Shown here: one piece after another, positions 1-64,000 of the stretch
Layout: each line of letters begins with the position of its first letter
Numbering within the stretch: the first letter of the stretch is position 1
NCBI GenBank assembly: GCA_016786585.1
Contig: JAEUUI010000007.1
Span: forward strand, 248,001 to 312,000
Length of the DNA: 64,000 nucleotides
Direction: 5' to 3'
Origin: Cyclobacteriaceae bacterium
Lineage (GTDB): Bacteria; Bacteroidota; Bacteroidia; Cytophagales; Cyclobacteriaceae
Notes under the pieces: model-generated
The model's database searches: none
Told to the model about the DNA's origin: nothing
The model's input: the letters and a program-made list of their open reading frames with translations, nothing else
Made by a program: the position numbers and the translations under genes

Positions 1-600
1 GACCTCGTAACCGATCTTATCTTCAAACTCGGGAGCGTCAACTTCTGCATAGTAAACGTCATCAAGCACATAGTATTCTTTTCCGTCAATCGTCTCCACT
101 TCATAACCTTCCGGTAAGGCATCTACCACGGCGCCTTCAGGAGCATCTACTACATCATACTCGTCTGTTGTGCTCGGGGCTTTTGAATAGAACGTTCCGT
201 AGTAATAGTAATATGTGGCAGGGGCTACGATTACTGTTCTATATCCAACCGGTAAAACACGTATACGAAGTCCGCGTGCCGGACGCACCACTACATAATC
301 AGCCCCTCTGCGGGTGTAATACACACCACCGTGAAAGTAATACGGTGTTCTTTTGTATTTGATTACCGTTGCCCCGGTTGGTACAACTCTAACCGTTGCT
401 CCCCAACGTGGAAGTTCTGCATACCGAACGTGTGCTCTGCGTACAACTACGGTGCGCTGATGCGGCCTGCGAACGACCACCGTTGTTCCGCGCCTGGTGC
501 GGACAACTGCTCTTCTGCGTTGCGCTTCGGCCTGTTCAGAAATCAAAGCCAATCCGCAGGTTATAATAAAAGAGAAAATGATAAATCTGATCTTATTCAT
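1..600 (-). CDS. DUF6515-like secreted protein (partial, C-terminus beyond window)
   Basis: Reading the minus strand from an ATG at 598-600 gives an open frame of 200 codons that leaves the window at base 1, so the C-terminus is missing. The first ~27 residues form a signal peptide ending near AEAQ. An Arg/Val-rich stretch follows, then a Tyr/Val-rich region with runs such as GGVYYTRRGADYVVV, a V-L-P-V-G-Y segment and YYYYYGTFY. This pattern matches my memory of the DUF6515 family, whose function is unknown. The tail contains an acidic Tyr-containing repeat (YEVETIDGKEYYVLDDVYY). It is probably an exported or outer-surface protein. The gene is divergent from the ECF sigma factor at 807. Family assignment is by motif recall only. 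Confidence 0.65.
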   Translation of the reverse strand, partial: MNKIRFIIFSFIITCGLALISEQAEAQRRRAVVRTRRGTTVVVRRPHQRTVVVRRAHVRYAELPRWGATVRVVPTGATVIKYKRTPYYFHGGVYYTRRGADYVVVRPARGLRIRVLPVGYRTVIVAPATYYYYYGTFYSKAPSTTDEYDVVDAPEGAVVDALPEGYEVETIDGKEYYVLDDVYYAEVDAPEFEDKIGYEV

Positions 601-806
601 GTTTTGTGAGTTTCGGTGCGTTTGACAATTCCGGATCGGAAGGGTTTAATGAAAGGCTCGGTTTTCTTTATTTTTTTGAACGGTTTCCCGTAATAACAGC
701 CAAATTCGACCTTTGTTCAGCTATTCCAAAAACTGTATCGGGCGGGTGTAACCTTTAGTGCCCCTCCCGGTAGATAACACGAAAATCAACAAAAACGCAG
801 TACCTG

Positions 807-1346
807 ATGACCGATGAGATGATTATGGAGGCCGTGAAAAACGGAGATCTTCAGCAGGCATCGCTGCTTTTTGACCGCTATCATAAACGGATTTACAATT
901 TCCTGGCGCGGATGACGGTGAGTAAAGTATTGGCCGAAGATCTTACCCAGAATGTTTTTCTGCGGATGATCAAGTACCGGACGAGCTATCGCGAAGGAAG
1001 CAAGTTCCAGTCGTGGATTTACCAGATCGCACGAAACGTTTTCAGCGATCATTACCAGATGCACAAGAACAGGGTTGCGGGGTTTGTGGATGTTGAAAAA
1101 GTAGGCGAGCGGATAGCGGATGAGGAGGAAAGTGTTGCACAGGATGAGCGGGAAAAAATTCTTCATCGTTCGCTGGCGCTGCTTACCGAAGAGCAGCGCG
1201 AGTTACTGGTGCTTACGCGATTTCAACATCTGAAATATGAAGAGGTAGCGGAGATGATGAACACTACAGTGGCAAATGTAAAAGTGAAAATCCACCGGGC
1301 GATACAGAAATTAAGAGAACACTATTTTCAATTGGAACAGATATAA
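807..1346 (+). CDS. ECF-type RNA polymerase sigma factor
   Basis: A 179-residue sigma-70 family protein of ECF size. Region 2 lies at about residues 20-90, with the conserved AEDLTQNVFLRM segment and a W-I-Y-Q-I-A-R-N helix for -10 recognition. Region 4 lies at about 120-175, with LALLTEEQRELLVLTRFQHLKYEEVAEMMNTTVANVKVKIHRA, a typical helix-turn-helix. It would direct RNA polymerase to a small regulon. The next gene starts 2 bases after its stop and encodes a membrane protein with an anti-sigma-like N-terminus, so the two very likely form a sigma/anti-sigma pair. The DUF4097 genes that follow are candidate targets or partners. The 206 bases between this gene and the divergent gene ending at 600 hold no further gene, and I saw no clear TAnnTTTG box there. 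Confidence 0.92.
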   Translation: MTDEMIMEAVKNGDLQQASLLFDRYHKRIYNFLARMTVSKVLAEDLTQNVFLRMIKYRTSYREGSKFQSWIYQIARNVFSDHYQMHKNRVAGFVDVEKVGERIADEEESVAQDEREKILHRSLALLTEEQRELLVLTRFQHLKYEEVAEMMNTTVANVKVKIHRAIQKLREHYFQLEQI

Positions 1347-1348
1347 GT

Positions 1349-2122
1349 ATGGAACGCGAGAAACTTGAAAGTATGCTCATCGATTACATCGATGGAAACC
1401 TGGAGGAGAAAGAACGCAAGCTTATTGAAGCAGCGCTGGAGCAGAATGAATCTGCCCGTGTGCTCTACCACCAGCTGAAAGAAGTGATGGTTAAAATGAG
1501 TGACGCTCCGAAACTGGAACCGGGTGATGCATTGAAAAGAAGTTTCGATCATTTTCTTGCCCAGGAGATTGCCAAGGTGCCAGAACGAAAATCCGTAAGC
1601 ATGGTACCGGTGTTTTACCGTATTGCCGCAGCAATTGTTTTGTTGATGGTAGTGGGCGTAGCATCATACTGGATCAGAAAAGATATGCAGAACGAGGCGC
1701 GGATGGCAGCAATGGAACGTGAGTTGGATGTCTACAAAAAACAGATGATGGGCTTGCTTGACAACGAATTTTCGCCAAGCCAGCGAATGCAGGGTGTTTC
1801 GGTTGCATATGAAATTAACAAGCCTGATGATGAGATTGTCCGCGTGCTGGTAAGCACATTGAATAATGACCCAAACACAAACGTACGGCTTGCCGCATTG
1901 GATGCACTGAGTCAGTTCTCAACCGAGAAAGGCGTTCGCAAGTCATTGATCGAGTCGCTTTCCACCCAAAAAGATCCGGTGGTTCAGATTGCGCTTATTC
2001 AGCTGATGGTGAAAATGAAGGAGAAGGGTGTGGTGAAGCAACTTGAACGTATCACGAAAGATGCGAAGACGATGAAAGCGGTGCGGGACGAAGCGTACTC
2101 AGGAATATTTAAACTTTCATAA
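1349..2122 (+). CDS. Anti-sigma-like membrane protein with C-terminal HEAT repeats
   Basis: 257 residues. The N-terminal ~50 residues (MLIDYIDGNLEEKERKLIE...) resemble the cytoplasmic anti-sigma domain found next to ECF sigma factors, but no zinc-binding His/Cys set is visible. A single transmembrane helix lies at about 88-109. Beyond it is a short predicted coiled coil (about 110-135) and then about two or three HEAT-like helical repeats (for example DDEIVRVLVSTLNNDPNTNVRLAALDALSQF). The likely topology is a cytoplasmic N-terminus that holds the sigma factor and a periplasmic HEAT domain that senses a protein partner. The gene starts 2 bases after the sigma factor stop. The anti-sigma role is inferred from context and architecture. 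Confidence 0.75.
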   Translation: MEREKLESMLIDYIDGNLEEKERKLIEAALEQNESARVLYHQLKEVMVKMSDAPKLEPGDALKRSFDHFLAQEIAKVPERKSVSMVPVFYRIAAAIVLLMVVGVASYWIRKDMQNEARMAAMERELDVYKKQMMGLLDNEFSPSQRMQGVSVAYEINKPDDEIVRVLVSTLNNDPNTNVRLAALDALSQFSTEKGVRKSLIESLSTQKDPVVQIALIQLMVKMKEKGVVKQLERITKDAKTMKAVRDEAYSGIFKLS

Positions 2123-2199
2123 GGATTGATCGCCTCACTGCAGAGAGAAGATTGATCCGGATGGTTATATAAACAAAACAGATTCTAAAAAATAAAATA

Positions 2200-2958
2200 A
2201 TGAAAACGATACTGATGGGAGTGGCTGCCCTTTGCATAACGTTAACAGTCACGGCACAGGAATATAAGGTAGCAAAAAACAGCGGTAAACTTCAGATTAA
2301 TCTGGGCCGCGTAACGGTCGAAGGTCATGCCGGTAATGAAATCATCTTCTCGTCACGGGACAATGATCGCGAGAAAGATGAGCGTGCAGAAGGGCTTCGT
2401 GCAATCAGCGGGTCCGGGCTGGAGGATAATACGGGTCTTGGCATTAACGTGACGGAGAAAGATGGCGTGCTCACCGTAAGCCAATTGAAAAAGATGAACT
2501 CACCGGATATCAAAATTCTGGTACCGAAAGGGGTAATTGTTGCGTATGAACACAGTTCGCAATACGGCAGCAAGGTGACATTCAAAAATCTGGAGAACGA
2601 AATTGAAGTTTCGGCAAATTACAACGGAGTAGAGCTGGAAAATATCAGCGGGCCGGCAACTGTGAAGGCCGTGTATGGTAGTGTTGATGCAACGTTCAGC
2701 AACAATGTAAAAGGGCCGATTTCAATTGTTTCAATTTACGGTCATGTTGATGTGGCAATGCCGGTTTCGATCAAGGCAAACATCAAAATGAGCACATCAT
2801 ATGGTGAAATATTTGCTTCGCCTGATTTCAAGATCGAAGTAGAACGCCAGGGCGACCTGGTAAATTACAGTGACCGTATCAACGGAAAAATTAATGGTGG
2901 CGGTATGAACATCGATTTCCGCTCCGACTACGGTAAAATCTACTTCCGTAAAAAATGA
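2200..2958 (+). CDS. DUF4097-family secreted beta-ladder protein (first of pair)
   Basis: 252 residues starting with a signal peptide (MKTILMGVAALCITLTVTAQ). The rest is a repetitive beta-strand protein of the DUF4097/putative adhesin type. Successive rungs end in a small residue-Tyr-Gly turn: VYGSVDATF, IYGHVDVAM, SYGEIFASP and the C-terminal DYGKIYFRKK. Such proteins are thought to form right-handed beta-helices in the envelope; no enzymatic role is known. The stop overlaps the start of the next, homologous gene by 4 bases (ATGA), so the two are translationally coupled. Position downstream of an ECF sigma/anti-sigma pair suggests a shared envelope-stress unit, which is an inference. Confidence 0.8.
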   Translation: MKTILMGVAALCITLTVTAQEYKVAKNSGKLQINLGRVTVEGHAGNEIIFSSRDNDREKDERAEGLRAISGSGLEDNTGLGINVTEKDGVLTVSQLKKMNSPDIKILVPKGVIVAYEHSSQYGSKVTFKNLENEIEVSANYNGVELENISGPATVKAVYGSVDATFSNNVKGPISIVSIYGHVDVAMPVSIKANIKMSTSYGEIFASPDFKIEVERQGDLVNYSDRINGKINGGGMNIDFRSDYGKIYFRKK

Positions 2959-3686
2959 GAGCGCTGATTGGACTTATCCTGATCACATTCGTTACCGGCA
3001 GTCTGAGCGCTCAGACTTCGGTAACGAAGAGTTTTGCGACAACGCCCGGCCAGAAGTTAACGCTTCAATTCGATTACCCAGAGTTGATTAAAGTGACAAC
3101 CTGGGATAAAAATGAAGTATCGATTACCGGAAAGGTAAGTATCAACGGAGGTGAAAACGATGATGCGTTCGAGCTCACAAGCTCAACAGGCAGCAATACG
3201 CTAACTGTTGAAGGCAGAATGAAAGATTTGAAGCATCTGCCGCACCGCTATACGATTAACCATGGTCAGGAGAAGGTAATTTTTAAGACTAAGGATGACT
3301 TTGAAAAGTACAAGCGAGAGCATGGCGGAACCTTCAACTATACGTCACAGGGAGTAGATATCGACATTACGCTGGAAGTGAAAGTACCTCGCAACATGGA
3401 AACGAAGATTGAGGCGACCTACGGATTTGTAGAGGTACGTGATTTCAATGGGCCGTTGTCCGTGGAGGCTACATACGGGGGCGTAGATGTTGTTGTGCAA
3501 CCCCAAACTACGGGCGAGTTGCTGGCGGAGACTAACTATGGTGAGATCTACTCGAATCTCGATTTCAAGTTTAGTGGCGGAGACTTTGGTGACTTTCATA
3601 CGCAGGTATCGGCCAAACCGGGGGCGGGACCGCGTTACAGTTTTGAATCCAAATACGGAAATGTGTATTTGAGAAAGCCACTGTAA
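2955..3686 (+). CDS. DUF4097-family secreted beta-ladder protein (second of pair)
   Basis: 243 residues with a signal peptide cleaved near LSAQ. It shares the rung pattern of its upstream neighbour: TYGFVEVRD, TYGGVDVVV, NYGEIYSNL and the C-terminal KYGNVYLRKPL. A less repetitive segment at about 85-125 (HLPHRYTINHGQEKVIFKTKDDFEKY) sets it apart. It starts inside the stop codon of the upstream gene and ends 10 bases before a strong intrinsic terminator, so it is the last gene of the sigma-factor transcription unit. The two paralogues may interact on the surface or periplasmic side. I do not recognise a specific function. Confidence 0.8.
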   Translation: MRALIGLILITFVTGSLSAQTSVTKSFATTPGQKLTLQFDYPELIKVTTWDKNEVSITGKVSINGGENDDAFELTSSTGSNTLTVEGRMKDLKHLPHRYTINHGQEKVIFKTKDDFEKYKREHGGTFNYTSQGVDIDITLEVKVPRNMETKIEATYGFVEVRDFNGPLSVEATYGGVDVVVQPQTTGELLAETNYGEIYSNLDFKFSGGDFGDFHTQVSAKPGAGPRYSFESKYGNVYLRKPL

Positions 3687-3696
3687 ACGATTGCAT

Positions 3697-3727
3697 AACC
3701 CCGCTATTTAAGAAGCGGGGTTTTTTT
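3697..3727 (+). terminator. Intrinsic terminator after the sigma/DUF4097 operon
   Basis: A perfect 9-bp stem AACCCCGCT/AGCGGGGTT (3697-3705 with 3714-3722), loop ATTTAAGA, followed by a T run. It starts 10 bases after the stop of the second DUF4097 gene. Confidence 0.95.
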
Positions 3728-3772
3728 ATACATTTAATCTATAGTTAGTCTATTAAATTAGTAGAGTATTAA

Positions 3773-3780
3773 TATATTTG
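3773..3780 (+). promoter_or_regulatory. Candidate promoter -7 box for the TonB receptor gene
   Basis: TATATTTG fits the Bacteroidota -7 consensus TAnnTTTG. It lies 27 bases before the ATG at 3808 in a very AT-rich stretch directly after the terminator. No convincing TTTG/TTG -33 box is seen at the usual spacing, so this is moderate evidence. Confidence 0.5.
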
Positions 3781-3807
3781 GGCTTTTCGAACCCGAAATG
3801 CTCAACC

Positions 3808-6381
3808 ATGATCAGATTACTACTCGCCACGCTTTTAATTTTTTCGGCTGTTGCAGGCTATGCTCAGCAAACCATCTCCGGCGTTGTTAAAGACAGTCAG
3901 GGGTCGCCTGTTACACAGGCCAATGTTGTCGTTACTGGAACTCGCGCGTATGCGGTAACAAATGAAAAGGGACAGTTTACACTTTCCTTTTCAGAGAAGT
4001 TGCCTGTATTTATTCGGGTAAGTTCAGTAGGCTATAAATCGCAGGAGCTGACCGTTGACGGGACAACAAGCTCCATTGAAATCACCTTGGCGGATGACAT
4101 CTTGTTATCAGAAGTAGTAATAACTGCCAGGCGCAGAAAAGAGGTTGCACAAAAAGTACCGATCGCGATTTCTGTGCTCAGTGGTGAAACCGTTCAACAA
4201 TCTGGCGCCTTTAATGTTAACCGGCTAAAAGAACTTATTCCATCCGTTCAACTTTATTCATCAAACCCCCGCAACACGGGTATTAATATTCGTGGGCTTG
4301 GATCACCCTTTGGATTAACGAACGATGGCCTTGATCCGGGCGTTGGTTTTTACGTTGATGGCGTTTATTACGCACGTCCCGCAGCTGCCACGCTTGATTT
4401 TATTGATGTCGAACGGATAGAAGTCTTACGGGGTCCTCAGGGAACTTTGTTCGGAAAGAATACCACTTCAGGAGCTTTTAACATCACCACCCGTAAACCA
4501 AGTTTTACCCCGGCTGCAGATGTTGAAGTGAGCTATGGTAACTATGGATATGTTCAGGCAAAAACTTCCGTAACCGGACCGCTTTCAAAAAACCTCGCTG
4601 CGCGCGTGTCATTCTCCGGAACTCAACGGGACGGTACGATTGAAAACGTAAGAACCGGAAAATACATCAATGATATTAATAACCTGGGTGTGCATGCGCA
4701 ACTTTTGTTCGAGCCGTCTTCGATAACCTCCATCACGCTTTCGGCTGATGCATCGCGCCAGCGCCCGGACGGTTACGCACAGGTTGTAGCAGGGGTTGTG
4801 AAAACCAAGCGTGCAGACTACCGCCAATTCGATGCGATCATTGCTGATCTTAATTATTCATTACCCAGCAGGAATGCGTTCGACCGAAAAATCGATCACG
4901 ATACTCCCTGGAAATCAAATAATGACCTTGGCGGAGTCTCGCTTACAGTAGATACTGAACTCGGCCCCGGCACCCTCACATCTACTACCGCCTGGCGTTA
5001 TTGGAACTGGGATCCATCAAACGATCGCGACTTTACAGGATTACAGGCATTGTCAAAATCTCAGAACCCTGCGGAGCATCGAAACTGGTCGCAGGAAATC
5101 CGATACGCAGGCGATATTTCGTCCCGCGTGAGCGGAGTGGTGGGGGTGTTTTATATCGATCAGGAAGTTAACATCAATGGCACAGAAGAATCCGGTTCAG
5201 CCCAATGGCGATTCTCCCAAAGTTCAACCAGTCCGCTGTGGCAAACTCCCGGATTATTCGAAGGATTTGGAATCCGGACAAAGGCATCCATCAAATCGAA
5301 GAGTGCAGCGGTATTCGCAAATGTGGACTGGGAGATTCTGGATGGATTGCATGTGATGCCCGGCATTCGCTTTAACTACGATGAGAAGGATGTCAGCTAT
5401 GACCGTAAGGCCTATGGCGGATTGGATACCGCAACATACAGTGGAACAAAGGCTCAAAAGACTACATTGCAAGGATTCAAGAATGGTGTTTATACAAGTC
5501 AGTACTATGTAGCGAATGCAGATGAAAATAATTTCACCTATAATTTTACGCTGGCATACAAGCCTACTGCACGCATCAACGCATACGTTACATACTCTAC
5601 CAGTTATAAGCCCGTTGGTGTGAACGTGGCAGGGCTGCCTACGATTGACGGAAAGCCCGCTACCGATCTGGCGGTGATTAAACCTGAAGACGTTCGGCAT
5701 GTTGAAGTGGGTATAAAGACTACACCTATTGCCAATGCAACCATTAACCTGACGTTCTATAATACCGGAATCAAAAACTATCAGACCAATGTACAATCCC
5801 CCGAGCTTGGCGTTAACCGCGGGTACATCGCCAATGCACAAGAAGTTCGGGTACGCGGTATTGAACTGGATGGAAATATCTTATTCAATAAATTTCTCAA
5901 AGTCTACGGAGCAGTTTCCTATACCGATGGTGAGTATGTAAAATTCACCAACGCTCCGCTTCCGCTGGAGGAGACCGGAACAACGGTGGAAGGTGTGCAA
6001 GTTGCATTTAAAGATATTTCGGGTGCTCAACTGCCGGGTATCTCGAAGTGGTCAGGTTCACTGGGTAGCGAATTTTCTACGGCCGTAAACTTCTTGCGCC
6101 AGGCGGGCCGGTATTTCTTTACCGTGGAAGGATTTTATCGCTCGGATTTTTCATCAAGTCCGTCTCCATCTAAATATCTGAATGTGGATGGCTATGCACT
6201 GGTAAATGTGCGCACGGGATTCCGGGCTTCTGCCGGAATTTCTGTATCGGTGTGGTCCCGCAACCTGTTTAACAAAAACTATTACGAACAGCTTTTACCT
6301 GCGGGTGGCAATGCCGGTCATTATGCCGGTGTACTGGGCGATCCACGAACGTATGGCGTAACGCTGAACTATTCGTTTTAA
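3808..6381 (+). CDS. TonB-dependent outer-membrane receptor
   Basis: 857 residues from the ATG at 3808, which begins the signal peptide MIRLLLATLLIFSAVAGYAQ; an in-frame TTG at 3778 overlaps the promoter box and is unlikely. A carboxypeptidase-regulatory-like beta-sandwich spans about 22-105 (ISGVVKDSQGSPVTQANVVV), a plug domain about 115-225 (VERIEVLRGPQGTLFGKNTTSGAFNI), then a 22-strand-type barrel to a terminal Phe. The length and the GTLFGKNTTSGAFN plug motif resemble iron-complex/small-molecule receptors rather than ~1000-residue SusC glycan receptors, and no SusD partner follows. It probably imports a siderophore-like or small organic ligand with TonB energy. The gene heads a run with a flavoprotein, a DUF2490 protein and a TSUP exporter. 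The substrate cannot be told from sequence. Confidence 0.9.
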   Translation: MIRLLLATLLIFSAVAGYAQQTISGVVKDSQGSPVTQANVVVTGTRAYAVTNEKGQFTLSFSEKLPVFIRVSSVGYKSQELTVDGTTSSIEITLADDILLSEVVITARRRKEVAQKVPIAISVLSGETVQQSGAFNVNRLKELIPSVQLYSSNPRNTGINIRGLGSPFGLTNDGLDPGVGFYVDGVYYARPAAATLDFIDVERIEVLRGPQGTLFGKNTTSGAFNITTRKPSFTPAADVEVSYGNYGYVQAKTSVTGPLSKNLAARVSFSGTQRDGTIENVRTGKYINDINNLGVHAQLLFEPSSITSITLSADASRQRPDGYAQVVAGVVKTKRADYRQFDAIIADLNYSLPSRNAFDRKIDHDTPWKSNNDLGGVSLTVDTELGPGTLTSTTAWRYWNWDPSNDRDFTGLQALSKSQNPAEHRNWSQEIRYAGDISSRVSGVVGVFYIDQEVNINGTEESGSAQWRFSQSSTSPLWQTPGLFEGFGIRTKASIKSKSAAVFANVDWEILDGLHVMPGIRFNYDEKDVSYDRKAYGGLDTATYSGTKAQKTTLQGFKNGVYTSQYYVANADENNFTYNFTLAYKPTARINAYVTYSTSYKPVGVNVAGLPTIDGKPATDLAVIKPEDVRHVEVGIKTTPIANATINLTFYNTGIKNYQTNVQSPELGVNRGYIANAQEVRVRGIELDGNILFNKFLKVYGAVSYTDGEYVKFTNAPLPLEETGTTVEGVQVAFKDISGAQLPGISKWSGSLGSEFSTAVNFLRQAGRYFFTVEGFYRSDFSSSPSPSKYLNVDGYALVNVRTGFRASAGISVSVWSRNLFNKNYYEQLLPAGGNAGHYAGVLGDPRTYGVTLNYSF

Positions 6382-6454
6382 CAATTAGTAGGTGTGGTCT
6401 GAATGTGATTTCGCGGTGTTTTTTGTAATCCGTATCTTTCCTGTTTACGATACG

Positions 6455-7801
6455 ATGAACATTGCGATAATCGGAGGCGGACTGAGCGGAACATTGGTGG
6501 CGTATTACATGCTATTGGCCGACCGGCAACCGGCAACGCTGTACTTATTTGAAAGGGAGCAACGTCAGCTAGCGCGCGGTATTGCTTATCGCGACTCTAA
6601 TAAGCGGCATGTGTTAAACGTACCCGCATCGGCTATGAATCTATATAATCTTCCTTCCGGAGATTTTTACCAGTGGCTTCAGAAAAATACACACGCTGAT
6701 TTTTCACCGGATGACTTCGTTCCGCGGAATTTGTTTGGCAGTTACCTGAAGGAGCTTTTTGAAAGACAGCTTACTAAATCCCATACCGTAAAAATTAAGA
6801 TTATTTCGGATGAGGTAATCGACATTGAAAAAACAGGAGCTTTACTTAGTGTTTCTACAAAATCCGGTACTTCGTATACAGTTGCAAAGGCAGTTCTTGC
6901 TACTGGAATCCTGCCTCCGGCTGATACATTCGCGTTAACACCGGATGTTATTCACTCCGGGCTCTATCAGACCAATCCATGGAATTACCGCTATCTTAAC
7001 AGACTAAAAATGAATCAGCATGTAACGCTTGTCGGAAGCGGGCTAACCATGCTTGATCATGCTGTGGAGCTACTGAATGATAAAGGAAATTTTTCGGTTA
7101 CTGCATTTTCACGCAGAGGATTTCTTCCCTTAGCTCACAGGCCCTATTCAGCGTACGATTTTCCCGACTATAACATTTCTGTAACAGAAGACATCGGTGC
7201 ATTACTTGCGAATATTCGCAGGTATTATAGTACCCATAAAAGTAACGGCCTTAATTGGCGCGACTTGATTGATCGAATCAGAAGTCAGGCTCCGGAACTT
7301 TGGAAGGGGCTAAACGAAGTAAGCAAAAAACGGTTCATCCGGCATTTGAAGCCCTATTGGGAGATCCATCGTCACCGGGCCCCACAACGGGTTTTGCAAC
7401 TGCTGGCTCGTGCCACGCAAGAAGGACGGTTTAAACTCATGAAGGGCTATGTTAAAAAGGTCGAAGTGAAAGGTCATCGGTTGTCAATTCAATTGGCAAC
7501 GTCCTCAAATACATCTTTTATTACTACCGATTACTTATTAAACAGCTCAGGCCTTCAGCAAGACATTGCGCTGACATCCGATCCACTGTTGCAAAAGCTG
7601 CTCGAACGAAAATATATGATTCCTGACCGAAATCTGCTCGGTATTCAAACAGATGATTCAGGCGCATTGATCTCTGCTGAAGGAAAAAAAAATATTTTCA
7701 CACTGGGCGCCTTGCGCAGAGCTTCGGAATTTGAATGCACTGCAGCAAAAGAGATAAGCAGGCAAGCGTTTATGTTCAGCGAAGTTTTACTCACCAATTG
7801 A
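6455..7801 (+). CDS. FAD/NAD(P)-binding protein (COG4529-like)
   Basis: 448 residues from the ATG at 6455, chosen because the dinucleotide-binding fold starts at once (MNIAIIGGGLSGTLVAYYML); a GTG at 6392 would add 21 non-conserved residues. The GGGLSG loop binds FAD. A second nucleotide-binding loop appears near residue 195 (VTLVGSGLTMLDHAVEL), and LNVPASAMNLY is typical of this family. These proteins are annotated as FAD/NAD(P)-binding or hydroxyacylglutathione-like oxidoreductases of uncertain reaction, distantly related to N-hydroxylating monooxygenases. It ends 14 bases before the DUF2490 gene and follows a TonB receptor by 73 bases, which suggests it acts on the imported compound. That link is an inference. 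Confidence 0.82.
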   Translation: MNIAIIGGGLSGTLVAYYMLLADRQPATLYLFEREQRQLARGIAYRDSNKRHVLNVPASAMNLYNLPSGDFYQWLQKNTHADFSPDDFVPRNLFGSYLKELFERQLTKSHTVKIKIISDEVIDIEKTGALLSVSTKSGTSYTVAKAVLATGILPPADTFALTPDVIHSGLYQTNPWNYRYLNRLKMNQHVTLVGSGLTMLDHAVELLNDKGNFSVTAFSRRGFLPLAHRPYSAYDFPDYNISVTEDIGALLANIRRYYSTHKSNGLNWRDLIDRIRSQAPELWKGLNEVSKKRFIRHLKPYWEIHRHRAPQRVLQLLARATQEGRFKLMKGYVKKVEVKGHRLSIQLATSSNTSFITTDYLLNSSGLQQDIALTSDPLLQKLLERKYMIPDRNLLGIQTDDSGALISAEGKKNIFTLGALRRASEFECTAAKEISRQAFMFSEVLLTN

Positions 7802-7815
7802 TTGAATCCTTGAAA

Positions 7816-8556
7816 ATGATTTTAAAGAAAATACTATTTCTTCTTTTACTAATACCTGCATTGTCTTTTGCACAGAAGCAAACAGAATATACGGAACAGG
7901 CCTGGTTCGGATACCTGAATCAAACGAGGTTAACTAATCGCTCCGGAATATGGCTTGACCTTCAGCTTCGCCTGAACGATAAATTCGTGAAAGAGCCTGC
8001 CATTACACTTCTCCGCGGAGCTTATTTATTCTATCTGAACGATCAGAACCGACTGGCCGCAGGCTACGCGTACATAACTCAGTATTCCAATTCAGATGAA
8101 TTGCCCAATGTTCCGGAGCACCGTCTGTGGCAGCAGTTCCAGTGGTTCGAAAAAAAGAGCTGGCTTTCGATCATGCAATATGTTCGTTTGGAAGAACGCT
8201 TTCGCAGAAAAATAGCGGAAGGCAAATTAATTGACGAGTATACCTACACCAACCGCGTTCGGTATGCGATGGCATTTACAATTCCATTAAAAGGCCAGCC
8301 GGGCGAACCGAACAAACCCTTTGTTTTTATTAACAACGAGTTGATGATCAACTTCGGGTCGGAGATCGTTAACAATTATTTCGATCAAAACCGATTCTTT
8401 GTCGGTCTCGGGTACCAGTTCACAAAGAACCTGAACGCTAACGTTGGTTACCTGCATGTGTTTCAGCAATTGCCTGCTGCCGGCAGTTTCCGGCATATAG
8501 ACGGCATTCGCCTTTTTGTTTTTCACAATCTTGATTTCCGTACGGATGACCGATAA
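7816..8556 (+). CDS. DUF2490 domain-containing outer-membrane protein
   Basis: 246 residues. The start at 7816 gives the signal peptide MILKKILFLLLLIPALSFAQ; upstream in-frame ATGs lie inside the preceding gene. The mature part shows alternating hydrophobic/aromatic strands (EQAWFGYLNQTRLTNRSGIWLDLQLRL, YLHVFQQL) and is typical of DUF2490, a small predicted beta-barrel of unknown function. Its C-terminal coding end overlaps the start of the TSUP gene by 11 bases, so the two are co-translated. It may form an outer-membrane pore or anchor serving the TonB receptor or exporter next to it; this is not shown by sequence. Confidence 0.8.
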   Translation: MILKKILFLLLLIPALSFAQKQTEYTEQAWFGYLNQTRLTNRSGIWLDLQLRLNDKFVKEPAITLLRGAYLFYLNDQNRLAAGYAYITQYSNSDELPNVPEHRLWQQFQWFEKKSWLSIMQYVRLEERFRRKIAEGKLIDEYTYTNRVRYAMAFTIPLKGQPGEPNKPFVFINNELMINFGSEIVNNYFDQNRFFVGLGYQFTKNLNANVGYLHVFQQLPAAGSFRHIDGIRLFVFHNLDFRTDDR

Positions 8557-9463
8557 TACGCCAAAGAACACCGAGGAGGAAGAAGTTCAGCTTGAAAAGA
8601 AAATACTGAGCAGGCGAAAAATTATTGTGATCGCACTTGTTTCAGTAATGATCCTGATTGTTTGTGCCTTCTTCTTTGAGGAGATAAAACATGAAGGAAA
8701 AGTGATTTGGGGTAACATCGGTCCGGAGTTTTTCATTTTTGTTTTAGGAGGATTCATTGCGCAAATGATAGATGGGTCGCTCGGAATGGCGTATGGTGTA
8801 AGCGCCTCAACATTTTTAATGTCGTTTGGAGTTTCTCCGGTCGCGGCAAGCGCAAGTATTCATGCCTCAGAGATTTTCACAAGCGGTGTATCGGGATTGT
8901 CGCATTTAAAATTTCAGAACGTAAACAAACGGCTGTTCAAAAGTTTACTCATTCCGGGAGTGCTTGGTGCTATTGCGGGCGCTTATATCCTTTCATCGTT
9001 TGAAGACTACAATTCCATAATCCGTCCGGTTGTTGCTACGTACACACTTATTTTGGGCGTTATCATCATTGTGAAGGCACGGAATATTCAACCAAAAAGA
9101 AGGAAAACGAAAAATGTACCTGCACTTGCGGGCTTTGGCGGATTTATGGATTCCATCGGAGGCGGGGGATGGGGCCCAATTGTAGCAACAACGCTCATTG
9201 CGCGGGGAAGAAATCCACGGTATACGATAGGGTCGGTAAACCTTGCAGAATTTTTTGTTTCGTTCGCAAGCTCAGTTACTTTTTTTCTGAGTATCGGCAT
9301 TGGATATTTTCAGATCATTGCCGGGCTTATTCTGGGCGGAATCATTGCTGCGCCCATTGCCGCCATGCTGGTTGCCAAACTTCCTGTAAAGAAAATGCTG
9401 GTTGTTGTTGGCATCGTAGTGATACTGGTTAGTCTGCGGCTGATTGCGTTGTCAGTTCTGTAG
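8546..9463 (+). CDS. TSUP (TauE/SafE) family anion transporter
   Basis: 305 residues from the ATG at 8546, which overlaps the DUF2490 gene by 11 bases. A charged N-terminus (~20 residues) is followed by one extra helix (IIVIALVSVMILIVCAFFF) and then the TSUP core with its two symmetric halves, marked by GGFIAQMIDGSLGMAYGVS and GGFMDSIGGGGWGPIVA. Members export or import small oxoanions such as sulfite, sulfonates or organic acids across the inner membrane. Placement behind a TonB receptor and a flavin oxidoreductase would fit release of an inorganic by-product such as sulfite, but the substrate is a guess. Confidence 0.88.
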   Translation: MTDNTPKNTEEEEVQLEKKILSRRKIIVIALVSVMILIVCAFFFEEIKHEGKVIWGNIGPEFFIFVLGGFIAQMIDGSLGMAYGVSASTFLMSFGVSPVAASASIHASEIFTSGVSGLSHLKFQNVNKRLFKSLLIPGVLGAIAGAYILSSFEDYNSIIRPVVATYTLILGVIIIVKARNIQPKRRKTKNVPALAGFGGFMDSIGGGGWGPIVATTLIARGRNPRYTIGSVNLAEFFVSFASSVTFFLSIGIGYFQIIAGLILGGIIAAPIAAMLVAKLPVKKMLVVVGIVVILVSLRLIALSVL

Positions 9464-9521
9464 TCCCGGACTGGTTTTTGCAGAACGTCTTGCAAATTTT
9501 ATCTTGCCACCTTTTTGAGCT

Positions 9522-10007
9522 ATGGCGTTATTTGAGAAGCATTTAGTAGTTAAGAAGTCGACCTTGCCCAATGCGGGCAAAGGGCTGTTCACAAAAGTTT
9601 TTATTCCAAAACGCACGCGCATTGTTGAATACAAGGGCCGGATTACAACGTGGGCTGAAGTAAAAGAGGATGATGGTGAGAATGCCTACATATTTTATGT
9701 GAAACGATATCACGTGATTGATGCGTTGCCAACAAAAAAACCACTCGCGCGATATGCGAATGATGCAAGGGGTTTTGTCCGGATAAAGGGGATTACCAAC
9801 AACGCCGAATATGTAATCGATGGACTGAAGGCATACATCGAATCCACCAAAAACATTGAGCCGGGATCGGAAATATTTGTGGATTACGGTCCGGACTACT
9901 GGAAGACCATGCGTGAAAATCTGGCAATCGATAGAAAAGCTAAACGCGAAGCTGAAAAGAAAGCGAAACGGAAAGAGGCCAAAAAGGCAAAAAAGAAAAA
10001 GAAGTAA
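9522..10007 (+). CDS. SET-domain protein (putative lysine methyltransferase)
   Basis: 161 residues. The SET fold is recognisable: residues 13-25 (STLPNAGKGLFTK), RYANDARG at 77-84 in place of the usual R-F-x-N-H-S, and EIFVDYGPDYW at 117-127 matching the E-x-x-x-D-Y-G motif with the catalytic Tyr. The last ~25 residues are almost all Lys/Ala/Arg/Glu, like histone tails or nucleoid-protein tails, and may bind nucleic acid or be an automethylation site. The conserved His of NHS is Asp here, so activity should not be assumed. The gene ends directly against the stop of the convergent membrane-TPR gene (TAA then TTA, no spacer). Confidence 0.82.
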   Translation: MALFEKHLVVKKSTLPNAGKGLFTKVFIPKRTRIVEYKGRITTWAEVKEDDGENAYIFYVKRYHVIDALPTKKPLARYANDARGFVRIKGITNNAEYVIDGLKAYIESTKNIEPGSEIFVDYGPDYWKTMRENLAIDRKAKREAEKKAKRKEAKKAKKKKK

Positions 10008-12953
10008 TTACTTCCCGTTTTGCAGGGCCTGCAGTTCAGCATAGGCATCTGCAGCAAAATCATCAAAGCCAACACGTGTAGCCTCCGTTATATACGCCAT
10101 CAGGAGGCGAATTGAACCCGGATTGATTTGTTTGGCGTCCGCCAGAATCGTATAGGATTTTAATCTTTCTGCAGAATGGTCCCTGAAAAATCTTGACGCG
10201 GCAATAATACCTTCTTCAAAAAACGGATTGTACACAGCCAGCACTTCGTAATTTTTCCGGGCGGCAAGCGTGTCGCCACTGGCTTCCTGAATCAGCGCGG
10301 TGTATAGCATCTTTTGCAACTGTTTTTCCTTCGGGAATTCAACTCCCTGATTTATTTTTTCAGCAAGCAATCGAACCTCATTCCGTGCTGCGAGAAGTTC
10401 AAGTTCGAAATGATTGATTTTTTCGTTCAGATTTTTATCGGTAAACCGGATTCCATCCAGTTTTGTAAAATAGCGGACCGCCTTTCGGGTGCTCCCGGCT
10501 TGGAACTGGCGTTGCGCCATCTCCAGAATCATAAGCGCTTTATAATTTGTATTGTCAATCGTGTTAATGATTTTGTTAAAAATTGTGGAATCGTTAAGGC
10601 CTAAACGATAGCGACAATACTGATATTTTTCAAGATCGGTTTGAGTTAATACTTCGCTTGCTGTAGTTGTATAAACTTTCTTAAGCTGTTTGCCGATTTC
10701 ACGATCGCTCAGGTTACGGCTGTCGAGAAGTGCGGTGGCGGCTTCCATGGCCTCTTCTCCTTTTCCGGCTTCAGCCAGTGCGATGGCGTTGTAAGTTTTT
10801 GCGTCTTTATAGTCTTGTTCTACCGAATATGCGAAGCAGCTTACTGCTAACTGCGCATTCCCCTGTTCAAGTGCCCACAAGCCCATCGTGTAGTTAAATT
10901 TTCCCTGAAGAGATTGCGTCACGTACGCGACTTCGCCCATGAGCGCCATAGCCTGTGCTACGTTGTTTTGATGATAATATGCATGTGCCAGCGTAGCCTT
11001 CAATGCTTCAGAGTAGTCGGAGTTTATCGAGTCTGTAGCCAGTTTAAATGCCCGGGTTAAAAATGCCGTGTCGAGTTCAGCTAGCTTGTACACCATATAG
11101 TTGTTTAGCAGCGTTGCTGATTGAACGTTCAATATGCCGTCTTTTAACGGATTAATGGGAGTGGTGAGCAATCGATGTTGCTGACCGGCAATGATTAGCG
11201 CATTCGCGAGAATGGCATCGGATTTTGCATACGCTTGAATTACAGAATCGGCATTCATGGGGATAGAATTCTTCGCCATGAGGGCAGTTATGTTGGTTTC
11301 TGCCTGCTGCCTGGTTTCACCGCTTTTTGACGCGCGGTCAAAGAACATAAAGGCCGAATCTGTCTTGCTTATTTTAAAGAGCGAATACCCCAGGTTATTT
11401 TGAATAAACCCTGATTTAGGAAACTGTGTTAATCCTTGCTCCAACGCATGCTCCATACCGAAGTTGTCGTCCTCTAACAGGAAAATATTGCCATTGTTTA
11501 TAATCGATGATTCGGTAGCTTTTTTCCAGTTGATTGAATTGTAATAATCGTGTGCTTTCTCAAAATCATTCTGATCGGCCGCAATTCCGGCAAGGATGTA
11601 GTTACTGTGAAAATTGGTTCCTGAATAGCTCCGGGCCTTACGATAGTATTCGCTCGCATCCTCATCTCCGATTACTTGTTGCACATCGCCCATACTGTTA
11701 AATATGCCGGCTGTTGCATAGTATACGTACGTATGCCATTGGGAGTAAAATACAAAGGCAAGCGTAGCGATAAGCCCGGCAATGCGGTATGTCGCGTACG
11801 GCATGCTTGTGGGATTGTACAGTACTTTGCATACGTTCTTATTTGCGGCCATCATGCCAATGAAATTGGACGTGAAGTACAGAATAAAGATTACTCCAAA
11901 CCCGATGTGACTGAAAATGATGATATCGCGGATAATTCGTAACGCAGTGTCGTTATAGGTATAAAGCATAAACGCTGTGGTCGCGAAAGCGATGATTGCC
12001 AGGCCGGCAATAAAGTATGCTCCGAAGGGATAATATGAGATAATGTTGTCGAACATCGTTTCTCTTTTCCTGTACCCCCAGATTGCTAACACGGCCGACA
12101 CCGTAAAAAGTAAATACAGGTTTATGTATACAAAATTCCATTCGATGAACCCGACTTCATTCATATAAGCCAGTACCAGGTTAACCAGGTAAATCAAACT
12201 GATAATGGCAAAATGACGAAGACTCTTTGAACTTGCCTGACTCTGACTTGTCAGGTAAACAAAGCCGGCCAGAATCTCATGGGCAATCATGAAAATGAAC
12301 AACACCGTGATCACCATGCCCGGAATAAATGTGCTTACCGACAGATATAAAAACGGATAGGCTACTTCTGAAAAGTAGTTTATCACACCCACTAACCCGG
12401 CTGTCAAAAATAAGAATGTTGCTGCCCGCGCGGTAAATGAAGCTGCTGTATTAAATGAATTGAAATAGAAACTTACAGCCACGAAAATCACTGCCGTAAC
12501 GATCACCGGAGTAAAATTTCGTTGTCCGAAAATACTCAGTACGTCAAGCCGGACACTGACAAGAAATAAAATGAAAAGCCCTGCGCCAACGTAATACCAG
12601 AATCGTGGCAATGTGGTGATAACCGTTAACAACACAACGCTTACCAGTGCAAGCAAAACTAGGAAAATGTAAGATGCAGTTGGATTAATTTCCAGCGGCC
12701 CTGCATTGAAATACTCAAACGTTGTAAACGAATCAATCGGAACGACAAACTCAAAATTGCCGACTTCGAACGTGTGGTCAATGCTTTCGATGTTCTGCTG
12801 ATCCTGGTACGTGTTCCATTCTGTAAGACCTTGTGGAGCGCGAAAATACCCTGCCCACATCGCGAGCATGCAGCCCAGCAGGGCCACCACTAAGATGTAC
12901 CACCATGTTTTGTATTCACGAGTCCACTTTTTCCAAAAGAATAAAGATTGCAT
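10008..12953 (-). CDS. Polytopic membrane protein with C-terminal TPR repeats
   Basis: 981 residues. The N-terminal ~430 residues contain roughly a dozen predicted transmembrane helices, with one extracytoplasmic segment of about 65 residues after the first helix. The remaining ~550 residues are helical TPR-like repeats (AYNAIALAEAGKGEEAMEAA, YTMGLWALEQGNAQLAVSCF). I do not recognise a named family. It is the last gene of a minus-strand run that includes gatC and plsC, starting 38 bases after gatC. The combination of a multi-helix membrane domain with soluble TPRs suggests an assembly or envelope scaffold, possibly linked to lipids given plsC, but there is no catalytic motif. Its stop codon abuts that of the SET gene, with no terminator hairpin between. 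Confidence 0.75.
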   Translation of the reverse strand: MQSLFFWKKWTREYKTWWYILVVALLGCMLAMWAGYFRAPQGLTEWNTYQDQQNIESIDHTFEVGNFEFVVPIDSFTTFEYFNAGPLEINPTASYIFLVLLALVSVVLLTVITTLPRFWYYVGAGLFILFLVSVRLDVLSIFGQRNFTPVIVTAVIFVAVSFYFNSFNTAASFTARAATFLFLTAGLVGVINYFSEVAYPFLYLSVSTFIPGMVITVLFIFMIAHEILAGFVYLTSQSQASSKSLRHFAIISLIYLVNLVLAYMNEVGFIEWNFVYINLYLLFTVSAVLAIWGYRKRETMFDNIISYYPFGAYFIAGLAIIAFATTAFMLYTYNDTALRIIRDIIIFSHIGFGVIFILYFTSNFIGMMAANKNVCKVLYNPTSMPYATYRIAGLIATLAFVFYSQWHTYVYYATAGIFNSMGDVQQVIGDEDASEYYRKARSYSGTNFHSNYILAGIAADQNDFEKAHDYYNSINWKKATESSIINNGNIFLLEDDNFGMEHALEQGLTQFPKSGFIQNNLGYSLFKISKTDSAFMFFDRASKSGETRQQAETNITALMAKNSIPMNADSVIQAYAKSDAILANALIIAGQQHRLLTTPINPLKDGILNVQSATLLNNYMVYKLAELDTAFLTRAFKLATDSINSDYSEALKATLAHAYYHQNNVAQAMALMGEVAYVTQSLQGKFNYTMGLWALEQGNAQLAVSCFAYSVEQDYKDAKTYNAIALAEAGKGEEAMEAATALLDSRNLSDREIGKQLKKVYTTTASEVLTQTDLEKYQYCRYRLGLNDSTIFNKIINTIDNTNYKALMILEMAQRQFQAGSTRKAVRYFTKLDGIRFTDKNLNEKINHFELELLAARNEVRLLAEKINQGVEFPKEKQLQKMLYTALIQEASGDTLAARKNYEVLAVYNPFFEEGIIAASRFFRDHSAERLKSYTILADAKQINPGSIRLLMAYITEATRVGFDDFAADAYAELQALQNGK

Positions 12954-12991
12954 GGCAAGGCGTTAGGGTTCTAATAGGAACGGCAAAAGCG

Positions 12992-13279
12992 TTAGCCCAG
13001 TACTTTAGGCACGCTGAAATAAGTGTCGGTTTTGCGCGGTGCATTTTTGAGCACCTCTTCAGCGGTAAGCTGGGATTGTATTTTGTCTTCGCGAAGCGAA
13101 TTTATTTCATGCGACATCGAGGTGAGGGGCTCAATGCCGGTTGTTTCAACCTCATTGAGTTTTTCCACCCAATTGATAATGGCCGTCATGTCGTGCATCA
13201 TTTTTTCCGCATCCTTGCCATCAAATTCAAGACGGGCCAGGTGAGCCATTTTATCCAGTAACTCGCGGTTGATCTTCAT
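12992..13279 (-). CDS. gatC: Asp/Glu-tRNA amidotransferase subunit C
   Basis: 95 residues, the usual length of GatC. The motif LLDKMAHLARLEF at the N-terminus, the central MTAIINWVEKLNEVETTGIEPL and the PLTSMSHEINSLREDK segment are diagnostic. GatC bridges GatA and GatB in the GatCAB complex, which converts Glu-tRNA(Gln) and Asp-tRNA(Asn) to Gln- and Asn-tRNAs. gatA and gatB are not in the window. The start overlaps the end of plsC by 29 bases, indicating co-transcription. Confidence 0.95.
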   Translation of the reverse strand: MKINRELLDKMAHLARLEFDGKDAEKMMHDMTAIINWVEKLNEVETTGIEPLTSMSHEINSLREDKIQSQLTAEEVLKNAPRKTDTYFSVPKVLG

Positions 13280-14000
13280 GATTCAGTTTTTTCAACTCCT
13301 GTTCGATGATACCGAAAACTTTCATCTTCAACGTATCAATATCTTTTACTGTGTATCCAGTCGGGTCAACAGGCTCATGAAATATAAGCCGGATTGGCCG
13401 CGGGCGCAACACCATGGAATTGTCGGGCAAAATTATCCAATTGTCAGGTAATGTTACCGGTACGATGGGGATTTGTTTTTCGATCGCGAGCCGAAACGCG
13501 CCATCCTTGAACCGGCTCATCTTGGGTGGTTCGGTACTGACAATGCCACCTTCCGGAAAAATTACCAGGCTTTTTCCTTCATCCAGTGCTTCCAGTGACC
13601 GGGTGTAGGAACCATATTTACTGGTGAGCTTGCTGCGGTCAACCGTGATGTGAAGCTTGCGATACATGAATCCGAACAACGGAATTTTTTCCATCGAATT
13701 TTTACCAACAAAAATTGCGTTAAACGGATTGAGGCCCATCGCTACAATGTCGAGGTAGGAAAAATGATTCGGGCAAAAAATATAGCGCTTCGTCTTATCA
13801 ATCTTACTATGAATTTCCCGGTGCCAGGGCATTGCAATCAGCGTAAGCAGCGTTATAGCCCACCACCTGTTAAAAACTCCAATAAGTTGATGCTGACGTT
13901 TGAAAGCAATTGGAATCAGCAACAGCGGAAAGAAAATTAAAAAGAGAATTACAAAGATAACGAATCCGTATGCCGTATGAAGTGCGCGAAGAAATTTCAT
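13251..14000 (-). CDS. plsC: 1-acyl-sn-glycerol-3-phosphate acyltransferase
   Basis: 249 residues. A long N-terminal hydrophobic segment (about 10-33) anchors the protein in the inner membrane. The acyltransferase HX4D motif is NHFSYLD (His79, Asp84) and the second block is FPEGG at 149-153. A substrate-binding IPIVPVTLPDNW block follows. The enzyme adds the second acyl chain to lysophosphatidic acid in phospholipid synthesis. It lies 8 bases downstream of the M24 peptidase gene and overlaps gatC by 29 bases. Confidence 0.92.
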   Translation of the reverse strand: MKFLRALHTAYGFVIFVILFLIFFPLLLIPIAFKRQHQLIGVFNRWWAITLLTLIAMPWHREIHSKIDKTKRYIFCPNHFSYLDIVAMGLNPFNAIFVGKNSMEKIPLFGFMYRKLHITVDRSKLTSKYGSYTRSLEALDEGKSLVIFPEGGIVSTEPPKMSRFKDGAFRLAIEKQIPIVPVTLPDNWIILPDNSMVLRPRPIRLIFHEPVDPTGYTVKDIDTLKMKVFGIIEQELKKLNHEDQPRVTG

Positions 14001-14008
14001 GCCCGATG

Positions 14009-15334
14009 TTACCGGTTGGTAGACTGTGGTTTTGGTATAACAATCAACTCTTTCTGACGACCATCAATGTACCGAAAACCTGTTTCATCAAAATATCCAT
14101 CTTCTTCCAGTTGAATAAGGATGCTCTTGTTCCATTCGGGCAGATTCACCGAACAATTCAGTTCAATAGAATACGCTGTATTATAGTGCATCGGATAATC
14201 TCCGGTAAACGGAACACCTTGCTGCATATCCCACATGCCAACGGTTGAACCTGCTGCATGTCCATGGTAGCCGATCGGATGCGTATAGATTGAAGGTGTG
14301 ATAGCTTCTTTGATTGCCTGCTCGCGTGATGCTTTTAAGATTTCGTTTCCGGTGCGGCCCGCTTTGAAATTCCCGGTAAGAATATCCTGAAGACGGTTGC
14401 CCTTTGCAAAAGCTTCCCGCAGATAAGCCGGAGCTTCTGTTTCACCGGGTTTTAACACATAAGCGTGTTGCTGTGTATCGGTATTCAATCGCAGATAGGT
14501 AATGCCAAAGTCCACGTGCAAAACATCTCCGGGTTGAATAACCAGAGGTTGTGGTCGCTTTGCCATGATGGCGATGGGTTCATTGCGCTGTATGGAGACG
14601 GAGGGCTGGAACCACGTGTCGAGCCTGAGTCTTTTAATTTCTTCACGGTACCACCATACCACATCATCGGTTGTTGTTACGCCCGGTTGTATTACTTGGT
14701 CAGATAATCCTTTCGCTAAAATTTCGTGAGCAATTCTGCAGATTTGCTGATAGATAATCATTTCTTTTTCCGTACGGCTTTCAAGCCAGCTTACTGCAAG
14801 TTTTTCCGCGGAAGCAACACGGCCCTGTAATGTTTTTGGAAGAACACGTAAGAGGTTATCGTAGTCGTTAGCCGTTAACCCATCGGCATGGCCATACGAA
14901 GGTGCTTTATTGATACCGATTTTTTTTGGATTACGCTCGCTGATGATTTTTCCGAGTTGTGCCCATTGATCGGGATTGGCATCGGGGTCCCAGGCGCGTT
15001 TAAAAACTTTTCCAACATCGTATCGTGCAACGGCAAGGTATTCAGTTTCCGTTCCGTTGTCGTAAGCAACGAGCATGGTTGTTCTGCGGGCCGCGAACCA
15101 GGTAGCGGGCAGTAATGTTTTGATTACCGGGTCTTCATTGTATTCGCGGGAGATTATTACCCACATATCGAAGCCTTCCCTGCGCATCAGGGCGGGTAGC
15201 ACATTCCGCAAGCGGTCGTCAAGCAATTCATCAATTACGGCAGCCTGCTCGCGCTGCGAAAGAATTACCGGGTATTGTGCATACGTGGCGCTAATACCCA
15301 GAACGCAAATAAAAACGAAGAATAGTTTTTTCAT
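14009..15334 (-). CDS. Secreted M24-family metallopeptidase (aminopeptidase P-like)
   Basis: 441 residues with a signal peptide (MKKLFFVFICVLGISATYAQ), so it acts in the periplasm. A creatinase-like N-terminal domain (about 25-190) precedes the pita-bread catalytic domain. All five expected metal ligands can be placed: Asp in HVDFG, Asp in LNTDTQQHA, His in HPIGYHGHAAG, Glu in YSIELNCS and Glu in IQLEEDGYF. It probably removes residues ahead of proline from peptides. The gene is flanked closely by the thioesterase (9 bases) and plsC (8 bases) in one unit. Confidence 0.88.
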   Translation of the reverse strand: MKKLFFVFICVLGISATYAQYPVILSQREQAAVIDELLDDRLRNVLPALMRREGFDMWVIISREYNEDPVIKTLLPATWFAARRTTMLVAYDNGTETEYLAVARYDVGKVFKRAWDPDANPDQWAQLGKIISERNPKKIGINKAPSYGHADGLTANDYDNLLRVLPKTLQGRVASAEKLAVSWLESRTEKEMIIYQQICRIAHEILAKGLSDQVIQPGVTTTDDVVWWYREEIKRLRLDTWFQPSVSIQRNEPIAIMAKRPQPLVIQPGDVLHVDFGITYLRLNTDTQQHAYVLKPGETEAPAYLREAFAKGNRLQDILTGNFKAGRTGNEILKASREQAIKEAITPSIYTHPIGYHGHAAGSTVGMWDMQQGVPFTGDYPMHYNTAYSIELNCSVNLPEWNKSILIQLEEDGYFDETGFRYIDGRQKELIVIPKPQSTNR

Positions 15335-15343
15335 TGTAACAGA

Positions 15344-15907
15344 TCAAGACTTTTCGAGGGCAATAATGCACCGTTCATCTTTTAAGATTTCCTGGGCACG
15401 TGCTACTTCAATGTGCGACCGGGCGTCATCCATTTCCTCTTTTACTTTTGCACGAATTTCTTTCATACGCATGGCCTCAATAAACCGTTTCACTTCTTCC
15501 GGGCTTTCAAGAATCAACTTAGGAACCGTTACGGGCTTGTCGTCATCACCTTTTGCCACCATGATGAAGTAAGATGAATTGGTGTGCTTGACAAAATTCT
15601 TCTTCACGTTCAAAGCCTCAACCCGTATTCCCACAATCAGGGATGATCTTCCCACGTAATTCACCGAGGCGTGAAGGGAAACAAGTTCGCCAACTTCCAC
15701 CGGTTGCAAAAAGTCTACACTATCAACTGAAACGGTAACACAATATGTTCCGGAGTGTTTGCTGGAACACGCATAAGCAACCTTGTCCATCAGCGAAAGC
15801 AAAATTCCACCGTGAATTTTACCGCCAAAGTTCGCGTACGCGGGAATCATCAGTTCGGTAATGGTAGTCTGCGAAAAGCGGACTGGCCGGGCATCATCCA
15901 TATTCAT
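15344..15907 (-). CDS. Hotdog-fold acyl-CoA thioesterase
   Basis: 187 residues. The hotdog helix and active-site region are visible as ANFGGKIHGGILLSLMDKVAYACSSKHS, with the characteristic Asn-x-x-G-x-x-H-G-G segment and the downstream Asp in SLMD. The VDSVDFLQPVEVGELVSLHASVNYVGRSS segment matches the YciA/BFIT-type acyl-CoA hydrolase family. The charged C-terminal ~50 residues look helical. It hydrolyses acyl-CoA to free acid and CoA; chain-length preference is unknown. It lies between the NUDIX gene (44-base gap) and the M24 peptidase. Confidence 0.9.
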   Translation of the reverse strand: MNMDDARPVRFSQTTITELMIPAYANFGGKIHGGILLSLMDKVAYACSSKHSGTYCVTVSVDSVDFLQPVEVGELVSLHASVNYVGRSSLIVGIRVEALNVKKNFVKHTNSSYFIMVAKGDDDKPVTVPKLILESPEEVKRFIEAMRMKEIRAKVKEEMDDARSHIEVARAQEILKDERCIIALEKS

Positions 15908-15951
15908 AGGGGTGGTGGGTAAAACAATGAAGTTAACGGAATCCGGTTGTA

Positions 15952-16494
15952 TTAAAAACTTTTCAGCCGGGCTACTTTCAGGATCCCGGCCACACTCATG
16001 CTATCGGTAATTTCGCCATTCATCACCATCTCAAGGGCATCCCGGAAAGGGAGTTTCTTCACGACCAGATCGGCTTCTGTTTCCTCCAGATCGTTGTTGC
16101 CAAACGATAGATCTTCCGCCAGAAAAATGAAGCCTTCCTCGTCCGTAACGGAATTGGATGTGTGAAAAGTCATGATTTGTTGCCAGTGATTGGCGCTGAT
16201 TCCGGTTTCCTCTTTTAACTCCCTCTTGGCAGAATCAAGCGGCAGTGTACCGAGCGGGCAACCACCTTCCGGAATCTCCCACGAATATGCACCAAGCGTA
16301 TACCGGTGCTGGCCCACTAGCCAGGTATTTCCTTCCGTATCCAGGGGAATGATTCCAATCGCCTTGTTCTTGAAATGAACCTTGCCATAGATTCCGTTAC
16401 CCCCGGCAGGATTGATCACCTGGTGTTCCTCCAGTCTGATCCAGTTATTTTCGTAAACCTTTTGATTCGAAAGCGTTTTCCACGGATTGTTCAT
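15952..16494 (-). CDS. NUDIX hydrolase (ADP-ribose pyrophosphatase-like)
   Basis: 180 residues from the ATG at 16494 (MNNPWKTLSNQKVYENNWIRL), which matches the typical start of this subfamily; an ATG at 16521 would add nine residues lying in the promoter region. The NUDIX box is GGCPLGTLPLDSAKRELKEETG. The catalytic R-E-x-x-E-E core is intact, but the first box Glu is Thr. The preceding WEIPEGG and VGQHRY segments resemble ADP-ribose/nucleoside diphosphate sugar hydrolases. The gene heads the minus-strand run to 10008 and is divergent from rnhB. Confidence 0.88.
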   Translation of the reverse strand: MNNPWKTLSNQKVYENNWIRLEEHQVINPAGGNGIYGKVHFKNKAIGIIPLDTEGNTWLVGQHRYTLGAYSWEIPEGGCPLGTLPLDSAKRELKEETGISANHWQQIMTFHTSNSVTDEEGFIFLAEDLSFGNNDLEETEADLVVKKLPFRDALEMVMNGEITDSMSVAGILKVARLKSF

Positions 16495-16524
16495 ACACGT
16501 TTTTATATCGGGATATTTCAAATA

Positions 16525-16532
16525 TACGTTTG
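16525..16532 (+). promoter_or_regulatory. Candidate -7 box for rnhB
   Basis: TACGTTTG fits TAnnTTTG and lies 32 bases before the rnhB ATG. About 20 bases upstream is GTTTT (16500-16504), a weak match to the -33 TTTG box. The NUDIX promoter must lie in the same 70-base divergent gap. Confidence 0.45.
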
Positions 16533-16564
16533 AATTTTGAAGCCCGAATTTTGATTTTTGCAGG

Positions 16565-17167
16565 ATGCTCAGGTCATGTTTTTCGCCTACGTTAGTGGAA
16601 GCCGGTTGTGATGAGGCTGGCCGGGGTTGCCTGGCAGGGCCCGTCGTAGCGGCTGCGGTAATTTTGCCGAAAGACTACAAGCATAAAAAGCTTAATGATT
16701 CCAAGCAGCTTACGCGTGAAGTCCGTGAACTGCTGCGCACTGAAATTGAACGTGATGCGATTGCCTGGGCGATAGCGGAAGTCACATGCGAGGAAATCGA
16801 TGATATTAATATTCTGAATGCCTCGTTCAAAGCCATGCATCGGGCGATTGATAAATTAGCGCATAAACCGGAACTTTTGTTAATTGATGGTAACCGGTTC
16901 ACTAAATATGCAGAAGTTCAGCACGAGTGTATTATTAAGGGTGACTCCCTTTATCTTTCGATTGCTGCGGCTTCAATTTTAGCTAAGACGTATCGTGATG
17001 ACTATATGCTTAAGCTGGCAGCGCAATTTCCCGGATATGGTTGGGAAACGAATGCAGGCTATGCCACCCAACAGCACCGCGATGGCATCCGTGAGCTGGG
17101 CATAACACCATTCCATCGTAAATCATTTACGCTGTTACCTGATCAGCTTGAGCTGTTCGAAGATTAA
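16565..17167 (+). CDS. rnhB: Ribonuclease HII
   Basis: 200 residues. The N-terminal AGCDEAGRGCLAGPVVAAAVIL carries the catalytic Asp-Glu pair of RNase HII. LLIDGNRF and IKGDSLYLSIAAASILAKTYRD give the remaining acidic residues and the family signature. It cleaves the RNA strand of RNA-DNA hybrids and removes single ribonucleotides from DNA. The NRDE gene begins 9 bases downstream, so the two are probably co-transcribed. Confidence 0.96.
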   Translation: MLRSCFSPTLVEAGCDEAGRGCLAGPVVAAAVILPKDYKHKKLNDSKQLTREVRELLRTEIERDAIAWAIAEVTCEEIDDINILNASFKAMHRAIDKLAHKPELLLIDGNRFTKYAEVQHECIIKGDSLYLSIAAASILAKTYRDDYMLKLAAQFPGYGWETNAGYATQQHRDGIRELGITPFHRKSFTLLPDQLELFED

Positions 17168-17176
17168 TCCATCTAC

Positions 17177-17944
17177 ATGTGCCTTATTTTTATTTCCGTT
17201 CAGAACCATCCGAAGTATAAACTCGTCATTGCGGCTAACCGCGATGAATTCTATCAGCGAAAAACCGCTGCGGCAGATTATTGGAAGGATCATCCGGAAA
17301 TTTTAGGGGGCCGGGACCTGGAAGCACAGGGTACGTGGATGGCGATTAACAAGAATGGACGAATTGCGATGGTAACAAACTACCGCGATATCAAAAATAT
17401 TAAACCGGTAGCCCCATCGCGCGGAGCATTGGTTACCGATTTCTTGCTGAATGATCGTTCTCCTGAAACATACTTGAATGATATAGAGCGCAAAGGGCCG
17501 GAGTATAATGGCTACAATCTGATTGTGGGAACCCCGGAGGAATTGTGGTACCAATCGAACTACAAACAAGGTGTGTCTCAACTTTCTGCGGGTTTGCACG
17601 GATTAAGCAACCATTTGCTGGATACACCCTGGCCGAAAGTTGAACGTGGTTTAAAAAAAATGGAGACGTTGTTGAAAAACAGTGATCTTTTAACGGCCGA
17701 GCTTTTTGAAGTTTTGTTTGATGACCTGATAGCAGCCGATGATAAACTGCCGGATACAGGAGTGGGCCTTGAACGGGAGAGGATGCTGTCATCGATGTTT
17801 ATCAAAAGTCCGGGTTACGGAACCCGATGCTCAACGGTTATCCTGATCGACCGTTCTAATCATGTTCAGTTTTCAGAACGCGTATTCGACCTTCACACGT
17901 TTGCATACAACCAGCGCGATTTTCAATTCGATATCCGGAAATAA
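17177..17944 (+). CDS. NRDE (TANGO2-like) family protein
   Basis: 255 residues starting MCLIFISVQNHPKYKLVIAANRDEF, the hallmark of the NRDE/TANGO2 family: a Cys at position 2 and the Asn-Arg-Asp-Glu motif at about 21-24. GGRDLEAQGTWMAIN and RGALVTDFL are further conserved blocks. The fold is related to Ntn hydrolases. The eukaryotic homologue is linked to Golgi/ER organisation and haem or lipid handling; the bacterial role is undefined. It ends at a bidirectional terminator facing the T9SS giant gene. Confidence 0.9.
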   Translation: MCLIFISVQNHPKYKLVIAANRDEFYQRKTAAADYWKDHPEILGGRDLEAQGTWMAINKNGRIAMVTNYRDIKNIKPVAPSRGALVTDFLLNDRSPETYLNDIERKGPEYNGYNLIVGTPEELWYQSNYKQGVSQLSAGLHGLSNHLLDTPWPKVERGLKKMETLLKNSDLLTAELFEVLFDDLIAADDKLPDTGVGLERERMLSSMFIKSPGYGTRCSTVILIDRSNHVQFSERVFDLHTFAYNQRDFQFDIRK

Positions 17945-17945
17945 A

Positions 17946-17975
17946 AAAGCCCCGCTTTCGCGAGGCTTTCTTTTT
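17946..17975. terminator. Bidirectional intrinsic terminator
   Basis: Stem AAAGCC-c-CGC / GCG-a-GGCTTT (17946-17955 with 17960-17969) with one internal mismatch and a TTTC loop. It is flanked by T5 on the plus side and A6 (T6 on the minus strand) on the other. It sits between the convergent NRDE gene and the 2936-residue giant and can serve both. Confidence 0.9.
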
Positions 17976-17988
17976 AATGCTGATTATT

Positions 17989-20900
17989 TTATTTCACCAG
18001 TAACTTAAATGCTTCACCGCGGTTCGTGCGAATGATGTACAATCCGCCAGGTAATCCTGACGCATCGAAACTATCAACTTGCTTGTATTCGCGAACTGGT
18101 TTGTTCATGTTATTATAAATAATCACGTTTACAATTCTGTTAAAGTTTACAGTTGTGCTGCGGCTTAAATCAATCGGATTCGGGTACGCAACAAAATTTT
18201 CAACGGTATGTCCGGTTCCGTTATTTTCAACGCGCCTGATCTCTGAATAATTGAACGAGCCGTCAAAGTCTACTTGTTTCAAACGGTAGTAAGAAACTCC
18301 CAACACCGGGTTTTCATCGATGATTGAATAGTCATGCGGTTTGGTGGTTGTGCCTGCACCTTTAACTTCTCCCAGATATTCGAAGTCTTTACCGTTTACT
18401 GAACGCTCAATTTCGAAGCGATCGTTCTTGGTTTCAGATTCAGTATGCCATTTCAATAATACGGTGTTAAAATCAGTCATGGAAGCGGTAAACGAAGTCA
18501 ACTCAACCGGCAGCGGATTCGCCAGGTTGGTAGAGCCCATGGTGATAATTTTCTCGCTGAACGATACATTCGTGGCAGAGGTGAAGTCACCCTGGCTTTG
18601 TGTATGTCCTGCCAGGAAGTTTATACCACCGAAGTTATCCCATAACGAAGTTGTGGTATTCCAAACCATCACTTTCAGGGATTCCCGGTTTGACGAGTTC
18701 GATGAAACATCGCTTTCAATACCCCAGCTTAAACCAACCTGAGCATTTGCATCTGCAGGAGCGGTGTTGTCAGCAACCTTCCAGTACTCACCTCCCGAAA
18801 CAATAATAACGGAAGGATCTGAAGAGAGCTGATTGGTAACTCCGGGTTCAAGCAGGCGGGCGTTTCCAATAAAGTACTCGGCATACCAGGTTAAACCACC
18901 TGCTGATACGTTATTAACTTTTACATACCTCCAGCGATTGACCTTACCCACCGGGAAAGAGAAGCTGGCACCCGAATTCAATACCTTATACAGCCTTCCA
19001 TTCACAAATGAATTCGGCCTTCCGTTAGTAGGCGTAACGATAGCAGAAGCGTTTAGCTTAAGTGTTGTTGCTCCGGGGTTGATGAAGCCGTTGGTAAGAA
19101 TCAATTCGTTATTGATATCAACGTTTCCGGAAAGATTCAGACCAAAGGTGTTATCCAGTTCAATTCTGTGAATCTGAGCTGCTCCAGTGAAATTACCGTT
19201 GATCAGCTGTGTTGTTGTACCATTCAAAAGCATCTTAACCGTTCCTGATCCACCATTGAATGTTCCACCGGTCATGATCAGACTTCCTTTGAGAATCAGG
19301 TTACCGCCCGAACCAACGTTAAAGGTTCCGCTACCGATCGCGAGGTCGCGACCGATAATACGGTCACCACCGGAAACGCTCACGAAGGTTCCGCCAGTAA
19401 CGTTCAAATCTCTGCCCACGGTGAGCGTGCGGTTTCCATTGCTCTTGTTAAAGGTTCCTGAAATCAGGTTGAAGTCACGATCGATCAGAATAGCTCTGTT
19501 ATTGCTGTTCTGCATAGACGGGCCGTTAACCACAAGGTCATTACAAATGTGTAAGTCATTGTTGGCCAAAAGACGATCACCACCGCCAGACAGCGTAAGA
19601 TTACGCACCTCGGTTATACCACCCAGAATATCATACTGGCCTGTTCCGGCATACTCAAGTGATCCGCCACTGCAACCAAAAAAGTTTTCGAAGAAACCGG
19701 CTGGTAAAACGGCATTGGTTGTGTTGCTGGTAATTTTCAATGTTCCGGTTCCACTCACAATACCCAGACGGTGACCATAGGTTTGATCGACATCCAGAAC
19801 GCTTCCGCTTTGGATGATGGTTTTGTACAACCTTACAGAGTTTACGCTGAAGTCAAGTTCATGGCCGGCATTAACAACTACGATTGCTCCATTAGGCACG
19901 CCTGCCGGCTGCGGACTGAAAATGGCTGGATTGGTAATGCTACCGCTGGCGATTGTTTGATATACAGGTACGTTATCAGGAATGGCTGAATCGATACCTG
20001 CAAAGTAGTCACCTGACACCTGATCATCCGTTACACCGGAGAACGAGAATGTCAATGTCTTTGCGAGTGTATTCACAACACCCGATGATTTATTAATCGC
20101 CTCTGTAGGATTGTTATCCGCCAGAATACTTGCTGTGATATAATTGGATTCTGTGTACGGTGTGGTTACGGCTACGTAGGCGGGATCGTACTTCATAATT
20201 GCATCGGCATTAAATGAAGTACTCATGTTGTCCGCATCAATTGTGTAGTAGTATTGCAATACGTTATTCACGTCAACAATTTCCGGATCTGGTGCTTCTG
20301 AGTCCTCTATAATTGACGGATGCGGCTCTTCTGCAGTACGAATGGTAATAGTCGGGCTTACTGATCCGGTTGTTTTTCCGGGTGAACCGAAATTAAACGT
20401 AACCGGAGTATATCGCGCCTGACCTACCGGGAATACAAAGTCTACCGTATAGTTAGCAGGGAATATCTTTCGTACTCCACTGTCGGAGAATGAACTGTTT
20501 GTACGAATCATGTTTCCAACCGAGAACGGGTTAACCGGAGTGATCAACGCTGTGCTGGTAAGGAGCAACAAATTTCCGCCTACATCAAAAACGCCATTTT
20601 CCAAACGGAGCTGGCTGCTGATACTGAACTTATAACCTTGTCCGTCCGGTATCTCTACGCCACTGGAATTACGGATTGTAACAATGCTCAACGATGAAGT
20701 CGAAAGATTGTCCGAGCGGCTAAGCGTTTGCTTGGCTGTGCCCTCAAACACCAGTCCTAATCCTGAAGTGCTGGTCATTGTCGCATCGAACACTACATTT
20801 TGTTTTGCTACCAGGTAGTTTGTTCCGGAAGAGATTGCGCCCGCTAAGGCTCGGAATTCGTTATTAACGATAAGACTTGTTGATAACGCGGTAGCATTAG

Positions 20901-23900
20901 TGCCTGCCTTATCGAGTTTATAGATATCAAAAACTCCATTTCCGGAAACCGTTCTCACGCTCGAGCCAGTAGGGTTAAAAATGGTTTTGTTACCGCTGGC
21001 AATGTATGTTCCGTTGTTTACAAAGTTGTTCCTTACGGTTACATCAAAGCCCTGTGCGTTAAAAGTCGCGCCATTATTGATCGTGAAAACACCTCCTAAA
21101 TTGAGCGGTTGAGTATACAATTTGACAATTGGATCATTGCTGCTGGTATTATCTATTGTTAGACCACCGAATAACTGGTTAGTTTTGATGCCTATGTTTT
21201 TTGCATTAAGCGATGAAGGCGTGTTAACGTTTCCAATCGTCATGACTTGCGTAACCGGGAAACTGTAAACTGTTGGCTCAATCAGGATAGAAGGTACAAA
21301 GGCACTATTAATACCCTGAACAATGGTCAATGAGCCTCCGGTATAGGTAAACCGGCTGTTTGTATTAACGATTTCAAATACACCCCGATTGGTCTGTGAT
21401 GCTGCATTCTTCGCAACAATTACAGATCCACCTGTCTGAATGTATTTCAAAATGCCCGCAGTGGAAGTTAAGCCGCGTCTGATCTGCGAACCAACCGTTA
21501 ATCCGCCTGAGCTGATCTCCAGTTGTGCACTACCGCTGGCAGAGTATTCAATGTAATTGTTTCCCCCGTTCACGGCATCATCCATGTTTACAATACCTCC
21601 GCTTATGCGAAGCAACCCATCCAGTAAAATACCTGTGTTGGCTCCTGAAACATTCACCACTCCCTGACGAACTTCAAGCCCGGCTGTTGATGGAATAGAA
21701 AAATCACCGTTACCGCTTGTCAGGCTAAAGCTGATGCCGGCATTATCAAGAATGAGCAGGCCGTTTTTTAATTGCAGTGATTTTACGGCTGTGTTGGTTA
21801 CTCCGTTCAAGGTAAAGTTTGAAGAAATTGTCATTGTTGAAGCAATGCTCGTTCCCTTGTTCATTTCAAGACGATACAAATCAACAGTGCCTCCACCGGG
21901 ATTGGTAAAGGTATTCGCGTTGACACCGGTAAACTCAAGAATTACATCATTGTCAGTAGCTCCGTTAGCGCTGAACAAATCAATTACGCCGTTTGTGATT
22001 GTAACATTTCCGCCAATCGAAAGGCGATGCGTAAGTGTTGAAGGCGTTGAATTCAGTACGGCAATTTCATTCTGCCCCGATCCAACAGCGTTCATAGTCA
22101 AATCACCGGCAATTGAAACCGTGTAACTGCTGCCAGTCGTAGGGAATTCAAGTCTGCCAGGTGTGTTGTCGCTAAACGTAACATTTCCGCCTACCGTCAC
22201 ATTTCCACCTACGCGGAAATTAGCCTGCTGATTGATGAGCAGATTTCTTCTTACAATAATGTCCGTTGGGATGGTAGCACTTCTGGCGAATGAGGGTGTG
22301 CCACCTTCAAATCGCAGGTTAGGGAATACGGATGGATTGGTTGGTAAAACAACCAAGGACCCGGCTTCTGACAAGTAATCATATAAGCTGGTTACTTCGT
22401 TCGCAAAATCACCAAAGTCGCCAACGATCGTAGGAACCTGTGTGTTCGTTGCACGAACCATCACTGTGCCTGGTCCGGATACCCGGCCGAAATTTACGCC
22501 CTGATTTTCCTGAATCGTTAAACGAGGTTGAAATGTTCCAACCGGTACCGTGGCGAATACCACCTGAGCTGCTTGTGCAACAGCACTGTTCACATCAATT
22601 GCGTGATGATTGTTGGCGCCTGTATTTCCTGATCCGATAATGGCAACATCTCCTGCTTGTGGAAAGCTAGCTGCTGCTGCACCTGTGTGTGATACAGTCG
22701 ACCATGAGCTTGCCTGATCCCAGCGCAATCCCGGAAAGCCGGTAGCAGTGGCGCTTCGGCTATAATAAATTGTCGGTGCACCGGTAAATCGCCCGGATGC
22801 CCCTGCGGTATAGCTGGCTGCTACTAGCGTAAACCCGGAGCCCGGGAATGTTGCTCCCGTAGACGCACCATTGAAGTAGACTACGTTCGTGGTTGTATTA
22901 ACATCATTCGTGGCACCGTCCGTAGCGCGCGTGAATGGCGTTGAATCCAGCACGCGGCCTGGAACATAGTTGGCTTCTGTTCCACCAATATCCGAATCGG
23001 TATAATTGAAATTGTATGCTACTGTAGGAGATGTTGCAAAATCGCGGAAGCGTACACGCCAGTAATACGAGAGAATATCAGCGCCCCCACTGGCGTTTGT
23101 TGTTGCAAGAATTTCATCGGCCGGATTCACCTGAATGTAACCGTCATCAGTAAATGTGACGATCTGAACAATTGCCGGTGTGTACCGAACAGTTGAATTT
23201 GCATTTGTCCCGATCGGATATGTTTTTGCACCGGCTGCATTAAAGTATACTTCCAGTCCGCCATCAGAGCCTAATCCTGCTGTTTGAATCATTTTTGTCG
23301 TCCCGAATCCAGAGCCGGAAATTGAAGCAGTAGCCCCTACCATGACCAGCTTATTAATACCGATGTTGAACACACCGTTCGTCATCGTCAGCACACGCGA
23401 CACGTTTAGTGTTCCGGTAGTAAGACTAACCCCTGCTGTATTGTCAAGCTCAAGGTTGAAGAACGTACCGCTGTTAGATGAAATCGTCTGAGCAGATGTT
23501 CCGTTAACAACTACTTTTCCCGTGTTTGCCGCAACTCCGACTGTGGAATTGTTGACAATATTACCTTTTGCGTTAAGCACAAATGCACCGTAGGACAGTG
23601 TTCCCCGGATTGCGCTGAATGTACCATTAATCACAACGGAAGCTGCGGGAGCAGCAACTCCGTTTTGAATGTCGAGTGATGCTGCGGCAGTGACCTTTTC
23701 AAAATAAAAATTATTAAAAGTTCTTGCCGATCCACCCAGATCCAGGATGCCATTCGCTGTACCTGTAAATTTAGTGGTGTTGGCTCCCGTGGTGTACGTG
23801 GCACCGGATGCGATAAAGAAATCTTTACCAAGTTCAACATCATTACCCAGCGCATCAAGTGTTGCAGCAAAAGGGGCGTTGTCGATTGTCAGGCTGTTCT

Positions 23901-26799
23901 GAACCACGAGTGGTTGTGCGCCTACGATAGAACGCGTATCAGGTGGGCCGATGTCGCCAGAGGTTCCGCCTGTAATCTTAAAGGTCGATGCAACGTTCGC
24001 TGTTTTGCGAAGGATAAGATTCCACAACGGAGCCTTCGAAGTGATTACATACGTGGTGGATGTGTTATCCATTTCGAGAATAACAGTTCCGCCTGTCACG
24101 TTGATGTTTTGAGGATCGGAATTGATAAACAAGATACCCCGGTCAGTTTGGCTTGACGCTCTTCTTACCGTAAGTGTTCCGCCACTCATCCGGAATACGT
24201 TACCCGGATACGTCATGCTGAATGTGTAGTAATTGGTATTGATACCGGCAGTACCGTTCACCGTAACAGTTCCGCCTGTTTGAATGTATCCCCCAATATT
24301 TGATGTTCCCAGAATTGACGTACGGATTTGATTGGTTGTAATACTTCCGCCTTCCACTTCAAGCGTACCGTTGACACGCAACGTAAACCCGCTTGACACA
24401 TTTGAATTAAAAGTCCCGGTTGTGACTTTTGCTTTTCCATAAACAACCACAGCGTTACCACCGGTGGGCATCAGCACGAAACCGCCATTCACCCAAAGTG
24501 TAGCACCTTCAGAGATATTATAGTTCGAAGTTCCGAGTTGGTTTACTTCTACATTAGTGCCGATTTCTACCGTACCGCGTACAAGACCGAGTGCATTCAG
24601 GTTATTCGTAAGCTGAGCAACGGAACCGTGACCTTCATTCGCATACCCCCATAGATTAAAGTTTGCAACACTGTTTGCAGTAATGCGAAGCTTGTAGGTA
24701 TCGTCAGAACCTTTATCAATTTTAATCCGCCAGAACTTAGAAAACCCGTTACAGATCAATTCCTGATTTTCGAGGCCACTGATAAAATTGGCATTTACCG
24801 CACCGTTTGTCGGTGTGGCAGTTGTGTAGTTGGCAGATGTGTAGTTTGTCAAGGCGAGTGTTCCGCCATTGTTCGTAAGATCACCCAGTAGATTAAACTC
24901 GTGCAGACCTCCGGCAGATCCAACCGTAATGCTGGCTCCTGATTCAATGGTAACATCACCATTGACGGTCATGGTTCTGTTTGCAGTGGATGCACCATTG
25001 TTGAACTGGAAAGTCCCGGTTTCAACACGCATGTTACCGTTGACGGTAAAGTTTGCCATCAGGAAGCAACGGGTGCTGCCTCCGGTTAATTTGATTTCGA
25101 GGTTGTTGTAAATTCTGTCCTGGTCGAGCGTAACGTTTGAAGCGCCAAAGTATTCCACCGTTCCGCCGTTAATCGCATCGGCAAAATTTGTTGTGGTGCC
25201 CGCAGGGAAGTTATCGTTACCACCCGAGCCGGATACACGAATCCGGCCGTTGCCCTCAATAGCGTTAAAGTTGTGGCCTGACGTGGCGGCTACATTGAGT
25301 GTTCCATCTACGCGAATGCCTGCGAGCGTTACGTTGTTGATGTTCATCGTAACGGTACGTCCATTAGTAATTACAACGTTGTCGCTCGGTTGCGGAATTT
25401 CGTTTGCCGGATTTGTTAACAATGGCACAACCCCGCCATCTAAAGTCCATACATCCGGATTATTCCAGTTACCGGATTGATACGAGTACCACGTGCGAAT
25501 ATTAATCCCGGCCACAGGACTGGTTGCTGCATCGATAGTTCCCAAGGTATAGGCGCCATCATTAAGTGCACTGGTGATGCGGAACGAAATCCTGTCGCCA
25601 TTGATGGACTTATTTGAGCTGGCAATATTCTGGTTGATCCACTGTGATCCATTCCACTTTAAAAGAACATAGTTATCCTTGTTTACGGGTGAACCTCCAC
25701 CAATACCTTCGCCAAGGTCGAACGTTGCGTCCACCGTCAGCGTGTTCGTGAAATCGATGTACCAGCTTCTGTTCCAGCGTTGCTGCACACCGGAACCCAG
25801 GTTAGTTGCAACGGCTGAATTGGGCAGGTTGTTATGTCCCGCAAAAGCAAAGGTGTTGGCAGTTGTATAGGTATTTCCAGTAAGAATGAAACCCGCTGAA
25901 TTGGCTTCATTGTGTGTTACCCCGTTCAATCTTCCTACACCAATTACCTTGTAGTCGTAATCGCCGTTAGGAGTAGTTGAACCCACGTAATTTATGTTGG
26001 AAAGAGTAAGGTTATACTTGGCAGCGATGTAATTGTTGACAATACGAACCTGCATCGCGTTAAGCTTACGGTCATAAACTATTATTTCAGCAATGTCTCC
26101 CGCAAATGCGTCAAGCGGATCATACCCGGCATTGAGTAAATCCTGGTCATTACCGATAGCCAGGGTACCACCCGACTGGATGCTCTGGCCAATTTTAAAA
26201 CCTGTGATGTTCCTGTACGAACCACCTGATTCGTTTCCATTAATGTAATAATCAAGAACACCATCTACGTTTTCCCATGATGTTACCACCGAACGGAATG
26301 TATTGTTATTAGTGGCGATAGCTGTTTGATCGAAGGCCGCATCAATCAGGTATGTTCTTAGGGCATCGCTGTTGCGGAGCAGGTACTCATCCGGTTTTGC
26401 ATCGGATGCTGCGTACGAAACAATTGCATCACCTGTATCACTGGTTCGATAGACAATAACAACCGTATAAGCCGATTGTGGCATATCCGTAAATGAATTT
26501 TTAACGATGCGGTTATCGGCTTTTGAGAAACGCGCGTAACCCAAGCCGTTCAACGGACTGGTATTCTCAAACTGAGGGCTAACAGGAGCCGTTGTTGAGA
26601 AATTATTGGCGTTTCCGGAAAGATCTGGCCAGGCCAAAATGTCGTTTCCGTCACTCAAACTTAACGTTGTCGCGTCAAGCCAGAGTACATTTCTGGGTTG
26701 ACCAACCCCTAGTGTGTTACCAACCCCGCCAGGTCCCGTTTGCGCGAACGCTGCAACACCAAAAACAATTAACAGGAAAGAGAGTAGAGATCTTTTCAT
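17989..26799 (-). CDS. Giant T9SS-secreted multidomain protein (2936 aa)
   Basis: It starts with a signal peptide (MKRSLLSFLLIVFGVAAFAQ). Residues ~35-270 form a LamG/concanavalin-like domain (VLWLDATTLSLSDGNDILAWPDLSG ... AEIIVYDRKLN). Most of the rest is Gly/Thr/Asn-rich beta-helical sequence with phrases such as NGDVTIESGASITVG. Three similar G8-like modules begin near residues 443, 1366 and 2286 (GNWNNPDVWTL, ASSWSTVSHTG, ASGSITNPAIF). Near the C-terminus is the segment NPLPVELTSFTASMTDFNTVLLKWHTESE, then a fibronectin-like fold (NDRFEIERSVNGKDFEYLG ... YYRLKQVDFDG). A type A T9SS sorting domain (~70 residues, AYPNPIDLSR ... GGLYIIRTNRGEAFKLLVK) ends it. It is probably surface-attached or released as an adhesin or matrix protein. 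The next gene upstream (27148-34665) has a closely similar C-terminal module. Confidence 0.88.
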   Translation of the reverse strand: MKRSLLSFLLIVFGVAAFAQTGPGGVGNTLGVGQPRNVLWLDATTLSLSDGNDILAWPDLSGNANNFSTTAPVSPQFENTSPLNGLGYARFSKADNRIVKNSFTDMPQSAYTVVIVYRTSDTGDAIVSYAASDAKPDEYLLRNSDALRTYLIDAAFDQTAIATNNNTFRSVVTSWENVDGVLDYYINGNESGGSYRNITGFKIGQSIQSGGTLAIGNDQDLLNAGYDPLDAFAGDIAEIIVYDRKLNAMQVRIVNNYIAAKYNLTLSNINYVGSTTPNGDYDYKVIGVGRLNGVTHNEANSAGFILTGNTYTTANTFAFAGHNNLPNSAVATNLGSGVQQRWNRSWYIDFTNTLTVDATFDLGEGIGGGSPVNKDNYVLLKWNGSQWINQNIASSNKSINGDRISFRITSALNDGAYTLGTIDAATSPVAGINIRTWYSYQSGNWNNPDVWTLDGGVVPLLTNPANEIPQPSDNVVITNGRTVTMNINNVTLAGIRVDGTLNVAATSGHNFNAIEGNGRIRVSGSGGNDNFPAGTTTNFADAINGGTVEYFGASNVTLDQDRIYNNLEIKLTGGSTRCFLMANFTVNGNMRVETGTFQFNNGASTANRTMTVNGDVTIESGASITVGSAGGLHEFNLLGDLTNNGGTLALTNYTSANYTTATPTNGAVNANFISGLENQELICNGFSKFWRIKIDKGSDDTYKLRITANSVANFNLWGYANEGHGSVAQLTNNLNALGLVRGTVEIGTNVEVNQLGTSNYNISEGATLWVNGGFVLMPTGGNAVVVYGKAKVTTGTFNSNVSSGFTLRVNGTLEVEGGSITTNQIRTSILGTSNIGGYIQTGGTVTVNGTAGINTNYYTFSMTYPGNVFRMSGGTLTVRRASSQTDRGILFINSDPQNINVTGGTVILEMDNTSTTYVITSKAPLWNLILRKTANVASTFKITGGTSGDIGPPDTRSIVGAQPLVVQNSLTIDNAPFAATLDALGNDVELGKDFFIASGATYTTGANTTKFTGTANGILDLGGSARTFNNFYFEKVTAAASLDIQNGVAAPAASVVINGTFSAIRGTLSYGAFVLNAKGNIVNNSTVGVAANTGKVVVNGTSAQTISSNSGTFFNLELDNTAGVSLTTGTLNVSRVLTMTNGVFNIGINKLVMVGATASISGSGFGTTKMIQTAGLGSDGGLEVYFNAAGAKTYPIGTNANSTVRYTPAIVQIVTFTDDGYIQVNPADEILATTNASGGADILSYYWRVRFRDFATSPTVAYNFNYTDSDIGGTEANYVPGRVLDSTPFTRATDGATNDVNTTTNVVYFNGASTGATFPGSGFTLVAASYTAGASGRFTGAPTIYYSRSATATGFPGLRWDQASSWSTVSHTGAAAASFPQAGDVAIIGSGNTGANNHHAIDVNSAVAQAAQVVFATVPVGTFQPRLTIQENQGVNFGRVSGPGTVMVRATNTQVPTIVGDFGDFANEVTSLYDYLSEAGSLVVLPTNPSVFPNLRFEGGTPSFARSATIPTDIIVRRNLLINQQANFRVGGNVTVGGNVTFSDNTPGRLEFPTTGSSYTVSIAGDLTMNAVGSGQNEIAVLNSTPSTLTHRLSIGGNVTITNGVIDLFSANGATDNDVILEFTGVNANTFTNPGGGTVDLYRLEMNKGTSIASTMTISSNFTLNGVTNTAVKSLQLKNGLLILDNAGISFSLTSGNGDFSIPSTAGLEVRQGVVNVSGANTGILLDGLLRISGGIVNMDDAVNGGNNYIEYSASGSAQLEISSGGLTVGSQIRRGLTSTAGILKYIQTGGSVIVAKNAASQTNRGVFEIVNTNSRFTYTGGSLTIVQGINSAFVPSILIEPTVYSFPVTQVMTIGNVNTPSSLNAKNIGIKTNQLFGGLTIDNTSSNDPIVKLYTQPLNLGGVFTINNGATFNAQGFDVTVRNNFVNNGTYIASGNKTIFNPTGSSVRTVSGNGVFDIYKLDKAGTNATALSTSLIVNNEFRALAGAISSGTNYLVAKQNVVFDATMTSTSGLGLVFEGTAKQTLSRSDNLSTSSLSIVTIRNSSGVEIPDGQGYKFSISSQLRLENGVFDVGGNLLLLTSTALITPVNPFSVGNMIRTNSSFSDSGVRKIFPANYTVDFVFPVGQARYTPVTFNFGSPGKTTGSVSPTITIRTAEEPHPSIIEDSEAPDPEIVDVNNVLQYYYTIDADNMSTSFNADAIMKYDPAYVAVTTPYTESNYITASILADNNPTEAINKSSGVVNTLAKTLTFSFSGVTDDQVSGDYFAGIDSAIPDNVPVYQTIASGSITNPAIFSPQPAGVPNGAIVVVNAGHELDFSVNSVRLYKTIIQSGSVLDVDQTYGHRLGIVSGTGTLKITSNTTNAVLPAGFFENFFGCSGGSLEYAGTGQYDILGGITEVRNLTLSGGGDRLLANNDLHICNDLVVNGPSMQNSNNRAILIDRDFNLISGTFNKSNGNRTLTVGRDLNVTGGTFVSVSGGDRIIGRDLAIGSGTFNVGSGGNLILKGSLIMTGGTFNGGSGTVKMLLNGTTTQLINGNFTGAAQIHRIELDNTFGLNLSGNVDINNELILTNGFINPGATTLKLNASAIVTPTNGRPNSFVNGRLYKVLNSGASFSFPVGKVNRWRYVKVNNVSAGGLTWYAEYFIGNARLLEPGVTNQLSSDPSVIIVSGGEYWKVADNTAPADANAQVGLSWGIESDVSSNSSNRESLKVMVWNTTTSLWDNFGGINFLAGHTQSQGDFTSATNVSFSEKIITMGSTNLANPLPVELTSFTASMTDFNTVLLKWHTESETKNDRFEIERSVNGKDFEYLGEVKGAGTTTKPHDYSIIDENPVLGVSYYRLKQVDFDGSFNYSEIRRVENNGTGHTVENFVAYPNPIDLSRSTTVNFNRIVNVIIYNNMNKPVREYKQVDSFDASGLPGGLYIIRTNRGEAFKLLVK

Positions 26800-27147
26800 T
26801 TACAGAACGTTATTATCAGATATATTAATTTTTAAAAACCAGTCGCATTTGACAGTTTCCATGATTGTCAAGTTGTCTTTAAACTCAGGACACTTTGACT
26901 TATCCCATTTAAACTGCTCTTGAGCCCGCAGATCCAACCTTGAGGAAGCTAATCGGCTGTTCTATAGTGCTTTACAGAGAAACAAAAACTCTAATTTAGA
27001 GATTTTTACTGTTCTTTACAGCCTGTTTAATGCGCAAAATGAATGGATAGTAACAGGCCTTGATGAAATTTCATCAAGGCCTTGAGGAGATTGAGAAAGA
27101 AGAAAGGTTAAGGATAGCAAAGTTGCGCCTAACCCATTGATTTGCAA
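26800..27147. other. 348-bp intergenic region between the two giant genes
   Basis: No gene is seen. It should contain the 3' end of the 2505-residue gene transcript and the promoter of the 2936-residue gene, both on the minus strand, but no CAAAnnTA (reverse -7 box) is evident. It holds a short hairpin CTCTAA-t-TTAGAG (26989-27001), two direct copies of CTTTACAG (26970-26977 and 27014-27021), and a 28-bp perfect palindrome listed separately. Confidence 0.6.
27055..27082. repeat. 28-bp perfect palindrome (14-bp arms, no loop)
   Basis: The left arm AGGCCTTGATGAAA is followed immediately by its exact reverse complement. It begins 66 bases beyond the stop of the 2505-residue giant gene. Neither flank has a T run, so it is not a standard intrinsic terminator, although an RNA hairpin there could still protect or end the message. 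Alternatively it is a site for a dimeric DNA-binding protein. Confidence 0.8.
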
Positions 27148-30100
27148 TTACTTAATAACTAGCCGGAAGATTTCTCCCGCCTGATTACGAACCATGTAGA
27201 TTCCGGCCGCGAGTCCTTCTGTGCTGAACCCTTCTGCGTTTGAATATTCTCTTACCGCCTGATTCATCGCGTTATAAACGGTAACAGACTGCTTCACCGG
27301 CTTTTCCATTGATCCAAAGCTAACATACGATCCGGTGTTTGCAGGGTTCGGAGCAACCAAAAGTCGTCTGGAATTCACTTCAGCATCAGTAAAATCAAGT
27401 GCAACAATATCGGAGTATTCAAATGCTCCGTCAAAATCTACCTGTTTAAGCCGGTAGTAAACGAGCGACAATACCGGGCGCGTGTCTTCAAATTGATAAT
27501 CGTGTGCTTTGTTGGTTGTACCGGAGCCATCCACGCTACCCAGCGAAGTGAAATTAATTCCATTTTCGGAACGCTCGATTTCAAACCGATCATTATTCAA
27601 TTCTGATTCGGTTCGCCATTCCAGTAAACCCGTTCCCGATTTTGTAATGGATGCTTTGAACCAGGTGAGTTCTACCGGCAGTGGATTGGCGAGTGATACG
27701 GAAGCCAGCGTGAACTGGGTGTTGAAAGCGGTTACTGCGCTGCTCGTTACAATGGTGCCATTTGTTGCCGTTCCGGTTGTTCCGCCATTGCCCAGGTTAA
27801 CCCAGCTTGATCCGTTCCAGCGTGTTACGCGAACGGTTGAAGGATCAGTGATGTAGCCTGCCACACAGGCTGCTTCCTGCCAGCTCAAGGTTACCAGTAC
27901 ATTTGAAGATGCACCCGTGTTGCGATCGATCTGCCAATATTCACATTTGGTAATCGAAATAAACGAAGGATCGCCATTGGATCCGAGGCCGTGATCGGTA
28001 TTAAAGTATTGTGCCGTAAAGAAGTGAGCTGTGTTTGTTGGAGCCGATATCGCTGCGGGTCGATAGAAGTTATTATCGCCAATGGGAAATGTAAACGCAT
28101 CGTTTCCTGTTTTGCGGACAGGTCCATCAACAAAACTTGAATTGCTCGCACCCGTAGCAGTCGCATTATCGGCAAAATCAAGATAATTAATGATTGTCGT
28201 ATTTAAAATTCCTGATGTAAACGTAGCGGTAGTTCCAACACGAGCATCCGTATTCAGTGTCACCGTCCCGGAAGCTTTGTTCATTGTCAGCCTGTTAAAG
28301 ATTGGTGATGCCGTACCTGTTTTACTAACGGTCTGATTTGCAGTGCCCGTAAATACAGCACTACCACCTCCGGCCGCGCCAAATGTAATCGCAGTAGCCC
28401 CGTTTACGACGGTTACATCGCCCCGGAACGTAGTGGCTGTATTATACGCCGGTTGTATGATACCTGCTGGTTGTGCAAAAGTTACATTGCCGATAAAGTC
28501 ATCTAATGTTGTGTTGGCAAGACGGAAAATGCCAGTACCAGAATTCGTTAGCGTACTGGTTGTTCCCGCAGCAAATGTATTTCCACCCACGCTCGTGTCT
28601 GTGGTCGAACCCGTTTTTGTGACGCTGTTGGTTGTTCCATTGAAAACTGCACCATCCAGGAAAATTGCGGGCGAAGACGATGTAAAGTTTCCGTTCCAGG
28701 TTGTGGTCGGCCCGACTCTTAGTCCTGCTGTTCCTGTAAATACGATATTTTGAGCGGTTGTTCCGCTTTGTGTAAATCTTGCCAGGCGTAACTCACCCGT
28801 AGTAAATCCTGTGCTGCCGGTAGAAATAGTTTTGCCAGTAGCCAGGGTTGCTGATCCGGTGCCGCTATCCACGAAGTAGATACCATTTCCTGAAGTGCTG
28901 TTAACTTCTATGTTGCCATTAAAAGCAGTAGTCCCCGTGTACCCCATACGTATGGTTGAACTTCCAGCATTGATCAATGTTAGATCACCATTGTAGGTAC
29001 TTCCGCTTACTAACTCGAACAAGATATAATTTGAGCCGTTATTAATAATTGACGTAGGGCCGTTGAACGTATTGCCACCATTGGTCCTATAGAATCCGGT
29101 TCCGCTCAATCGGAGAGTAGTGGTTGACTGAAAGGTCATGTTTCCGCTGCCCGTGTTGTCCGTTGCTCCGGTCTTCTCAATTAATGCAGTGCCATTAAAT
29201 GTTCCGCCATTCAAGAATACCTGCGGTGCACGGAAGTCTGAGTTTCCTGAAAAGGCAATACTTGGACCAAGGACAAGGGAAGCGGTTCCTGTCAATAGTA
29301 ATGTTTGCGGAGTTGCTGCGTCGGATTGAGTAAATCGTCTGATACGCAAATCTCCGGTAGTAAATCCAAGGGCTCCTACAGCGATAGATTTTCCTGCCGC
29401 CAATGTAGCCGTTCCACCTCCACTTTCACTGAAGTAAATTCCACCACCAAATGTAGAATTGACAAAGATGTTCCCATTAAAAACAGAGCCCGGTACGTTA
29501 TCGGCCATTCTAATTGTCGATGTTCCTGTATTGGTTAGGATCAAATCCCCCGATCCGAATGTGTCAAGGGTATTAAGCGCGAATCGGAACCACCCTGTAC
29601 CTGAATTGGCAATGGTTGTACTTGAGCCGAGAAATGAGTTTCCGCCATTGCTGTCATTGTTGGTTGCGCCTGTTTTTTCGAGATATGTAATTCCGTTATA
29701 CGTAGCTCCGTCAAGTGCAATTTGAGGCGAACGGAAGTCGAGATTTCCATTAAACGTTGATGCTGGCCCGATCCGAAGCAGTGCAGTTCCTGTCAACACA
29801 AGTGTTTGCGCAGAGCTGCCGATTTGCGTTAATCTTTTTAACCGTAATTCACCGCTGCTGAATCCAAGACCTCCTGTTAGCAGCGAAGCTCCTGTTCCTA
29901 GTGTAGCGGAGGCAGTTGTATTATTGCCAATGTAGATACCTGCGCTTCCCAGCGTTGAGTTAAATGTAATGTTGCCGTTAAATTGATTGCCCGTTACATT
30001 GTTTGCCAAATAAATAATATTTGACCCAGTATTGGTCGCTATCAGGCTGCTCTGAAAGATATCCGGAGCGTTAAGTGCCATTGCAAGATAGCCGCTTCCG

Positions 30101-33100
30101 GAGTCTACAAGAGTTGAACTGCCAACAAACGTATTTCCACCGTTACTATAATTGTCAGTCGCACCCTTCTTTTCGAGGTAAGATGTGCCGTTAAAGATGG
30201 TTCCGTTCAGGTAAAGTTGGGGAGATCGAAAGTCGACATCACCACCAAAGGATGAGGATGGCCCAAGTGTCAGAATTGCAATTCCTCCAATGTTCAACAC
30301 CTGTGGGGTCGGGCCGACTTGCGTAAATCGAATAAGACGAATGTCTCCGGTAATAAATCCAGAACTTCCTACAGCAATTGTTCGGGTTGCTGCCAGCGTA
30401 GATGTTCCGTTAACACTATTTCCAAAATAAATCCCACCGCCTGAAGTTGAGTTCAATTCAATATTTCCATTGAATTGATTTCCGGCTGAATTGTCCGCAA
30501 AACGTATTGTTGATGAACTATTATTCTGGACAACCAATAAACCGTTAAAAATGTCAGGGTTAGTAGATCCTGTAAGGAAATAATTACTTCCCGAATTTAC
30601 GATCGTTGCTGTTTGATTAAATGTATTACCTCCAGTTCCATCGTCATTATTGGCTGCGGTCTTCTCAAGATAAGCTGTTCCATTGTAGCGGGTTCCATTT
30701 AGGAATATGCGGGGAGATGTAAATGTAACATTGCCGTTGAACTCAGAGCTGGGTCCCAGAATTAATTGAGTTGTTGACCCGGTGAGCGTAACCGTTTGAG
30801 AAGATGTTCCGGTTTGCGTAAAACGTCTCAATCCTAGCTCCCCCGTTGAGAATCCTGAACCTCCGATTGAAATAGTTTTTGTAGTTCCGGCATTAAATGT
30901 TGCGGCACCGGAGGCATTGTTACTAAAGCGAATACCCAACGCGCTTCCCGTATTATTTAATACAAGGTTTCCATTAAACTCATTGCCGGTAACTGCGTGT
31001 GCGAGATAAATGTAATTACTTCCGGAGTTTGTTACGGTAAGATCACCATTGAAGATATCAGGTGAGTTATTTGCCGTTAGCAAGTAACCGCTACCTGAGT
31101 TAACCAACGTAGTTGTGCTATTGAAAATGTTCCCACCCTGGCCTGAATCATCAACCGTGCTGGTTTTCTCCAAATACGTCACCCCGTTATAGGTTGCGCC
31201 ATTCAATAGCAACCGCGGAGCAATAAATGTTACGTTGCCATCAAAGGAAGATGCTGGTCCGATTCGCAGAAACGTGCCGGGTGTTGTGAGTGTTAGAATT
31301 TGGGGTATCGCACCAATCTGAGTGAAGCGGAAAAGACTAAGCTGTCCACTGCTAAATCCTCCTGACGAAATGCTGCCATTAAGCGTTGAGGAAGCCGTGG
31401 CATTATTATTGAAAATTATTCCAGACGAACCGCCCGTATTCGTGACAATGATATTTGCGTTGTATGTCGAAACACCATTATCTCCCATATAAATAATGGT
31501 GGAGGCGTTCGTATTGGTTACATTAATGTTCACCAGCCCCCCATACAATGCAGTTGACCCACCGCCATTCAGGAAACGGCAATTGCTTTGAAGCGACCCC
31601 GAGTTGTTAACCGTAAGTGCGCCTGTAAACGTAACAAACGTGTTAACCCCTTCAGCCATAAAAAATGACCAGGCATCGGTACCGCTCGATTTGTTTGAGT
31701 TCAGCGTGAGAGCATTAAACTCGGTGGTTTGTCCGTTATGTGTGTATGCGAAATAGAAGCGGCCTCCTCCTGTGTTGTTAAAGGTTGCGGGTGACAGAAA
31801 CTGATCACGTGTACCGTTTGCCAGATAAATTGTATTTGGGCTGCTATTTGTAATCGTAGTCGTGCCAGTGAAGACGTTTCCACCAATGCTTGAGTCATCA
31901 GTGACCCCGGTTTTTTCAAACGTTCCGGTTCCGCCATAAACGCAACCATTTAACTGTAACCGTGGCGATATGAAGGTTACGTTTCCATCAAACTGTGATG
32001 AAGGTCCTATCGTTAACAAGGTCGTACCGGTCGGGCTTAGCGCCTGAGCTGTTGACCCGTTTTGCGTAAAGCGGGGAAGACTTAGCGTACCGGATGAGAA
32101 TCCACCAGCCCCGATGGTGATAGTTTTGCCGGATGCTAATGTAGATGAACCTGCGGCACTCGTGTTAAAAAACACTCCATTTGCTCCACCCGAGTTTGAT
32201 AGCTGGATGTTTTCATTGAATGTCGATATGCCATTGGCACCCATATTCTGCTGGGTTGCCGAATTTGTATTTGTAACGACAACATTAACGGCACCATTGT
32301 AAACTGCGGTTGAGCCCGTACCGTTCAGAAATCTGGTATCGCTTTCAAATGCTCCAGCGTTTTGAATAGTAAGATTTCCACCAAATGTAACCGCAGTATT
32401 TGTGCCCTCGCAAAAGAGAGCTCCCCATTGATCTACTGCGCCTGATTTATTGATGTTGATAAGAAGTGTTGAGGCAAAGGTTGTTGTTTGACCTCCGTGG
32501 TTTTGAGCAAAATGAAAACGCCCGCTTCCGGTAATGTTAAATACTGTTGCGGCATTAAACTGATCTGCATTTGTGTTTCCAGTCAGAAGATAACCGGATC
32601 CTGAATTTGTAATCGTAGTAACGCCCTGAAAAATATTTCCACCATTTCCACCATCGTCCCCTGCACCGGTTTTTTCCAATGTTGCTACGCCTCCAAATGT
32701 GCAACCGTTCAGGAATAGCCTGGCGGAAGAGAAAGTTACATCACCGCCAAACTGAGAAACCGGTCCCAACACTAACGAAGCAGTACCCGTTAGTGTGAGT
32801 GACTGATTTGTCGCGGAAGTTTGTACAAATCTTGGAAGACTTAATGTGCCGGTAGCAAAGCCACCGCCCCCAATCGTTATGGTCTTTCCTGATGCAAGTG
32901 TTGAACTCGCGCTTGCGTTGTTATTGAAAATAACACCATTCGCTCCGCCCGAATTTGAAACGATGATATTTTGCGTATACGTGGAAGTCCCACTGACCCC
33001 CATGGTAATCACCGTAGAAGGATGTGCATTGGTAAGATTAATGGTTACTGGTCCGTACGTTCCTGCAGAACCACCACCATTGAGAAAGCGGTGATCACTT

Positions 33101-34665
33101 CGCAGCGTTCCGGCACAATTAATTGTTAATGACCCATTGAATGCTAAATTAGAGTCATTCACTTCGCCTAATAAAAATGACCACTGATCGGTTCCTCCTG
33201 ATTTATTTGAGTTTAGTGTGACGTTTCCGTTAAAGGTTGTCGTTTGTCCTGAATGGTTGTAGGCTACCCGTATCCGGAAGCTTCCTGTGTTGTTAAAGGT
33301 GGTGGTGCCGTTAAAGGTATCCGCATTGCCGTTACCCAATACAAACTCATCTGATCCGCTATTGGTAATCGTTGTTGTACCCTGAAATGTGTTTCCGCCT
33401 GAACTGAAATCCCCGGAAGCTCCTGTTTTTTCAAGCGTAGCAGTTCCTCTGTAAATCGCTCCGTTTAAGAAAAGCCGGGGAGCTGCAAAATTTACATTTC
33501 CACCAAAATCTGAATTTGGACCGATCGTTAATTGAGCTGTGCCGCTCAGTGTGTTCAACGTCTGGGATGTTGCACCGGTTTGGGTGAAGCGTGGCAGCGC
33601 AAGTTGGCCGGCAACAAAGCCGCCAGCGCCAATTGAAATTGTACGCGCAGCTGCCAGTGTAGAACTTGAAGGAGCAGAGTTGTTAAAATAAATTCCGTTC
33701 GCACCACCGGGATTGCTTACCACAATGTTTCCATTGAATACAGATGTACCGTTGGCACCCATGTTGATCGAGGTGGAAGTATGCGTGTTTGTAAGGTTGA
33801 CGATTACCGTTCCCGCATACGTGGCCTGGGTTCCTGTACCCTGAAGTATGCGATGATTGCTTTGTAAAGTACCTCCGCAATTGATGGTAACATTTCCGCC
33901 AAATGAAACGGCAGTGTTGTTACCTTCACAAATCATGAACGACCAGGCGTCTGTTCCGCCTGATTTGTTCGTATTCAGAATTACGTCATTTGTAAAAGTT
34001 GTTGTCTGGCCGCCATGGTTATGGGCGAAGTATATCCGGTAGCCACCGTTGTTATTGAAGGTTGTAACACCATTGAACTGGTCGCGGTTTGTGTTTCCCA
34101 TCAGGATAAAACCATCGCCTGCGTTGGTAAGCGTAGTGGTCCCGTTGAAAATGTTATTACCACTGCTGAAGTCTCCGTTGTTGTCTGTTTTGGTGACGTT
34201 AACCGTTCCGTTAAATGTCGATCCATTAAAAAACAATCTGCCGGTTGTTCCGGACACATTTACCGAAACAGTTGTACCTGCAAAGGTTGTTGTAGCTATG
34301 GTGTTCAGAATAAGGGAAGCAGTTGTTCCCGGTGAGAGTGTGCCGGTTGTAAACTGGTTAGTACCCGTTGTCGTCAGGTTATTCCCCTGGAAGTTGATCG
34401 TCCCGGTATATCCGTTAACGGTAATGCCGGCAACTGTTGGTGCGATGTCAAGATTACAATTACCTGCACCATTGGCATTGAAGATTGCAACTTCGGTTGC
34501 CCCTGGCACTGAGGCTCCACCGGGACCCCCTGAGGAGGTAGACCAATTGGCCGTATTATTCCAGTTGGAGGAGGAGGCGGCAACCCAGAAACGGTTTTGC
34601 CCAAAGAGTGAGCCAGAGAATCCGGCAATGATGCTGACAACAAGCACCAGAATGCACTTTTTCAT
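27148..34665 (-). CDS. Giant T9SS-secreted repeat protein (2505 aa)
   Basis: It has a signal peptide (MKKCILVLVVSIIAGFSGSLFGQ), then RFWVAASSSNWNNTANWSTSSGGPGGASVP, a G8-like opening also used in the neighbouring giant. Residues ~140 to ~2010 consist of ten tandem repeats (listed separately) of Gly/Asn/Thr/Ser-rich beta-helical sequence. Residues ~2090-2350 form a non-repeat segment (FVDGPVRKTGNDAFTFPIGDN ...). Then come NPLPVELTWFKAS, a fibronectin-like module (NDRFEIERSENGINFTSLG ... YYRLKQVDFDG) and a type A T9SS sorting domain (VAPNPANTG ... GIYMVRNQAGEIFRLVIK). Export by T9SS and surface attachment are expected. The C-terminal ~180 residues are clearly homologous to those of the 2936-residue neighbour, so the two are a paralogous pair. 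Function (adhesin, gliding or matrix) is inferred. Confidence 0.88.
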   Translation of the reverse strand: MKKCILVLVVSIIAGFSGSLFGQNRFWVAASSSNWNNTANWSTSSGGPGGASVPGATEVAIFNANGAGNCNLDIAPTVAGITVNGYTGTINFQGNNLTTTGTNQFTTGTLSPGTTASLILNTIATTTFAGTTVSVNVSGTTGRLFFNGSTFNGTVNVTKTDNNGDFSSGNNIFNGTTTLTNAGDGFILMGNTNRDQFNGVTTFNNNGGYRIYFAHNHGGQTTTFTNDVILNTNKSGGTDAWSFMICEGNNTAVSFGGNVTINCGGTLQSNHRILQGTGTQATYAGTVIVNLTNTHTSTSINMGANGTSVFNGNIVVSNPGGANGIYFNNSAPSSSTLAAARTISIGAGGFVAGQLALPRFTQTGATSQTLNTLSGTAQLTIGPNSDFGGNVNFAAPRLFLNGAIYRGTATLEKTGASGDFSSGGNTFQGTTTITNSGSDEFVLGNGNADTFNGTTTFNNTGSFRIRVAYNHSGQTTTFNGNVTLNSNKSGGTDQWSFLLGEVNDSNLAFNGSLTINCAGTLRSDHRFLNGGGSAGTYGPVTINLTNAHPSTVITMGVSGTSTYTQNIIVSNSGGANGVIFNNNASASSTLASGKTITIGGGGFATGTLSLPRFVQTSATNQSLTLTGTASLVLGPVSQFGGDVTFSSARLFLNGCTFGGVATLEKTGAGDDGGNGGNIFQGVTTITNSGSGYLLTGNTNADQFNAATVFNITGSGRFHFAQNHGGQTTTFASTLLININKSGAVDQWGALFCEGTNTAVTFGGNLTIQNAGAFESDTRFLNGTGSTAVYNGAVNVVVTNTNSATQQNMGANGISTFNENIQLSNSGGANGVFFNTSAAGSSTLASGKTITIGAGGFSSGTLSLPRFTQNGSTAQALSPTGTTLLTIGPSSQFDGNVTFISPRLQLNGCVYGGTGTFEKTGVTDDSSIGGNVFTGTTTITNSSPNTIYLANGTRDQFLSPATFNNTGGGRFYFAYTHNGQTTEFNALTLNSNKSSGTDAWSFFMAEGVNTFVTFTGALTVNNSGSLQSNCRFLNGGGSTALYGGLVNINVTNTNASTIIYMGDNGVSTYNANIIVTNTGGSSGIIFNNNATASSTLNGSISSGGFSSGQLSLFRFTQIGAIPQILTLTTPGTFLRIGPASSFDGNVTFIAPRLLLNGATYNGVTYLEKTSTVDDSGQGGNIFNSTTTLVNSGSGYLLTANNSPDIFNGDLTVTNSGSNYIYLAHAVTGNEFNGNLVLNNTGSALGIRFSNNASGAATFNAGTTKTISIGGSGFSTGELGLRRFTQTGTSSQTVTLTGSTTQLILGPSSEFNGNVTFTSPRIFLNGTRYNGTAYLEKTAANNDDGTGGNTFNQTATIVNSGSNYFLTGSTNPDIFNGLLVVQNNSSSTIRFADNSAGNQFNGNIELNSTSGGGIYFGNSVNGTSTLAATRTIAVGSSGFITGDIRLIRFTQVGPTPQVLNIGGIAILTLGPSSSFGGDVDFRSPQLYLNGTIFNGTSYLEKKGATDNYSNGGNTFVGSSTLVDSGSGYLAMALNAPDIFQSSLIATNTGSNIIYLANNVTGNQFNGNITFNSTLGSAGIYIGNNTTASATLGTGASLLTGGLGFSSGELRLKRLTQIGSSAQTLVLTGTALLRIGPASTFNGNLDFRSPQIALDGATYNGITYLEKTGATNNDSNGGNSFLGSSTTIANSGTGWFRFALNTLDTFGSGDLILTNTGTSTIRMADNVPGSVFNGNIFVNSTFGGGIYFSESGGGTATLAAGKSIAVGALGFTTGDLRIRRFTQSDAATPQTLLLTGTASLVLGPSIAFSGNSDFRAPQVFLNGGTFNGTALIEKTGATDNTGSGNMTFQSTTTLRLSGTGFYRTNGGNTFNGPTSIINNGSNYILFELVSGSTYNGDLTLINAGSSTIRMGYTGTTAFNGNIEVNSTSGNGIYFVDSGTGSATLATGKTISTGSTGFTTGELRLARFTQSGTTAQNIVFTGTAGLRVGPTTTWNGNFTSSSPAIFLDGAVFNGTTNSVTKTGSTTDTSVGGNTFAAGTTSTLTNSGTGIFRLANTTLDDFIGNVTFAQPAGIIQPAYNTATTFRGDVTVVNGATAITFGAAGGGSAVFTGTANQTVSKTGTASPIFNRLTMNKASGTVTLNTDARVGTTATFTSGILNTTIINYLDFADNATATGASNSSFVDGPVRKTGNDAFTFPIGDNNFYRPAAISAPTNTAHFFTAQYFNTDHGLGSNGDPSFISITKCEYWQIDRNTGASSNVLVTLSWQEAACVAGYITDPSTVRVTRWNGSSWVNLGNGGTTGTATNGTIVTSSAVTAFNTQFTLASVSLANPLPVELTWFKASITKSGTGLLEWRTESELNNDRFEIERSENGINFTSLGSVDGSGTTNKAHDYQFEDTRPVLSLVYYRLKQVDFDGAFEYSDIVALDFTDAEVNSRRLLVAPNPANTGSYVSFGSMEKPVKQSVTVYNAMNQAVREYSNAEGFSTEGLAAGIYMVRNQAGEIFRLVIK
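28640..34243 (-). repeat. Ten tandem protein-coding repeats in two length classes
   Basis: Each repeat opens with a line like R-L-F-L-N-G-x-x-Y-x-G-T-x-x-L-E-K-T-G, then D/G-rich GGNxFxGTTTITNSGSGY. Openings lie at about 34225, 33468, 32713, 31960, 31210, 30700, 30215, 29715, 29218 and 28660 (plus-strand coordinates). The first four units, counted from the N-terminus, are ~250-252 residues and contain an extra block (HNHGGQTTTF ... NKSGGTDAWSF ... STFNxNIxVSN). The last six are ~162-186 residues and lack most of that block. The repeats have diverged at base level, so they are not recent copies. Confidence 0.85.
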
Positions 34666-34729
34666 AATTAAATTAGGATGGTGACGATAACCAACTGTTA
34701 TATAAGGTGTTACACTTTCGCGTTAGCTA

Positions 34730-34737
34730 CAAAAGTA
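34730..34737 (-). promoter_or_regulatory. Candidate -7 box for the 2505-residue giant gene
   Basis: On the minus strand TACTTTTG matches TAnnTTTG, 64 bases before the ATG at 34665, leaving a leader of about 55-60 bases. No clear TTTG box at the -33 position was found. Confidence 0.5.
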
Positions 34738-34792
34738 TAAACTTTTTTTCGAGAAATTCACGTGTAAATGGGTATAAATTCCGGCAAACGGG

Positions 34793-35695
34793 ATGGGAGT
34801 AACACCCAGTGCTTGTATAAATTGCCAAATCGTGAAAAAGAAGTCAAAAACGCCCCTTGCGTTACGCATTATTCCTGCTGTTTTCCCCTGGTTGGAACGC
34901 TTAGCGCAACCATTGGCCGACAGGTTGTTCAGATTCCTGTTTTTTACACCTATCGGATATCCAACTCCTGAAAAAGAAATAAAGGCCGAAAGCTTCGCGC
35001 ACACGTTCGTTATGCATGTCGGGAAAATGCAAATTCAGTGTTATCGGTGGGGCGATGCACCCAAAACGATATTAGTCGTTCACGGGTGGGCAGGCCGCGC
35101 AACCCAATTCAGAAGATTCGTTAAGCCTTTTCTTGCAGAAGGTTTTCAGGTAGTCGGATTCGATGGACCTGCGCATGGAAAATCGTCAGGAACGAGTACT
35201 CATCTTAATGAATTTCTGGTTGTGATCCGGGAGTTACAAACGCGTTTCGACATTCAGGCAATTGTAGCTCACTCGTTTGGCGGAGTGGCGAGTTTATATG
35301 CAATAGCAGAAGGCCTTAAGGTTAAAATTCTTGTAACTATAGCAAGCCCGACAATTGCTGATGAAATTGTGAAAACGTATCTGCATGCGATTGGCGGATC
35401 GGTCAGGACAGGCAACAACTTTAAAAACTATGTCCTCAAAAAATATGGTAAACCCTTCGAGGAATATGCTTCCCTGGCTTTTATCAAAAAAGTGCCTTCA
35501 GATTTCAATTTATTGCTGGTGTATGACGAGGACGATGCTGAAGTAAGTATGAAACATCCGGAGGCATTATTGGAACTTTTCCCGAAAGCAGAACTGATGA
35601 AAACCTCAGGCTTGGGTCATACGCGAATCCTCCGCGACAACCCGGTAATCCGCCAGGTTGTAACATTTATTCGCCTCCATTCGTCAGAATCGTGA
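34793..35695 (+). CDS. Alpha/beta hydrolase
   Basis: 300 residues from ATG 34793. A GTG at 34832 (VKKKSKTPLALR) is an attractive alternative, since the first 13 residues look unconserved and the hydrophobic amphipathic N-terminus begins there. The oxyanion HGWAG motif is near residue 97, the nucleophile elbow is AHSFGG (Ser161), the acid is in LLVYDEDDAEV, and the His is in GLGHTRIL. The triad is therefore complete. GPAHGKSSG is the conserved strand-4 segment. The substrate cannot be told; the family includes esterases and lipases. It stands alone, divergent from the 2505-residue giant gene. Confidence 0.85.
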   Translation: MGVTPSACINCQIVKKKSKTPLALRIIPAVFPWLERLAQPLADRLFRFLFFTPIGYPTPEKEIKAESFAHTFVMHVGKMQIQCYRWGDAPKTILVVHGWAGRATQFRRFVKPFLAEGFQVVGFDGPAHGKSSGTSTHLNEFLVVIRELQTRFDIQAIVAHSFGGVASLYAIAEGLKVKILVTIASPTIADEIVKTYLHAIGGSVRTGNNFKNYVLKKYGKPFEEYASLAFIKKVPSDFNLLLVYDEDDAEVSMKHPEALLELFPKAELMKTSGLGHTRILRDNPVIRQVVTFIRLHSSES

Positions 35696-35888
35696 AATGC
35701 TGGTATTTCGAAGAAATCCCGCAAATCATGTAATTTAAACTGTCTGTAGCTTACTAATTCACTAGTTTTTGCGTTGATAGAATTGATTTGACCGTTTATT
35801 GAAACTTAAATTGGAAAGACCAGTATACGCTGTAGTATTAAACTTTTTAACGCCTGCCGGCATCTAACACTGTATTTAACCCGATCAC

Positions 35889-36605
35889 ATGAATATCATT
35901 GAAACACGCAATATTTCCAGACGCTACATTATGGGTTCAACTGAGGTAAATGCACTTCAGTCGGTTTCCATCGACATCAAAAAAGGCGAATACGTAGCGT
36001 TTATGGGCCCTTCGGGTTCGGGAAAATCTACCCTGATGAATATTGTGGGATGCCTTGACACGCCAACTTCGGGTACGTATTCACTCAACAACCAGTTGGT
36101 GAGCGAAATGACCGAGAACGAGCTTGCCGAGGTTCGTAACAAGGAGATCGGTTTTGTATTTCAGACTTTTAATCTGTTACCCCGTGCTTCTGCGCTTGAG
36201 AACGTAGCGCTTCCGCTGATTTATGCAGGATACGGCAAAAGCGAGCGTGAAGAAATGGCCATGGCTGCATTGGAAAGCGTGAGTCTTGGTGATCGCCATC
36301 ATCACAGGCCAAATGAACTGTCGGGTGGTCAGCGCCAGCGTGTGGCTATCGCACGTGCGTTGGTGAATAATCCGTCAATTATTCTGGCCGATGAACCTAC
36401 CGGTAACCTTGACACGAAAACGTCATACGACATCATGAACCTCTTCCAGGAACTTCATGACAAAGGCAACACGATAATCATGGTAACACACGAAGATGAT
36501 ATCGCGCATTATGCGCACCGCATCGTTCGTTTGCGTGACGGACTGGTAGAGTGGGATCGTGTGAACGAGAATGTTAACCGTGCCCAGGGTGTAGCTGCGC
36601 ACTAG
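35889..36605 (+). CDS. ABC transporter ATP-binding protein (LolD/MacB type)
   Basis: 238 residues. Walker A is GPSGSGKST at 40-48, the Q-loop is in [12 protein letters not shown], the signature is [17 protein letters not shown], Walker B is [12 protein letters not shown], and the switch His is in [28 protein letters not shown] and the overall length are typical of the MacB/LolD/FtsE-like class that powers substrate extrusion or lipoprotein release. No permease gene is adjacent: upstream is a hydrolase and downstream a cobalamin adenosyltransferase, so its membrane partner must be encoded elsewhere. Confidence 0.93.
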
Positions 36606-36647
36606 AATATCCTTTATGCCTACGATCAAATTCTTTACCTTTAAAGA

Positions 36648-37196
36648 ATGAAGATCTACACAAAAACAGGCGATAAAGGAACAACCGCATTATTCGGAGG
36701 CAAGCGTGTTTCGAAAGCTGATCTTCGCATCGATACGTACGGCACAGTTGACGAGCTGAATTCTTATGTCGGATTGGTTCGCGATCAACCGGTTAATCAA
36801 ATCCGTAAAAACATACTTGTTGAAATTCAGGACCGGCTGTTTACGATCGGCTCCATTTTAGCTACCGAGCCCGGTAATACAAAAGTTAAAATCCCATCAC
36901 TTGGTTCGGAAGATGTAACCTTGCTTGAAAAGGAAATTGATTTGATGGACGCCGCCCTGCCGCCCATGAAATCTTTTGTGCTTCCGGGTGGGCACCAGTC
37001 GGTTTCGTTTTGTCATATCGCGCGAACCGTCTGCCGCAGAGCTGAAAGGCTGACGATCGCCCTGAATGAAGCCGAGCCGGTGGACGAGCTCGTGATCCAG
37101 TACCTCAACCGTCTTTCTGACTATCTTTTTATGCTTTCAAGGAAAATGTCGGCTGAGCTGAATGCCGAAGAAATGCCCTGGAAGCCAAGAATGTAG
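36648..37196 (+). CDS. PduO-type cob(I)alamin adenosyltransferase
   Basis: 182 residues. The N-terminal MKIYTKTGDKGTTALFGGKRVSKADLRIDTYGTVDELNS forms the ATP-binding motif of PduO-type adenosyltransferases. The RTVCRRAERL helix with its conserved Arg residues and LNRLSDYLFMLSR follow. It transfers an adenosyl group from ATP to cob(I)alamin, producing coenzyme B12 for mutases or ribonucleotide reductase. It lies 42 bases after the ABC ATPase gene. No other cobalamin gene is nearby. Confidence 0.94.
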   Translation: MKIYTKTGDKGTTALFGGKRVSKADLRIDTYGTVDELNSYVGLVRDQPVNQIRKNILVEIQDRLFTIGSILATEPGNTKVKIPSLGSEDVTLLEKEIDLMDAALPPMKSFVLPGGHQSVSFCHIARTVCRRAERLTIALNEAEPVDELVIQYLNRLSDYLFMLSRKMSAELNAEEMPWKPRM

Positions 37197-37288
37197 TTTT
37201 CTTTAGAATTCGATGGTTTACTAACATTCGTTAGGCCAGTGGCCAAAATCCTCTTATCTTTCCGCCCGAACTTTTAAAAGACTCAGGT

Positions 37289-38353
37289 ATGGTGGTTACA
37301 GAGAGTATCCGGATTGAGCGCACAAAACATTCAAGAATCAGTCAGGTCGATTTTGCGAATCTGCCGTTCGGCAAGATTTATACGGACCATATGTTTATGG
37401 CCGATTATCGCGATGGTGAATGGAAGAACTCACGCGTTGTTCCGTATGGTCATATCTCAATCAGCCCTGCCACTCCAGCAATTCATTATGGCCAGGCGAT
37501 CTTCGAAGGAATGAAGGCCATGAAATCACCTTCAGGTGATGTGCTGGTATTCCGCCCGGCCGATAACTGGATGCGACTGAATGTTTCCGGGGAACGAATT
37601 TGCATGCCACCCGTTCCGGAAGAATTATTTATGGAAGGTTTGAGTACACTCATTTCACTCGATCAAAACTGGGTGCCTAAAGACGAAGGATCCTCTTTGT
37701 ACATCCGGCCATTCCTTTTTTCGGCAGATGAATATATCGGCATCCGCCCGAGTGAGAATTTTACATTCATGATTATCCTGTCACCGGTTGGACCTTATTA
37801 TTCCACTCCGGTAAAAGTTAAGATTGAAACGCAGTTCACACGCGCTGCCGAAGGCGGAACAGGTTATGCCAAAGCAGGTGGCAATTACGGAGCTGCTTTG
37901 TATCCGGCCAAGCTCGCCCAGGATGAAGGGTATCACCAATTGTTATGGACAGACGGAAAAACTCACCAATACATTGAAGAATCAGGAACGATGAACGTGA
38001 TGTTCGTGGTTGATGATACGCTGATCACACCTGCGCTAAGCGATTCAATTCTGGCCGGCATCACACGCGACAGTGTACTTAAACTTGCGCGGAAGTGGGG
38101 GATGCGTGTTGAGGAACGTAAAGTTTCGGTTACTGAAATTATGGAAGCCGCGCGCAACGGTCGGTTGCGCGAAGCATTTGGCGCAGGCACCGCAGCAACC
38201 ATCGCGCATATCGAATTGATCGGATTTGAGGGCAAAGATTATTACCTTCCCGCTATCACGGAGCGTAAATTTGCCAACAAGGTTTATGAAGAACTGGAAG
38301 GCATTAAACGTGGAACACGCCCGGATCCATTCGGATGGATAACAAAAATGTAA
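37289..38353 (+). CDS. ilvE: Branched-chain amino-acid aminotransferase
   Basis: 354 residues, a PLP-dependent fold-type IV enzyme of the BCAT2-like long form. The catalytic Lys is in GYAKAGGNYGAAL. IHYGQAIFEGMKAM, SLYIRPFLF, EESGTMNVMFV and the C-terminal FGAGTAATIAHI are family signatures. It interconverts Leu, Ile and Val with their 2-oxo acids using glutamate/2-oxoglutarate. The last 19 bases overlap the start of the next gene. The ~90-base upstream gap includes a near-match -7 box (TATCTTTC) but no leader peptide or attenuator. Confidence 0.95.
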   Translation: MVVTESIRIERTKHSRISQVDFANLPFGKIYTDHMFMADYRDGEWKNSRVVPYGHISISPATPAIHYGQAIFEGMKAMKSPSGDVLVFRPADNWMRLNVSGERICMPPVPEELFMEGLSTLISLDQNWVPKDEGSSLYIRPFLFSADEYIGIRPSENFTFMIILSPVGPYYSTPVKVKIETQFTRAAEGGTGYAKAGGNYGAALYPAKLAQDEGYHQLLWTDGKTHQYIEESGTMNVMFVVDDTLITPALSDSILAGITRDSVLKLARKWGMRVEERKVSVTEIMEAARNGRLREAFGAGTAATIAHIELIGFEGKDYYLPAITERKFANKVYEELEGIKRGTRPDPFGWITKM

Positions 38354-38886
38354 TTCTGCTTTTTCTTCTTCTGGCGCTGGGCGGAAGCATGTTCGCGCAA
38401 CAACGTCAGGTTGTTATCTTAAAAAAAGAACGCGTACTGGCCCGCTACCAGGTGGGGGACGTACTGGCGTTTGCCTGGAAGGGCGATAAAAAAATTCAGA
38501 TCCAGAAAATTCTGGCGCTCAACGATACGTCCATCATGATGAATCTGGACACGGTTGCATACTATCGGATTAAGAAACTTGACATTCGCCCAAAAAGACA
38601 GGCAACCTTTTCCGAACGACTCGGAGCTTACATGATGCTTGCCGGAGTTGTTTTGCCGCTGGCGGATTTAGTAAACACTACAGCTGTTCAGAATGAAGAC
38701 GCTTCCATCGACCGGGGTGTAGCGATTACCAGTACCGCTTTGTTTTCAGGAGGCGCTTTGCTCTTTTTTACGAAGGGCAAATATTTTAAACCCGGCCGCA
38801 ATAAACGAATCTTGATTGTGGAAAAAGGCTCTCCCTTCTATAAGGCTAAGCTGGCTGACGATCCGCTGCTTTATCCCAAAGATTAA
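38335..38886 (+). CDS. Hypothetical secreted/membrane protein
   Basis: 183 residues with a signal peptide (MDNKNVILLFLLLALGGSMFAQ). The mature N-terminal part (RQVVILKKERVLARYQVGDVLAFAWKGDKKIQIQKILALNDTSIMM) looks like a small beta domain. Two hydrophobic segments follow (YMMLAGVVLPLADLV and TSTALFSGGALLFF), then a basic stretch. I do not recognise a family. It starts inside the ilvE coding end (19-base overlap), so it is co-transcribed with ilvE, although a metabolic link is not apparent. Confidence 0.75.
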   Translation: MDNKNVILLFLLLALGGSMFAQQRQVVILKKERVLARYQVGDVLAFAWKGDKKIQIQKILALNDTSIMMNLDTVAYYRIKKLDIRPKRQATFSERLGAYMMLAGVVLPLADLVNTTAVQNEDASIDRGVAITSTALFSGGALLFFTKGKYFKPGRNKRILIVEKGSPFYKAKLADDPLLYPKD

Positions 38887-38940
38887 CCCAGTAAATGCAG
38901 TTCTTTTGATGTGACTGCCGTTACCGCTAAGTTTGTGGCA

Positions 38941-40104
38941 ATGAACAACATCTTTACAACGCCCAGCCGCATTATCATTACCTGTAACAAACGTTTGGCT
39001 CCGTGGCTCAAACTCGAGGTGGAGGAACTCGGCTTTTCTGTGGTGGATACCTTTGCAACAGGTGTTGAACTTAAGGGCACGGTCGAGGATTGCATTCGGC
39101 TTAACCTGAACTTACATTGTGCAAGCCAGGTACTATACTCATTATATGAGTTTCGCTGCAACAGTCCTGAAGAGCTTTATAAAAAACTGATGACCTATCC
39201 ATGGGAAAAGCTGATCGCGAACGATGGATATTTTTCGGTAACGAGTCATGTCGATCATCCCAGTGTGAACAACACCATGTTCACCAATGTGAAAGTGAAG
39301 GATGCTATTGCCGATCGTATTCGCAGGGAAACTGCAAAACGCCCCGATTCGGGTTCGGCTATGGATGGTGCCGTGATTAACTTGTACTGGTGGGAACTGG
39401 ATGCTGAGGTTTTTCTGGATACATCCGGTGAAACGTTATCGAAGCACGGCTATCGGAAGATACCCGGAAAAGCACCCATGCTGGAAGCGCTTGCGTCCGC
39501 AACTATTCTCGCTTCGAAGTGGGATCGACAGTCGCCGTTTGTTAACCCAATGTGTGGTTCCGGAACGGTTGCAATCGAAGCAGCCTTGATGGCTACGAAT
39601 CGCAGACCAGGCCTGCTGCGGAAAAACTATTCATTTATGCACGTGATCGGATACGATAACCAATTGTACCTCGATCAGGTTGAGCTGTTGAATCGTAAAG
39701 TGAAAGAAATTAAAGACTTAAAAGTTATCGCGACCGACATAAGCGAAGATGCGATTAACGTCTCAAAAACGAATGCCGGCATTGCCGGAGTTGAACAGTA
39801 CATCGATTTTGAAGTCTGTGATTTTGAAAAAACAAAAGTTCCGGATCAGCCGGGAGTTGTTTATTTCAACCCCGAATATGGTGAGCGGTTGGGTGAACTT
39901 GACAAGCTTGAAATGACCTATAAGCGCATCGGTGATTTTATGAAGCAGAAATGTCAGGGGTATACCGGGTACATTTTCACGGGCAATCTTGACCTGGCCA
40001 AGAAGATTGGTTTGCGTGCCAGCAGGCGTTATGAATTTTATACCGCAAAGATTGATTGTCGATTGCTTGAGTATGAATTATATGCTGGAAAGAAGGCGGA
40101 GTAA
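38941..40104 (+). CDS. THUMP-domain 23S rRNA (guanine-N2)-methyltransferase, RlmL N-terminal type
   Basis: 387 residues from the ATG at 38941 (MNNIFTTPSRIIITCNKRLAPWLKLEVEEL); a GTG at 38911 would add ten unlikely residues. An N-terminal ferredoxin-like/THUMP domain (about 10-160) precedes a Rossmann methyltransferase domain with the SAM loop NPMCGSGTVAIEAAL. The catalytic motif appears as NPEYGERLG, where the usual form is N-P-P-Y/F. The protein corresponds to the N2-G methyltransferase half of RlmKL, without the C-terminal RlmK half. It would methylate 23S rRNA. The stop lies 2 bases from the stop of the convergent lipoprotein gene. Confidence 0.88.
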   Translation: MNNIFTTPSRIIITCNKRLAPWLKLEVEELGFSVVDTFATGVELKGTVEDCIRLNLNLHCASQVLYSLYEFRCNSPEELYKKLMTYPWEKLIANDGYFSVTSHVDHPSVNNTMFTNVKVKDAIADRIRRETAKRPDSGSAMDGAVINLYWWELDAEVFLDTSGETLSKHGYRKIPGKAPMLEALASATILASKWDRQSPFVNPMCGSGTVAIEAALMATNRRPGLLRKNYSFMHVIGYDNQLYLDQVELLNRKVKEIKDLKVIATDISEDAINVSKTNAGIAGVEQYIDFEVCDFEKTKVPDQPGVVYFNPEYGERLGELDKLEMTYKRIGDFMKQKCQGYTGYIFTGNLDLAKKIGLRASRRYEFYTAKIDCRLLEYELYAGKKAE

Positions 40105-40106
40105 AG

Positions 40107-40736
40107 TCAGATCATCCCTGAAAAAGGGTTCACCCCAAAACTTGGCATCGTAATAAGTTCATACAGGAATATACCAGCCCCCAGGCCCAAAAGGAGTAAA
40201 ATAAAAAGATAAACTTTTGCCTTTTTACTACCGCGTTTGATTCCTCGTATGCTGAACACAAGTCCGGCAATGTAGGATACGACTGCTCCGGCAAGAACAA
40301 TGATTGAACCAGATTGTAGGAAGGTGAGTCCTAAAAATATTGCCAGCAGTGTCATGTGGCCACCATCAGCGTTCGGGTTATCATTGCTTTTCCGGGTTTT
40401 AGCTGACTTCTTTTTTTGATTCTCATCAACATCCTTTGCTTTTAGTTCAGTTGACTTTTGTGACTTTACTTCACGAGAGTTTTGATGCTGCCTTCCGGCT
40501 CCCCGTGTATTAGTTGTATCAGGTTGAAGGGATTGAAGCGTATCGCGATTATTCGTGTCGGCCTGAGATACCTGCATAGAAGCCGAATCGGAATTTACTG
40601 CAACCGAATCGGATCTATGACCGTGCTTGTACGTACTGAAGTAGTATGGTTTTCGTGAACCGGAGCATGACGTTAGCATGATTAGTATCGCGACCATTAA
40701 AAACGTAACAAGATTCTTACAGGTGAGATGATCCAT
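40107..40736 (-). CDS. Hypothetical lipoprotein with C-terminal membrane segments
   Basis: 209 residues. The signal peptide ends in a lipobox (LTSC, Cys at about 24). A long hydrophilic, Ser/Thr/Asp/Lys-rich disordered linker runs to about 125. It is followed by two or three hydrophobic helices (MTLLAIFLGLTFLQSGSIIVLAGAVVSYIAGLVF and VYLFILLLLGLGAGIFL). The final part resembles short membrane proteins with a DUF4190-like double helix, but I cannot assign it. It is convergent with the methyltransferase gene and divergent from prfB. Confidence 0.7.
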   Translation of the reverse strand: MDHLTCKNLVTFLMVAILIMLTSCSGSRKPYYFSTYKHGHRSDSVAVNSDSASMQVSQADTNNRDTLQSLQPDTTNTRGAGRQHQNSREVKSQKSTELKAKDVDENQKKKSAKTRKSNDNPNADGGHMTLLAIFLGLTFLQSGSIIVLAGAVVSYIAGLVFSIRGIKRGSKKAKVYLFILLLLGLGAGIFLYELITMPSFGVNPFSGMI

Positions 40737-40893
40737 TAGACTATTGATTTTTGATCACCGTGAAGGTATTGTGGCTCTGGTTTCCGCAGGAACTACATTT
40801 CGCAAAACAGAAAAGCGATTTTTGGATTTTTCGCAACTAACCAAAATATGCAGATCGGTTTGCGATTCCTTCGACCAGGATACTCAGTCCCGG

Positions 40894-40927
40894 ATTGTAG
40901 CGTAAGCATCGTGTTTTATTATATTTG
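40894..40927 (+). promoter_or_regulatory. Promoter of prfB
   Basis: TATATTTG at 40920-40927 matches TAnnTTTG exactly. ATTG at 40894-40897 lies 22 bases upstream and fits the -33 element. The prfB ATG is 18 bases after the -7 box, giving a short leader. The preceding ~160 bases back to 40736 show no gene. Confidence 0.7.
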
Positions 40928-40945
40928 CATGATAATTCTATTCTG

Positions 40946-42044
40946 ATGACAACTGAACAGTTGAAAGACCTTAAAACAAGAGTTGCCGCCCTTAGGCGGT
41001 ATCTTTGACTACGATCGTAAGATCGTTGAGGTGAAAGACGAGGAGCTGATTACCCAACAAGCTGATTTCTGGAATAACCCCAAACAAGCTGAAACAACGC
41101 TCAAAAATATCCGCACCAAAAAGGTGTGGACTGACGCGTTTGAAACAGTGAACAAACAGGTCGATGACCTGGAGGTGCTCAATGAGTTTCATGATGCGGG
41201 CGATGTAAGTGATGAGGAGGTAGACCGTGAATACACACGCACCGAAAAATCTGTCGAAGAACTGGAGTTCAAAAAAATGCTGAGCCGCGAAGAAGATCAG
41301 CTCAGTGCTATTATTGAAATCAATCCGGGTGCCGGTGGCACCGAAAGTAACGACTGGGCCGATATGCTCAACCGCATGTACATCATGTGGGGCGAGAAAA
41401 ATGGTTATGGTGTTTCACAACTTAACTATCAGGCCGGGGAAGTTGCAGGTATAAAATCGGCAACGCTTGAAATTGACGGCCCCTTCGCATACGGAAAATT
41501 AAAATCAGAAATCGGGGTTCATCGTCTGGTGCGCATTTCTCCGTTCGATTCGAACGGCAGACGCCATACGTCATTTGCATCGGTGTTTGTGTATCCAAAA
41601 GTTGACGACACGATCAACATTGAAGTCAATCCGGCTGATATTGAAATTCAAACATCCCGTTCGGGTGGTGCCGGAGGTCAGAACGTAAACAAGGTTGAGA
41701 CGAAAGTTCAGCTTACGCACAAGCCTACGGGTATCGTTATTGTTTGTCAGGTTGAACGTTCGCAGCATGCTAACCGGGAGCGCGCCATGCAAATGCTAAA
41801 ATCGAAATTGTTTCAGCTTGAAATGGAGAAGCGTCATGCCGAACGAGATAAAATCGAGGCCGGTAAAATGAAGATTGATTTCGGTTCGCAAATCCGGAAC
41901 TATGTTTTGCATCCGTACAAGCTGGTGAAAGATGCGCGCACCGGCGTTGAGCGTACGGACGCACAAAACGTGCTGGATGGCGACCTGGATGATTTTATCA
42001 AATCGTTCCTGCTCGGTGCGCAGGAGCAAAGTACTGAGAATTAA
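40946..42044 (+). CDS. prfB: Peptide chain release factor 2 (with +1 programmed frameshift)
   Basis: The gene is read as 40946-41005 joined to 41007-42044. The first frame gives about 20 residues ([20 protein letters not shown]), then an in-frame TGA at 41006-41008. A +1 shift at CTT-T-GAC continues into [14 protein letters not shown]. The stop-codon-reading SPF tripeptide of RF2 ([12 protein letters not shown]) and the catalytic GGQ ([13 protein letters not shown]) are both present. It releases peptides at UGA and UAA. A downstream TTG at 40983 would lie within the frameshift signal and is not a start. The MFS gene follows 4 bases after the stop. Confidence 0.97.
40994..41009 (+). promoter_or_regulatory. 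prfB +1 programmed ribosomal frameshift site
   Basis: AGGCGGTATCTTTGAC: an SD-like AGGCGG, then TAT, the slippery CTT, an in-frame TGA and C. It matches the classical prfB site except that AGGGGG is AGGCGG. Slow termination at UGA by low RF2 lets the ribosome slip +1, which gives autoregulation. Confidence 0.95.
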
Positions 42045-42048
42045 TTCT

Positions 42049-43257
42049 GTGAATACCCCGCAACGGATTTATACCTCGCAGTTCTGGATGCTCTGCACAA
42101 GTTCGCTTTTGTTCTTTGCGAGCTTCAACATGATCATACCGAAATTACCGGCATACCTTACCAGCCTGGGAGGCGCGGAGTATAAAGGACTGATCATTTC
42201 ATTATTCACACTGACCGCAATGATCTCGAGGCCGTTCAGCGGAAAGATTGCGGATAAAGTTGGTCGCAAGGCTGCGATGTTAATCGGTATTTCAGTTTGC
42301 GTGGTAATCAGCCTGCTCTATCCACTGCTGACAACCATCACCGGGTTTTTGTTGCTTCGTCTCGTTCATGGATTCTCCACGGGGTTCTCGCCAACGGGAG
42401 CAACAGCATATCTGTCAGATATTATTCCATTCAACAGAAGAGGAGAGGCCATGGGAATTCTGGGTACAGCAGGAACAGTAGGCATGGCGGCCGGACTGGC
42501 TGTCGGACCGAGTATTGCCAACGACTTTGGCCTTCATGTAATGTTCTACTGTTCATCCGCGATGGCGGTGATATCAATCCTTGTATTGTTCGGGCTCAGG
42601 GAAACCTTAAACACGCGACAGGGTTTTTCCACGAATGTGTTAAAAATTCACAAGCGCGATTTATTTGAGCCGAAAGTTATTGTGCCTTGCCTCGTCATGT
42701 TGCTCGCCACGTACGCTTACGGGGCAGTGTTCACAGTGGTTCCGGATTTGTGTTTACACCTTGGAATTCATAACGAAGGTTTGCCATTTGTTTTTCTTAC
42801 CATCTTTTCTTTATCGATCCGATTGATTGCGGGTCGTGCGTCCGATAAGTACGGCAGAAGAAAGGTTGTCATTGTTTCTACGTTTTTAGTAGCTGTGTCC
42901 ATGCTTGTTCTTGCATTAGCAACTTCATCTGTATTATTAATTGTCGCTATCTCGCTTTACGGCCTCGCACAGGGAATGACCTCGCCTACGTTGCTCGCCT
43001 GGGCAACTGACCTGAGCGATGAAAAACATCGCGGTCGCGGAATCGCGAGCTTGTATATATTCATGGAGTTGGGAATTGGCATCGGAGCATTTATATCCGG
43101 ATTTATTTACGCGAATGACTCAAAGAATTTTTTCGTAACATTTTTAACCTGCAGTTTGCTCGCCCTTACCGCATTCTTTTATCTCGTATTTTTAAAAACA
43201 CGAAAGCCTCCGAAAACCACGCACGATTTACCCGACCCTGTAACCGAAACGATATGA
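42049..43257 (+). CDS. MFS transporter
   Basis: 402 residues from a GTG at 42049, four bases after prfB (VNTPQRIYTSQFWM), rather than from frames inside prfB. Twelve transmembrane helices are predicted. The MFS motif A appears as GKIADKVGRKAAMLIG between helices 2 and 3, and its repeat is GRASDKYGRRKVVIVS in the second half. HGFSTGFSPTGATAYLSDIIP is typical of drug or small-molecule efflux members. The substrate is unknown. The stop overlaps the next start by 4 bases (ATGA), so prfB, this gene and the YhhN gene form one unit. Confidence 0.88.
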   Translation: MNTPQRIYTSQFWMLCTSSLLFFASFNMIIPKLPAYLTSLGGAEYKGLIISLFTLTAMISRPFSGKIADKVGRKAAMLIGISVCVVISLLYPLLTTITGFLLLRLVHGFSTGFSPTGATAYLSDIIPFNRRGEAMGILGTAGTVGMAAGLAVGPSIANDFGLHVMFYCSSAMAVISILVLFGLRETLNTRQGFSTNVLKIHKRDLFEPKVIVPCLVMLLATYAYGAVFTVVPDLCLHLGIHNEGLPFVFLTIFSLSIRLIAGRASDKYGRRKVVIVSTFLVAVSMLVLALATSSVLLIVAISLYGLAQGMTSPTLLAWATDLSDEKHRGRGIASLYIFMELGIGIGAFISGFIYANDSKNFFVTFLTCSLLALTAFFYLVFLKTRKPPKTTHDLPDPVTETI

Positions 43258-43946
43258 AGAAAATATTTCTGTACCTGTTTTTGCTGGTGAGCGCAGGAGT
43301 TCTATTGGCGGATGTATGGAGCGCGGATGTCGTTTACCTGATTTGCAAACCTGCGATAATGATCATGCTTGGCCTGCATTACATCGTTACGCAGCAGGCT
43401 AACAGGCAAACGATCTCGCGGTCACTGGTATTGGCGATCGTGTTTTCATGCGCCGGGGATACGCTGTTAATGTTGCAGCACAGAAATGCGGATTTTTTTA
43501 TGTTCGGTCTGGCCGCTTTTCTTGTGGCACATATCTTTTTCATTTTAGCGTATCGCCAGCATCGCACGGATGATACCGCGAGTGAACTTCAGGGATTACA
43601 GAAAATCCGCTACGCATTTCCGATTATTTTATCAGGAACAGGCTTGGTGGTAATTTTGTATAACCGCCTTGGGGGAATGAAATTTCCGGTACTGGTTTAT
43701 GCAGCTGTGCTGACAACCATGGTGGTGAGTGCGCTGTTTAGATTCGGGCGCACAAACTCCGCAAGCTTCGGAATGGTGTTTGGCGGAGCAATCTTATTCA
43801 TGATTTCTGATTCACTGATCGCGATCAATAAATTTCTTGAGCCCCTGCCGATGGCCGGGTTTTGGATTATGATTACTTATATCGCAGCGCAATACCTGAT
43901 CGTTACGGGGCTGGGAAAGCATAAAAATGAAAACGTCATGCTATAG
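43254..43946 (+). CDS. YhhN/TMEM86-family protein (lysoplasmalogenase-like)
   Basis: 230 residues with about eight transmembrane helices. The family is recognisable from VFSCAGDTLLMLQ, FMFGLAAFLVAHIFFILAY and FGGAILFMISDSLIAINKF, with conserved Asp residues in membrane segments that form the catalytic site in lysoplasmalogenases. These enzymes cleave the vinyl ether bond of lysoplasmalogens; bacterial members may act on other ether lipids. It overlaps the MFS gene by 4 bases. Confidence 0.88.
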   Translation: MKKIFLYLFLLVSAGVLLADVWSADVVYLICKPAIMIMLGLHYIVTQQANRQTISRSLVLAIVFSCAGDTLLMLQHRNADFFMFGLAAFLVAHIFFILAYRQHRTDDTASELQGLQKIRYAFPIILSGTGLVVILYNRLGGMKFPVLVYAAVLTTMVVSALFRFGRTNSASFGMVFGGAILFMISDSLIAINKFLEPLPMAGFWIMITYIAAQYLIVTGLGKHKNENVML

Positions 43947-43971
43947 TTGTATCAACTCGTTGCATGACGTT
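43932..43971. terminator. Hairpin between convergent genes (possible terminator)
   Basis: Arms AACGTCATGC (43932-43941) and GCATGACGTT (43962-43971) are perfect, with an inner hairpin AGTTG-TAT-CAACT. The left arm overlaps the end of the YhhN gene, and the osmC-like gene ends 15 bases past the right arm. There is no T run, so it may act as a 3'-end stabiliser rather than a true terminator. Confidence 0.55.
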
Positions 43972-43985
43972 CTGATGATAATATT

Positions 43986-44396
43986 CTAAAGAAGTGTTGC
44001 GGTAGATGTGATCGGAACACTCAATGCGCGAGAGATAACACAGTTTTGTTCCGCACCTTTTACGATCTCTTCAAACTTGTCTTTTGAAATCCCGGGCACC
44101 TTTCCGGTGATCTCCAGGTGACTTCCGGTTACGGTAAGATTTTCAAGCGTAATTGTTGCAACGGTATCAAGCGAAGTGGCTGTAAAGCCAGCCTGACCCA
44201 ATGCTGCGCTAACAGCCATTGTAAAACAACCTGCATGGGCAGCGCCCAATAATTCTTCCGGGTTGGTTCCCTTTCCGTTTTCAAAACGGGTTCCAAATGA
44301 ATACTGTGATTTGTCGAGGACCGTGCTTTGGGTGGAAAGATTTCCTTTCCCGGCCTTTAAATCTCCTTCCCAGTGTGCGGATGCTGTACGTTTCAT
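43986..44396 (-). CDS. OsmC family peroxiredoxin
   Basis: 136 residues. The two redox Cys are in HAGCFTM and QNCVISRAL, and the conserved GTNPEELLGAAHAGCF block is intact. OsmC-type proteins reduce organic hydroperoxides with the help of a dihydrolipoamide-dependent system. It ends convergently with the YhhN gene; upstream is the terminator of the DUF2807 gene, so it is transcribed alone. Confidence 0.93.
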   Translation of the reverse strand: MKRTASAHWEGDLKAGKGNLSTQSTVLDKSQYSFGTRFENGKGTNPEELLGAAHAGCFTMAVSAALGQAGFTATSLDTVATITLENLTVTGSHLEITGKVPGISKDKFEEIVKGAEQNCVISRALSVPITSTATLL

Positions 44397-44480
44397 AAGA
44401 TAAATTTAGTTGAGTATTTGTTTTATCTGAAGATAACCAAATATCGCGCACGAAGGTTCTCCGCAATCGGCGACCGGACA

Positions 44481-44510
44481 ATAAAAAAGGTGAAGGACAA
44501 GCCCCACCCT
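44481..44510 (-). terminator. Intrinsic terminator of the DUF2807 gene
   Basis: On the minus strand GGTGGGG / CCTTCACC forms a 7-bp stem with two G-U pairs and is followed by TTTTTTATT. It lies 26 bases past the DUF2807 gene stop. Confidence 0.75.
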
Positions 44511-44535
44511 CTTTACAGGTATTTTTATCTGAACG

Positions 44536-45351
44536 TTACATTTTCTTGACGCTGCCGCTTCCACTCGCATTTGAATTTACATGCGAAGGATTGCCTTTGT
44601 ATAAAACGGTTCCGCTTCCGCTGATCTCCGCATCCAGATCTTTTTTCACCGTGATCTCAACATCACCCGAACCGGTAATGTCAATTTTAGCGGTGTTAAC
44701 GCTGAACTCGGCACCGAGAACCTTTCCTGAACCAGAGATATCGGTGCTCATGCTTTCTGCAGAACCGGTTGCTTCCACTTTTCCGGAACCGGAAATTTCA
44801 AAGTCAGCCTTACCGGAAATCGTTCCGTTAACAGACACAGATCCCGATCCGCTTACATCCGCATTGAAGTTTTTGAATTTTCCCTTGATGGCGATCTCGC
44901 CCGAGCCACTCACATCACAATCTGCGTCACCCACTTCAAAGTCGCCCGTAAGTGAACCTGATCCGCTTACGCTGAGGTCAATCCCGCCTGACGCTGTAAT
45001 TTTTGTTTGTCCGATCAGGCTGCCCGATCCGCTAACGCTGAGGGCTTCAATGTTTGAAACGGTAATGTAAACGATAACCTTATCATTATTACTCCAGCTC
45101 CAGTTCATCCATTTGTCTTCCGGCCCGATAACGAGTTTTTCACCGTCTACTTTCGTTTTGATTTTTTCGAGCATTTCGGCTGAGCCTTCAATCTCAACCT
45201 TTTGCGAATTACCTTGCTTCAGATACAACTTTCCACCTGTGCGGAATGAGATTTTGGTGAATGTCGACACATCGCGGGTCTCGCGTTTTTGTGCAAATGT
45301 TGCCGAAGTGATCAGCAAAACTGCAGTAAGAATAACGAATGCTTTTTTCAT
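44536..45351 (-). CDS. DUF2807 secreted protein with nine SGSG rungs
   Basis: 271 residues from the ATG at 45351, which begins a signal peptide (MKKAFVILTAVLLITSATFAQ); an ATG at 45423 adds 24 unlikely residues. The DUF2807/head-GIN domain starts near KISFRTGGKLYLKQG. From about residue 105, nine copies of [S/N]-x-S/T-G-S-G appear at a period close to 20 residues (SVSGSGSL, DVSGSGEI, DVSGSGSV, EISGSGKV, DISGSGKV, DITGSGDV and others), each a rung of a beta-helix. Such proteins are anchored or periplasmic in Bacteroidota; the role is unknown. It is unlike the DUF4097 pair at 2200-3686 in sequence but similar in design. Confidence 0.85.
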   Translation of the reverse strand: MKKAFVILTAVLLITSATFAQKRETRDVSTFTKISFRTGGKLYLKQGNSQKVEIEGSAEMLEKIKTKVDGEKLVIGPEDKWMNWSWSNNDKVIVYITVSNIEALSVSGSGSLIGQTKITASGGIDLSVSGSGSLTGDFEVGDADCDVSGSGEIAIKGKFKNFNADVSGSGSVSVNGTISGKADFEISGSGKVEATGSAESMSTDISGSGKVLGAEFSVNTAKIDITGSGDVEITVKKDLDAEISGSGTVLYKGNPSHVNSNASGSGSVKKM

Positions 45352-45455
45352 AGCTGGATTTATTACAGGGTAAAGACTCTTCATTTTTAACCGGGTTGCA
45401 CGGACGAACCTGATTATTTGCAATATTTAGACGCATAAAAGGCCTTTGGTGTTGC

Positions 45456-46070
45456 ATGATTACCTCGTTTCATACCATAAACAATTTATCGACAGGTGAA
45501 TACCGCGAAAAGGGCAGTAAATTCATTGCTTTGGCATTGCCGGTATCGTCAGAAGATGAGGTAAAATCTAATCTGGCAGAGATCAAAAAAAAGTACTTCG
45601 ATGCGCGCCACCATTGTTTTGCATATGTGCTGGGGGCTGATAAAGCCAGGTTCCGTGCGTATGACGATGGCGAACCCAATCATTCTGCCGGTGATCCGAT
45701 TCTCGGTCAACTTCGATCCCGGAATCTCACGAATGTACTGGTTGTTGTTGTTCGTTATTTCGGTGGTACCAAACTCGGTGTAGGCGGATTGGTTACGGCC
45801 TATAAAACGGCTGCGGACGAAGCCCTGAAAAATGCCGCGGTTGTGGAGAAGCAAATTACGCTGTCGCTGAAATTTCAGTTCGGGTATGAAGCCATGCCCG
45901 CAGTGATGAAATTGGTTAAGGACTTCAACTTAAAAGTGATCAGTCAGTCATTCGAACAAATTTGTACCCTCGAGGCTGAAGCATTACTGTCCGTGCAAGA
46001 CGCGCTGATGCGTAAAGTGGAACTATTGAATGCCACCAGTACGTCAATCGCGATCACGGTACGTGAATAA
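45456..46070 (+). CDS. YigZ/IMPACT family protein
   Basis: 204 residues. The IMPACT/UPF0029 domain is clear: EYREKGSKFIALALPV, DARHHCFAYVLG, DDGEPNHSAGDPILGQL and NVLVVVVRYFGGTKLGVGGLVTAYKTAADEAL. A C-terminal ferredoxin-like domain follows (FQFGYEAMPAVMKLVKDFNLKV). The E. coli YigZ has been structurally studied, and the eukaryotic relative IMPACT modulates GCN2; the bacterial function is unsettled. It is divergent from the DUF2807 gene. Confidence 0.93.
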   Translation: MITSFHTINNLSTGEYREKGSKFIALALPVSSEDEVKSNLAEIKKKYFDARHHCFAYVLGADKARFRAYDDGEPNHSAGDPILGQLRSRNLTNVLVVVVRYFGGTKLGVGGLVTAYKTAADEALKNAAVVEKQITLSLKFQFGYEAMPAVMKLVKDFNLKVISQSFEQICTLEAEALLSVQDALMRKVELLNATSTSIAITVRE

Positions 46071-46078
46071 TTCGGATA

Positions 46079-46384
46079 TTATAATGCTGCTGCCTGTTTC
46101 CCTGAATGCTGCGTGCTTTCGAGTTGTAATTCAATCACGCAATTGATCTTAATCGTTTCACCCGGAGGTACGCTTTGCAACCACTTGATTAATTTCATCT
46201 TCCCCTCGGTGAGTTCAGCGATTCGTTTATCGGAATGTTCGTGATCTTTTCCGAAGCGTTCCTCGTTACTCACTTTTTCGAGATAATGGAAATTCATTTT
46301 ATCATTCAAAAGTTGCAGAAGAATGCTTTTTGCTTTTTCGGGTGAAAAAGTACCGTCAATAAGTTGGGTGCTGTGTTGTTTCAT
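46079..46384 (-). CDS. Hypothetical small protein
   Basis: 101 residues, mostly helical and charged (SPEKAKSILLQLLNDKMNFHYLEKVSNEERFGKDHEHSDKRIAELTEGKMKLIKWLQ) with a final beta-like NCVIELQLE. There is no signal peptide or recognised domain. It is convergent with the yigZ gene (8-base gap). The coding bias and absence of a better reading frame favour a real gene, but I cannot name it. Confidence 0.7.
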   Translation of the reverse strand: MKQHSTQLIDGTFSPEKAKSILLQLLNDKMNFHYLEKVSNEERFGKDHEHSDKRIAELTEGKMKLIKWLQSVPPGETIKINCVIELQLESTQHSGKQAAAL

Positions 46385-46655
46385 AGCTTAGTTCTGAGGG
46401 CAAAAGTGAACAGTTTAACGGGAACATTTTTATTTAACTTTTACATAGTTAGCATAACGATAATTTATGGATTGTAGGTCTGAAGTGCTGCCGGCAACGT
46501 GTGATAAACTCTTACGCCACAAGCTCTTTTTATTAAAAATGTACCTGGACGTGTGAGGAAAGTCACAGAGTAGCAATGGTGCAGAGGTGACTTTTGTCAT
46601 AGCAATCGACAAATGCCGGCAATAATTTTCGGATCGATTCTAAAAATTGTGACTT

Positions 46656-48077
46656 ATGAAAATCGAGCAAATTTATACAGGCTGCCTGGCGGAGGCTGCC
46701 TACTACCTGGAAAGCAACGGAGAAGCAGCCATTATTGACCCGCTTCGCGAAACAGCGCCATACCTGGAGCGCGCAAAAAAAGATAACGCTAAAATCAAGT
46801 ACGTGCTGGAAACGCATTTTCATGCCGACTTTGTTAGCGGGCACATTGATCTTGCTAGGAAAGCCAACGCGCAAATTGTTTTTGGGCCTACGGCTCAACC
46901 ACATTACGAAGTTCACGTTGCGAAGGATGGCGAGCTATTATCGTTAGGCAATGTTAAGATCAAAGTTCTTCATACACCCGGCCACACGATGGAATCAACC
47001 ACGTATTTATTGATTGATGAGGACGGAAAGGAGCATGCAATTTTTACAGGCGATACATTATTTATTGGTGACGTGGGGCGCCCGGACCTTGTTCAAAAAG
47101 TAAAAGCAGAGATAACCCCGCAATTTCTTGCCGGAAAACTTTTCGAGTCGCTTCGGAATAAAATTATGCCGTTGCCTGATTCAGTCATTGTTTACCCTGG
47201 CCATGGTGCGGGCAGTGCGTGCGGCAAGAAAATGGACAAAGAAACTGTGTCCACGCTCGGCCTGCAAAAGAAATTTAACTATGCCTTACGTGCCGACATG
47301 ACGAAGGAAGAGTTCATTGAAGCAGTTACGGAAGGTTTGGTTGAGCCACCTCAGTATTTCCCGTCTAACGTGATCATGAACCTGACAGGTCAGGTTGATA
47401 CCATCGACAATATTATTCAGAATGGTAAGAAGCCGCTTACGCCCAAACAATTTGAAGCTGCCTGGGAGGCAACCGGGGCGTTGGTGCTTGACACACGTAA
47501 AAAAGAAGACTTTGTAAAAGAATTTATTCCGGGTTCAATTTTTATCGGAGTGGATGACTCGTTTGCTCCTTGGGTTGGAACACTAATCACCGATTTGAAA
47601 CAACCGATCTTGTTGGTAACAGAGCCCGGTCGGGAAGAGGAGGTGATTACGCGCCTGGCACGTGTTGGCTATGATCATACGATCGGTTTCCTGGACGGCG
47701 GTATACCAGGTTGGAAAAATGCCGGTAAAGAAGTTGACTCGATCGAAACAATTTCCGCAACAGAATTTGCAAAGCGGTACAGCACGGATCATCAGATCAA
47801 TTTGCTGGATGCACGCAGGCAAAGTGAGTACGAAGCAGAACATTTGGTGGGTGCTGAAAACTTTCCACTGGATTTTATCAACAAAAATATGGCTTCACTT
47901 GACAGCCATAAGAAATACTACATCCATTGTGCAGGCGGGTATCGCTCGGTAATTATGAGTTCGATTTTGAAATCACGCGGGTTTAACAAACTTGTGAACA
48001 TTGCCGGTGGCTATAAAAAATTGAAGGCTACGGAACTGAAGAAATCGGATGTTCGGATCGTAAACACCGAGCTCTAA
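46656..48077 (+). CDS. Persulfide-dioxygenase-like MBL-fold protein with two rhodanese domains
   Basis: 473 residues. The metallo-beta-lactamase domain (1-~250) has THFHADFVSGH (His54, His56, Asp58), HTPGHT (His110), TGDTLFIGDVGRPDL (Asp133) and YPGHGAG (His183), the ETHE1/persulfide dioxygenase pattern. Two rhodanese domains follow. The first (about 265-360) lacks a catalytic Cys: the loop reads TEPGREEE. The second (about 375-470) keeps HCAGGYRS, with Cys about residue 430. It should oxidise persulfides such as glutathione persulfide to sulfite, with sulfur handled by the rhodanese. The 271 bases upstream hold no gene, and a terminator follows. Confidence 0.88.
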   Translation: MKIEQIYTGCLAEAAYYLESNGEAAIIDPLRETAPYLERAKKDNAKIKYVLETHFHADFVSGHIDLARKANAQIVFGPTAQPHYEVHVAKDGELLSLGNVKIKVLHTPGHTMESTTYLLIDEDGKEHAIFTGDTLFIGDVGRPDLVQKVKAEITPQFLAGKLFESLRNKIMPLPDSVIVYPGHGAGSACGKKMDKETVSTLGLQKKFNYALRADMTKEEFIEAVTEGLVEPPQYFPSNVIMNLTGQVDTIDNIIQNGKKPLTPKQFEAAWEATGALVLDTRKKEDFVKEFIPGSIFIGVDDSFAPWVGTLITDLKQPILLVTEPGREEEVITRLARVGYDHTIGFLDGGIPGWKNAGKEVDSIETISATEFAKRYSTDHQINLLDARRQSEYEAEHLVGAENFPLDFINKNMASLDSHKKYYIHCAGGYRSVIMSSILKSRGFNKLVNIAGGYKKLKATELKKSDVRIVNTEL

Positions 48078-48106
48078 AATCACACGAACAGTTTATTTGT
48101 TTATTG

Positions 48107-48141
48107 ATTGTCCCTTCGCGCGAGCGGGGGACAATTTTTTT
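48107..48141 (+). terminator. Intrinsic terminator after the MBL-rhodanese gene
   Basis: Stem ATTGTCCC / GGGACAAT (48107-48114 with 48128-48135), extended by CGC/GCG, then T7. It lies 29 bases after the stop. Confidence 0.92.
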
Positions 48142-48224
48142 GTTGTGACAGCTACTGTCTGAATGTCATTTGCAGATAATCAGGTAGGGGAAAATTCTTT
48201 ACCTTGTTGACCTAATTTTCTGTT

Positions 48225-49463
48225 ATGTCAAACCGCACCCCTGCTCTTGGTTTTATTTTCGTTACGCTCTTGTTGGATGTAATCGGCTTCGGAATTATCA
48301 TTCCGGTTATGCCTGATCTGATCATTGAACTTTCCGGTCGTACCGGATCTCCGGATGAATTGTTAAGCTTTGCTTCGAAAATCGGAGGATGGATGATCGC
48401 GTCTTATGCATTTACGCAATTCTTATGTGCCCCGATTGTAGGCGGACTGAGTGACCGGTATGGACGGAGACCGGTTTTGTTAGGATCACTTTTCGGGTTT
48501 GGTGTCGACTATCTTTTTTTGGCAATGGCGCCTTCACTCTCGTGGTTATTTGTTGGTCGTATCATCGCAGGTGTTATGGGGGCAAGTTTTACTACGGCAG
48601 GTGCGTACATAGCCGATATCAGTACACCCGAAAAGCGTGCTCAGAACTTTGGAATGATTGGAGCAGCGTTCGGCCTTGGCTTTATCATCGGACCTTTGAT
48701 GGGTGGCTTATTGGCTGATTACGGAACACGCACGCCATTTTTTGTTTGTGCCGGGATAACGTTGTTGAATTGGTTATTTGGATTCTTTATCCTTCCGGAG
48801 TCACTTAAGGAAGAAAACAGGCGGAAGTTTGAATGGGAACGCGCTAACCCGATCGGCACCTTGAAAAGCCTCACGCGATACCCGGTTATTTCAGGATTGA
48901 TCTTATCGCTTGCATTCATTTACATTTCCGCGCATGCCGTGCAAACTAACTGGGCATATTTTGTGAAGGCAAAGTTTGGTTGGGATGCTTCTCAAATCGG
49001 TTGGTCGCTTGCCGTTGTGGGAATAGCATTTGCTGTTATTCAGGGCGGATTGATTCGGTTTATCATTCCCAAGCTCGGCCAGGAGCGGAGTGTTTACCTG
49101 GGCATTGGACTTTATGCGATTGGATTTCTATTATATGGTATCGCACCGGAAGGCTGGATGGTTTATCCGGTCATTATCATTTATTGTTTGGGTAGCATTG
49201 CCGGTCCCGCATTGCAGGGAATTATGTCGTCTTCCATTCCGCCTAACGAGCAAGGTGAGTTGCAGGGCGGTTTTACAAGTTTGATGAGTCTTGCGGCTAT
49301 TATCGGGCCACTATTAATGAATGGAACTTTTGCGTGGTTTACCGGCGACAACGCTCCCGTTTACTTTCCGGGAGCAGCCATGATCCTGGGGGCTGTTCTT
49401 ACACTCATTGCATCGCTGCTGGCGCGCAATACCCTTAAGAAACATCAGGTTAAGGCAACCTAA
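48225..49463 (+). CDS. TetA/TCR-family MFS transporter
   Basis: 412 residues with twelve predicted transmembrane helices. The N-terminus [24 protein letters not shown] and motif [15 protein letters not shown] closely follow tetracycline-resistance-type (TCR/Tet) exporters, and [39 protein letters not shown] is the family-typical helix 4-5 region. It probably exports a hydrophobic compound by proton antiport; resistance to tetracycline should not be assumed for a chromosomal Bacteroidota homologue. Its TAA overlaps the ATG of the next gene (TAATG). Confidence 0.88.
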
Positions 49464-50194
49464 TGAAATTTTTACCGATCATCGGGTTATTGTTTATTCT
49501 TCAGCAGGAGTCGTTCAAACAGACTCAGTTGAAAGAAGCGCGGGTAAAAATTGCCTATGAAGATGCCGAAGCGCTGGTGAAGAAACATTTTTCCGACAAA
49601 GGCCTGTCGATGGATAAGTTTCAACTATTCATCCGCGCATTCAAGAAAGAGGCTGTGCTGGAAGTTTGGATTAAAGAGAAGAGTGCCGCAACATACACGC
49701 TCCTTCAATCTTACGACTTTTGTGCAACCTCGGGAGTTCTCGGCCCCAAACGCAAACAAGGCGATCTTCAAATTCCGGAAGGTGTTTATTACATTAACCA
49801 CTTTAATCCTTACAGTAATTTCTTTTTATCGCTCGGACTTAATTATCCCAATCGGTCGGATTTGATCTTAAGCGACAAAAAGAAACCGGGTAATGCCATT
49901 TATATTCATGGCGGTTGCGCAACGATCGGCTGCATTCCGATTACCGATGATAAAATAAAGGAGCTTTATATCATTGCGGTTGAAGCTAAAGATGACGGAC
50001 AATCCAAAATTCCGGTTCATGTTTTCCCAACACGGCTGGACGCGGGAGTTACTGATCAGCTTATAAGAGAAGAAAAGGCCGATGCAGCAACATCAGCCTT
50101 CTGGAAAAATCTTGAATTGGTTTACCGGGATTTTGAATCTGGTAAAAAACTTCGCCCGGTAAAAGTTGAAAGCACAGGGTCGTATACGTTCTGA
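49463..50194 (+). CDS. YafK/YkuD-type L,D-transpeptidase family protein
   Basis: 243 residues with a possible short hydrophobic leader ([13 protein letters not shown]). The L,D-transpeptidase motif is HGGCATIGCIPITDD, with the His at 149 and the likely nucleophile Cys157 in T-I-G-C-I. The length and FDFCATSGVLGPKRKQGDLQIPEGVYYINHFNP block resemble YafK/DpaA. Such proteins cross-link or release peptidoglycan-linked partners in the periplasm. It starts within the stop of the MFS gene and ends just before a bidirectional terminator. Confidence 0.88.
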   Translation: MKFLPIIGLLFILQQESFKQTQLKEARVKIAYEDAEALVKKHFSDKGLSMDKFQLFIRAFKKEAVLEVWIKEKSAATYTLLQSYDFCATSGVLGPKRKQGDLQIPEGVYYINHFNPYSNFFLSLGLNYPNRSDLILSDKKKPGNAIYIHGGCATIGCIPITDDKIKELYIIAVEAKDDGQSKIPVHVFPTRLDAGVTDQLIREEKADAATSAFWKNLELVYRDFESGKKLRPVKVESTGSYTF

Positions 50195-50198
50195 TAAA

Positions 50199-50224
50199 AA
50201 AAGAGCAGGGAAGCCTGCTCTTTT
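50199..50224. terminator. Bidirectional intrinsic terminator
   Basis: An 11-bp perfect stem AAAAGAGCAGG / CCTGCTCTTTT with a GAAG loop, between convergent ends (L,D-transpeptidase and the aromatic operon). It has A/T tails in both directions. Confidence 0.93.
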
Positions 50225-50244
50225 AATAGTGATGCGTATAGCTT

Positions 50245-51348
50245 TTAAACCCGTTCGCTCTCCTTGTTCATTACTTTCGTCTGAATCTGAATTGATTCAT
50301 TATGGATGAGTTTCAGCATGTCTTTGATAAACTCCTCGCTTAACCCCATCGCCATGCTCATGGCCAAACGCGTTGCAATGATTTCTTCCCAGCGACCAAC
50401 CTGCAGGATGGTAACGTTATTTTCTTTTTTGTACTGACCGATTTTCTCGGAGATCGTCATGCGCTTGGCAAGCTTTTGCATAATCTCATCGTCAAGCTGG
50501 TCAATCTGCTCACGCAGCACAGCCAGCGTGTCTTTGAAGTTTTTGTTATCGGTTGACGGCTTGCGGGCAACCAATCCTTCAATGATGTTGCCGAGTACGG
50601 CTGGTGTCACCTGCTGTTTTGCATCGCTCCATGCTGCATCAGGGTTAATATGACTTTCAATCATTAGTCCGCTCATGTTCAGGTCAATCGCCTTCTGACT
50701 GATCAGTGCAATCAATTCACGGTTACCGGCAATGTGACTCGGGTCGCAAAGAATATCAAGCTCAGGAATCCTGGTTTTTAATTCAATGGCCAAATCCCAC
50801 ATCGGAGCATTACGGAACGGTCCTTTATCGAAAGAAGAGAATCCGCGGTGAATCGCTGCAAGTTTCTTAATACCAGCTTTGTTCAACCGCTCCAGCGCAC
50901 CAATCCAAAGTTCGAGATCCGGGTTAACCGGGTTCTTCACCATCACCGGAATATCAACTCCTTTTAGTGAATCGGCAATCTCCTGTACGGAGAATGGGTT
51001 TACTGTTGTGCGGGCACCAACCCAAAGGATATCAACGCCTGCTTTCAAACATGCTTCTACGTGTGAAGCGTTCGCTACTTCGGTTGTTACCGGCAACCCG
51101 GTTTCTTTTTTTGCCTGGATCAACCATGCCAATCCTTCTGCTCCCGAACCTTCGTATTGACCGGGACGCGTTCTGGGTTTCCAGATTCCGGCACGCAACG
51201 CGTTCACTTTACCGGTTGCGGCAAGTTGTTTTGCGGTAGCGATGGTTTGACTTTCTGTTTCTGCGCTGCAAGGGCCACTGATAACAGCCGGCAGGCCATT
51301 CGTTGGCAACCAGGTTGACATTGCTTCGAGCTCCAATTCCTTCTTCAT
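50245..51348 (-). CDS. Bifunctional DAHP synthase / chorismate mutase
   Basis: 367 residues. The N-terminal part (about 15-265) is a type I-beta DAHP synthase: ISGPCSAE, RAGIWKPRTRPGQYEGSG, VMVKNP, AIHRGF, CDPSHIAGNR and MIESHINPDAA. It condenses phosphoenolpyruvate and erythrose 4-phosphate. The C-terminal ~90 residues (LREQIDQLDDEIMQKLAKRMTISEKIGQYKKEN) are an AroQ-type chorismate mutase. A fused mutase domain often confers feedback control by prephenate in this subfamily. It is the last gene of the aromatic operon, 21 bases after tyrA, and precedes a terminator. The usual SPCSA-like site reads GPCSA here. Confidence 0.95.
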   Translation of the reverse strand: MKKELELEAMSTWLPTNGLPAVISGPCSAETESQTIATAKQLAATGKVNALRAGIWKPRTRPGQYEGSGAEGLAWLIQAKKETGLPVTTEVANASHVEACLKAGVDILWVGARTTVNPFSVQEIADSLKGVDIPVMVKNPVNPDLELWIGALERLNKAGIKKLAAIHRGFSSFDKGPFRNAPMWDLAIELKTRIPELDILCDPSHIAGNRELIALISQKAIDLNMSGLMIESHINPDAAWSDAKQQVTPAVLGNIIEGLVARKPSTDNKNFKDTLAVLREQIDQLDDEIMQKLAKRMTISEKIGQYKKENNVTILQVGRWEEIIATRLAMSMAMGLSEEFIKDMLKLIHNESIQIQTKVMNKESERV

Positions 51349-51369
51349 ATGACAAAGTTATTTATTTTC

Positions 51370-52236
51370 TTATTGTTTTTGTTTCAGTTCAATTCCATTC
51401 AATACTTCACGAATGCGGTTTGCATCTTTCATGATTTTGTGAAGCTCTTTCACGTCACGCTTCATCAGGTGATACTGAAACCGCTGCAAGTGCATAATGT
51501 ATTCCAGTAACGCCTGGCTCAAATGCTCGGCATTCTGTTCAAATATCGGTGCCCACATGTCGGGTGAACTTTTTGCAAGACGTACGGTAGACGAGAAACC
51601 GCTGCCGGCCAATGCAAAAATATTTTTTTCATCGCGCTCAATATCCAATACTGTTTGGCCAAGTAAGAACGAGCTCACATGTGAAAGATGTGATACGTAC
51701 GCCACGTGTTTGTCGTGCTCGGCCGCATCCATGTAAATGGTTTTCATGCCAAGGGCGTTAAAGATTTTTTCAGCCAGCAATAATGCGCGCTCGGATGATT
51801 TTTCTTTTTCGCAGATGATGTTTGTCTTGTTCTGGAATAATCCTGAAAACGCTGCCGTTGGGCCGGAATTTTCGGTACCGGCAATCGGATGAGCCGCCAC
51901 GAACTGCCCCCGGTTCTTATGGCCGGATACCACTTTGCAAACCGAGCTTTTCGTTGAGCCGGTGTCAACCACAACCGCATCTTTTTTTACGGAATCAAGA
52001 ATAGTTGGCAGCAATTGACTCAACACGCTTACCGGGATGGCGATCACAATCAGATCGGCCGTAGAAATGGATTTTGCTTCCGTGTCAATCGAATCAACAA
52101 GCTTCAGTTCAAGCGCTTTTTCAGCATGATCTTTATTCAGATCAATACCGGTGAATTCGGTTGCCAGGCCAGCCTTTCGCAAATCAATTGCGATCGAACC
52201 GCCAATAAGTCCTAAACCGATAATGGTTGTTTTCAT
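51370..52236 (-). CDS. tyrA: Prephenate dehydrogenase
   Basis: 288 residues. The NAD(P)-binding GxGLIGGS loop is at the very N-terminus (MKTTIIGLGLIGGSIAIDLRKAG). VDTGSTKSSV, AAHPIAGTENSG, DKHVAYVSHLSHVSSFLL and LAGSGFSSTVRLAKSSPDMW are the substrate and catalytic blocks of TyrA, including the catalytic His in AAHPIAG. It oxidatively decarboxylates prephenate to 4-hydroxyphenylpyruvate, the tyrosine branch. It overlaps the upstream aminotransferase gene by 4 bases. Confidence 0.95.
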   Translation of the reverse strand: MKTTIIGLGLIGGSIAIDLRKAGLATEFTGIDLNKDHAEKALELKLVDSIDTEAKSISTADLIVIAIPVSVLSQLLPTILDSVKKDAVVVDTGSTKSSVCKVVSGHKNRGQFVAAHPIAGTENSGPTAAFSGLFQNKTNIICEKEKSSERALLLAEKIFNALGMKTIYMDAAEHDKHVAYVSHLSHVSSFLLGQTVLDIERDEKNIFALAGSGFSSTVRLAKSSPDMWAPIFEQNAEHLSQALLEYIMHLQRFQYHLMKRDVKELHKIMKDANRIREVLNGIELKQKQ

Positions 52237-53423
52237 GCTTTTTCGGTTTGGAGTTTAGTTTTCGTGTGAACAAATTTTTCAATACGATCGCACGCTTCTT
52301 TAATTTTTTCCACCGGGCTGCACAATGAGATGCGGATATAGCGTCTTCCTGCTTCACCGAAAATGAATCCCGGGGTGATAAACACTTTTGTGCCGTAAAG
52401 AATTTCATCTATGAAGGTCTCAACGTTGCTGATCGTTTCCGGAGCTTTTGCCCACACAAACAGACCCGACTGTTTTGACTCGTACGTACATCCCAGCACG
52501 TCAAGAATTTTATGCGCAGCCGCCCTGCGTTCGATGTAAATTTTATTCAAATCGCTAAACCATTCATCGCTGCTTTGCAACGCTTCCACGGCTGCATGTT
52601 GCAAACCCAGGAACATGCCCGAGTCCATGTTGCTTTTTACTTTCAGCACCGCATCGATGTATTCTTTTTTCCCGGCAACCCAGCCTATGCGCCAGCCGGC
52701 CATGTTATGCGATTTGCTTAGCGAGTTGAGTTCAAGCGCAACATCTTCTGCACCCGGTACCGACAAAATGCTGAGCGGCTCATCATTAAGAATGAGACTG
52801 TACGGATTGTCGTTTACAATCAGAAAGTTGTTGGTACGCGCAAGGTCAACGAGCTCTTTTAATTCATCCGTTGATGCAATCCGTCCAGTAGGCATGTGTG
52901 GAAAATTAACCCACATAATTTTCACCTTTGAAAGGTCGGTCTTGCGAAGTGCGTCAACATCAATTCCCCACTTTAGTTCTTCTTTTAACGCGTACGTTTT
53001 AATTTTTCCGCCTACCAGATTGGCGACAGACGAGTAGGTTGGGTATCCCGGATCAGGAATCAGGATTTCATCACCCTCGTTCACAAAAGCCATCGCGATG
53101 TGCATGATGCCCTCCTTCGATCCCATCAACGGGAGAATCATGTTTTCTGCATCAAGCGTAACATTATAAATGCGTTTGTAAAAATCAGCAATACCTTTCC
53201 GTAGTTGAGGAATTCCTTTGTAATTCTGGTAGCCATGATTGGCCGGATTGTTTGCTGACTCGATCAGCGCGTTGATAGCCGATGGGGCAGGAGCCATATC
53301 CGGACTGCCGATGCCTAAGTTTATCACGCGATGTTCAGGCGTATCCAAACTGCGTACCTCAGCAAGTTTTCTGCTGAAGTAATATTCTTCTACGGCCTGA
53401 ATGCGTTTTGCAGTTTGTATCAT
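52233..53423 (-). CDS. PLP-dependent class I/II aminotransferase (probable aromatic aminotransferase)
   Basis: 396 residues, fold-type I. NLGIGSPDMAPAPSAINAL, HGYQNYKGIPQLRKGIADFY, PDPGYPTYSSVANLVGG and the PLP-Lys motif SLSKSHNMAGWRIGW are visible. The conserved NNPT-like loop reads VNFPHMPTG and NDNPYS places the cofactor-binding Asn/Asp region. It lies between pheA (2-base gap) and tyrA (4-base overlap), so the likely role is conversion of phenylpyruvate and 4-hydroxyphenylpyruvate to Phe and Tyr, with glutamate or aspartate as donor. Sequence alone could also fit an aspartate or LL-diaminopimelate-type enzyme; the operon decides. Confidence 0.9.
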   Translation of the reverse strand: MIQTAKRIQAVEEYYFSRKLAEVRSLDTPEHRVINLGIGSPDMAPAPSAINALIESANNPANHGYQNYKGIPQLRKGIADFYKRIYNVTLDAENMILPLMGSKEGIMHIAMAFVNEGDEILIPDPGYPTYSSVANLVGGKIKTYALKEELKWGIDVDALRKTDLSKVKIMWVNFPHMPTGRIASTDELKELVDLARTNNFLIVNDNPYSLILNDEPLSILSVPGAEDVALELNSLSKSHNMAGWRIGWVAGKKEYIDAVLKVKSNMDSGMFLGLQHAAVEALQSSDEWFSDLNKIYIERRAAAHKILDVLGCTYESKQSGLFVWAKAPETISNVETFIDEILYGTKVFITPGFIFGEAGRRYIRISLCSPVEKIKEACDRIEKFVHTKTKLQTEKA

Positions 53424-53425
53424 AC

Positions 53426-54265
53426 CTAAAACTTGATCTGTGCTTTTTTATATTCTCCCAAAATATTGAGGTTCTTCACCTGCTGTAGTACATCGCGTAC
53501 GGCCGTGTCGTAGTCCTTTCGTTTTTTCCATTCCACGTCCACATGAATGGAGTATTCGCTCGGACGCCCGATGATCGGAATCGACTGAATTTTTGAGAGG
53601 TTAATGCTGTGTTCTTTAAACGTGGTTAACGCATCGGCCAGACTGCCCACGTGATTTGCTACTTCAAAGCTGAGTGACGCTTTGTTACTTTCCACATTCG
53701 CTTTGGCCCTGCGATTAAGAATTAAAAAACGTGTGAAATTTTTCTTATTGGTTTCGATCCGCTTTTCGAGAATATTCAGTCCGAATTTTTTTGCGGCATA
53801 TTCATTCGCGATCGCAGCGGTGTCTTTCAGCTTGAAATCTTTTACGCGTTTTGCTGAAACGGCAGTGTCATCGCTTTCGCGGATTTCAACGCCTTTTAAT
53901 GAGAAGAGAAACTCCGAGCACTGACGAATTGCCATAGGATGCGACTCAATCGAAGTAATATCTTCGAGCTTCACACCCGGAAGCGCGAGCAAATGCATGT
54001 GAATCGGCAGGTACAATTCTCCCACAATGCTGAAGTGATAGTCCTGTAAAAGGAAGTAGTTGGGAAGAATACTTCCTGCAATGGAATTTTCGATTGCCAT
54101 CACTGCCACATCCGCCTTTCCGCTTTTCAACGCTTCACACAATTTGTGAAATGAAAGACACTCGATGGTTTCGATCGGCCCTTCAAAATACGTGAGTGCT
54201 GCTACTTCGTGAAAGCTGGTAGCAATACCCTGAATTGCAACGCGTAATTTTTTCTTCTTCGCCAT
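53426..54265 (-). CDS. pheA: Prephenate dehydratase with ACT domain
   Basis: 279 residues. The catalytic dehydratase region (about 8-190) carries VAIQGIATSFHEVAA (in place of G-P-x-G-T-F-S), VAVMAIENSIAGS, ESHPMAIRQCSEFL and NFTRFLIL. The ACT regulatory domain (about 200-275) has GSLADALTTFKEHSINLSKIQSIPIIGRPSEYSIHVDVE, including the ESRP-like Phe-binding segment. It makes phenylpyruvate from prephenate and is likely feedback-inhibited by phenylalanine. The start codon is directly adjacent to the U-tract of the attenuator, so expression is set by the leader at 54266-54410. Confidence 0.95.
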   Translation of the reverse strand: MAKKKKLRVAIQGIATSFHEVAALTYFEGPIETIECLSFHKLCEALKSGKADVAVMAIENSIAGSILPNYFLLQDYHFSIVGELYLPIHMHLLALPGVKLEDITSIESHPMAIRQCSEFLFSLKGVEIRESDDTAVSAKRVKDFKLKDTAAIANEYAAKKFGLNILEKRIETNKKNFTRFLILNRRAKANVESNKASLSFEVANHVGSLADALTTFKEHSINLSKIQSIPIIGRPSEYSIHVDVEWKKRKDYDTAVRDVLQQVKNLNILGEYKKAQIKF

Positions 54266-54366
54266 AAAAACAAAAAGTCCCGGTTTTTCCGGGACTTCTT
54301 TTGAGTTCTTGTATCGTCTAAATTCAGCAACAACACTCCGCTCTTCTAAGTCCCGCCTGGGTCTTA
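54266..54366 (-). promoter_or_regulatory. Ribosome-mediated transcription attenuator of the Phe/Tyr operon
   Basis: Three competing pairings can be drawn on the minus-strand RNA. 1:2 is TAAGACCC (54366-54359) with GGGACTTA (54354-54347), one A-A mismatch. 2:3 is CGGGACTT (54355-54348) with AAGTCCCG (54297-54290), a perfect 8 bp. 3:4 is AAGTCCCGG (54297-54289) with CCGGGACTT (54283-54275), a perfect 9 bp with an A5 loop, followed by TTTGTTTTT. Segment 1 begins within the last aromatic codon, so a ribosome stalled on the aromatic run covers it, frees segment 2 to pair with 3, and prevents the terminator. With plentiful charged tRNA the 1:2 hairpin and the terminator form. The U-tract ends one base before the pheA ATG. 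Confidence 0.9.
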
Positions 54367-54410
54367 AAATAGAAGTACCAAAAGTAAAAGAATGAGTGGC
54401 TGAGCTTCAT
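54324..54410 (-). CDS. Aromatic leader peptide (28 aa) of the pheA operon attenuator
   Basis: ATG at 54408-54410, stop TGA at 54324-54326. The peptide contains nine aromatic residues in a row at positions 7-15, FFYFWYFYF (five Phe, three Tyr, one Trp), coded at 54392-54366. The codons are TTC TTT TAC TTT TGG TAC TTC TAT TTT. This composition is far outside chance and is the classical form of an attenuation leader peptide. A longer in-frame start at 54548 exists but lies upstream of the probable promoter. After the run the peptide continues KTQAGLRRAECCC; coding for this part supplies the antiterminator RNA. Confidence 0.93.
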   Translation of the reverse strand: MKLSHSFFYFWYFYFKTQAGLRRAECCC

Positions 54411-54428
54411 GTACTTTTTCTTATTGCA

Positions 54429-54460
54429 TAAAGATAGAATCATTTTATCGCAAGGTGCAA
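54429..54460 (-). promoter_or_regulatory. Candidate promoter of the aromatic operon
   Basis: On the minus strand TATCTTTA (54436-54429) differs from TAnnTTTG by one base. TTG (54460-54458) lies 21 bases upstream as the -33 element. The leader ATG at 54410 is about 18 bases downstream of the -7 box. Confidence 0.4.
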
Positions 54461-54511
54461 GAAGGCACCGCAACTTTTTGCGAAATTTTGTGCTAATGTG
54501 TGTTAGGAAAG

Positions 54512-54541
54512 TTGTCGGCTTACGGTTCTGGTTTACCTTTG
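54512..54541 (+). promoter_or_regulatory. Promoter of the lipoprotein gene
   Basis: TACCTTTG (54534-54541) is a perfect TAnnTTTG box, and TTG (54512-54514) is 19 bases upstream. The gene starts 20 bases after the -7 box. This is one of the clearest promoters in the window. Confidence 0.7.
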
Positions 54542-54560
54542 CGAACAAAATATCCCACCC

Positions 54561-54992
54561 ATGAAAAATGCGTTAAAATTGCTGTTTTTAGCCCTAATTG
54601 CAGTTTCAGGCTGCGGCAAGTCCACATCAGAATCTTCCGGTTCGGCCGACAGTTTAGCAAATGAAAGCAAGGCGCTGTATAGCCGCGCGATGGACATTCA
54701 CGATGAAGTCATGCCGAAAATGGATGACCTCTATCGCCTGAAGAGCCAGCTGAAAGACACACTTGGCAGCGCTTCACTTACGCCAGAGGCAAAAGCAGAT
54801 TTTGAAGGACGCATACATTTAATAGACTCAGCCGAGAAGTCGATGATGGACTGGATGCACGACAATCGCCTGCGCCCGATTCAGGATACAACCAACCTTG
54901 AATCGTACAGGCAATACATGAAAGCAAAAGTTGAAAGCGCTGAACGCATGAAAGCGTTGATGCTCGAAGCGATTGAAAAAGGTAAACTCTGA
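54561..54992 (+). CDS. Small helical lipoprotein of unknown function
   Basis: 143 residues. The signal peptide ends in a lipobox (AVSGC, Cys at about 18), followed by a Ser-rich linker and a mostly alpha-helical region (ALYSRAMDIHDEVMPKMDDLYRLKSQLKD ... LEAIEKGKL). The pattern of HDEVMPKM and EKSMMDWMHDN recalls a conserved Bacteroidota lipoprotein group that is sometimes misnamed viral A-type inclusion protein. The role is unknown; it probably faces the periplasm from the outer or inner membrane. gcvT begins 24 bases downstream. Confidence 0.8.
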   Translation: MKNALKLLFLALIAVSGCGKSTSESSGSADSLANESKALYSRAMDIHDEVMPKMDDLYRLKSQLKDTLGSASLTPEAKADFEGRIHLIDSAEKSMMDWMHDNRLRPIQDTTNLESYRQYMKAKVESAERMKALMLEAIEKGKL

Positions 54993-55016
54993 TTTTTTAC
55001 GGACACTCTATTATCT

Positions 55017-56102
55017 ATGGAAACAAAACAAATTCCCCTCAACGATCTGCATGTAAAACTGGGTGGCAAGATGGTGCCGTTCGCAGGCTTCAATATGCCG
55101 GTGCGATATTCATCGGACATTGAAGAACACATGACCGTGCGCAAAGGTGTGGGCGTATTTGATGTTTCGCACATGGGTGAGTTTCTGGTGAAAGGTCCGA
55201 ATGCGCTGGATCTGATCCAGTTGGTAACCAGCAACGATGCGTCAAAACTTATTGACGGGCAGGCGCAATACTCCTGCTTCCCGAACGAGACGGGCGGAAT
55301 TGTTGACGACCTGATCGTGTATAAAAAGAAAGATAACGACTACATGCTGGTGGTGAATGCCGGTAACATCGATAAAGACTGGGCCTGGGTTAATAAATTC
55401 AATACCAAAGGCGCTGAGCTGAAAAACATTTCAGAAGACATCTGCCTGTTTGCGGTTCAGGGCCCCAAAGCGGTAGCAACCTTACAGAAGCTGACAAACG
55501 TTGACCTAAGCACCATCAAGTATTATCATTTCGCAATTGGTGAGTTTGCCGGTGTGCAGGATGTGATCATGTCAAATACGGGTTACACAGGTGCGGGTGG
55601 TTTCGAGATTTATGTTCATAAAGATCACGCGGAAAGCGTTTGGCATAAAATCTTTGAAGCGGGAAAAGAATTTGACATTAAACCGATTGGTCTGGGAGCG
55701 CGCGATACACTTCGCCTGGAGATGGGCTTTTGCCTGTATGGAAATGATATCGATGACACTACATCCCCGCTTGAGGGTGGCCTTGGCTGGATCACCAAGT
55801 TCACAAAAGATTTCACCAACGCTGCTTCTATCAAAAAACAAAAAGAAGAAGGCGTAAAGAAAAAGCTGGTCGGCTTTAAGATGATTGATAAGGGTATTCC
55901 GCGTCACGACTATGCGTTAAAAGATGCAGCCGGAAATGTAATCGGAAAGGTTACGTCAGGAACCATGTCACCGATGCTGGGTATTGGCGTAGGACTTGGC
56001 TATGTAAATACGGAGCACTCAACTGTCGGAACCGAAATTCTTGTTGACGTTCGGGGCAAAGCGCTTAAAGCTCAAGTTTCCAAAACACCATTCGTGGGAT
56101 AA
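55017..56102 (+). CDS. gcvT: Glycine cleavage system aminomethyltransferase (T-protein)
   Basis: 361 residues, the usual length. [45 protein letters not shown] and [11 protein letters not shown] are T-protein signatures, with the catalytic Asp in VFDVSHMGE. The C-terminal barrel ends with [15 protein letters not shown]. It transfers the methylene group from lipoyl H-protein to tetrahydrofolate and releases ammonia. The other gcv genes are not in the window. It overlaps comB by one base (TAATG). Confidence 0.96.
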
Positions 56103-56809
56103 TGAAATCCATTGATGTTTGCGTATCGCCCGACCTGATGCACCTCTACCCGGTTGACGGGAAGTCGGTGGTGGTCGTTGATATTCTTCGCGCAACGTCA
56201 TCTATGGTTACTGCGTTCGCGCACGGAGTTAAATCTATCTATCCGGTGGCAAAACTGGACGATTGCCGTGCGATGAAAAGCAAGGGCTACCTGATTGCCG
56301 GTGAACGTGAAGGTGAAAAAGTGGCCGACTTCGACCTGGGCAACTCGCCATTCGAATACATGGCACCCGAACTGAGAGGAAAACAAATCGCACTCACCAC
56401 AACCAACGGTACACAAGCGATCGCAAAATCGCTGGGAGCAACGGAAATTATCATCGGAGCGTTTTTGAATCTTTCCGCTGTTGCAGATCATTTGATCAAC
56501 AGCAACAACGACATATTAGTTGTGTGTGCGGGCTGGAAAGGAAAAGTAAACCTGGAAGACACCGTGTTTGCCGGGGCGTTAGTGGATAAACTAAGCGGTA
56601 AGTTCACACCGGCGTGTGATGCTCCGCTTGCCGCAAAACATTTGTATACCTCCGCGAAGACGGACTTAATCGGTTTTTTGAACGAATCTAGTCATGTGAA
56701 GCGCCTGAACAAGCTGAACATTCATGACGATATGAAATTCTGCTGCACAATTGATGAGTATCGCGTTGTACCGGTCTTAGTGAACGGTCATCTGGCAGTT
56801 AAAGATTAA
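56102..56809 (+). CDS. comB: 2-phosphosulfolactate phosphatase family protein (ComB)
   Basis: 235 residues. VVVVDILRATSSMVTAF, AGEREGEKVADFDLGNSPFEY and LTTTNGTQAI match ComB, the phosphatase that makes sulfolactate in methanogen coenzyme M synthesis. Many bacteria lacking coenzyme M carry it, and the real substrate there is unclear. The start overlaps the gcvT stop, so the two are co-translated. Its stop overlaps the MazG-like stop on the other strand (TTAA). Confidence 0.9.
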   Translation: MKSIDVCVSPDLMHLYPVDGKSVVVVDILRATSSMVTAFAHGVKSIYPVAKLDDCRAMKSKGYLIAGEREGEKVADFDLGNSPFEYMAPELRGKQIALTTTNGTQAIAKSLGATEIIIGAFLNLSAVADHLINSNNDILVVCAGWKGKVNLEDTVFAGALVDKLSGKFTPACDAPLAAKHLYTSAKTDLIGFLNESSHVKRLNKLNIHDDMKFCCTIDEYRVVPVLVNGHLAVKD

Positions 56810-57132
56810 CGAAGTTTCTCGTTGCTTTTGTGCCGGTCGTGATCGCGTAATGTTTTCTTTTCCAGATTCTTTTTAAATGCTTCCGTAAGGTTCACACCGG
56901 TTTGATTGGCCAGGCAGATCAGTACCCACAATACATCGGCCATTTCATCTCCGAGGTCTTTGTTTTTGTCCGATTCTTTTTCGGATTGTTCGCCATACCT
57001 GCGCGCGATGATCCGCGCTACTTCCCCGGTTTCTTCGGTAAGAATGGCCATGTTGGTCAGCTCGCTGAAATAACGCACACCATGCGTTTTAATCCATTGG
57101 TCAACCTGGGTTTGCGCTTCTTGTAATGTCAT
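56806..57132 (-). CDS. MazG-like nucleotide pyrophosphohydrolase
   Basis: 108 residues from the ATG at 57132 (a GTG lies one codon upstream). The all-alpha NTP-PPase motif is EETGEVARII with DLGDEMADVLWVLICLANQTGVN, the metal-binding E-x-x-E ... E-x-x-D. It hydrolyses nucleoside triphosphates to monophosphates, probably cleaning aberrant nucleotides. Its last 4 bases overlap the comB gene end. Confidence 0.9.
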   Translation of the reverse strand: MTLQEAQTQVDQWIKTHGVRYFSELTNMAILTEETGEVARIIARRYGEQSEKESDKNKDLGDEMADVLWVLICLANQTGVNLTEAFKKNLEKKTLRDHDRHKSNEKLR

Positions 57133-57135
57133 CAC

Positions 57136-57167
57136 TTAGTATTTAGTAGTTAGTAGATAGTAGTTAG
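57136..57167. repeat. Tandem heptamer TTAGTAG repeats
   Basis: Units TTAGTAT, TTAGTAG, TTAGTAG, ATAGTAG and a final TTAG, 4.5 copies. A near inverted copy (TACTAACTACTTA at 57213-57225) lies about 50 bases away, next to the end of the VanX-like gene. The function is unknown; replication slippage is the simplest cause. Confidence 0.8.
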
Positions 57168-57218
57168 CAAAACAGTATTGTGTAGTTGTGTCGTAGCGGG
57201 CTAATTACTCAATACTAA

Positions 57219-57896
57219 CTACTTACCGAGTGTTTCAAAATCAATATCGAGTACTTCGTAATTTCTCCAGCCGATGAAATCGTAGTGCCACCATTCGGAG
57301 CCATTTACTTTGAATCCCTGCTTTTCCATTGTGTCGATGATCAGCTGACGGTTTTTGCGAATCAGCGGATCTTTCACTGGTGTTGAAGGCCACGCCTCTT
57401 TTTTGAATGAATCGTAACCCGTTGGCATCAGTAGTTCTTCTCCGGTTTTCAGGTTAATAATTGTCATGTCGATCGCGCAGCCGCGGTTGTGGCGCGATCC
57501 CCGGTAGGGAGATGCTACATACGTTGTGTCTTTATAAACTTCATAAAATTTTACCGTAGCCGCATATGGACGATACGCATCGAAAATTTTTATTCCGAGG
57601 CCTTGGTTGGCAAGTTCGGCCTGCGCGCGCTTCACAGCCTCCGCTACTGGTTTGCGGGCGTAGGCTTTCGCTTGCTTGTAAATTTGTTCGCCTGTAAAAT
57701 TATTGGTGGTTGCGTAGCGAATGTCGAGCACAATACCCGGGATAAATTTCTCAAGGTCGACCAGCTCTTTTTTTGGATCTAGCCTGATACTCTTTAAATA
57801 TGCCTGGTGATCAGTTGGCGTCAATCCGTATTTATACTGAGCGAAAACAGAAGTTCCCGAAATAAGTATGCTAATCGCAAACAGGATTCTTTTCAT
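57219..57896 (-). CDS. VanX-like D-alanyl-D-alanine dipeptidase (M15 family), exported
   Basis: 225 residues from the ATG at 57896, which begins a signal peptide (MKRILFAISILISGTSVFAQ). The zinc-site motifs are SRHNRGCAIDMTI (His and Asp ligands) and EWWHYDF (catalytic Glu, ligand His), as in VanX/DdpX. FDAYRP supplies the conserved Arg. It cleaves D-Ala-D-Ala or similar dipeptides from cell-wall turnover. As an exported chromosomal enzyme it is unlikely to be a vancomycin resistance determinant. It lies 32 bases after dtd. Confidence 0.9.
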   Translation of the reverse strand: MKRILFAISILISGTSVFAQYKYGLTPTDHQAYLKSIRLDPKKELVDLEKFIPGIVLDIRYATTNNFTGEQIYKQAKAYARKPVAEAVKRAQAELANQGLGIKIFDAYRPYAATVKFYEVYKDTTYVASPYRGSRHNRGCAIDMTIINLKTGEELLMPTGYDSFKKEAWPSTPVKDPLIRKNRQLIIDTMEKQGFKVNGSEWWHYDFIGWRNYEVLDIDFETLGK

Positions 57897-57928
57897 TTTT
57901 TGATCGTTAGTTTTTCCGATTCCCACCG

Positions 57929-58381
57929 CTACTTGCGGTCTTTTGTATCAATAATAATCGTCACGGGCCCGTCATTCAACAAGCTCACTTTCATATCGGC
58001 TCCAAACTCACCGGTCTGAACGGCCTTTTCAAGCAGTGTCTCAACTGCCTTTACAAACTTCTCATAGAGCGGAATGGCTATCTCCGGTTTCGATGCTTTA
58101 ATGTACGAAGGCCTGTTTCCTTTTTTAGTGCTGGCGTGAAGTGTAAACTGGCTTACCACGATGATGTCACCGCCATCATCTTTTACACTTACATTCATCA
58201 CCCCGTCCTGATCGTTGAAAATCCGGAGGTTTACAATCTTCCCGGCAAGCCATTCGATGTCTTCCGGTCCGTCAGCGTCTTCAATTCCCACCAAAACCAA
58301 TAAACCCTTTCCGATACTTGATTTTACCTGTTTGTCGATTTCCACCGAAGCAGAAGATACCCGTTGAATTACTGCGATCAT
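57929..58381 (-). CDS. dtd: D-aminoacyl-tRNA deacylase
   Basis: 150 residues, the normal DTD length. MIAVIQRVSSASVEI at the N-terminus, the SQFTLHA motif and the NDGPVTI Gly-cisPro motif are diagnostic. It removes D-amino acids (and Gly from tRNA(Ala)) to prevent misuse in translation. It is the first gene of a pair with the VanX-like dipeptidase; both deal with D-amino acid compounds, which may be meaningful. Confidence 0.96.
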   Translation of the reverse strand: MIAVIQRVSSASVEIDKQVKSSIGKGLLVLVGIEDADGPEDIEWLAGKIVNLRIFNDQDGVMNVSVKDDGGDIIVVSQFTLHASTKKGNRPSYIKASKPEIAIPLYEKFVKAVETLLEKAVQTGEFGADMKVSLLNDGPVTIIIDTKDRK

Positions 58382-58520
58382 GCGTGAAATATACTAACAC
58401 GTCTGGCCAACCGGAATGGAAGCTGTTTGATCGTTTCAAAAAAATATTTTAATGCCCTGCGGCATTCCACAAGGCTATTTTTTCGGATATTCAAAACTCC
58501 TTTAATAACTACCGTTTTTT

Positions 58521-61500
58521 ATGAAAAACCTCCCCTGGAAAAAGATTGCCATCGGCATCGCTGGCCTTGCTGTAATCGTTTTTGGCATCTATTACGTTGT
58601 CAACAATAAGAATAAGCCGGTTGCCAACTACATTAACCCGGCATTCGGGGAGTATATTTCTTCCTATACCGCAGGGGTCATTCCTTCAGGGTCCAGGCTG
58701 CTGATTGTATTAGCAAATAATGTGGCCGATTCAGCAGCAATTGGTCAGGAGACTTCCGTTAACCTTTTCGATTTCAGTCCATCTATTAAAGGAAAAGCTT
58801 ACTGGGTTGATGCCCGAACAGTGGAGTTCCGCCCCGAGGCGCGGCTTACTTCCGGTCAGGTTTACGAAGCAACCTTTAACCTGGCGAAACTAACCACGGT
58901 ACCCAATGAACTGAAGGAGTTCAAATATTCATTCCAGGTTATTCCTCAAAATTTTGAAACGTCAATCGATAATATCAAACCGTATGTGAAGACGGAGCTC
59001 AAGCGGCAAAAAGTCGAGGGCGTGCTGAACACGGCTGACTTTGCCGAAAATGATGTCATTGAGAAAATGCTCGAAGCCAAACAAGACAACAGTGCGCTCA
59101 AGATATCGTGGGTACACGGCACCGATGGCAAGCAGCACAACTTCGTGATTGAAGACGTTTCCCGTAAGGATCAGGCCAGTTCCGTTAATCTGGTGGTAAA
59201 GGGTTCGCCCCTTGGAGTAAATCGCGATGATGCGCAAGACATCGAAATCCCGGCATTAGGCGATTTTAAAATTGTTAATGCAAAGGTTGTTCAGAACCCT
59301 ACGCAGTATGTGATTCTTCAATTCTCCGATCCGCTTAAAGAAAAGCAGGAACTTAACGGATTGATCAGCATTCCCGAGGCAGCGAACCTCGACTTCGACA
59401 TTCACGACAATGAAATCTGGGTTTATCCGTCAGTGCGACTGGCCGGAAGCAAAACTGTTTCGGTGGAAGCAGGTGTGAGAAACATCCTCGACTACAAAAT
59501 GAATAAGCGCGGCACATGGGAGGTGATGTTCGAACAGTTGAAGCCTGAAGTAAAAATTGCCGGAAAAGGCGTAATACTTCCAAGTACCAACGGTCTTGTA
59601 CTGCCATTCGAAGCGGTTAACCTCCGCTCGGTTGATGTTGAGATCATTAAGATTTTTGAAAACAATGTGTTGCAGTTTCTGCAGGTAAACAGTCTTTCCG
59701 GTCAGCAGGAATTAAGACGTGTTGGAAAATCGATTCTCAAGAAAACTATTGCACTTGATAATTCAGGGGTAACGGATCTTGGTAAGTGGAACCGGTTCAC
59801 ACTCGACATCGCTAAATTAATTAACAGCGAACCGGGGGCGATTTACCAGGTAAAGTTCAGTTTCAAAAAGTCTTACTCTACATATTTCTGTGACGATTCC
59901 GGAACAGACGATAACCTGGAGGAAATTGAAGATGATCAGGAAGAAACCTACGATGACTACTCCGGCTACGAAGGTGACTACGAGTATTATGAATATGATG
60001 ACTATTATTATGGTGAGGATTACGATTGGGAACAACGCGATAACCCATGTAATTCATCGTACTATACTTCAAGTCGCATCGTGCGCAGAAATATTCTTGC
60101 GTCTGACCTTGGCCTTTTGGCAAAGAGCGGCAGCGATGGCAGCACACTGATTTTTGTAACCGACCTTAAGACCACCGATCCGCTTTCGGGTATTCAGATC
60201 GAGGCTTACGATTACCAGCAACAGGTAGTAGGAACAGCAACAACGGATTCAGATGGTAAGGCAGAAATTAAAACAAAAGGCAAGCCGTATGTGCTGGTTG
60301 CCAAAAACGGTGCGCAGCGCGGATACTTAACCCTTAATGATGGGAATTCACTTTCGCTGAGCAACTTCGATGTTTCGGGCGAATATGTTCAAAAGGGCTT
60401 AAAAGGATTTTTGTATGGCGAACGGGGCGTATGGCGCCCGGGCGATACACTGCACTTGTCGTTTATCCTGGAAGACAAAGCGAAAACGCTTCCGGCTACG
60501 CACCCGGTTGTATTTGAACTTCAGAATCCACAGGGACAAATTGTTAACCGCATAGTTCGGTCTACATCTGAGAATGGGTTCTACGACTTTACAACATCTA
60601 CCAAACCTGATGCACCAACCGGCAACTGGACGGCTCGCATTAAGGTTGGAGGAACCGAGTTCAATCAGAACATAAAAATTGAAACGGTTAAACCTAACCG
60701 TCTCAAAATCAATCTTGATTTTGGAACAGAGCGATTAACCTCGCCTAACGTAACCGGAACGCTCGATGTAAAATGGCTGCATGGCGCACCTGGCCGAAAC
60801 CTGAAGGCTGAATTTGAAGTACTGCTTTCAAAAGTACCGACTACGTTTGCCAAGTACCCTGACTATGACTTTGAAGATCCTTCGCGACAGTTTAGCAGCG
60901 AGTCTGTTCTGGTGTATGAAGGATCGACTGATGCGGAAGGCCATGCGAACGTAGATGCAAACCTCGAGTTATCATCTGCGGCACCCGGTTTCCTGAATGC
61001 TGTATTCAAAGGTAAAGTGTATGAAGAAAGCGGTAACTTCAGCATCGACCGCTTCGTGCTTCCGTATTCTCCTTACGATGCTTACGTAGGTATTAAAACT
61101 CCTAAAGGAGAGCCATACACAGGCGTTCTCTATTCCGACACAACGCATAAAGTTGATATTGTAACCCTCGATGCAAACGGTGGTCCGCTCTCGAAAAAAA
61201 TTGACATCAACATTTATAAACTGAATTGGCGCTGGTGGTGGGATAACTCCAGTGATTACATCGCGAACTATGTTGAGAGTTCGTACGCACAGGTTATTAA
61301 AACCGGAACCGTAACCACATCAAACGGAAAGGGAACCTGGAGCTTCCAGATCAAGACACCTGAACATGGCCGGTATTTTATCCGCGCCTGCGACCAAGAG
61401 TCAGGCCATTGTACGGGTAAAATTATTTACGTGGATGAACCGGGCTGGTACAGCCGCATGCGCGAAGATGATAACTCGGGCGGTGCAACAAGACTTTCTT

Positions 61501-64000
61501 TTAATGCCGACAAGCCATCCTACAACATTGGTGAGAAAATTAACCTGACGATCCCGGGAACGGGTCAGGGACGCGCGCTGGTCAGCATTGAAAGCGGAAG
61601 TAAAGTCTTAAAAACGTATTGGGTTGAAACACACCAGGGCGAAAACAAATTCAGCTTTGAAGCTACGTCTGACATGGCTCCCAATGTGTATGCCCATGTT
61701 TCGCTGTTGCAACCTCATGCACAAACCGAAAATGACCGGCCAATCCGGTTGTATGGTGTAACGGCTATCGGGGTTGAAGATCCTGCTACGCACCTGCAAC
61801 CCGAAATTAAAATGCCGGACGTGCTGGAACCTGGTGAAAAAGTAACAATCAAAATTTCGGAGAAAGAAGGTCGCAAGATGACGTACACCGTAGCGATGGT
61901 GGATGAAGGTCTGCTCGACATTACGCGTTTTAAAACTCCGGATGCATGGAGCAGGTTCTATGCCCGCGAGGCGTTGGGTGTGCGCACATGGGATTTATAC
62001 GATGAAGTAATGGGCGCGTTTGGTTCACGCATCGAACGCCTGCTGGCGATCGGTGGTGATGCTGACCTCGCTGCCAAGGAAGATGATCCGCGTGCAAACC
62101 GCTTTAAACCGGTGGTTAAATTCTTCGGCCCGTACACGCTCGACAAAGGCGATACAAAATCGATCACGTTTACGATGCCGCAATACATCGGTTCGGTGAA
62201 AACAATGGTTGTTGCCGGATATGAAGGTGCATATGGTAAAACAGAAAAAGCTACACCAGTACGCAAGCCATTAATGGTGCTGGCAACCTTGCCGCGTGTG
62301 CTTGGCCCGGAAGAGACGTTGAAACTTCCGGTGACGCTGTTCACGCAGGAGAAGGGAATTAAGAATGTGAAAGTTGATGTCAAAATAACAGGGCCTGTTT
62401 CGGTAACCGGGTCTTCGAGTCAGACGGTGGCCATGAGCCCTGCGGGAGATATGACGGTCGACTTTGATTTGGCAGTGAAGAGCGCGATCGGAATTGCAAA
62501 AGTTGAGGTAACGGCTTCTTCCGGAAACTTTAAATCCTCCGATGTAATCGAAATTGAAGTTCGCAATCCTAATACTCCTGTAACAAAAATTACCGAGGCT
62601 GTTGTGGATGCAGGTAAAACCTGGAATTCGCCGGTCGCTCTGTTTGGAATCACCGGTACAAACAGCGCCATCCTGGAAGTGTCGAGCATGCCTCCGATCA
62701 ACCTTGGTTCACGGCTCGATTACCTCATTCATTATCCATACGGATGTATTGAGCAGACAACTTCTTCCGTGTTCCCGCAACTATATCTTGAACGCGTAAA
62801 AGAACTGAGCGAAACCGAGAAAGCAAAAATTCAAATCAACGTGACCGCAGGCATTGAACGGTTGAAGTCGTTCCTTACCCGCTCAGGCGGATTTGCATAC
62901 TGGCCTGGTCAACCCGATGCAGACGAATGGGGTTCATCTTATGCGGGTCATTTCCTGGTAGAAGCAGGAGATAAAGGCTATTTCGTTCCGGCTGATATTA
63001 TCAAACGCTGGAAAAAATATCAAAAAGATAAAGCACTGGAATGGCGCAGATCAGACGGTTACTATAACAACGACCTGATGCAGGCATACCGCTTGTACAC
63101 GCTTGCGCTTTCGGGTTCACCCGAATTGGGGGCGATGAATCGCCTCCGGGAAACAGCTGCTCTTTCAACCAGTGGTACCTGGTTGCTGGCCGCGGCGTAT
63201 GCCAAAGCAGGCCAGTCGGAAGCTGCCAAAAAACTGGTAGCAAATTTATCACCGGCTGTTAAACCATATCGCGAACTTAGCTATACATACGGATCGGATG
63301 TTCGCGACCGCGCGTTGATTCTTGAAACGTTAACGTTGCTGGGTGATCTTACCCGTGCGTTGCAGGTTTATAAGGAAGTTTCTTCTGCATTAAGTAATCC
63401 ATACAGTTGGATGAGTACGCAGGAAGTAGCGTACTGTCTGAAAGCTGTATCGGAATTTGCGGGAAGTGAAAAGAGCGAGCTTAAGTTTGAGTACAGTGTC
63501 AATGGTGGTAAAACGGTTTCTTTGACAAGTACGTTACCTGTCTCGCAGATTGCCGTACCGATTGACGGTGTGAATAAAGGAAGTGTTCAGATCAAGAGCG
63601 AAAGTAAAGGTGCGTTGTACACACGCCTGATCATGCAAGGAACTCCCGCACGCGGTAACGAAGAAGATGCTGAATCGAACCTGAGCGTAGGGATATACTA
63701 TACCGATGAAGACGGAAACGCGCTTGATCCTTCAAAACTTGAGCAGGGCACGGAGTTTATTGCGGTTGTAACCGTGAATCATCCGGGTGTACGCAACATG
63801 TATGAGAACCTTGCATTGTCGCAGGTGTTTCCATCAGGTTGGGAGATCAACAACCTTCGCCTGGATGGTGATGAGCAGACGCTTGCCAACAGCGGCTTTA
63901 CGTACCAGGATATCCGTGACGATCGTGTATATACGTTCTTTAATCTTGGGAAAGGAACTGCTAAAACATTCCGGGTAAGCTTAACGGCAACCTATGCGGG
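58521..64000 (+). CDS. Bacterial alpha-2-macroglobulin family protein (partial, runs off right edge)
   Basis: 1826 codons are visible from the ATG at 58521, without the C-terminus. Residues ~7-28 are a single hydrophobic membrane anchor (IAIGIAGLAVIVFGIYYVV), not a lipobox. MG-type beta-sandwich domains follow, with MG2 features such as KGFLYGERGVWRPGDTLHLSFIL. The thioester motif is YGCIEQTT, Cys1409 with Gln1412, so it is of the thioester-bearing class that traps proteases covalently. The TED helical region continues (PGQPDADEWGSSYAGHFLVEAG). An Asp/Glu/Tyr-rich insertion lies at about 457-510. The usual partner, penicillin-binding protein 1C, would lie beyond the edge if present. The protein is expected on the periplasmic side of the inner membrane. 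Confidence 0.93.
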   Translation, partial: MKNLPWKKIAIGIAGLAVIVFGIYYVVNNKNKPVANYINPAFGEYISSYTAGVIPSGSRLLIVLANNVADSAAIGQETSVNLFDFSPSIKGKAYWVDARTVEFRPEARLTSGQVYEATFNLAKLTTVPNELKEFKYSFQVIPQNFETSIDNIKPYVKTELKRQKVEGVLNTADFAENDVIEKMLEAKQDNSALKISWVHGTDGKQHNFVIEDVSRKDQASSVNLVVKGSPLGVNRDDAQDIEIPALGDFKIVNAKVVQNPTQYVILQFSDPLKEKQELNGLISIPEAANLDFDIHDNEIWVYPSVRLAGSKTVSVEAGVRNILDYKMNKRGTWEVMFEQLKPEVKIAGKGVILPSTNGLVLPFEAVNLRSVDVEIIKIFENNVLQFLQVNSLSGQQELRRVGKSILKKTIALDNSGVTDLGKWNRFTLDIAKLINSEPGAIYQVKFSFKKSYSTYFCDDSGTDDNLEEIEDDQEETYDDYSGYEGDYEYYEYDDYYYGEDYDWEQRDNPCNSSYYTSSRIVRRNILASDLGLLAKSGSDGSTLIFVTDLKTTDPLSGIQIEAYDYQQQVVGTATTDSDGKAEIKTKGKPYVLVAKNGAQRGYLTLNDGNSLSLSNFDVSGEYVQKGLKGFLYGERGVWRPGDTLHLSFILEDKAKTLPATHPVVFELQNPQGQIVNRIVRSTSENGFYDFTTSTKPDAPTGNWTARIKVGGTEFNQNIKIETVKPNRLKINLDFGTERLTSPNVTGTLDVKWLHGAPGRNLKAEFEVLLSKVPTTFAKYPDYDFEDPSRQFSSESVLVYEGSTDAEGHANVDANLELSSAAPGFLNAVFKGKVYEESGNFSIDRFVLPYSPYDAYVGIKTPKGEPYTGVLYSDTTHKVDIVTLDANGGPLSKKIDINIYKLNWRWWWDNSSDYIANYVESSYAQVIKTGTVTTSNGKGTWSFQIKTPEHGRYFIRACDQESGHCTGKIIYVDEPGWYSRMREDDNSGGATRLSFNADKPSYNIGEKINLTIPGTGQGRALVSIESGSKVLKTYWVETHQGENKFSFEATSDMAPNVYAHVSLLQPHAQTENDRPIRLYGVTAIGVEDPATHLQPEIKMPDVLEPGEKVTIKISEKEGRKMTYTVAMVDEGLLDITRFKTPDAWSRFYAREALGVRTWDLYDEVMGAFGSRIERLLAIGGDADLAAKEDDPRANRFKPVVKFFGPYTLDKGDTKSITFTMPQYIGSVKTMVVAGYEGAYGKTEKATPVRKPLMVLATLPRVLGPEETLKLPVTLFTQEKGIKNVKVDVKITGPVSVTGSSSQTVAMSPAGDMTVDFDLAVKSAIGIAKVEVTASSGNFKSSDVIEIEVRNPNTPVTKITEAVVDAGKTWNSPVALFGITGTNSAILEVSSMPPINLGSRLDYLIHYPYGCIEQTTSSVFPQLYLERVKELSETEKAKIQINVTAGIERLKSFLTRSGGFAYWPGQPDADEWGSSYAGHFLVEAGDKGYFVPADIIKRWKKYQKDKALEWRRSDGYYNNDLMQAYRLYTLALSGSPELGAMNRLRETAALSTSGTWLLAAAYAKAGQSEAAKKLVANLSPAVKPYRELSYTYGSDVRDRALILETLTLLGDLTRALQVYKEVSSALSNPYSWMSTQEVAYCLKAVSEFAGSEKSELKFEYSVNGGKTVSLTSTLPVSQIAVPIDGVNKGSVQIKSESKGALYTRLIMQGTPARGNEEDAESNLSVGIYYTDEDGNALDPSKLEQGTEFIAVVTVNHPGVRNMYENLALSQVFPSGWEINNLRLDGDEQTLANSGFTYQDIRDDRVYTFFNLGKGTAKTFRVSLTATYA

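Follow-up and report, generated by a model that had tools for sequence, protein, structure and literature searches.

A predicted ribosome-mediated attenuator reading both Phe and Tyr codons ahead of the pheA operon in a Cyclobacteriaceae bacterium

In enterobacteria, the gene for prephenate dehydratase, pheA, is preceded by pheL, a short Phe-rich ORF combined with alternative antiterminator and terminator structures. The pheL leader has Phe but no Tyr codons, and stands before a single pheA gene. Other leaders read more than one amino acid, as in the ilvGMEDA and thr leaders of Escherichia coli. A 2004 survey by Vitreschak and colleagues is said to name Bacteroidetes/Chlorobi among attenuator carriers.

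Within the Bacteroidota, an attenuator was predicted before the pheA > hisHb > aroAIbeta-aroQ > tyrA operon of Bacteroides thetaiotaomicron (Song et al., 2005; PMC1173090, Table 7, drawing on Merino's database), the only Bacteroidota entry in the part of that table examined; it is a database prediction of an attenuator, and as the word “leader” is absent from the accessible PMC1173090 text, it comes with no leader peptide there. In Flavobacterium psychrophilum, a study with transcript mapping mentions clues for leader-peptide attenuation before amino-acid biosynthesis operons, in one sentence of the accessible text that names neither operons nor leaders (PMC9723704). The Bacteroid-trp RNA (RF01692), a cis-regulatory RNA of Bacteroidota, is tied to trp genes by its name (PMC2864571). 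Among the matches listed from the open-licence literature, which misses most subscription journals, there was no described Phe/Tyr leader in Bacteroidota.

We analyzed a 64,000-nucleotide stretch of Cyclobacteriaceae DNA, hereafter the window, in which four genes of aromatic amino-acid biosynthesis lie in series on the minus strand: pheA (53426-54265), encoding a prephenate dehydratase with an ACT domain (Pfam PDT, E 2.8e-55; ACT, 26.7 bits, just below the cut-off of 27); a class I/II aminotransferase (52233-53423; Pfam Aminotran_1_2, E 1.1e-66); tyrA, encoding prephenate dehydrogenase (51370-52236; NCBIfam NF006307, 355 bits against a cut-off of 295); and a DAHP synthase fused to a type II chorismate mutase (DAHPS-CM, 50245-51348; Pfam DAHP_synth_1, E 8.4e-35; CM_2, E 2.7e-22). 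The genes are separated by gaps of 2 and 21 nt and joined by one 4-nt overlap, and the Pfam and NCBIfam matches bear out the gene order given in the first-pass annotation of this DNA. The window also holds an MFS transporter on the plus strand (48225-49463; Pfam MFS_1), which falls under the cut-off of all 25 NCBIfam models listed, the best match being a tetracycline-efflux family at 319 bits against 475. Among the matches listed, the best named relatives of this PheA are Chryseosolibacter indicus (79%) and Cyclobacteriaceae metagenome-assembled genomes, a list from which the nearest may be missing. The four-gene set is one of several arrangements: among 80 named loci, the complete set occurs in the window's order in 13; another 52 combine pheA with DAHPS-CM, no aminotransferase or tyrA being recognised, and 15 have other or shorter sets.

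Upstream of pheA we find a predicted leader ORF of 28 codons on the same strand (54324-54410; ATG at 54410, stop codon TGA at 54326-54324), with the peptide MKLSHSFFYFWYFYFKTQAGLRRAECCC. Codons 7-15 (54366-54392) are an unbroken aromatic run of nine (F F Y F W Y F Y F), which we propose as the sensor of Phe and Tyr charging. Sequence and coordinates agree with the earlier description of this ORF and its aromatic run, and leader-type ORFs are conserved before pheA in relatives.

The leader RNA contains the segments of a putative attenuator, all on the minus strand. Segment 1 (UUUUAAGACCC, 54359-54369) overlaps the last Phe codon, and pairs with segment 2 both in the predicted fold and in the ribosome-masking model described below. 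Segment 2 (GGGACUUAGAA, 54354-54344), which as the antiterminator 5' arm reads CGGGACUUAGAA (54344-54355), lies inside the leader ORF; segment 3 (AAGUCCCGG, 54289-54297) is common to antiterminator and terminator; and segment 4 (CCGGGACUU, 54275-54283), placed by pairing and coordinates, is the terminator 3' arm, ending in a U-run (UUUUUGUUUUU, 54266-54276) that adjoins the pheA ATG at 54265. The 9-bp terminator with a U-tract touching this ATG was correctly recognised at first pass, and its stem reaches 12 pairs counting A-U and G-U. The three pairings proposed there (1:2, 2:3 and 3:4) are likewise present in the window, although the 1:2 helix contains an A.A mismatch. We also find a second, inner antiterminator helix absent from that description, seen in the fold and placed by coordinates, between GAGUGUUGU (54330-54338) and ACAAGAACUC (54303-54312). 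The fold of the 167-nt leader is bettered by only 1 of 200 shuffles (z -3.1). The inner helix carries a UUGU element, located past segment 2 and almost unchanged throughout the clade, which the window's extended leader reads as Cys codons. This element is predicted to form its pairs within the antiterminator; 25 of 26 clade leaders have it, and in these its mean probability of downstream pairing is 0.97 (lowest 0.48).

From sequence and modelling together we consider it very probable that this locus is a ribosome-mediated transcription attenuator, sensing the charging of tRNA-Phe and tRNA-Tyr together ahead of the pheA operon. Transcription would start just 5' of the leader, at about 54424, and a ribosome would translate the leader behind RNA polymerase. 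When charged Phe- or Tyr-tRNA is short, the ribosome would stall in the aromatic codons, cover or destabilise segment 1, and leave segment 2 free; free segment 2 would pair with the emerging segment 3, no terminator would form, and pheA, the aminotransferase, tyrA and DAHPS-CM would be transcribed. When both charged tRNAs are plentiful, the ribosome would run over segment 2 or reach the stop codon, leaving segment 3 to pair with segment 4, and transcription would end at 54266-54276, before pheA.

Such a device would work like the proteobacterial trp and pheL attenuators. It differs from pheL in that Phe and Tyr codons are mixed, and in that it precedes both branches plus DAHP synthase. The reading of several amino acids by one leader is shared with the E. 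coli ilvGMEDA and thr leaders, although the amino acids differ. The predicted B. thetaiotaomicron attenuator, as entered in Table 7 of PMC1173090, comes from the same phylum and likewise stands before pheA in an operon of the same four activities, and the F. psychrophilum clues concern the same phylum and mechanism (PMC9723704). The first-pass annotation was unsure whether a Bacteroidota version had been described; an attenuator before the B. thetaiotaomicron operon had in fact been predicted in 2005, without a leader as far as the accessible text of PMC1173090 goes. We conclude that the pheA device is well supported, that its type of mechanism was already known, and that an attenuator before an equivalent operon was already predicted.

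A possible promoter lies upstream of the leader. The candidate -7 box TATCTTTA (54429-54436, minus strand) is 19-26 nt 5' of the leader start, with a TTGC 20 nt upstream of the box (54460-54457), and is one letter off TAnnTTTG, which we take to be the Bacteroidota -7 promoter consensus. Across 127 leaders from relatives and the window, the start positions of TAnnTTTG peak 26-30 nt 5' of the leader start, and 62 of 127 have TAnnTTTG or TATCTTTR at most 75 nt upstream of that start, whereas a control stretch of 75 nt inside the leader contains one of them in only 6 of 127.

The nearest upstream gene, a lipoprotein-like ORF at 54561-54992 with its start at 54561, is divergent, so the terminator can act only on pheA transcripts. 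This bears on the simplest alternative, that a chance ORF happens to stand beside the terminator of an upstream gene. Three loci (L097, L107 and L110) do have a hairpin and U-run before pheA with no aromatic ORF, as chance association would allow, but in the window the orientation of the neighbouring gene, together with conservation, refutes this explanation, to which we assign a practically negligible probability. The combination itself is rare. In six-frame translation of the window, the nine-codon run is the sole aromatic run longer than six, the next longest being six, and a scan of the 64-kb window for ATG-started short ORFs with runs of any of nine residue sets plus a strong terminator gave no second case. 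Among 2461 control windows drawn from 40 of the 80 named loci, a strict detector of aromatic ORF plus terminator fired in 8, always on runs of three, and a relaxed detector fired in 12 of 1663 (from 27 of the 80); the latter is an upper figure, because the control may include the real leaders of L047 and L059, whose pheA falls outside the excluded stretch. The device thus appears in 0.3-0.7% of control windows. The strict detector overlooked five terminators visible by eye (L136, L155 and L157-L159), all recovered by the relaxed one, which in turn overlooked six strict finds (L055, L056, L059, L101, L145 and L154).

With either detector, we found the device upstream of pheA in 132 of 196 regions examined, a sample drawn mostly from the better PheA hits, in which certain assemblies occur both as a named and as an unnamed record, and which gives no frequency for the phylum. 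In the window's family, 112 genomes gave a PheA match, of which 61, the most distant matches included, were outside the survey; by PheA identity, the device is present in 11 of 11 genomes at 67% or more (window included), 8 of 15 at 43-51% (counting as lacking L027, which has no upstream sequence), and 1 of 27 mostly at 39-44%. Absence from close relatives would have told against an attenuator; the device is present in all 10 other family genomes with PheA 67-80% identical, and also in a further genome of the same genus (L113, 1 of 1). The seven other families sampled in the order and class all have it (f2, 3/3; f4, 11/11; f5, 9/9; f7, 6/6; f8, 5/5; f11/f12, 4/4); this survey leaves out f3, f6, f9 and f10, and f5, f7 and f11 hold more matching genomes than were sampled. 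Beyond the class, 6 of 9 regions have it at a strong PheA match and 0 of 15 at a weaker one.

Among named loci, the device is present in 14 of 14 labelled Cyclobacteriaceae, Flammeovirgaceae or Bacteroidetes (L032-L045, of which L032 is from Chryseosolibacter indicus), and in 53 of 53 mostly labelled Sphingobacterium, Pedobacter, Parapedobacter or Mucilaginibacter; one of these Sphingobacteriales-type loci, L047, is labelled Legionellaceae and is probably a mis-binned contig. It was found in none of 13 loci labelled Prolixibacteraceae, Draconibacterium, Sunxiuqinia, Mariniphaga, Maribellus, Flavobacteriales or unplaced Bacteroidota, a count in which L105, with only 79 nt upstream, is scored as lacking it. 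The comparison of upstream regions that had been suggested at first pass thus shows aromatic-rich short ORFs conserved before pheA in many, but not all, relatives. The 127 leaders counted here are 124 distinct sequences; three re-fetches (L112, L114 and L115, of L002, L010 and L008) are outside the 127 and the 196, and are included in the set of 130 leaders used for the masking model and the segment 3 swap test.

Among DAHPS-CM loci of family members, 4 of the 24 scanned (30 fetched) have an aromatic leader and terminator, although one of these, L267, is the pheA leader of L025, and another, L284, sits by coordinates 84 nt before its genome's pheA. The remaining two, L278 and L285, belong to family members whose pheA lacks a leader (G021 and G008), and there the leader and terminator stand directly before the DAHPS-CM gene, as if reshuffling of the genes had left the pathway under its original control.

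Distances in relatives bear on whether the hairpin and U-run mainly hide the pheA start, with termination secondary. Such translational control would fit the window, where the U-run touches the pheA ATG, and the many relatives in which the terminator is near pheA. In others the terminator starts much further upstream, its distance to the PheA match reaching about 255 nt in L153 (L142, L131 and L007 are further cases), so hiding the pheA start is not a common feature, and we regard translational control as most improbable beside transcription attenuation.

Pairing changes across leaders are clearest for the terminator. In 26 clade leaders, 98.2% of terminator cells are paired and 4 of 11 pairs have changed on both sides, a result reached by 3 of 500 shuffles; in 48 Sphingobacteriales-type leaders (from the 64 of group B, near-copies omitted), 98.1% are paired and 9 of 12 pairs have changed on both sides, reached by none of 500. 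For the 2:3 antiterminator the corresponding values are 95.7%, 2 of 8 and 37 of 500 shuffles in the clade, where a slid register shows 3 double changes against 2 in register, and 95.8%, 3 of 9 and 2 of 500 in the Sphingobacteriales-type leaders. When the partner is slid by one column, pairing falls to 54-71%. For the 1:2 helix, in contrast, a slide of one column costs nothing in score across the clade, and a clade-wide 1:2 helix is not supported. The compensatory changes sought after the first pass are thus clear in the terminator, few in the antiterminator, and leave the 1:2 register without support. In a swap test, a leader's own segment 3 beat the mean of unlike segment 3s for pairing with the antiterminator region in 123 of 130 leaders.

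A riboregulator that binds a protein or tRNA, such as a T-box or a TRAP-like factor, could also switch a terminator with the ORF incidental, and any factor of this sort could work with a terminator and antiterminator alone. Rfam scans gave no family above cut-off in the window, and no leader family in the loci of 20 relatives or in 9 loci of other operons; we accordingly rejected membership of a known Rfam family. Phe_leader (RF01859) scores 24 bits in the window against a gathering cut-off of 55, and its best score among the relatives scanned, 37.8 bits in L007 (E 0.005), is also under the cut-off. T-box is not among the Rfam matches listed, weak ones included, for the window and the relatives' loci, and Bacteroid-trp (RF01692) is not among the matches in the window, the 20 relatives' loci or three clade trp loci at the thresholds used. 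Since conservation of the ORF, and of the distance between it and segment 2, also far exceeds that in shuffles, we judge a riboregulator with an incidental ORF highly unlikely.

We modelled ribosome-mediated attenuation by masking the ribosome footprint codon by codon on the transcript up to segment 3, and reading out the probability of the 2:3 pairing, P(2:3). In the window, P(2:3) is 0.25 for a ribosome at codon 7 (the first Phe), 0.59 at codon 8, 0.68-0.71 at codons 9-15, and 0.00 at codons 16-26, so that in the model the first permissive stretch (codons 8-15) ends exactly after the last aromatic codon and codons 16-26 block. Codons 27-28, just before the stop, again permit the antiterminator (0.54 and 0.59); at the stop codon P(2:3) falls to 0.15, with the 1:2 helix at 0.63, and with no ribosome it is 0.32. 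This geometry is widespread: in 120 of 130 modelled leaders the permissive stretch closes at the last aromatic codon or at the codon after it. These comprise 29 of 29 in group A (three re-fetches included), 64 of 64 in group B, which is of Sphingobacteriales type, and 27 of the 37 remaining, more distant leaders, ten of which lack it. Taken jointly, three criteria hold for all 79 real leaders tested (of the 130) and for 8 of 237 shuffled ones.

How a finishing ribosome would block the antiterminator appears to vary among leaders. Mean P(2:3) at the stop codon is 0.00 in group B and 0.33 in group A, where extended ORFs contribute most of it. In 80 of 130 leaders this codon either falls on segment 2 or is no more than 12 nt away, so that the finishing ribosome can block the segment directly. 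For 35 of 130 the stop codon is 13-28 nt further along (26 nt for the window), and there the 1:2 helix may take over the blocking role, although its register is not conserved. A more permissive measure, counting any upstream partner of segment 3, gives 0.69 at the stall against 0.68 at the stop in the window, and 0.88 against 0.32 in group B; we report it beside pairing to segment 2 itself, which superseded it. With segment 4 present, the terminator has a probability of 0.98-1.00 in every ribosome state of this equilibrium model, so the decision of the switch must be kinetic.

The aromatic codons point to what is sensed. Phe and Tyr codons are mixed in the aromatic cluster of all 127 leaders counted, and both occur within the last four aromatic codons in 26 of 26 clade, 64 of 64 Sphingobacteriales-type and 33 of 37 other leaders; a Trp codon is present in 38 of 127. 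A sensor of either Phe or Tyr is therefore conserved, and the Trp input is not. This upholds the original proposal that one leader reads Phe and Tyr, but not the weak reading of Trp that it included.

These same leaders bear on whether the nascent chain could act instead, in the manner of TnaC, with free Phe or Tyr or a peptide-specific arrest stalling the ribosome and high amino acid inducing the operon. A short peptide before an amino-acid operon fits both readings, and our model gives the place of the stall, not its cause. The leaders, however, share aromatic richness and codon position while differing between groups in the order, number and flanking residues of the aromatic codons; the operon makes these amino acids and does not degrade them; and the His, Trp and Ile/Leu/Val leaders of the same genome each carry the codons of their own pathway. 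We consider nascent-chain action very unlikely, and favor ribosome-mediated attenuation of the combined Phe/Tyr operon, as first proposed, which is supported by sequence, conservation, pairing changes and the masking model.

The same genome carries leader ORFs before other amino-acid operons. Upstream of hisG (L211, G000:C7) is a His-rich leader, MRTTANIHLHHHHVLHTMRGRFMF, with an intrinsic terminator; counting this genome, a His leader and terminator are present in 9 of the 13 his loci that were scanned. Upstream of trpE (L222, G000:C7) is a Trp-Trp-Trp leader, MKRFSNIAWWWHISETDM, with a terminator, scoring 33.4 bits against Rfam Trp_leader, below the cut-off of 41; a terminator was recognised in 6 of 12 trp loci, and 5 more have a WWW ORF with no terminator recognised (own genome included). 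A leader with a long Ile/Val/Leu run and a terminator (L230, G000:C30) lies about 1.1 kb before an ilvD match, with another gene between. A first scan of 900 nt found no such ilv leader in 8 loci fetched; a longer rescan of 6 of these, own genome included and L234 and L235 left out, found leader and terminator in all 6. We count these codon-matched leaders and terminators before his, trp and ilv genes in favor of the pheA attenuator. Upstream of thrA (L250, G000:C30), the ORF MQRNFSHIIFTAIVIITITTTITG is rich in Thr and Ile, and its stop codon coincides with a GGGGTAACCC palindrome; among 6 thr loci scanned, own genome included, the ORF is in 4 and the palindrome in 5, and no U-run terminator was recognised, perhaps reflecting a different mode of control.

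We suggest that the pheA device, in which a single sensor would read two amino acids, offers a testable regulator for the two aromatic branches in a phylum that has been little studied. On a broader reading, a Phe-or-Tyr attenuator would be ancestral to the Bacteroidia and, taken with the leader ORFs for His, Trp, Ile/Leu/Val and Thr in this genome, would make ribosome-mediated attenuation the usual control of amino-acid operons there; we lean only slightly towards this reading, because named loci of the same class lack the device. The leaders also draw attention to a kind of short ORF that is often passed over in genome annotation. Bacteroidota mRNAs mostly lack Shine-Dalgarno sites. Because attenuation needs a ribosome close behind RNA polymerase, its wide conservation is indirect evidence of coupling in this phylum, and ancestral, default attenuation, if true, would imply that transcription and translation are coupled in Bacteroidota although Shine-Dalgarno sequences are mostly missing.
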